A stretch of 21,858 nt of DNA from IMG/VR virus record IMGVR_UViG_3300045413_000312, positions 1 to 21,858 of that record. The stretch is one strand, 5' to 3'. This DNA comes from a virus. Shown here piece after piece: positions 1 through 21,858 of the stretch (positions within the stretch are counted from its first letter, which is position 1; each line of letters begins with the position of its first letter). The notes beneath the pieces were generated by a model. That model worked only from the letters and a program-made list of their open reading frames with translations. It was not told the origin of the DNA and did not search any database. Both the position numbers and the translations under genes were made by a program.

Positions 1-606
1 TCATGGCCGATCCACCCATTCGCGGAAGGTCAGCACCAACTCGCTGTGGAAGAACCCGGTCGTGTCCATCAGGTAGCGGTGATACAGCGGGAACCACCGC
101 TTCTCGACCAAGACCATCTGGCCGACGCCGGCCAACTCCGCGCTCAATTGGCTCACGTCCGTGTCGAGCTTGTAGCGAACGGCAATGGCGTTCACGAGGG
201 CCAGGAGCCGATCGCATTCCTCGACGTTCTCCTGTTCCACCTTCTGCCTCACGACAACGTGAACCTGCATCTGCTGCGTGTCGGTTTCCTTGGCGTCGCT
301 GTGTTCTTCGGTCAGGTCAACGCCGAGCACGCATACCTTCAGTGCCTCCGAATCGACCACGCTGTAGGCCGGCTCGGCCACGAACGCCGTCGGCGAACTC
401 GGCTTGACCGTGGCGTTGATGTCGGCCACGAGCGCGTCTCGCAACATCACGATCTTGGGCGGTGGTGGAGGGGGCGGTGGAAGGCGGGAGCCAATTCCCG
501 CAACCTGCATCCTTCCGGCATTCCACGTCCCCCGGCCGACAACCCAGCGAATGCCGACGCCGCTGCCTTGTAATCGTTCGAGCGTCAACGAGCCGGTGCC
601 GATCAT
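1..606 (-). CDS. Putative neck / tail-joining phage protein with polyproline run
   Basis: This 201-aa protein is not matched to a named family. It is the last head-operon gene visible, after the decoration protein and a 151-aa protein, a position usually held by head-tail connector or tail terminator proteins, so the role is inferred from order only. The stop codon lies at the window's first three bases, so the gene is complete. The start at 606 shares ATGA with the stop of the upstream gene, which favours coupled translation. Residues 43-50 are eight consecutive prolines. The first 53 residues look low in conserved character, whereas Met54 (447) begins a more typical globular sequence (MLRDALVADINA); a 148-aa protein from 447 is a real alternative, although I see no good ribosome binding site there. 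Confidence 0.65.
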   Translation of the reverse strand: MIGTGSLTLERLQGSGVGIRWVVGRGTWNAGRMQVAGIGSRLPPPPPPPPKIVMLRDALVADINATVKPSSPTAFVAEPAYSVVDSEALKVCVLGVDLTEEHSDAKETDTQQMQVHVVVRQKVEQENVEECDRLLALVNAIAVRYKLDTDVSQLSAELAGVGQMVLVEKRWFPLYHRYLMDTTGFFHSELVLTFREWVDRP

Positions 607-1058
607 GACAACGCCCCATTACCCGCGACCGCTTGCTTGCCGAGCTTCAAGCCCCCTTCGCCGGTTGACACGCCGGTTTGCTTGGTGTGAATCAGAATCC
701 TCGCCTCCGGCCCACGATCCCCGTTGACCCAGTCGAAGCGAGGCCCGCCTCCGATGGGCTGCGTGATCTTGTAAACAACCGTCCGACCGCTGACGACTTC
801 GGTGAAGTAGTCGAATGAGGACGGCATGGTCGTTCCGAGCACGCTCGCCAGGTCGGCCAAGCGCACGTCCAGGTCGCGCTCGTAGATGCTCGGATTGATC
901 GGCGCGCCCCCCGGCGAGATTGGCGGCGTCACGGGCTTGCGAGGGATGACCCGGACCTCGCAGCTCTGGCCTTTGCGATGGAAGCGCATCGTCACCGCGA
1001 CATGCTCGGCAAGCTGATCGTTGAGCCAGGCCATGCCGTTCGCGAGCAAGTTCGCCAT
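603..1058 (-). CDS. Conserved phage head-region protein, unknown
   Basis: A 151-aa protein of unknown family, encoded between the decoration protein and the likely tail-joining protein. The start has a clear GGAGG ribosome binding site seven bases upstream, and the stop overlaps the next gene in an ATGA. The sequence is soluble, with no membrane segment or signal peptide, and includes a proline/glycine-rich patch around residues 40-55 (PVTPPISPGGAPINPS). The position suggests a head completion or neck protein, but no motif proves it. Confidence 0.7.
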   Translation of the reverse strand: MANLLANGMAWLNDQLAEHVAVTMRFHRKGQSCEVRVIPRKPVTPPISPGGAPINPSIYERDLDVRLADLASVLGTTMPSSFDYFTEVVSGRTVVYKITQPIGGGPRFDWVNGDRGPEARILIHTKQTGVSTGEGGLKLGKQAVAGNGALS

Positions 1059-1073
1059 GCGCGGCCTCCACGA

Positions 1074-1409
1074 TTACTGCATGAGCCGGACGCGCACCGT
1101 GGTGTCGGCGTCCGCAGCGGCTTTGACGACCTTGCCGAGCAGCTTGTTGCCGGTCGCCGTCGCCGTGGCGACATTGTTCGTGTCGTCCCAGTACACCGTG
1201 GTGCCGACCGCGATCCCCGAGCCGCCGCCTGTGGCCTTGGCGAAATCGAAGACGCCCTGGACGGCCAGCGCGCCGAGCTTGTTGGCCGTGATGTCGAGCT
1301 TGGCGATGCCCACCAGGTCCGCCTGGACGATCACGTCGCCGGCGGCAACGTTGGCCCCGGGCGTGTAGTCGATGGAGGCCCCTTCATGAACGAAAACGGC
1401 TTGTGCCAT
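1074..1409 (-). CDS. DUF2190-type capsid decoration protein
   Basis: This 111-aa protein resembles the DUF2190 family of small capsid decoration (cement) proteins that bind the outside of the expanded phage head. Supporting features are the short length, the glycine/alanine/valine-rich beta-type sequence, an early FVHEGASIDYTPGANVAAGDVI stretch split over residues 6-27 that is typical of the family, and the ending with VRVRL. It follows the major capsid gene directly, with a 17-base gap, as expected. The ribosome binding site GAGGAG precedes the ATG. Confidence 0.8.
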   Translation of the reverse strand: MAQAVFVHEGASIDYTPGANVAAGDVIVQADLVGIAKLDITANKLGALAVQGVFDFAKATGGGSGIAVGTTVYWDDTNNVATATATGNKLLGKVVKAAADADTTVRVRLMQ

Positions 1410-1426
1410 GATTAAGTCTCCTCGTG

Positions 1427-3409
1427 TTACGCTTCGCCTTTGGCCTTGATGCCCGCGAGTGGCTCGGCCTGGTCGACGCCGAAATCGAAGTAGCCGCGAA
1501 ACTGAATTCCCAGCTTGTTGAAGTCCGCGTCGGCCGCCTCCACGGTGGGCGTCTGCACACCGTCAAGGAAGCTCACCGCGATTGAGGCGAGAATGCCGGG
1601 ATTGCGGAACAAGTACCATGCTTTGGCCGAATTCCCCGCGAACTCGGCGTCGCTCAGCCAGTCGCATACAACCGGGCGGTACTTGCCGGCGTGAATGTTG
1701 TCGCTGGGCACGGTGTCCTTGGTCGACGCGCCGCCGGTGTTGACGGTCGTACTCTGGAAGAGTCGCTGCGCGATGAATTGAAGCTCCGGTGGAATGAGGA
1801 GGATGGTAGGGACGCCTCCAATCCGCTTCTTGTCGGGCGATTTCAACTTGCGAAAGGCCAGGATGCCTTGCTGTAGGCCGCCGCCGTCGAGGTCGAGCGC
1901 CGTGTTCGCTCCACTGATGTAATTGCCTCGGCCTCCCGTGAAGAACGAGGCGTTGTCGAGGAAGGTTTTCCAGAACACGGTGTTGAACCGGCGTGCCGCC
2001 CCCGCTCCAAGCTTGGAGCGGATGTCGTCGAACGCGCCCATGTCGTCGTCGATGATCTTGTCGCGCGTCAAGGAGAACATCTTGCCGTACGTCTTTGCCT
2101 GACGCGTGTAGGTTTCTTCCGACATCTTGCCGTGTTTCAGCTCACCGTCCGGCCCCACCTCGTCATACTCCATTTCGTCCAAGGGACGGTGACTTGTCAC
2201 GGTCTTGAAGTCGCTGACCGAACGGATGACGGCGATCTCGCGCCACGTTTGGTCTTCCTCCTGGTAGGCGCCGAGAAGTTCCTTGTTGGCGAGATTGGAG
2301 AGGATCGCGGGCAGAGAAAGCGTGCTCGCCCCTGACGCCCGCATGGACTGTGGAACGGTCCATGCGAAGTGCAAGGCTTCCCTCAGGTTGGACATGTCGA
2401 TATAGGGAGAACCGGTGTAGCCGTTGGCTTGAGCGACGAGGTAGACAACGTGGCGGAACTTCAAGTGCCGGCCAAAGCGATCTTCGGCCGCTTGAAGCAA
2501 TCCCGCGTCGTAGTGACGTTCCGGTTCCATCTGCGTCCGCGTGAGCGCGAGGGCGGCCTCAATCACGCACGCAACCGGATATCGATCACCCGTGCGTGGG
2601 CCGGCGATGACCGGCGCGAGCGGACGATCCAGGCGCAGCTTTGCCAGCTCGGCGCGGGCTTCGTCCCAGCCTTCTTGGATTGCCGTGGCCTCGACCTCGG
2701 TGTGTTGACCAGCAAAGATTCGCCGGATCGCCGCGATCCGTTTGATCTCGCCTGCCGCCGCGTTGCGCAGCGACTGCACGGTCTCCGACGCGTCCAGCGC
2801 TGGCGTATCCAGGTTGCAGGTCGTTGACGTTTCGGTGGTCATGGTTGAACTCTCCTGGGCCGTAGCGGCCACGCTTGCACTGGTGTTTCCGTCCGCGCCG
2901 AGGTCAACGAAGCTGATTTCACCCAAGGTAGACTTGCGGACGATGACGACCGGGCCGGCAAACTCCCGACCGTTGGCCGTGGCCACTTGGCCATCCTTCG
3001 CGAACTCGAATTGGTCGACCCGGGCGCCGATGCTCGCCTGCCAGGGAAATCCATTCCGCGAGCCGGCCACTACGCGGTCGGTGTCGGGGCCGGGAATGCT
3101 CAGAACACCCGAGGCAACCAGTCGGCCCGCGTCTTGTGCGATGGCGTGCGTATGGCCGACGAGGCGGTCAATGTTGTGGCCGACACGGATCGGGCGGTTC
3201 TGCGACGGAATCGCCATACCCGCCAGGTCGACGACGACCGGGTACTTCCATTCGGCCAGTCGCATCGACCCACCTGTGTAGGCGACCATGCTGAAGCGAG
3301 GCAATGAAGGCGAAGCCTCCCCTGCCTTCACCGCTTCGTCGGAGGCGATTTCCATCGTTGCCGTGAGCCACAACTTGTCAGGCATCGTTGCGAGCGGATT
3401 CTTCGGCAT
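1427..3409 (-). CDS. Fused prohead protease - Mu gpT-like major capsid protein
   Basis: This 660-aa protein seems to carry the capsid maturation protease, a scaffold-like segment and the major capsid subunit on one chain. Residues about 40-180 resemble HK97-type prohead proteases (U35/S78): His78 in VGHNIDRL, Ser126 in WQASIGAR and Glu164 in TLGEISFVDLGAD fit the expected His/Ser/acid pattern. Residues about 205-265 are charged and alpha-helical (scaffold or delta-domain like). Residues about 270-660 resemble the Mu gpT-type capsid family, with TYGKMFSLTRDKIIDDDMGAF as the clearest segment, around residues 440-460. The start has GGAGG a few bases upstream and lies 32 bases inside the portal gene's 3' end. 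The catalytic residues are assigned by pattern, not by alignment. Confidence 0.85.
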   Translation of the reverse strand: MPKNPLATMPDKLWLTATMEIASDEAVKAGEASPSLPRFSMVAYTGGSMRLAEWKYPVVVDLAGMAIPSQNRPIRVGHNIDRLVGHTHAIAQDAGRLVASGVLSIPGPDTDRVVAGSRNGFPWQASIGARVDQFEFAKDGQVATANGREFAGPVVIVRKSTLGEISFVDLGADGNTSASVAATAQESSTMTTETSTTCNLDTPALDASETVQSLRNAAAGEIKRIAAIRRIFAGQHTEVEATAIQEGWDEARAELAKLRLDRPLAPVIAGPRTGDRYPVACVIEAALALTRTQMEPERHYDAGLLQAAEDRFGRHLKFRHVVYLVAQANGYTGSPYIDMSNLREALHFAWTVPQSMRASGASTLSLPAILSNLANKELLGAYQEEDQTWREIAVIRSVSDFKTVTSHRPLDEMEYDEVGPDGELKHGKMSEETYTRQAKTYGKMFSLTRDKIIDDDMGAFDDIRSKLGAGAARRFNTVFWKTFLDNASFFTGGRGNYISGANTALDLDGGGLQQGILAFRKLKSPDKKRIGGVPTILLIPPELQFIAQRLFQSTTVNTGGASTKDTVPSDNIHAGKYRPVVCDWLSDAEFAGNSAKAWYLFRNPGILASIAVSFLDGVQTPTVEAADADFNKLGIQFRGYFDFGVDQAEPLAGIKAKGEA

Positions 3410-4829
3410 GCTGATCCTCCGAGTTCTGGTTGTCTGGATTAGCCATCGTCGCTTGGGCAGGGCTTAGTCCCAACTCGGCCATGAGGGCGATTTCTTTCGC
3501 TCGCTGACGCAGGGCGTCTTCCCAGTCTCGTCCCTGGCGAGCGTACTCGTGGGCAAGTGTGGTCGTGTGATTGGCGAGGCGCGTGGCCTGGGCCGTTGCT
3601 TCCTTCGCGGGATCGACATGTTCTTGACCGTCCCAAAACCAAGCATGGTCAAGGTCGATGAACGGATCGAGGCCCGCCGGTAGAAAACCGGGAATGAGGG
3701 CTGCTTCGTCGAACCAGGCGGCGAGGAGTCGGTCGAGGATCGTGTCTTCGATCTGGGCCTGCTCGACGCGAATCGCCTTGAAATACGTCTGATGGTCGAG
3801 GCGCCCGGATGCATAGTTGTAGGCGGACGAATTGCCTGCCGCGACGTTGAACGGCATGTTCAGGCAACGTGCGATCTCGTTAAGGATTTCCTTCTTGAAC
3901 TCGGCATAGGTCGTTGCCGGTTGTTCCGCTTGAAGCTGGCTCATCTTCCAGCCGCCGGGCATCGTCACGAGCGCCCGCTGTTCCAGTTCGATCGGCTCGA
4001 ACGGTTCTGCCGCCTCGGATTCGCCTCCCGCGGGTGCATCGGTGTAGAGGATGCCCGCGAAGTCGGCTGCGGTCTCGGCGGCGGCGATCACGGCGAGCGT
4101 GAACCGCCGAAGCTGCGCGAAGAGTGGCAACGCCGGCATGATATCGGGAATGCCGCGAGCCTGGCCTGGTCGGTCCACGCGGAACCAGTGCAATATGGCC
4201 GCCGCCGGAATACGGTCAAACGCGAGCGCCTGACGGAATGTCACGCCTCCTGGGTGCTCCCTGAGCACGTGGTATTCAACTGGGTTGCCGTATGCATCGA
4301 ACACAATCCCATCGACCGTTGCACCGAGACGCGGGTCCGGCGACATTACCTGGTCGGCCTCGACGAGCTTGAGATCGAGTTGTACGCGATGAGGCAGCCT
4401 CGCGTTGCTCGTAAGCAGGGCAAAAGATTCGCCATCCGTGGCGCGAGCACACCGCATCGTGCGGAGTTTTTCGGCAAGGCGGATCGCCGTTGCCCAACGT
4501 CCGAACTCCCTTTCAATTCGCCGATTGGCGTCAACATCTTCCGTGAGCAATTGCAAGCGCGGACCGGTGCCGATCACATCGTTGGCCAGGGTCAGGACGA
4601 TTCCACGAGCGTAGCTATTGTTTGCGACCTCGTAGCGAGCCCTATTTCGCAAGACACGCCGAACTTCGGCGCTATTGGCGGCGTTCGCCGAGAGCCCGTC
4701 CGCATTGGCCCAGTGCCGGCGATTGTCAGGATTGGTCACTGCCGCGTCATAGCGAGCGCGGACGACACGCGTGGCCCGACGTGCTGACGGCGCCTTGGAT
4801 GGAAACAGGTTGGAAAGCCAACGGAACAC
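3378..4829 (-). CDS. Phage portal protein, lambda gpB family
   Basis: A 483-aa portal protein of the lambda type. Portals form the dodecameric ring at one capsid vertex through which terminase packages DNA. The N-terminus carries a basic stretch followed by NADGLSANAANSAEVRRVLRNRARYEVANNSYARGIV (residues about 41-77), characteristic of this family. The VEADQV block and the WFRVDRPGQARGIP block, which includes the family's GQ.RG.P motif, follow in the expected order. The start is GTG, directly after the TGA of the preceding small gene and about nine bases after GGGAG. The C-terminus overlaps the capsid fusion gene by 32 bases. The position between terminase and protease/capsid is canonical. 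Confidence 0.93.
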   Translation of the reverse strand: MFRWLSNLFPSKAPSARRATRVVRARYDAAVTNPDNRRHWANADGLSANAANSAEVRRVLRNRARYEVANNSYARGIVLTLANDVIGTGPRLQLLTEDVDANRRIEREFGRWATAIRLAEKLRTMRCARATDGESFALLTSNARLPHRVQLDLKLVEADQVMSPDPRLGATVDGIVFDAYGNPVEYHVLREHPGGVTFRQALAFDRIPAAAILHWFRVDRPGQARGIPDIMPALPLFAQLRRFTLAVIAAAETAADFAGILYTDAPAGGESEAAEPFEPIELEQRALVTMPGGWKMSQLQAEQPATTYAEFKKEILNEIARCLNMPFNVAAGNSSAYNYASGRLDHQTYFKAIRVEQAQIEDTILDRLLAAWFDEAALIPGFLPAGLDPFIDLDHAWFWDGQEHVDPAKEATAQATRLANHTTTLAHEYARQGRDWEDALRQRAKEIALMAELGLSPAQATMANPDNQNSEDQHAEESARNDA

Positions 4830-5027
4830 TCAGTTGACTCCCGGCGGAACAAGTTTGTTGAGCTTCAAGCCCCGCTTCTTTTCCTGGGCAGCCTTCTTGG
4901 ACGCAAGGTAACGGTCGGCCTCGATCTGATCCGGCAGCGGATGCTGCTCAACGCTACCAGCATCGCTTGCGGCCTTCGCAGGCCCCTGGGCGTTCTGGCG
5001 GATCGTGTCATCGAGTTCATCGGCCAC
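4830..5027 (-). CDS. Small head-tail region protein, unknown
   Basis: A 65-aa, charged, soluble protein between terminase and portal. It starts with GTG, with GAGGTGA six bases upstream, and stops immediately before the portal GTG. The sequence NAQGPAKAASDAGSVEQHPL followed by DRYLASKKAAQEK looks conserved and helical, and it ends with KLVPPGVN. Small proteins at this place in phage maps are often connector or head-tail joining proteins, but this one does not look like lambda gpW, so no function is claimed. It is the first gene after the promoter-like repeat at 5065-5105. Confidence 0.75.
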   Translation of the reverse strand: MADELDDTIRQNAQGPAKAASDAGSVEQHPLPDQIEADRYLASKKAAQEKKRGLKLNKLVPPGVN

Positions 5028-5064
5028 AGTGCGTCACCTCTTCTTTTCCGGCCCAAATGTCCCC

Positions 5065-5105
5065 CTAATAGGGACCTACCTAGCGGAGGTCGCGACTGTA
5101 AAAGA
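5065..5105 (-). promoter_or_regulatory. Promoter-like bipartite element, copy 1 (head operon)
   Basis: On the minus strand TCTTTTACA (5105-5097) is followed by a 17-base spacer and GTAGGTCCCTATTAG (5079-5065). The same two blocks with the same spacer occur once more at 17026-17066. TTTACA resembles a -35 box; the 15-base block would cover the -10 region through the start site. The block ends 37 bases before the GTG of the first head gene. No standard TATAAT is present at the normal distance, which suggests a non-housekeeping sigma factor or an activator. In this copy the distal block also forms the 11-bp palindrome CCCTATTAGGG. Confidence 0.6.
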
Positions 5106-5130
5106 AAAATGCACAGAAATGAAAACCACA

Positions 5131-5331
5131 CTACATATGGCGAGTTGGATAGGATTCACCTGCTCGAACGCCCTCGAAGGTGATGACGCGGCGGCCGCAA
5201 TGGCGGCAGGTCTTCCGTCTGCGAATCCGGCCGTCGCGCAGGGGTTCGGTGTGCGTCGTCTTGAAATGGCGACAACCGCACGACGGACAGCAAATGCCAC
5301 GTTCGTCGCGCTTGACGCGAGCGGCATTCAT
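5131..5331 (-). CDS. Small NrdR-like zinc-ribbon protein
   Basis: A 66-aa protein consisting almost wholly of one zinc ribbon: CPSCGC at residues 15-20 and CRHCG at residues 42-46. The second pair sits within IRRRKTCRHCGRRVITFE, which closely resembles the N-terminal ribbon of the ribonucleotide-reductase repressor NrdR; the ATP-cone domain of NrdR is absent. The ATG overlaps the terminase stop as ATGA (5331-5328). A DNA- or RNA polymerase-binding role is plausible, for example a late activator such as the small zinc proteins Ogr/Delta of P2-like phages, but that is an analogy from size, zinc motif and position just upstream of the promoter-like element. Confidence 0.75.
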   Translation of the reverse strand: MNAARVKRDERGICCPSCGCRHFKTTHTEPLRDGRIRRRKTCRHCGRRVITFEGVRAGESYPTRHM

Positions 5332-7592
5332 CGTTTCTGCCTCCGTTGCATCTCGGCAAAGCTGACGCGGCCTCGACGAGACGCGGCTTTGCCATCCGTC
5401 CCAAACAGCACCGCGCCTTGGATGGACGCCCCGACGGCACAGCCGACCAGGCAGTCGAACCAGTGGTTGTCGCCTCGCTCCGGGCGTTGCTTCCATTCGT
5501 CCACGGTGCGGCCACGGCCTTCCGTTTTTACGCGGTACTCGGAGGCAAGGTGTTCCGCGAAGAGACGATGGTGTTCGGGTTTGTCCCCGAAGAGCGACAA
5601 GCAACCCCGGTCGCCCATGGGCACCGCGAGCCGAGCATGGACGAATGATTTCCAGTAGTTCGTGTCATAGACCACGTGGCGCACCGCCCGCTTGCCGCTG
5701 ACGTTAGGGATGCGCCAGTTGTGGCCAACGCGGTCGCCGGGCTTGCGTTTGTACTCGCTGAACGGCTGGCTGGACGCGCCGACAAACCGCCCGTGGCTTG
5801 GAAGAACAATTCCAGCGTGAGCTGATTGGCGGCAGAACTGGTACACGATGTCGGTGGATGAGCCCCAGTTGGCGTCGATCATACATCGCTCGATTCGCAG
5901 CATCGCGCCGTCGTCGCGTCGCCAATCGCGGCCGAGGAAAGATTTGGTCAACGAATCCAGGCCTGCGTAGATCGCCCCTTCGAGGCCGCTGGCCTTCGTC
6001 GCCGCCGAGAGCGTGAATCGTGCGTCGCGCAGCGTGAAGTAGACTCGCTTCTGGTCGGGGAAGGCGCCGTAGTCAACGGCGTATCCGGTGAAGTCGTCTT
6101 CCCACGCCGCCACGACGTAGAAGAGCAGACTGGCCTGCACGTCGATGAACATCGTCAGGTGGTTGCATCCGATCGGCACCGCGCCGCGGTTCATGCGGTT
6201 CAACTTGCTGGTGATCTGATCGACGGTCAGCTCATCCTCATCCGCTGTTTCCGCGGGCAACGGCTCGTTCTGGTACTCTGCGAAGAACGCGGCTTCGTCT
6301 TGGAGCTTGAGGTTGATCGCGTGCTGAATCGCCGACAGCTCATCATGGTTGAACCGCTCGGGCCAGGCGACGTGCGAGCCCGCATCCATCGCGTCTCGAT
6401 TCAAGCGATAGAACTCGGTCGCCTCATCGCCGGCGTTGCCTTGCCGCATGCTCTCTGCCCGAATCTCGGCATAGCGCTGCCAGAGCTTCTCGTCGGTCGG
6501 GAAGGCGTAGACCATCTTGGTCCGCTCGCCGTTCCATTCCGGGTGCTTGTCACGGTCGAGGATGCTGTCCGCCATGTCGCCTGGGCGGATCACCGTGCAG
6601 GGCATGATGCCGGAGATCTTGTTGCCGGGACCAGAGAGGCCCAGGACGGCGCCTGCCAGGATGCTCTCGCGGGTGGCGCATTGCGACAAGGACCGCGCCG
6701 ACTCATCCGTTTGCGGATCGTCAAGAACTACAAGCGTGGGACGGACGGTGCGACCATCCGCGCGCTTGTACTTCATGCCGCGAATACGTCCGGTGATGCC
6801 GGCGACCTTGATGATGGCGCCGGAGGCCGTGCTGCCGGCGATGGTCGGAAGGACGATTTCGCGGGCGGTCCAGCCGATATGCGTCCGCTCGCCTTTGTGA
6901 AGCTGTCCGTTGCAACGGTTCGCGATGCCGTCGAGGCATTGGATCGGGAAGACGACTTCGGGGAAATCCTCCAGCAAGAGATCGTTGCCGTCGAGTTCCA
7001 TCTTGATGGCGTCGAGCATGTCCATCGCGTGTCCCTCGTCCGAACCGATCAAGCAGACGAATTCGCGATGCCCGAATAGCACAGCCCAAATGCATGCACA
7101 CTCGCAGATCGTGCTCTTACCCGAACCGCGAGGCATTGCCATCGCGAACAGACCGCCGCGCAGCACGGCCTGCTCGATCTTGGCGATGACCTTCAGGTGG
7201 TCCGGCGACCACGGCAAGTGGAACGTCAACGGGAAATACTGCTCGCAGAAGTAACGAAAATCCGATGCGGCATTCTGCTTCCGGTCCGCGTTTCCAACCG
7301 CCGGCAAGTCGCCGATGTCTCGGCCCGCCAATGACAATGCGATGTTGCGAGCACGGGCGCGCTCCTTCGTCGTCCCGTAGGGATCGGGGTCGGCCTCGGG
7401 CTTTGGCGCATGGCGGACCTGAACCAGCCAGGCGACATAGCGCACCAGGTCGACGTGCCGGGCATCCCCGATCCGCAGCCCGGCGCGTGAGCGATGGCGG
7501 TGGAGTTGCCGCTCGCTGATCACCTCGCCCAATGGGGTCGAGTTGAGCAATCGGCACAGGTCACTCGGTCGTAGGCGTCGCGGGTCAATCAC
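5328..7592 (-). CDS. Terminase large subunit (DNA packaging ATPase/nuclease)
   Basis: The motor that cuts concatemeric phage DNA and pumps it into the prohead. Counting from the GTG at 7592 (754 aa), Walker A is MPRGSGKST at about 153-161 and Walker B is VVLDDPQ at about 288-294. The C-terminal RNase H-like nuclease has candidate acidic residues in FIDVQ, IDANWG and HWFD. Residues about 1-60 form an extra N-terminal domain that resembles the whole small protein encoded just upstream. The GTG overlaps that gene's stop (GTGATTGA), which supports this start; an ATG at 7670 would give 780 aa but needs an 86-base overlap with the upstream gene. Confidence 0.92.
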   Translation of the reverse strand: MIDPRRLRPSDLCRLLNSTPLGEVISERQLHRHRSRAGLRIGDARHVDLVRYVAWLVQVRHAPKPEADPDPYGTTKERARARNIALSLAGRDIGDLPAVGNADRKQNAASDFRYFCEQYFPLTFHLPWSPDHLKVIAKIEQAVLRGGLFAMAMPRGSGKSTICECACIWAVLFGHREFVCLIGSDEGHAMDMLDAIKMELDGNDLLLEDFPEVVFPIQCLDGIANRCNGQLHKGERTHIGWTAREIVLPTIAGSTASGAIIKVAGITGRIRGMKYKRADGRTVRPTLVVLDDPQTDESARSLSQCATRESILAGAVLGLSGPGNKISGIMPCTVIRPGDMADSILDRDKHPEWNGERTKMVYAFPTDEKLWQRYAEIRAESMRQGNAGDEATEFYRLNRDAMDAGSHVAWPERFNHDELSAIQHAINLKLQDEAAFFAEYQNEPLPAETADEDELTVDQITSKLNRMNRGAVPIGCNHLTMFIDVQASLLFYVVAAWEDDFTGYAVDYGAFPDQKRVYFTLRDARFTLSAATKASGLEGAIYAGLDSLTKSFLGRDWRRDDGAMLRIERCMIDANWGSSTDIVYQFCRQSAHAGIVLPSHGRFVGASSQPFSEYKRKPGDRVGHNWRIPNVSGKRAVRHVVYDTNYWKSFVHARLAVPMGDRGCLSLFGDKPEHHRLFAEHLASEYRVKTEGRGRTVDEWKQRPERGDNHWFDCLVGCAVGASIQGAVLFGTDGKAASRRGRVSFAEMQRRQKR

Positions 7593-7794
7593 GTCCCAGG
7601 TCCCGAACAAGCCAAGCAGCGTAATGAACCAGGTTGATCGTTCCGTCGGGGTTGGTTGGAGCGCCGGCAACGACGTCCGCCTCGAGCATCTCGACGGTGA
7701 TCGGGTGCCCGCCGGCGCGCGTCAGCATCCGCGCGGCGTTCGCAAGCGACAACGCGTTGGGATTCAGCCCCGCTGCTTCGTGGTTGTCGGCCAT
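7585..7794 (-). CDS. Small HTH-like protein, candidate terminase small subunit
   Basis: A 69-aa protein encoded directly upstream of and overlapping the terminase gene. GGAGG lies nine bases before its ATG. Its sequence aligns over most of its length with the N-terminus of the terminase large subunit: both have a leucine-rich helix (ARMLTRAGG against CRLLNSTPLG) and both end in a near-identical helix (INLVHYAAWLV against VDLVRYVAWLV). The position and a predicted helical DNA-binding-like fold make a terminase small subunit (pac/cos recognition) likely. No experimental or family assignment is available to me. Confidence 0.7.
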   Translation of the reverse strand: MADNHEAAGLNPNALSLANAARMLTRAGGHPITVEMLEADVVAGAPTNPDGTINLVHYAAWLVRDLGRD

Positions 7795-7934
7795 GACCAG
7801 GCCTCCGAAAAATCTTCAGAATTCTGGACAGCTTCGCTTGAACCCTTCCGCGACGCGAGGTAAGTCACTGACCCTGCGTTGCATCGCGATGTCCGCGACT
7901 CCGCATTCCGCAACACCGTAACGGGAGAAACATC

Positions 7935-8294
7935 ATGGCGAAGAAGAACACCACGAAGCTGAAAGTCGTCGCTGCCCCGGCCGACGCCACGCCCGGCAAG
8001 AAGGGCGCGAAGGCCAAGGCGACCACGCCCGCGAAGGCCAAACCCGCAGCCGAAGCCAAGCCGAAGAAGCTGAGCGCCATTGACGCCGCCGCCAAGGTCC
8101 TTGGCGAGGCGGGCCAACCGATGAACTGCAAGGAGATGATCGAGGCGATGGCGGCGAAAGGGTACTGGACGAGCCCCGGCGGCAAGACCCCGCACGCGAC
8201 CCTTTACAGCGCCATCTTGCGCGAATGCGCCACCAAGGGCAAAGACGCCCGGTTCACCAAGACCGAGCGTGGCAAGTTCGCCGCCAAGGCGTAG
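7935..8294 (+). CDS. HARE-HTH winged-helix protein with histone-like tail
   Basis: A 119-aa protein, one of only two genes on the plus strand. Residues 1-50 are Lys/Ala/Pro-rich and resemble histone H1-like tails (KKGAKAKATTPAKAKPAAEAKPKK). Residues about 50-117 match the HARE-HTH winged helix: AAAKVLGEAGQPMNCKEMIE, then MAAKGYW and TLYSAILREC. The start has GGGAGAAAC upstream and the gene ends at a strong hairpin terminator. Such proteins are thought to bind DNA and are recurrent in planctomycete genomes, to my recollection. It could be a cargo gene with its own promoter that alters chromosome packing or silences the prophage. Confidence 0.85.
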   Translation: MAKKNTTKLKVVAAPADATPGKKGAKAKATTPAKAKPAAEAKPKKLSAIDAAAKVLGEAGQPMNCKEMIEAMAAKGYWTSPGGKTPHATLYSAILRECATKGKDARFTKTERGKFAAKA

Positions 8295-8319
8295 CCTACC
8301 TACGCCACGGTTCGCCCAC

Positions 8320-8345
8320 GACGCCGCGACACGCGGCGTCTTCTC
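8320..8345 (+). terminator. Hairpin terminator after the HARE-HTH gene
   Basis: A perfect 9-bp GC-rich stem, GACGCCGCG (8320-8328) and CGCGGCGTC (8332-8340), with the three-base loop ACA, followed by the weak T-rich run TTCTCGTT. It lies 26 bases after the stop of the plus-strand gene and 23 bases before the stop of the convergent minus-strand gene, so it may serve both. Confidence 0.7.
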
Positions 8346-8362
8346 GTTGGTCGCGTTGGTCG

Positions 8363-8743
8363 TCAACTCGCCACCTCCGTCGCCACGGACGCCAACGTGG
8401 GCGTTCGCCACCCGTCCGGAAGGCTCGGCTCCACAAACTGCAAAGGCTTGCCTAACTCACGGGCCAACGCGATCTCGGATTGTACGCCAACGCTGTCGAT
8501 CCATCCGTCTAGCTGCAAGACGACGACCTCGTCGCAGCGGGCCAGCAGCTTTCGGTCCTGCCGTGCCCAGAATGACCAGTCGGTCGGCAAGCCATGTTCA
8601 ACGAGCGCGTGACTGTAGGCGATCGGCGAAAAGACGGCGTACCCGGCCCGCAGCAGCGCTGCCGCCGCGCGGCACGCCTCGCGGAATCGCTGCTCGCGAA
8701 TCAACGCATCGGGATGCGAATACGGACTTGCGAGATAGATCAT
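8363..8743 (-). CDS. DUF1937 nucleoside deoxyribosyltransferase-like protein
   Basis: A 126-aa protein of the DUF1937 type, related to nucleoside 2-deoxyribosyltransferases, which transfer deoxyribose between bases. Numbering from the ATG at 8743: MIYLASPYSH at 1-10, FSPIAYSH at 38-45, W..W...D at about 56-63, and LDGWIDSVGVQSE at 78-90, with Glu90 in the position of the catalytic glutamate. AGGAG lies 12 bases upstream of this start; an in-frame ATG at 8773 would add ten residues that do not resemble the family. It is convergent with the HARE-HTH gene and divergent from the PUA-like gene, with 43 bases between the two starts. The substrate is unknown. Confidence 0.85.
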   Translation of the reverse strand: MIYLASPYSHPDALIREQRFREACRAAAALLRAGYAVFSPIAYSHALVEHGLPTDWSFWARQDRKLLARCDEVVVLQLDGWIDSVGVQSEIALARELGKPLQFVEPSLPDGWRTPTLASVATEVAS

Positions 8744-8786
8744 GATTGGCGGTCGCTCCTGATAATCGTCCAATAAAATTCACCAA

Positions 8787-9461
8787 ATGAACGAGCCTCG
8801 AGTCTATCTGAATGCCTACCGGCCGCTGGCGATCAATAGGGTCGGCTTGGCGGCATCTGCGCGATTCGGCATTCCGCCGTTCGTGGATGGGTCCATCCGT
8901 CGGGAACCCGACCTAGAACATTTGCATCCGACGATTTCCTGCCTGTGTCGCGCGGACAAATTCGCACCGAGACTCATCATCGGTGACGTTGTTGCGTATC
9001 TCGCCGTCAAGCACGCCTACGGCGAAGACAAACTGCCACATCGGCGCTTGGTTGCAATCCTCGGGGTCGAGAGCATCTTTGCGTCCCACAGCGATGCAGC
9101 GAAGTGGTTTGAAGACAGAGGCGAGCCACTGCCCAATAACTGCATGGTGCGCGCTAACCCGTCGAAACCACTGACACATAGCCATCGCCAGCACTCGTTT
9201 GGGCCGGGGATGGACGACGAAGAACTGCTGCGCAAATGGGATCTTTTCTACCACGCTCGCGCCCGGAGCCACGGCGTGTTCGTCGTTTGCAACACCATAT
9301 TCCGAGACCTTTCTTGGCAAGCACCCATTGTCGAAGACCAGCATCTTCTCGATTCCTTTGGCAAAGTGCCAGTGATGCAAAATCCAGGAGTGTTACCGAT
9401 GGCTGGGCTCAATCGCCTCTTGAATCTTCTTGGGCTACCCGATCAGCTTTCTTGCCAGTGA
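8787..9461 (+). CDS. Putative PUA/EVE-like (nucleotide-modification associated) protein
   Basis: A 224-aa plus-strand protein. I do not recognise it with certainty. The core, CLCRADKFAPRLIIGDVVAYL at about 52-72 followed by HRRLVAILGVESIFASHSDAAKWF, has the look of PUA/ASCH/EVE-like domains, in which a GD-V-Y turn and a following strand line a pocket for modified bases. The fit to the phage families called nucleotide-modification-associated is by general pattern only. The next segment LPNNCMVRANPSKPLTHSH seems conserved. There is no clear ribosome binding site before the ATG. The 3' end overlaps the convergent methyltransferase gene by 53 bases. A DNA-modification or anti-restriction role is an inference from the neighbour. 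Confidence 0.65.
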   Translation: MNEPRVYLNAYRPLAINRVGLAASARFGIPPFVDGSIRREPDLEHLHPTISCLCRADKFAPRLIIGDVVAYLAVKHAYGEDKLPHRRLVAILGVESIFASHSDAAKWFEDRGEPLPNNCMVRANPSKPLTHSHRQHSFGPGMDDEELLRKWDLFYHARARSHGVFVVCNTIFRDLSWQAPIVEDQHLLDSFGKVPVMQNPGVLPMAGLNRLLNLLGLPDQLSCQ

Positions 9462-10725
9462 ACTTCTCGAAACGCTGGACGATGACGTCGCAGTAGAGCG
9501 GATCGAGCTCCATCAAAAACGCCTTGCGGCCGGTCTGTTCGGCGGCGATCAGCGTCGAGCCCGATCCGCCGAATAGATCGATCACGTTTTCGCCTGCCCG
9601 CGAAGAATACTGCATAGCCCGCACGGCCAACTCCACCGGCTTCTCGGTGAGGTGAATCATGCTTTGCGGATTGACCTTCTTGATCGGCCAGACATCGACG
9701 GCGTTGTTCGGACCGAGGAAAACGTGTGCGGCGCCCTCGCGCCAGCCATAGAAGCACCATTCGTGATTGCCCATGAAATCCTTTCGCGTCAGGACGGGAT
9801 GCTCCTTCACCCAGATGATCGCCTGGGAGAAGTAGAGTTCCTTCGCCTTCAGCACCGGCGGGTAGTTCGCGCAATTCGCATAGCCACCCCAAATGTAGAA
9901 GCCCCGGCCGGGCAGCAGCACGCGAGCCATGTTGCCGAACCAGGCGTCGAGCATCTGATCGAATGCTTCATCCGAAACGAAGTCGTTGGCGAGCGGCCGG
10001 TCCTTGGGCCGTAGCTTCTTCTGCGTCGGCTTCGCCTTCTCGGGGTGCCTCGCCAGGTCTAGGCCCTGGTGATGCTTCGCTCCCTCGAACGAAGAAAGGC
10101 CCGCGGCGATGGCGTTGTTGGAACGTGGCTCGACCTTCACGTTGTACGGGGGATCGGTGTTCACCAAGTGGATCGGCGCGCCATCGAGCAAGCGATCCAC
10201 GTCCTCGGCCTTGCCGCTATCGCCGCAGAGCAGACGGTGGTTTCCGAGCAGCCACAAATCGCCCGGCTGCGTAGTCGCTGCGTCGGGTGGCGCCGGCACC
10301 TCGTCCGGGTCGGTCAGTCCATCCTTAAGCGACGGATCAAGCAGCTTGGCGAGTTCGTCCTGGTCGAACCCGAGCAGGCCGAGATCGTAATTGGCTTCCT
10401 GAAGCTCGGCCAACTCGATCGGTAGCAGGTCGTAGTTCCACGTCGCCAGAGACGCCGTCTGGTTGTCGGCGATGCGATACGCCTTGATCTTTTCCGGCGA
10501 GAGGTCCTTGGCGACGTGAACGGGCACCTTCTCCATCCCGAGCTTGAGCGCGGCCTTGTAGCGCGTGTGCCCGCAGATGATAACGCCGTCGCCATCGACC
10601 ACGATCGGTTGCCGAAAACCAAATTCCTTCAGGCTCGCGGCGACGGCGTCCACGGCATCGTCGTTGAGCCGGGGGTTGCCCGGATAGGGCTTCACGTCAG
10701 CGATTTTCCATTGCTCGATCTTCAT
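9409..10725 (-). CDS. ParB-domain DNA methyltransferase
   Basis: A 438-aa modification methylase. Residues about 1-110 form a ParB/Srx-like domain, with VDGDGVIICGHTRYKAA (43-59) as its signature loop. Residues about 155-425 form an amino-methyltransferase: catalytic TDPPY at 190-194 and the SAM-binding FGGSGST at 385-391. The motif order (DPPY before FGGSG) is that of the beta class, so the product is N6-methyladenine or N4-methylcytosine. There is no companion restriction gene. The start has GGAGGGAC upstream and shares ATGA with the small Cys-rich gene. Phage orphan methylases of this type often protect phage DNA from host restriction. Confidence 0.92.
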   Translation of the reverse strand: MKIEQWKIADVKPYPGNPRLNDDAVDAVAASLKEFGFRQPIVVDGDGVIICGHTRYKAALKLGMEKVPVHVAKDLSPEKIKAYRIADNQTASLATWNYDLLPIELAELQEANYDLGLLGFDQDELAKLLDPSLKDGLTDPDEVPAPPDAATTQPGDLWLLGNHRLLCGDSGKAEDVDRLLDGAPIHLVNTDPPYNVKVEPRSNNAIAAGLSSFEGAKHHQGLDLARHPEKAKPTQKKLRPKDRPLANDFVSDEAFDQMLDAWFGNMARVLLPGRGFYIWGGYANCANYPPVLKAKELYFSQAIIWVKEHPVLTRKDFMGNHEWCFYGWREGAAHVFLGPNNAVDVWPIKKVNPQSMIHLTEKPVELAVRAMQYSSRAGENVIDLFGGSGSTLIAAEQTGRKAFLMELDPLYCDVIVQRFEKFTGKKADRVAQEDSRGD

Positions 10726-10919
10726 AGGTCGTCCCTCCAGGTTTCGCCGTGGTATTCGTAAGTGAATTGGAGATCCTCTGCGTCCAGCGGGCAGCGCTCG
10801 GTCGGAACCGGCAGCGCGGAGCGCAATCCAGCTTCAGTGACATGCGTTCCACGGCCGACACAGCGGAAGCAATACGGGAAGTCGTTCGTGTCCCGACCAC
10901 ACGATTCGCAGCAATTCAT
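10722..10919 (-). CDS. Small Cys-rich (zinc-finger-like) protein
   Basis: A 65-aa protein with cysteines at 3, 4, 7, 17 and 20 (MNCCESCG then YCFRC), consistent with one treble-clef or ribbon zinc site at the N-terminus. The remainder is acidic and soluble. GGAGGGAC is five bases before the ATG, and the stop overlaps the methyltransferase start (ATGA), so the two are translationally linked. The family and function are unknown. Confidence 0.7.
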   Translation of the reverse strand: MNCCESCGRDTNDFPYCFRCVGRGTHVTEAGLRSALPVPTERCPLDAEDLQFTYEYHGETWRDDL

Positions 10920-11231
10920 GGTGTCCCTCCAAAAATCCGGACATGCAAAACAAACTCTGTCCCGCTTGGCGACTGTTCCCGTCGGGATCAGAAAAAAATC
11001 GTATCGCCGGAAGTACCTATGCCGACCCGGAGGCTAGGGGGAACGGGGGGAGGAGAGGGGAGAGAGAGAAGAAGAGAGTAGTAATTGCAGTTTTTGTAGT
11101 TCTTGCCTATGCGCGCGATTTCCTTTCTCTCATCGCGAGCTTGAGCAAAAACGTCAATTACCGCAATTACTCCCCTTTCCAATCTCTCACCCTCCCTTTT
11201 GCGAGCAGCGCAACAACTGCAAGAACTGCAA
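10920..11231. other. Non-coding region between replication and modification genes
   Basis: About 310 bases with no credible gene. It holds a 34-base uninterrupted purine run (11045-11078) preceded by a G tract, a 26-base inverted repeat, extra CAATTAC repeats and a CGCGAT/ATCGCG hairpin (11114-11119 and 11132-11137). The proximal 70 bases contain the ribosome binding site for the Cys-rich gene and a run of seven A on the plus strand at about 10992-10998. No promoter with good boxes was found. The density of repeats next to the primase gene suggests a replication origin. Confidence 0.6.
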
Positions 11232-11235
11232 TTAC
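11081..11235. repeat. Inverted repeat with CAATTAC iterons, candidate origin
   Basis: Two 26-base arms (11081-11106 and 11210-11235) are inverted copies with 23 of 26 positions matching, separated by 103 bases. The heptamer CAATTAC occurs at 11155-11161, 11164-11170 and 11229-11235, and inverted at 11081-11087. Within the right arm AACTGCAA is repeated twice in tandem. The right arm includes the stop codon of the primase-polymerase gene. Origin iterons, a transcription terminator or a regulator binding site would all fit; origin is favoured because a replication gene adjoins it. Confidence 0.55.
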
Positions 11236-13382
11236 TTCCCCATCTCATCCGGCACCGTCGGCTTGATGCGATAGCCAGCCGTTGGCCGTCCTCCCTTGCG
11301 TCCCGGCGGCCTCATCTCGAACTCGATCAGGCGCTGCTGCAGCAGCGTGTCGCGAACCTCATCGTGATCGCGGCTCGACCACGGCAGCTTCCGGTTGATC
11401 CGCCAGAACGGCATCCATTCGTCGCCATTCTGCCGGCGCCATTGCTCGAGAACGTCGAGTAGGCGCTTGCGCTTGCCGTCGAACTCGCTCTCGCTCGCGT
11501 AGTGCCGCGCCATGAACAGCATCCGCCTGGTCTGGTGCTCGATGAACGCGCCAGCCCAGGTCGCCGCCTCGGGCGTGATGACCGGGTTGTCCCGGCAGGC
11601 GCTGATCGTGTGCAGCAGAGCAAGCCGTCTGGCCTTCTCGTAGGCCCGCGCCCAGATCGCCATGCCGGCGGGGTCGTTGGCCTGCTCGCACTGGGTGTAC
11701 TCTGCGTCGGCCCGTTCGCGGACGGCGCGGAACACCGCGCCGGCGTCTTGGGTCTGAGCCACGCGATGTGGAACCGGATGCCATGCGGCCAGGTTGCCCG
11801 AGGCGCCGGGGCGGAAGTCAGCCCACCAGCGCGCGGCCTCGAGGATCGACGGCGGGATCGGCCGCTCGGTGTCGTCGCGGCCCACGCCACGGCCACGGCA
11901 TTCGAGGATGATGAGGCGGGCCAGGAAGCCGTTGGTCATCAATCGCGCCGAAAGCGACTCGTAGAAGTGCTTGGGCACGGCGGTGCCGAACAAGCACAGG
12001 CACGGCTGGTCGATGACGGCTCGTTCCTGGTTCGCCTTGGCCCGCATCACGTAGATGCTCGAGGCCGACGAGTACATCTGCAGCAGCATCGACACGATGG
12101 CCTCGTGCCGGGCGTCGCGGGCCTGGCCCACGCGCAACAGCAATCCGTCGATCTCGTCGACCTGGAACAGCGTGGCCGGCTGAACGAACAGCCGATCCTC
12201 GATGCCTTCGCCGCTGGCGAAGCTGGTGCCCAGGCAGTCGGCCAGTCCGGCCTCGTACAGGATGCGAGCGTTGACCTTGCGAGCGTGATCCTTGCCGACG
12301 CCGGAGTTCGCCAGGCTGAGCACGTAAAGGTTCGTGCGATTGTCCATCGTGTCGCGAACCTTGCGGCCGGCCAGCAGCGCTTGCAGCGTCAGGGCACCGG
12401 CGAACGCCAGCACCGGCTCGGGATACGGTGCCGTGTCCAGTGTGTAACGCATGACCTCGTCAATGAAACCCGGCGCGGTCAGCAGCTCGTCCGGTACTGG
12501 CCCGGGGTCAACGAGCGCCGGCTCGTCGTTATCGTCGTCGGCCTGCATCTGTGCGTAGTGGTTTTCGACGAGCGCGACCGACACGTTGTCCGGCTCGTAT
12601 CGCGCGATGCTTCCGGCGATCAGCTCGACTCTTGCCGCCGACACCGGCGGCAGGCAGCGGTCTTGGTTGACCCGGTGGAGTGCAGCGGCCATTTCGGGCT
12701 GGGACATCCCGACCCGGCGCATGGTGCCGGCCAGTCTCGCCAGGGTCGCGTTTCGTTGCCCGTCCGGGATCTTGTTCGACTCGAACGTACCGGTCGCCTC
12801 GTTGGGGGCCGTGGGCGTTCCGTTGGCCGTACGCCGCCCCGAACCGATCTGGTCGAGCGCCTCGGCCAACCACGGCGGCGGCTCAGGAAGCTTGTCGGGC
12901 GGAACGTCGAGTTCGAGGCCCTCGATCCACTGGTACACGCCGTCGGGACGCGCTGATGGCGCGACGACGAAATAGCCGCCGTCGGTTCGCGTATCGACCC
13001 TCGGCGCTAACCGGCTTGCCGTGCACCGCCAGGCCTTGTCCGCGGGCCGGCGGAACACATGGTGCCGACCGCCGCGCGGCGTCAGCGCCGAGGGGGCGGC
13101 TGCCAAATCGAGAAGCTTTTCCGGATCGTCGTTGAGCCAGGGATTGGCTTCGCCTGGCCCCAGCGGATCGAGATCGACGACGAGCAGCCCTTCGGCGGCG
13201 ATGCCGATGTTGGCGTCAGGGATGCCGGTCCACCAAGTCTCGATCTGGGAGGCATCGGTGGTCGCATCCTTGAAGCCGTGCTTGGTCGCCGGTTTGTTGT
13301 CGCCTGGCGTGCAGGGAAAGACCCGGTAGCCCAACCCGGCATAGTAAAGGGCAGACGCGAGCAGCGCGTTTGACGTCACCAC
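11232..13382 (-). CDS. Bifunctional primase-polymerase with DUF3987-like helicase domain
   Basis: A 716-aa replication protein. Residues 1-175 form an archaeo-eukaryotic-type prim-pol domain: VFPCTPGDNKPATKHGFKDATTD, the metal-binding DLD (70-72) and RHHVF (106-110). Residues about 205-265 are a small helical domain, perhaps primase C-terminal. Residues about 320-590 form a P-loop region resembling DUF3987: ANSGVGKD at 358-365 and FQVDEID at 406-412. The Walker A lysine is followed by Asp, not Ser/Thr. The start is GTG at 13382 or the second GTG at 13379; the latter overlaps the helicase stop as GTGA and lies eight bases after AGGAG. It probably primes and unwinds phage DNA. Confidence 0.88.
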   Translation of the reverse strand: MVTSNALLASALYYAGLGYRVFPCTPGDNKPATKHGFKDATTDASQIETWWTGIPDANIGIAAEGLLVVDLDPLGPGEANPWLNDDPEKLLDLAAAPSALTPRGGRHHVFRRPADKAWRCTASRLAPRVDTRTDGGYFVVAPSARPDGVYQWIEGLELDVPPDKLPEPPPWLAEALDQIGSGRRTANGTPTAPNEATGTFESNKIPDGQRNATLARLAGTMRRVGMSQPEMAAALHRVNQDRCLPPVSAARVELIAGSIARYEPDNVSVALVENHYAQMQADDDNDEPALVDPGPVPDELLTAPGFIDEVMRYTLDTAPYPEPVLAFAGALTLQALLAGRKVRDTMDNRTNLYVLSLANSGVGKDHARKVNARILYEAGLADCLGTSFASGEGIEDRLFVQPATLFQVDEIDGLLLRVGQARDARHEAIVSMLLQMYSSASSIYVMRAKANQERAVIDQPCLCLFGTAVPKHFYESLSARLMTNGFLARLIILECRGRGVGRDDTERPIPPSILEAARWWADFRPGASGNLAAWHPVPHRVAQTQDAGAVFRAVRERADAEYTQCEQANDPAGMAIWARAYEKARRLALLHTISACRDNPVITPEAATWAGAFIEHQTRRMLFMARHYASESEFDGKRKRLLDVLEQWRRQNGDEWMPFWRINRKLPWSSRDHDEVRDTLLQQRLIEFEMRPPGRKGGRPTAGYRIKPTVPDEMGK

Positions 13383-15091
13383 GGAATCTCCTCCTCCGTG
13401 GTCGCTGCCACGTTGTAGCCGAACGGAAAGTCCATCGCGTCGTCGCTCGAAACACCCGCTTCATCCATGTCGCTCGACGGCTCGGGGATCGGCCCGAGCT
13501 CGTGGTCGATGATGCGGTCGTACCTCTCGCCGGTGACCGAGCGCACCGTGATTGTGAGCGTCGGCGCCAGGCCGCCATCGTTGGCGATTTCGACGGCATC
13601 GGCTGCGGAATCAGGAACTGGAAGGTGCGACCGCTTGCACCACCAGGCGCCCGCCTTCTGCCTGGCAAAGCCATCGTGCTCGAGACAGACCCATTCCGAT
13701 TTCCACAGGTGCCAGCCGACCTTGTAGTCGACGCGCATCGACTTCGGCGCATCGTTGCCGGCGCCGCGCTTGGTGTGGATGCTGTAGAACACGTCGGCAA
13801 CAGTGAATTTTGCCGTCGTCACCTGGCCCGAAAGAACTTCGGCCTCACTGGCCTTGGCGGCGTGTTTGCTTCGCGCTCGCTGCGGAAATTCGTAACCGCA
13901 GTCGGGGCAGCACGCATAGGCGGCGGCGATGATCGACCGGCATTCGGGGCACTCCTTCACCGGCGCCCGTCCATCTTCGTCGCCGCTGTAGGTCTTGACG
14001 CGGATTTGATCGACCGGACCATGCCGCATCACGTTGCCGCCGAAGTCCAGCACGAGGCAGTTCTGCTTGCTGGGATGAAGGCGAAATCCGCGGCCGACCA
14101 TCTGGTAGTAAAGGCCGGCGGAAAGCGTCGGTCGGACCAGGACGACGCAGTCGATGTTCGGCGCGTCGAAGCCGGTGGTAAGCACGTTGACGTTGCACAG
14201 GTACTTGAGGCCGCCAGCTTTGAATCGCGTCAGGATCGCGTGCCGCTCCTCCGGTGGCGTTTCGCCGGTGACGAAGCCACACTCAATGCCGTGTTTTTCC
14301 TGGAGCACTTGCACAATGTGCTCGCCGTGCTTGATGCCGCTGGCAAAAATCAACACCGCGTTGCGATTGCCCGTATAGCCGACGATCTCACCGCATGCGG
14401 CTTCTACGAGCCCATCGTCGTCCATCAGGTCCTCGACCTCGTCGGCGACGAATTCACCGCCTCGGACATGCAACCGGCTGAAATCCGCTTTGTTGATGCC
14501 CGCTTTGGTGATCAAGGGACAAAGGAAACCTTGCACGATCAGCTCGCGAACCCCGACCTGGTAACAGACGTGGTTCAAGAACCCATCCGGCGTGCAGATG
14601 GTTCCGGTCTTGAGCCGAAACGGCGTGGCGGTGAAGCCGATGATCCGCAAGTTCGGATTAACCACCTTGGCGTCGGCCAGGAACTGCCGATACATGCCTT
14701 CGCCGTCGGGCGGAATCATGTGCGCTTCGTCCACTACAGCCAAGTCGAACGGATCGAACTCGCACGCTCGCTGATACACCGACTGGATGCCGGCCACGAT
14801 CACCGAGTTGGCCTTGTCGCGTCGCTTGAGACCCGCCGAGTAGACACCGTAGCGGACCTCGGGGCAGATCGCGTTGAGCTTGTCGGCGGTCTGCTCGAGC
14901 AGTTCCTTCACGTGGGCCAGGATGATCACCCGGCCCTGCCACAATCCGACGGCGTCCTGGCAGATCGATGCCATTACGGGCGTCTTGCCGCCCGCGGTCG
15001 GGATGACCACGCACGGGTTGTCGTCGCGACCGCGCAGATGGTCATACACCGCGAGCTTGGCTTCATGCTGGTAGGGACGCAGGGTGAGCAT
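13376..15091 (-). CDS. SF2 DEAD/DEAH-box helicase with zinc ribbon
   Basis: A 571-aa superfamily 2 helicase. Motif I is PTAGGKT (about 31-37), motif II is DEAH (within VVDEAHMI), motif III is FTATP, and motif VI is MVGRGFRLHPS. LRPYQHEA at the start is the Q-like region. A zinc ribbon follows the second RecA domain (CPECRSIIAAAYACCPDC), and the C-terminal part is unassigned. The ATG at 15091 shares its A with the stop of rusA (TAATG). Such helicases in phage recombination operons may process replication forks or recombination intermediates; the exact substrate is not known. Confidence 0.9.
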   Translation of the reverse strand: MLTLRPYQHEAKLAVYDHLRGRDDNPCVVIPTAGGKTPVMASICQDAVGLWQGRVIILAHVKELLEQTADKLNAICPEVRYGVYSAGLKRRDKANSVIVAGIQSVYQRACEFDPFDLAVVDEAHMIPPDGEGMYRQFLADAKVVNPNLRIIGFTATPFRLKTGTICTPDGFLNHVCYQVGVRELIVQGFLCPLITKAGINKADFSRLHVRGGEFVADEVEDLMDDDGLVEAACGEIVGYTGNRNAVLIFASGIKHGEHIVQVLQEKHGIECGFVTGETPPEERHAILTRFKAGGLKYLCNVNVLTTGFDAPNIDCVVLVRPTLSAGLYYQMVGRGFRLHPSKQNCLVLDFGGNVMRHGPVDQIRVKTYSGDEDGRAPVKECPECRSIIAAAYACCPDCGYEFPQRARSKHAAKASEAEVLSGQVTTAKFTVADVFYSIHTKRGAGNDAPKSMRVDYKVGWHLWKSEWVCLEHDGFARQKAGAWWCKRSHLPVPDSAADAVEIANDGGLAPTLTITVRSVTGERYDRIIDHELGPIPEPSSDMDEAGVSSDDAMDFPFGYNVAATTEEEIPW

Positions 15092-15435
15092 TACACCTTC
15101 CGAATGCGAACAAGGGTTTTGCCGCCGGAGGCCGGCTGGCGCTTGGTCACTTCCAGGCGGACGATCTGGCTGTCGTCCGCATAGGCGCCACCGTGCTGGA
15201 GCGCGTCGAGCAGGCTTTTCAGTGCGTTGTCGACATCGCGCCGGCGCCGGTCGGGCGGGTGCAGATCGATCTCGATTTCCAGCGGACCGTCGAGCCTCAG
15301 CACGCGACGCCGGGCCAGGATGGCCACAACCTCGGCGCGAAAGGCCCGCCCCGTGCGGCTGATCAGCGTGTGATGCCCCACCCGCCGCCAGTAGTGGTTG
15401 ATCGACGGCGGGTAGGGGAGTTCGACCTCGAACAT
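15091..15435 (-). CDS. rusA: RusA-family Holliday junction resolvase
   Basis: A 114-aa endonuclease that cuts four-way junctions. The N-terminus has LPYPPSINHYWR, the typical PPS.N..W family start. RRRDVDNALKSLLDAL (about 64-79) gives Asp67, Asp69 and Lys73, and AYADDSQI gives Asp88; these match the metal-binding and catalytic pattern of RusA. The ATG at 15435 overlaps the DUF669 stop (TGATG). The length is normal for the family. It would resolve replication or recombination intermediates before packaging. Confidence 0.93.
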   Translation of the reverse strand: MFEVELPYPPSINHYWRRVGHHTLISRTGRAFRAEVVAILARRRVLRLDGPLEIEIDLHPPDRRRRDVDNALKSLLDALQHGGAYADDSQIVRLEVTKRQPASGGKTLVRIRKV

Positions 15436-15908
15436 CAGCGCCTCCACGGCGGGGTGCCATTCAACGCAGGCGCCGGAGTTGGCGCTGGCGTCTGCGGCAG
15501 TGGTTGCGGAGATTCCTTCTTCGCGTACCCCTTGACCTCGTTCGTGATGTCGTTGGTGTCGGTCCACTTCTTGCATTTCACCGTGATCAGGAGCGGCAGG
15601 TTGTGGAGCTCGACCGAATCGTTCGGGGCGAGAACCCCAACCGCACGGCAGATCGCCGACAACTCGGCCTGGGCGATCTTCATCGTCGTCTCGTTGTTGT
15701 TGATCAGGTTCAAACGGCCCCACACCTTGCGTCCCTTGTGCGGCCCGTCGATGATCTCGAAGGTCAGTTGCAGGTAGCTCCCGGTCCCGGCCTTAGTCGG
15801 CTTCATCTCCGAGTCGATGATGACGGCGAGATACTTGCCGGCGGGAAGCGGATCGTAGTCGGTCGATGGCTCGACGCGCGTGGCGTCGAACCCGGCGAGG
15901 CTAGCCAT
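15435..15908 (-). CDS. DUF669 single-strand DNA-binding-like protein
   Basis: A 157-aa protein resembling DUF669, a phage family encoded next to RecA-like ATPases and thought to bind ssDNA. Early residues show YDPLPAGKYLAVIIDSEMKPTKAGTG, then YLQLTFEIIDGPHKGRKVWGRLNL, a beta-rich OB-like pattern. The C-terminal tail (about 130-157) is proline-rich and disordered and ends in PPWRR, as expected for a protein-interaction tail, although it is not acidic like the SSB tail. The ATG lies eight bases inside the ATPase gene. Confidence 0.85.
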   Translation of the reverse strand: MASLAGFDATRVEPSTDYDPLPAGKYLAVIIDSEMKPTKAGTGSYLQLTFEIIDGPHKGRKVWGRLNLINNNETTMKIAQAELSAICRAVGVLAPNDSVELHNLPLLITVKCKKWTDTNDITNEVKGYAKKESPQPLPQTPAPTPAPALNGTPPWRR

Positions 15909-16689
15909 TGGTGTTTGCTCCTTGAGTTGCGGGTTGATTGGAAAGCGCGTTGACGAAGGCGTCCCACGACAGGGGAAGCTCCTCGGTTAGTCCGAAACGA
16001 TTCTTGGCCACACAGCTTGGCCCACCGACGGTGCGGAGGATGCGCTCGCCGCCGTCCTTGCCGATCGCGTGCGCGATGGTGCGCTTGCGGCCGAAGCCGG
16101 CGTCCTCGCTCTGGGTGCGGAACTTCCTGGTCGCGAACAGCACGGCGTCGCACCATTCGCTGACCAGCGCCGACGCATGCTTGTGCAGGCGCGGCGAATA
16201 GCGGTCGTACGGCGAGGCCTCGGGATCCTCGAACTTCTCGACCTTGGCGTGGGCGATGAGCATGATCACCATGCCGCGCTGGCTTCGCAGCAGGTTGAGC
16301 TGATCGATGACCTCGCGCCAATGCGTGAGGGCGTGGTTGTAACCGCGGGCGTAGCCGCCGTCGGCCTTCTCGATGTTCTTCACCGAGAACTCAGCACAGA
16401 CGCGATCCCAGATCAGCCGTTCCAGCCAGTCGAGGCTGTCGAGAACCACGGTCTCGAAGTCGTGCTGCTGCGTTCGCAGCTCCTTGAGGGCCGCGATCAC
16501 TTCGTCGACGCTGGCAGCCAGCGGAAACTTGGCGCAGTCGATCTCGTCAAGACCGTCTTCGGTTGGTACGAACACCGGCTTGGGCGCCTGCGAGCCGAAG
16601 GTGCTTTTGCCGATGCCGGGCGTACCGTACACGAGCAAGCGCGGCGGCCTGGGTGTGCGTCCCTTCTGGACACGCGACAACAAACTCAT
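15901..16689 (-). CDS. Sak4-type RecA-like ATPase
   Basis: A 262-aa AAA_24/RecA-like ATPase of the Sak4 kind, a single-strand annealing or strand-exchange recombinase of phages. Walker A is GTPGIGKST (22-30), and Walker B ends in VVLDSLDWLE (81-90, Asp84). IMLIAHAKVEKFEDPEASPYDRYSPRLHK is the typical RecA-fold region with the loop after strand 4. The ATG shares ATGA with the preceding gene, and GAGGAG lies seven to eight bases upstream. The DUF669 partner and RusA follow in the same operon. Host RecA is not needed for some members of this group. Confidence 0.9.
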   Translation of the reverse strand: MSLLSRVQKGRTPRPPRLLVYGTPGIGKSTFGSQAPKPVFVPTEDGLDEIDCAKFPLAASVDEVIAALKELRTQQHDFETVVLDSLDWLERLIWDRVCAEFSVKNIEKADGGYARGYNHALTHWREVIDQLNLLRSQRGMVIMLIAHAKVEKFEDPEASPYDRYSPRLHKHASALVSEWCDAVLFATRKFRTQSEDAGFGRKRTIAHAIGKDGGERILRTVGGPSCVAKNRFGLTEELPLSWDAFVNALSNQPATQGANTNG

Positions 16690-16994
16690 ACGTGGATCTC
16701 CTCTTGTTGGTGAATGGGGTTGGATTCGGTGATGCGGTCGAGGCGGAATGCCGAGGCGGCGAGTTCGCGCCGGATGAAACCGATGAAGAGGCGGTTCAGA
16801 TCCTGGCCGACCGGCGAGCTCGCGTCGATGACGCAGGCGCGTCGTTGCTTGTCGAACAGGCAACCAGCTTCGAGGCGAACTTGGGTTTCGCCGTGCAGGC
16901 TTTCCGTGCCCCAGAACGCCAGGAGCAGCGTGCATTCGACGTCCGCGAGGGATACGTCGGGCGCAAAGGTGTAGCGGTAGATGTTTCGCGTCAT
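16686..16994 (-). CDS. Conserved phage protein, unknown
   Basis: A 102-aa protein, first gene after the promoter-like element at 17026-17066. No known family is recognised. It begins MTRNIYRYTFAPDVSLADVE and contains SLHGETQVRL and IDASSPVGQDLNRLFIGFIRREL, which look conserved and folded (alpha/beta). I see no good ribosome binding site in the 31 bases between the promoter block and the ATG. The stop overlaps the Sak4 gene as ATGA, so it may be an accessory to recombination or only a regulator of the operon. Confidence 0.75.
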   Translation of the reverse strand: MTRNIYRYTFAPDVSLADVECTLLLAFWGTESLHGETQVRLEAGCLFDKQRRACVIDASSPVGQDLNRLFIGFIRRELAASAFRLDRITESNPIHQQEEIHV

Positions 16995-17025
16995 GGTTGT
17001 TGTTCCGAGTGAACGTGATTGGCCT

Positions 17026-17066
17026 CTAATAGGGACCTACTTTTCGCCCGCGCGACTTGTAAAAGA
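17026..17066 (-). promoter_or_regulatory. Promoter-like bipartite element, copy 2 (recombination operon)
   Basis: TCTTTTACA (17066-17058), a 17-base spacer and GTAGGTCCCTATTAG (17040-17026) on the minus strand, identical in both blocks to copy 1 at 5065-5105. Only the spacer bases differ, and even there GTCGCG is shared near the first block. The first block starts three bases after the sigma gene's stop codon, and the second ends 31 bases before the next gene's ATG. The match extends into TCTGTG just upstream. Confidence 0.6.
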
Positions 17067-17069
17067 AAG

Positions 17070-17660
17070 TCACAGATATTCGCGAAGGTCGCTTCGCTCG
17101 CACGCCAGGCGAATGCGGTTTAGCCGGGCGTGGGCCGAGACGCGCGTGATTCTGATCTGCCTTGCGGCTTCCGAAATGGATGTTGCCATCAACTCATCGC
17201 ACATCGCCCTTGTCTTGGGCGTCAACGTCGCCAGGAATTCGGCCAGGTCCATCGCCAGGTCGGCGGCGTCGATCCAGGAGCGTGGCCGGCATCCGGTTCG
17301 GCGTTCGTGGCAGTCGTCCGCCAGCGTCTCGCCAATGCGGACCTCGATGCCGTCCGCGTCGTCCGTCGACTCGTCCAGTGAGGAGGCCCGCTGGTAACGC
17401 ATCTCCGCGCGCTGATGAATGAGGATGCTCGCGACGCGGTTCTGGCAAACCACGACCACGAATGCTTCCCAGGTGCCGTCCTTGGGATCGAAATAATGGA
17501 GCTTGCGGTGCAGGAGATCCGCCGCGAAATCGTGCATCAAGTCTTCCCGGTCTTCGGCGGTGAAGCAGCCCTGCCGGATGAGTTGGCGGACCTTGGCTCG
17601 AATGAAACGAGACGAAAACGGATCGATGCTGTCGAGGTAATGCCTGGTCTTGGACTTCAT
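17070..17660 (-). CDS. ECF-like RNA polymerase sigma factor
   Basis: A 196-aa protein of the sigma-70 family in the short form that has regions 2 and 4 only. Region 2 is about 19-85: FIRAKVRQLIRQG, DREDLMHDFAADLL, YFDPKDGTWEAFV and QNRVASILIHQR. Region 4 is about 137-187: AEFLATLTPKTRAMCDELMA followed by the HTH SISEAARQIRITRVSAHARLNRIR. A linker of about 50 residues lies between. The start at 17660 has GAGGAG seven bases upstream, but this site lies in a hairpin. It probably recruits host RNA polymerase to phage promoters; the promoter-like elements adjoining it and the head operon are candidate targets. Confidence 0.8.
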   Translation of the reverse strand: MKSKTRHYLDSIDPFSSRFIRAKVRQLIRQGCFTAEDREDLMHDFAADLLHRKLHYFDPKDGTWEAFVVVVCQNRVASILIHQRAEMRYQRASSLDESTDDADGIEVRIGETLADDCHERRTGCRPRSWIDAADLAMDLAEFLATLTPKTRAMCDELMATSISEAARQIRITRVSAHARLNRIRLACERSDLREYL

Positions 17661-17835
17661 GAAACATCTCCTCGGACCACCGAGGAGGGGAAGTGGAAGC
17701 AGCCAAGCGCCGGCGTGGAAATGGCACGAGCGGAAACGTGCGAAGAGCGCCGAGTCTCGGCGACTCCCACAACGCCTCCGCTCGTGCGGCCGGTTGGTTG
17801 TTCGGAATCGAATGTCTGGCAACGGTGCCGGCCGT
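17661..17835 (-). promoter_or_regulatory. Structured leader of the sigma factor gene
   Basis: The 175 bases before the sigma gene contain no gene but two strong secondary structures. In the minus-strand RNA an outer 11-bp stem (17724-17734 with 17777-17787) encloses a 7-bp stem (17748-17754 with 17756-17762), and then an 8-bp stem, CUCCUCGG and CCGAGGAG (17687-17680 with 17675-17668), with loop UGGU, includes the GAGGAG ribosome binding site. No T-run follows either stem, so neither resembles a simple terminator. The arrangement is that of a translational switch. Confidence 0.6.
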
Positions 17836-18162
17836 CTAGACCGACTCGCGGAACTCGAGGTTAACGGGTAAGCCGTCGTGAACCTTGATGACGTCGATCA
17901 CGCCGGTGCCGATGATCGCAAGCTGTCGCTGTAGCGCGCGTTGGGCACGGTTCATGACAAACTCGCCCGGTACGAATAGCGGGCGATCCGAACCGTCATC
18001 GGGCAAACGGATCGTGTAGACGATCGTGAACGGTGGATCGAAGACTGGATCGCCGTTGCGGACGTGGAGCCCACGAATAGTTCCGAATCCGAGCGTCCAC
18101 ATGCGTTCCAGCAAGCGACGCAGGTTCGGCGATGGCGAACCGAAGTTGGTTTCCTTTGGCAT
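17836..18162 (-). CDS. Conserved phage protein, unknown
   Basis: A 108-aa protein upstream of the sigma gene. The ATG at 18162 has GGGAG eight to nine bases before it; an upstream in-frame GTG at 18204 would add 14 residues and has no ribosome binding site. The sequence has a helical start (NLRRLLERMWTLGFG) followed by beta-rich GLHVRNGDPVFDPPFTIVYTI, with VPGEFVMNRAQRALQRQL later. I do not recognise the family. It is a small soluble protein of unknown role. Confidence 0.7.
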   Translation of the reverse strand: MPKETNFGSPSPNLRRLLERMWTLGFGTIRGLHVRNGDPVFDPPFTIVYTIRLPDDGSDRPLFVPGEFVMNRAQRALQRQLAIIGTGVIDVIKVHDGLPVNLEFRESV

Positions 18163-18263
18163 GACATTGCTCCCGATTGCTATGAGTGCGTTCGTGTCGT
18201 TCACATGAACCGCGCTTGAAGCGTCTGAAGCAATTCTGCCGTCGTGCGTGTCCTTTTACAGGA

Positions 18264-18287
18264 GCACTTTGTCAGGCACTTTGTCAG
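18264..18287. repeat. 12-bp tandem repeat
   Basis: Two perfect copies of GCACTTTGTCAG lie at 18264-18275 and 18276-18287, followed by a partial third (GCAC). An imperfect hairpin ATCGCC...GGCGAT (18292-18297 with 18308-18313) follows. This is within the 226-base gene-free stretch 18163-18388. It could be a regulator binding array or a remnant of a REP-like element; nothing further was recognised there. Confidence 0.6.
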
Positions 18288-18388
18288 GCACATCGCCTTT
18301 TTTTCAGGGCGATCTTGGGGCACTTCCCGGCACAGACAGGCACGCACCACGGGGCTCGGGCAATGCAGTGTTGGCATGGAACCTCGCG

Positions 18389-18892
18389 CTACGGGGACGA
18401 CCTTCGTCTGACACCCCCGTTGACGCGTTCGAGAAGCCCCTCATCCACGAGCCTGCGAACGGCATCGCGGAAATAGCCGCAGTAGGAGTAGTCAGCGAGC
18501 TTCGCGAGTACCTTCACCGGCCTTGGGACGCTGGAGGCCACAGACAAGATGGCTTTCTCGACGTCGTTCCGGATTCGCTCCTGCGCCGGCGGGTCAGGCG
18601 ACGGCGCGGGCGATGGATGCGTAGAGGTTAACTTGGCCAGAGCTGAAACACCTGGAGCCGACGTTGCCTCCTGTCGGTCCAGTGCCATCTCCGCGATTCG
18701 CTTGACCACCTCGGGGTGGATGTGCAGTGGGCCGTCGTAGGGCGAAACCATCACGACTACTTGCAGGCGATGCTGTTCAGACCGCGCGGTCCCGGCAATG
18801 GTATTGAGGGGCGGCAAAGCGCCTTCTTCAATGAGTTTGGCAAGGATCTTGTGTGCGTTGACGTGAGTGATATCTGACAGCATGGCGCGCAC
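18389..18892 (-). CDS. Winged-helix protein, candidate regulator
   Basis: A protein of 167 aa from the GTG at 18892. Residues about 111-163 look like a winged helix: EKAILSVASSVPRPVKVLAKLADYSYCGYFRDAVRRLVDEGLLERVNG. The N-terminal part MLSDITHVNAHKILAKLIEEGALPP may be a second HTH, and a proline-rich linker (91-103) joins them. The frame stays open upstream to about 18991 and reads QWLGPWTVRAMLS through the GTG, but it offers no ATG, GTG or TTG, so the true start is unclear: either an unusual CTG or a damaged 5' end. It lies downstream of a likely promoter and may be the prophage repressor or a control protein. Confidence 0.6.
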   Translation of the reverse strand: MRAMLSDITHVNAHKILAKLIEEGALPPLNTIAGTARSEQHRLQVVVMVSPYDGPLHIHPEVVKRIAEMALDRQEATSAPGVSALAKLTSTHPSPAPSPDPPAQERIRNDVEKAILSVASSVPRPVKVLAKLADYSYCGYFRDAVRRLVDEGLLERVNGGVRRRSSP

Positions 18893-19105
18893 CGTCCACG
18901 GGCCCAGCCATTGACTCCATTGTCCCTGGCAAGGCCGACTCCCTGTCCTTGGCGTCTTTGCCGACAGTTTGTCGTTAGGTGCCGACGGTCAGCTGCAATC
19001 CTTGCGTGCCCGTGCGTATAGTTTGCCAAGTTTGCGCAGATTTGCAATGCAGATATGAACTAAAGAACAGTATAATTTATACTTTTGTAACATACGTTGT
19101 GGAAA
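18893..19105 (-). promoter_or_regulatory. Control region with promoter, palindrome and phased TTTGC
   Basis: An AT-rich gene-free stretch. On the minus strand TTCCAC (19104-19099), 17 bases and TATAAA (19081-19076) form a good promoter directed toward the winged-helix gene. A perfect 15-base palindrome, AGTATAA-T-TTATACT (19069-19083), covers its -10 box. TTTGC occurs three times (19022, 19031 and 19041), spaced about one helical turn. The layout is that of an operator; the binding protein is unknown. Confidence 0.55.
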
Positions 19106-19552
19106 TCATTTACTGGAAATAAGTTGCGACTTCCGGCTCTCCAACAGCGCCCGCCACAACCTTCGCTGTTTCCGCCAATCGATCACAGCTGCGATTGGTC
19201 TGACTTGGCGCTCGCGGATGGGATCGCGGCCGGATTCGACCAGCGGGAGGAACAGGATTGCTTCCAAAATGTCGGGCGCCAGTTGCAGCAAGTTCATGAT
19301 CTGTGTCGCACGAGCGCGCGTGATGTGTCCCAACCTCGCCAAGTCGGCCTGGTCGGTGATGGCGCCCTCCCGAATGAGGCGATCAAATCGAAGGGCTAGG
19401 GCAACCAGGCGGGCGACCCGGGGCACGCGAGCGGGTGGCGCTGGCGGCGGCGGTTCCTCGAGCTCAGGGCGCGGATTTGCCACGACATGCTTCTTGTTGT
19501 TCTTCCCGCGACGGAACTTGATCGTGCTTCGGTCAACGATACTCGTATTCAT
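19106..19552 (-). CDS. HTH protein encoded after the serine recombinase
   Basis: A 148-aa protein whose ATG overlaps the recombinase stop (ATGA). Residues about 64-104, AITDQADLARLGHITRARATQIMNLLQLAPDILEAI, form an HTH like those of ParB/KorB proteins. The N-terminus is basic and ends in a proline run (35-40). The C-terminal part is basic (RKQRRLWRALLESRK). To my recollection it is a repeated partner of large serine recombinases in planctomycetes and other bacteria. A role in directing or regulating recombination is inferred, not shown. Confidence 0.8.
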   Translation of the reverse strand: MNTSIVDRSTIKFRRGKNNKKHVVANPRPELEEPPPPAPPARVPRVARLVALALRFDRLIREGAITDQADLARLGHITRARATQIMNLLQLAPDILEAILFLPLVESGRDPIRERQVRPIAAVIDWRKQRRLWRALLESRKSQLISSK

Positions 19553-21135
19553 GCGACCTCGTCCCTTTGCTGATTCCTTGCCAGGCTCATGATGCCTACG
19601 GCATGGAAAGTTACTGCAATCGTCTGGTCACGCCCATCGTAATCAACCCGTTCGATCAATAGCTGCAACAGTTCGGAGCGCTCACGGAACGTCAGCGCTT
19701 CCCAGATCGATTCGAAATTCGCCAGCGCCCGCGCCACGTCCGCTTCATCGATGCACTCGCCCTTGAGACGCTTCTGTTCGGCGTCGATCTGGGTAAAACG
19801 TTTTTCCGCCGCCGTGATGCGTTCCTGGATGTCCGCGAGCCGCGCCGAGAGATTGCCGTCGTTGGCCGCGACGCCCGGTCCTTGAACAAGATTGCGAAGG
19901 TCATCGTGGTACTGGCCGAAGTCCCGTTCCAACTTGCGCCGCTCGACCGCCAGGTCCGCAAGTTGCTGTGTGGCCAGCCGGCAGGCCTCGCGGACTGTGT
20001 CCGAGATCAGGGTGGGATCGCGACCAATCTTCGCGATGCGGTCCACGACGAATTGCTCCACTTCCTTGGCGGGAATGGCCTTGGACTGGCACGTGTGCCA
20101 ACCCCGCTTCTGTGCCTGGACGCAGACGTAGTAGCGATACCGAATCGTGCCCTCGCGGGTCGAATGCGTCGGGGTCATGGCGCTGTTGCACGGAACACAA
20201 CAGATCAGGCCCTTGAGGACGGCACCAAACTTGTTGCGCGCGAGAAGCCCACCGTTTCGACCGTTCCGATGCAGCTTCGCTTGGACTTGCTGCCATTTCT
20301 GCGGGTCCACGATGCCCGCGTGTTCGCCGGGGTGGACCTCGTTCTTGTACCGGACCTTGCCGCAATACGCGACGTTGGTCAGGAGGCCCCAAAGGCTGCT
20401 CTTATCGAACACGCGCCCGCCACGTTCGTTTCCTTTGCGTGTCGTCCATCGCTTGGTGTGCCAGCCCCGGCGTTCCAGTTCGGTGAGCACCTGGAGCATC
20501 CCGTCGCTCGCCATGTAGAGATCGAAAATGGCGCGCACGCGGACCGCCTCTTCCTCGTTGACGACCAGTTTGTATCCTTGCGGATCGATGTCGTAGCCAA
20601 GAATCGGGTGTCCGCCCGCCCATTTCCCCTTGCGACGCGCGGCCGCGATCTTGTCGCGAGTGCGCTCCGAGATGATCTCACGTTCGAACTGGGCAAACGA
20701 AAGCAGCACGTTGAGAACGAGTCGCCCCATCGACGACGCCGTGTTGAATTGCTGCGTCACCGACACGAACGAAACGCGATGCTTCTCGAATGACTCCATC
20801 ATCCTCGCGAAATCGAGAAGGGACCGGGACAGCCGATCGACCTTGTAGACGATCACGCAGTCCACCTTGCCGGCGTCGATGTCCGTCAACAAGCGTTTGA
20901 GCGCCGGGCGCTCCATGTTGCCGCCCGTGAAGCCGCCGTCGTCGTAGTGGGCCGGAAGGCACTCCCATCCCTCGTGAGCCTGGCTTTTGATGTACGCCTC
21001 GGCCGATTCCCGCTGGGCGTCGAGCGAGTTGAATTCCTGCTCGAGGCCTTCTTCGGTCGACTTCCGCGTGTAGATGGCGCAGCGGAAGGCTTGCCGATTC
21101 GTGGGACCGGCGGATCGGTTCTTCTCTCGCTTCAT
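19549..21135 (-). CDS. Large serine recombinase (integrase)
   Basis: A 528-aa site-specific recombinase that would integrate and excise the prophage. The resolvase domain covers about 15-165, with catalytic Ser26 in YTRKS, DDGGFTGGNMERPAL and YKVDRLSRS (active-site arginines near 101 and 104). The recombinase domain covers about 175-290. A zinc ribbon follows, with cysteines in LICCVPC and YYVC...HTC. A long coiled coil lies at about 395-460. The ATG shares ATGA with the DUF2924 stop, and the stop shares ATGA with the following HTH gene. I could not find the attachment site. Confidence 0.95.
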   Translation of the reverse strand: MKREKNRSAGPTNRQAFRCAIYTRKSTEEGLEQEFNSLDAQRESAEAYIKSQAHEGWECLPAHYDDGGFTGGNMERPALKRLLTDIDAGKVDCVIVYKVDRLSRSLLDFARMMESFEKHRVSFVSVTQQFNTASSMGRLVLNVLLSFAQFEREIISERTRDKIAAARRKGKWAGGHPILGYDIDPQGYKLVVNEEEAVRVRAIFDLYMASDGMLQVLTELERRGWHTKRWTTRKGNERGGRVFDKSSLWGLLTNVAYCGKVRYKNEVHPGEHAGIVDPQKWQQVQAKLHRNGRNGGLLARNKFGAVLKGLICCVPCNSAMTPTHSTREGTIRYRYYVCVQAQKRGWHTCQSKAIPAKEVEQFVVDRIAKIGRDPTLISDTVREACRLATQQLADLAVERRKLERDFGQYHDDLRNLVQGPGVAANDGNLSARLADIQERITAAEKRFTQIDAEQKRLKGECIDEADVARALANFESIWEALTFRERSELLQLLIERVDYDGRDQTIAVTFHAVGIMSLARNQQRDEVA

Positions 21136-21623
21136 TGGGAGGCCTCCGTTCCAAGGCGGAAGAAGTGGAAGCCGTTGTAGTGCTGGCCCGTGATGGCCCT
21201 GGCAACGGCACTCAGCGACTTGTACACCTGGCCGTCGTACTCGAATCCCTTCGTGAGCACGGTCACCTCATATTCGCGGCCCTTGTACCGGCGAATAAGC
21301 ACCGTGCCGGCAGGGGGAATCCGATTCTTGTCGCGGAAGGTAATCGGGATCTTCGGACCGGTGGCGATCACCGGGGTCGGCGTTTCCTTGGGTGCCGACA
21401 TCCGCAAGTCCGCATCGCGAGCCAGCTCCGCCGCGCGGCATCGGGCACGCTCGGTCAGGTCACCTTCCGCAATCGCCTGGATTCGCCATGCGATGCGTTT
21501 CACCAGCCAGTCCTTGTTGCCCGCGCGAGTGCCTTCATTGAAGACCTCCGCGTACTTGACCCGCAGCTCGGCCACCCTCATCTTCCGGAGGGCAGCGATC
21601 TCTTTGCCCATGTTTAGGCTCAT
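21132..21623 (-). CDS. DUF2924 recombinase-associated protein
   Basis: A 163-aa protein of the DUF2924 type, usually encoded immediately upstream of large serine recombinases. The N-terminal half is helical and charged (LRKMRVAELRVKYAEVF and DWLVKRIAWRIQA). The C-terminal domain has PPAGTVLIRRYKGREYEVTVL, YDGQVYKSLSAVARAITGQHYNGFHFFRLG, a small beta-rich DNA-binding-like fold. AAGGAGAG lies eight bases before the ATG at 21623. The stop overlaps the recombinase start. Its activity is not known. Confidence 0.9.
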   Translation of the reverse strand: MSLNMGKEIAALRKMRVAELRVKYAEVFNEGTRAGNKDWLVKRIAWRIQAIAEGDLTERARCRAAELARDADLRMSAPKETPTPVIATGPKIPITFRDKNRIPPAGTVLIRRYKGREYEVTVLTKGFEYDGQVYKSLSAVARAITGQHYNGFHFFRLGTEASQ

Positions 21624-21654
21624 GCATCTCTCCTTCTCGATAGTCTCGGAACCG

Positions 21655-21831
21655 TTAACCAACGTGGTCAGTGAGCAAGGATTCGGGGGCAAAGGCAAGG
21701 CGATCCTCGCCCGATTCCGAGGCTTTTTCGTGCGGGTCGAATTCGTCTGGAAGTGCCGCACGATCGCGAAGGCGCAGGATTGCACTGGCGAGAATCCCGG
21801 CGATGGCCAGCCGGCGTTCCGCTGGCGACAT
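21655..21831 (-). CDS. Small recombinase-operon protein, unknown
   Basis: A 58-aa protein, first of the integration genes in the window. The ATG at 21831 follows GAGGAG by nine bases, which is better than the in-frame ATG at the window edge (21858). The first third, MSPAERRLAIAGILASAILRLRDR, is a helix; the rest is acidic. It is a common small companion of DUF2924 and recombinase genes, in my recollection. No function is known. Confidence 0.7.
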   Translation of the reverse strand: MSPAERRLAIAGILASAILRLRDRAALPDEFDPHEKASESGEDRLAFAPESLLTDHVG

Positions 21832-21858
21832 GGGCGCATTCTCCTCGTCGTGGCGCAT

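Follow-up and report, generated by a model that had tools for sequence, protein, structure and literature searches.

The locus described here raises the question of whether a sigma factor encoded by a virus could direct the host RNA polymerase to two widely separated operons of the same genome. The window (the whole stretch of DNA that was analysed) was a linear virus record of 21,858 bases, and nearly all of its genes were carried by the minus strand in the order recombinase, small genes, sigma factor, ORF102, AAA-24 ATPase, DUF669, RusA, helicase, prim-pol primase, methylase, terminase, Zn-ribbon protein, ORF65, portal and head protease/capsid. The sequence-only reading had claimed that the sigma gene adjoins a repeated element and that a matched copy lies 12 kb away ahead of the head genes, and both statements were confirmed. 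The sigma gene is a real open reading frame (17070–17660, minus strand; ATG at 17660, stop at 17072–17070), and site 1 begins 2–3 bases past its stop codon with CTTTTACA, followed by 17 nt and then GTAGGTCCCTATTAG. The −35-like half of site 1 (TTTACA) lies at 17058–17063 and the −10-like half (GTAGGTCCCTATTAG) at 17026–17040, both on the minus strand, and this copy as a whole precedes the ORF102 start codon (16994) by 31 nt in the reading direction. Site 2 (5102–5065), 12 kb away, repeats this bipartite element with an identical 17-nt spacing, with TTTACA at 5097–5102 and GTAGGTCCCTATTAG at 5065–5079 on the minus strand, 38 nt ahead of the ORF65 start codon (5027) in the reading direction. The further proposal that both copies are targets of the sigma factor was supported: matched sites were found and the distant one tracks the sigma factor. 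One point was corrected, in that site 1, next to the sigma gene, is oriented towards the replication operon and not towards the sigma gene itself, and head genes lie behind site 2 alone.

The genes behind the two sites form two blocks on the minus strand. The first gene behind site 1 is ORF102 (16686–16994), homologues of which occupy the same place in relatives. It is followed by the AAA_24 ATPase of the replication operon (15901–16935, Pfam E 1.6e-49), whose start is probably near 16690, and by the remainder of that operon, namely DUF669, RusA, helicase and prim-pol primase (11232–15908). A 27-nt inverted repeat (11080–11106 and 11210–11236, 89% complementary) was observed in the interval that separates the primase gene from the methylase side. 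The first gene behind site 2 is ORF65 (4830–5027), a gene conserved in 75 of the loci collected at that stage. The portal (3378–4829) and the head protease/major capsid gene (1427–3409) follow as one block (1427–4829; PHROG 21, E 1.9e-58; PHROG 4523, E 3.2e-59).

The protein encoded at 17660–17070 (196 aa) is best read as a two-domain, ECF-type sigma factor, and its binding to the core RNA polymerase is only inferred. The window protein matched PHROG 1740, annotated as RNA polymerase sigma factor (E 1.4e-7), and TIGR02937 of the sigma70-ECF family (E 2.9e-8, under the curated cut-off of that model); taken alone, it reached the cut-off of no Pfam model. TIGR02937 was matched by all 59 sigma relatives, the region 2 signature Sigma70_r2 by 48 of the 59, and the C-terminal helix-turn-helix of region 4 (Sigma70_r4_2) by 10. 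A PDB search with a profile of the family returned ECF SigE/RpoE chains (E 1e-7) that covered regions 2 and 4. Region 2 corresponds to residues ~14–92 and region 4 to residues ~126–196, with a putative recognition helix at 173–189, and the protein consists of these two regions only, without regions 1.1 or 3. The AlphaFold2 model contained two confident helical domains and a linker (pLDDT 90.6, pTM 0.59), and its helices in the region 4 part spanned residues 129–189. Sigma factors, mostly of the ECF type, headed the Foldseek list against the PDB, and phage ECF-type sigma factors were among the matches against viral proteins. The full-length TM-scores against solved sigma factors were low (0.25–0.34), possibly reflecting a different relative position of the two domains, and the Foldseek evidence was weighed by the identity of the matches and not by the TM-score.

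Relatives were anchored by the terminase and AAA-24, and a direct scan with the sigma protein as query confirmed no relative because the sigma factor was too diverged. Among viral contigs, 539 relatives were found by terminase and 328 by AAA-24, and the best 80 of each set were used. In bacterial genomes, 342 stretches matched the terminase, and nearly all of the best 80 of these belonged to Planctomycetota. The isolates with related prophages included Rhodopirellula rubra, Rubripirellula obstinata, Aporhodopirellula aestuarii and strains TBK1r, CA13, SV_7m_r and K23_9. The relatives are phages and prophages of Planctomycetota, and the window virus is assigned to planctomycete bacteria. None of 50,697 phage records searched by tblastn carried this sigma factor, and none matched the terminase over 80% of its length; hence, the lineage is known in these collections only from prophages and metagenomes. 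A search of the viral contigs with the exact bipartite DNA pattern gave a single match, located in an unrelated phage within one of its tail genes, and this was rejected as chance. A literature search on planctomycete prophage sigma factors found nothing relevant.

The sites of each relative were located by a self-search over modules that spanned sigma to portal. The sigma gene lay just ahead of the AAA-24 operon in 46 units. The 120 nt behind each sigma gene were compared with the rest of its own 14–32 kb module, and 8 + 18 positions around an ignored 13-nt spacer were counted (maximum 26). The best self-match lay 66–125 nt ahead of ORF65 (in a few units further out) in about 33 of 45 units. 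These matches scored 20–25 of 26, whereas the next best matches and those on the opposite strand, which represent the chance level, usually scored 18–20. Diverged elements with the same layout occurred between the sigma stop and the ORF102 start and again ahead of ORF65, for example CGTCAAC-...-CCGGGTAGGTCTAC, CGGACAAC-...-GGCATAGGTAAC, GCGTAGTTT-...-CCGGCAAGGGTC, TTCGTCTTT-...-TTGGAAGGTCTAGAGG and TTTCTGGT-...-TTCGCCTAAGTAACCC, and the aligned sites shared one fixed register. The exact 15-mer GTAGGTCCCTATTAG was peculiar to the window phage; the place and pairing were conserved across relatives, and the sequence was not. The idea that the repeat arose by chance or by a mobile duplication, as a footprint of recombination or transposition without a regulatory role, could draw on the window alone, where just two copies exist. 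However, only 0.02 copies of the 15-mer were expected there with up to three mismatches, and two exact copies were observed; moreover, the same two places are occupied in dozens of diverged phages by sequences that have diverged and yet match. The comparative data have already refuted this reading, and practically no weight was left to it.

About ten units had no clear self-matching second site at the expected place. No convincing self-match was obtained in G071a, G085b, G090a, G088b/c, L209 and G057, the match in G030 was weak, and G040 was a rearranged contig. For some of these units, a mosaic origin or a site at another place is likely. Six loci (L021, L022, L024, L027, L047 and L082) carried a terminator-like hairpin of the GGCCATGCGGGGCCGCATCCCCGCGTGGCC-TTTTTT type ahead of ORF65, which replaced sigma site 2. 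L388 (record G057) had a discordant pair that combined a GGACA/GTATGTAACC-type site 1 with a CGACA/GGGTAGGTC-type site 2, and a recombinant is possible. The site classes were counted by eye.

Whether the two sites of one phage belong together was evaluated in 30 phages with sigma factors less than 60% identical, in which the region of site 1 was scored against the region of site 2. Own pairings scored 20.7 on average, whereas shuffled pairings scored 16.2; none of 20,000 shuffles reached the own-pair score (maximum 17.9, z 13.3), and when adjacent DNA or the reverse complement was scored in this way, the z values were 1.7–2.2. The similarity of site 2 between phages followed sigma identity (rho 0.66) and not that of the adjacent terminase (0.12), and the partial correlations were 0.65 and 0.01, respectively. 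Values for AAA-24, DUF669, RusA, helicase, primase, methylase, Zn-ribbon, ORF65 and portal ranged from −0.07 to 0.19. Site 2 was located via its match to site 1 in the correlation and half-site analyses, whereas the shuffled-pairing test was independent of that match.

The two halves of the sites were then considered separately. The partial correlation of the −35 half was larger with region 4 (0.38 for site 1 and 0.30 for site 2) than with region 2 (0.18 and 0.17), whereas that of the −10 half was larger with region 2 (0.38 and 0.49) than with region 4 (0.17 and 0.12). A PRTTL-type recognition helix tended to pair with CGTCA, and [S/P]RR helices with GGACA, GCGCA or GTACA. The sequence-only reading had proposed comparing the covariation of regions 2 and 4 with the blocks in related phages, and the outcome was clearly positive. 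This pattern is as predicted from contacts between region 4 and the −35 half and between region 2 and the −10 half, and the support is statistical and not biochemical. It also bears on the possibility that the repeats are operators of another phage repressor or activator encoded near the sigma gene, so that the correlation with the sigma factor reflects linkage. Operators are typically repeats ahead of operons, and the core of site 2 (CCCTATTAGGG) is palindrome-like. Nevertheless, the half-sites separately follow regions 4 and 2, the sites keep a promoter spacing of 17 nt, and site 2 was not tracked by the other phage proteins tested. Candidate regulators near the sigma gene were also poorly conserved: the HTH gene just upstream of it (18389–18892) had a homologue in no fetched locus, and ORF122 had one in 10 of the 25 loci with enough upstream DNA. 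Such operators were considered unlikely, with only a small chance left to them.

Hosts with several prophages were informative on the source of the sigma factor. The sigma factors of the four prophages in one R. rubra genome were 18–39% identical and their terminases about 85% identical, and each prophage had a matched site pair different from those of the other three; the two-prophage hosts TBK1r, SV_7m_r and Aporhodopirellula showed the same pattern. Planctomycetes encode many ECF factors, and it is conceivable that a phage borrows one of them, in which case a host sigma factor, housekeeping or ECF, would read the sites as promoters and the phage protein would have another role. However, up to four prophages per host carry mutually different sites, each of which matches its own phage only, and one host sigma factor reading all co-resident sites is hard to reconcile with these pairs. 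Furthermore, when two site classes were searched in six host genomes, copies were found almost only in prophages or linked to a recombinase, and a sigma-70-like promoter was not found ahead of the sigma gene. Reading by a host sigma factor was judged even less credible than the operators. The phage sigma factor remains the preferred reader of the sites, and the change of factor and signals in step strongly suggests a private code read by each virus, although transcription data are lacking.

Further sites were found beyond the two main places. The best match on the opposite strand lay 1374–1433 nt ahead of the terminase start in 14 prophages, where it belonged to the class of its own phage and faced an operon of small genes; some of these third sites scored only 17–19 and are supported by their constant place. 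Two phages carried further sites upstream. The corresponding candidate in the window (7833–7871, plus strand) is weak: it was the best plus-strand match and lies ahead of the gene for a HARE-HTH (HB1/ASXL) protein (7935–8294, plus strand), homologues of which occur in 165 fetched loci, and its score of 18/26 taken alone is no better than chance. Orphan GCGCGCA-...-GGCATAGGTAACC(A/G)GGG sites were observed outside paired prophage modules in three hosts (L416 ~6959, L417 ~8720 and L418 ~6470), about 500 nt ahead of a gene pair that ends in a serine recombinase; remnants, satellites and recombinase promoters are candidates for them. Another orphan site, of the TTGGAAGGTCTA class, lay directly ahead of an ORF65-portal-like fragment in strain CA13 (L419 ~6259) and is probably a prophage remnant.

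Neither a matching site nor a sigma-70-like promoter was seen ahead of the sigma gene in the window, and direct positive feedback is not apparent because no site precedes the gene. A hairpin (CTCCTCGG-TGGT-CCGAGGAG, 17668–17687, minus strand) buries its Shine-Dalgarno sequence. Among related sigma leaders, 21 of 52 had a similar hairpin; for other conserved genes the count was 3 of 165 (Fisher P 3e-12), and shuffles gave a mean of 3. Since such a hairpin is present in the window and in these relatives, the sigma factor may be held down at translation. A short tandem repeat (CACTTTGTCAGG twice, ~18266–18295) was also observed upstream of ORF122 in the control region.

The sites, their places, the matched pairing within a phage and the covariation with the sigma factor and with the right sigma region are computed results, from which a mechanism may be proposed. 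The sigma factor would be made from an earlier transcript and would then join the host core RNA polymerase. It would steer the polymerase to two phage promoters, with region 4 reading the −35 half (TTTACA) and region 2 reading the −10 half (GTAGGTC...) across 17 nt. The promoter directly behind the sigma gene would start the replication operon, the promoter 12 kb away would start ORF65-portal-capsid, and a third operon may also be fired in some phages. In related phages, the sigma factor and its two or three promoters would have changed together, giving each phage a private promoter code. We regard it as highly probable that an ECF-type phage sigma factor sends the host polymerase to replication and head promoters that have co-diversified privately in each phage, with core binding, transcription and timing inferred. 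The temporal switch proposed by the sequence-only reading likewise remains an inference without expression data, and one of its two targets is the replication operon. With less assurance, but still on balance, we favour the view that this lineage of planctomycete phages and prophages carries a natural library of at least a dozen sets that are orthogonal to one another, each with a sigma factor and two or three promoters separated by as much as 30 kb. These sets may co-diversify because several prophages share one cell and need to avoid activating one another.

It is an open question in regulatory evolution how specificity shifts jointly in a regulator and in its several separate binding sites. 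This question becomes directly testable with the 34 natural sigma/site sets, whose half-sites follow the two DNA-reading domains. The sets could yield rules for predicting ECF promoters and could serve as orthogonal expression switches. The matched sets suggest that co-resident prophages avoid cross-induction, and they offer a first view of possible gene control in Planctomycetota phages, a group not represented by any sequenced isolate of this kind in the phage collection.

Several known systems are comparable. T4 gp55 and SPO1 gp28 and gp33-gp34 are phage-made specificity factors that reprogram the host polymerase and need coactivators, and T4 late promoters are single-box; the likeness lies in the phage-made factor, and the proteins are different. 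The two-domain make-up, the top Foldseek matches and the presence of TIGR02937 in all relatives resemble bacterial ECF sigma factors (SigE, SigH, SigL and RpoE). Bacterial ECF sigma factors are usually autoregulated and paired with an adjacent anti-sigma factor, although such a partner is not a requirement, whereas for the window sigma factor autoregulation was not seen and no anti-sigma factor was recognised among the neighbouring genes by Pfam/PHROG-type profile matches. The suggestion that matched phage sigma/site sets were undescribed did not stand, since ECF-type sigma factors with several matched promoters are known from phages 7-11 (gp47) and phiEco32 (gp36) (PMC8948821). SaPh711_gp47 of Salmonella phage 7-11 has region 4, binds the host core polymerase and has eight bipartite promoters (GTAAtg-(16)-aCTA) ahead of late genes; its gene lies in the late cluster and is fed by a late promoter, and the hosts are enterobacteria (PMC8948821). 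In the related E. coli phage phiEco32, the promoters occupy similar genome positions but are unrelated in sequence, and other sigma/promoter pairs have been predicted in further phages (PMC8948821). The phiEco32 gp36 drives middle and late genes via matched promoters with a single element (tAATGTAtA), lacks region 4 homology and works with the co-regulator gp79 (PMC8948821, PMC4331800). The present system shares with phage 7-11 a phage sigma factor and several matched promoter-like sites per genome ahead of phage operons, and with phiEco32 a phage sigma factor with matched promoters; unlike gp36, the window protein has region 4 and bipartite sites. It further differs from 7-11 in its recombinase-bearing planctomycete phages, in having two or three promoters with none ahead of the sigma gene, and in the many matched specificities inside one lineage, and it shares no phage lineage with either system, as judged from the searched phage records. 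The principle of a phage ECF sigma switch is therefore not new; what appears to be new is the extent and the matched diversification of sigma/promoter sets within one lineage.
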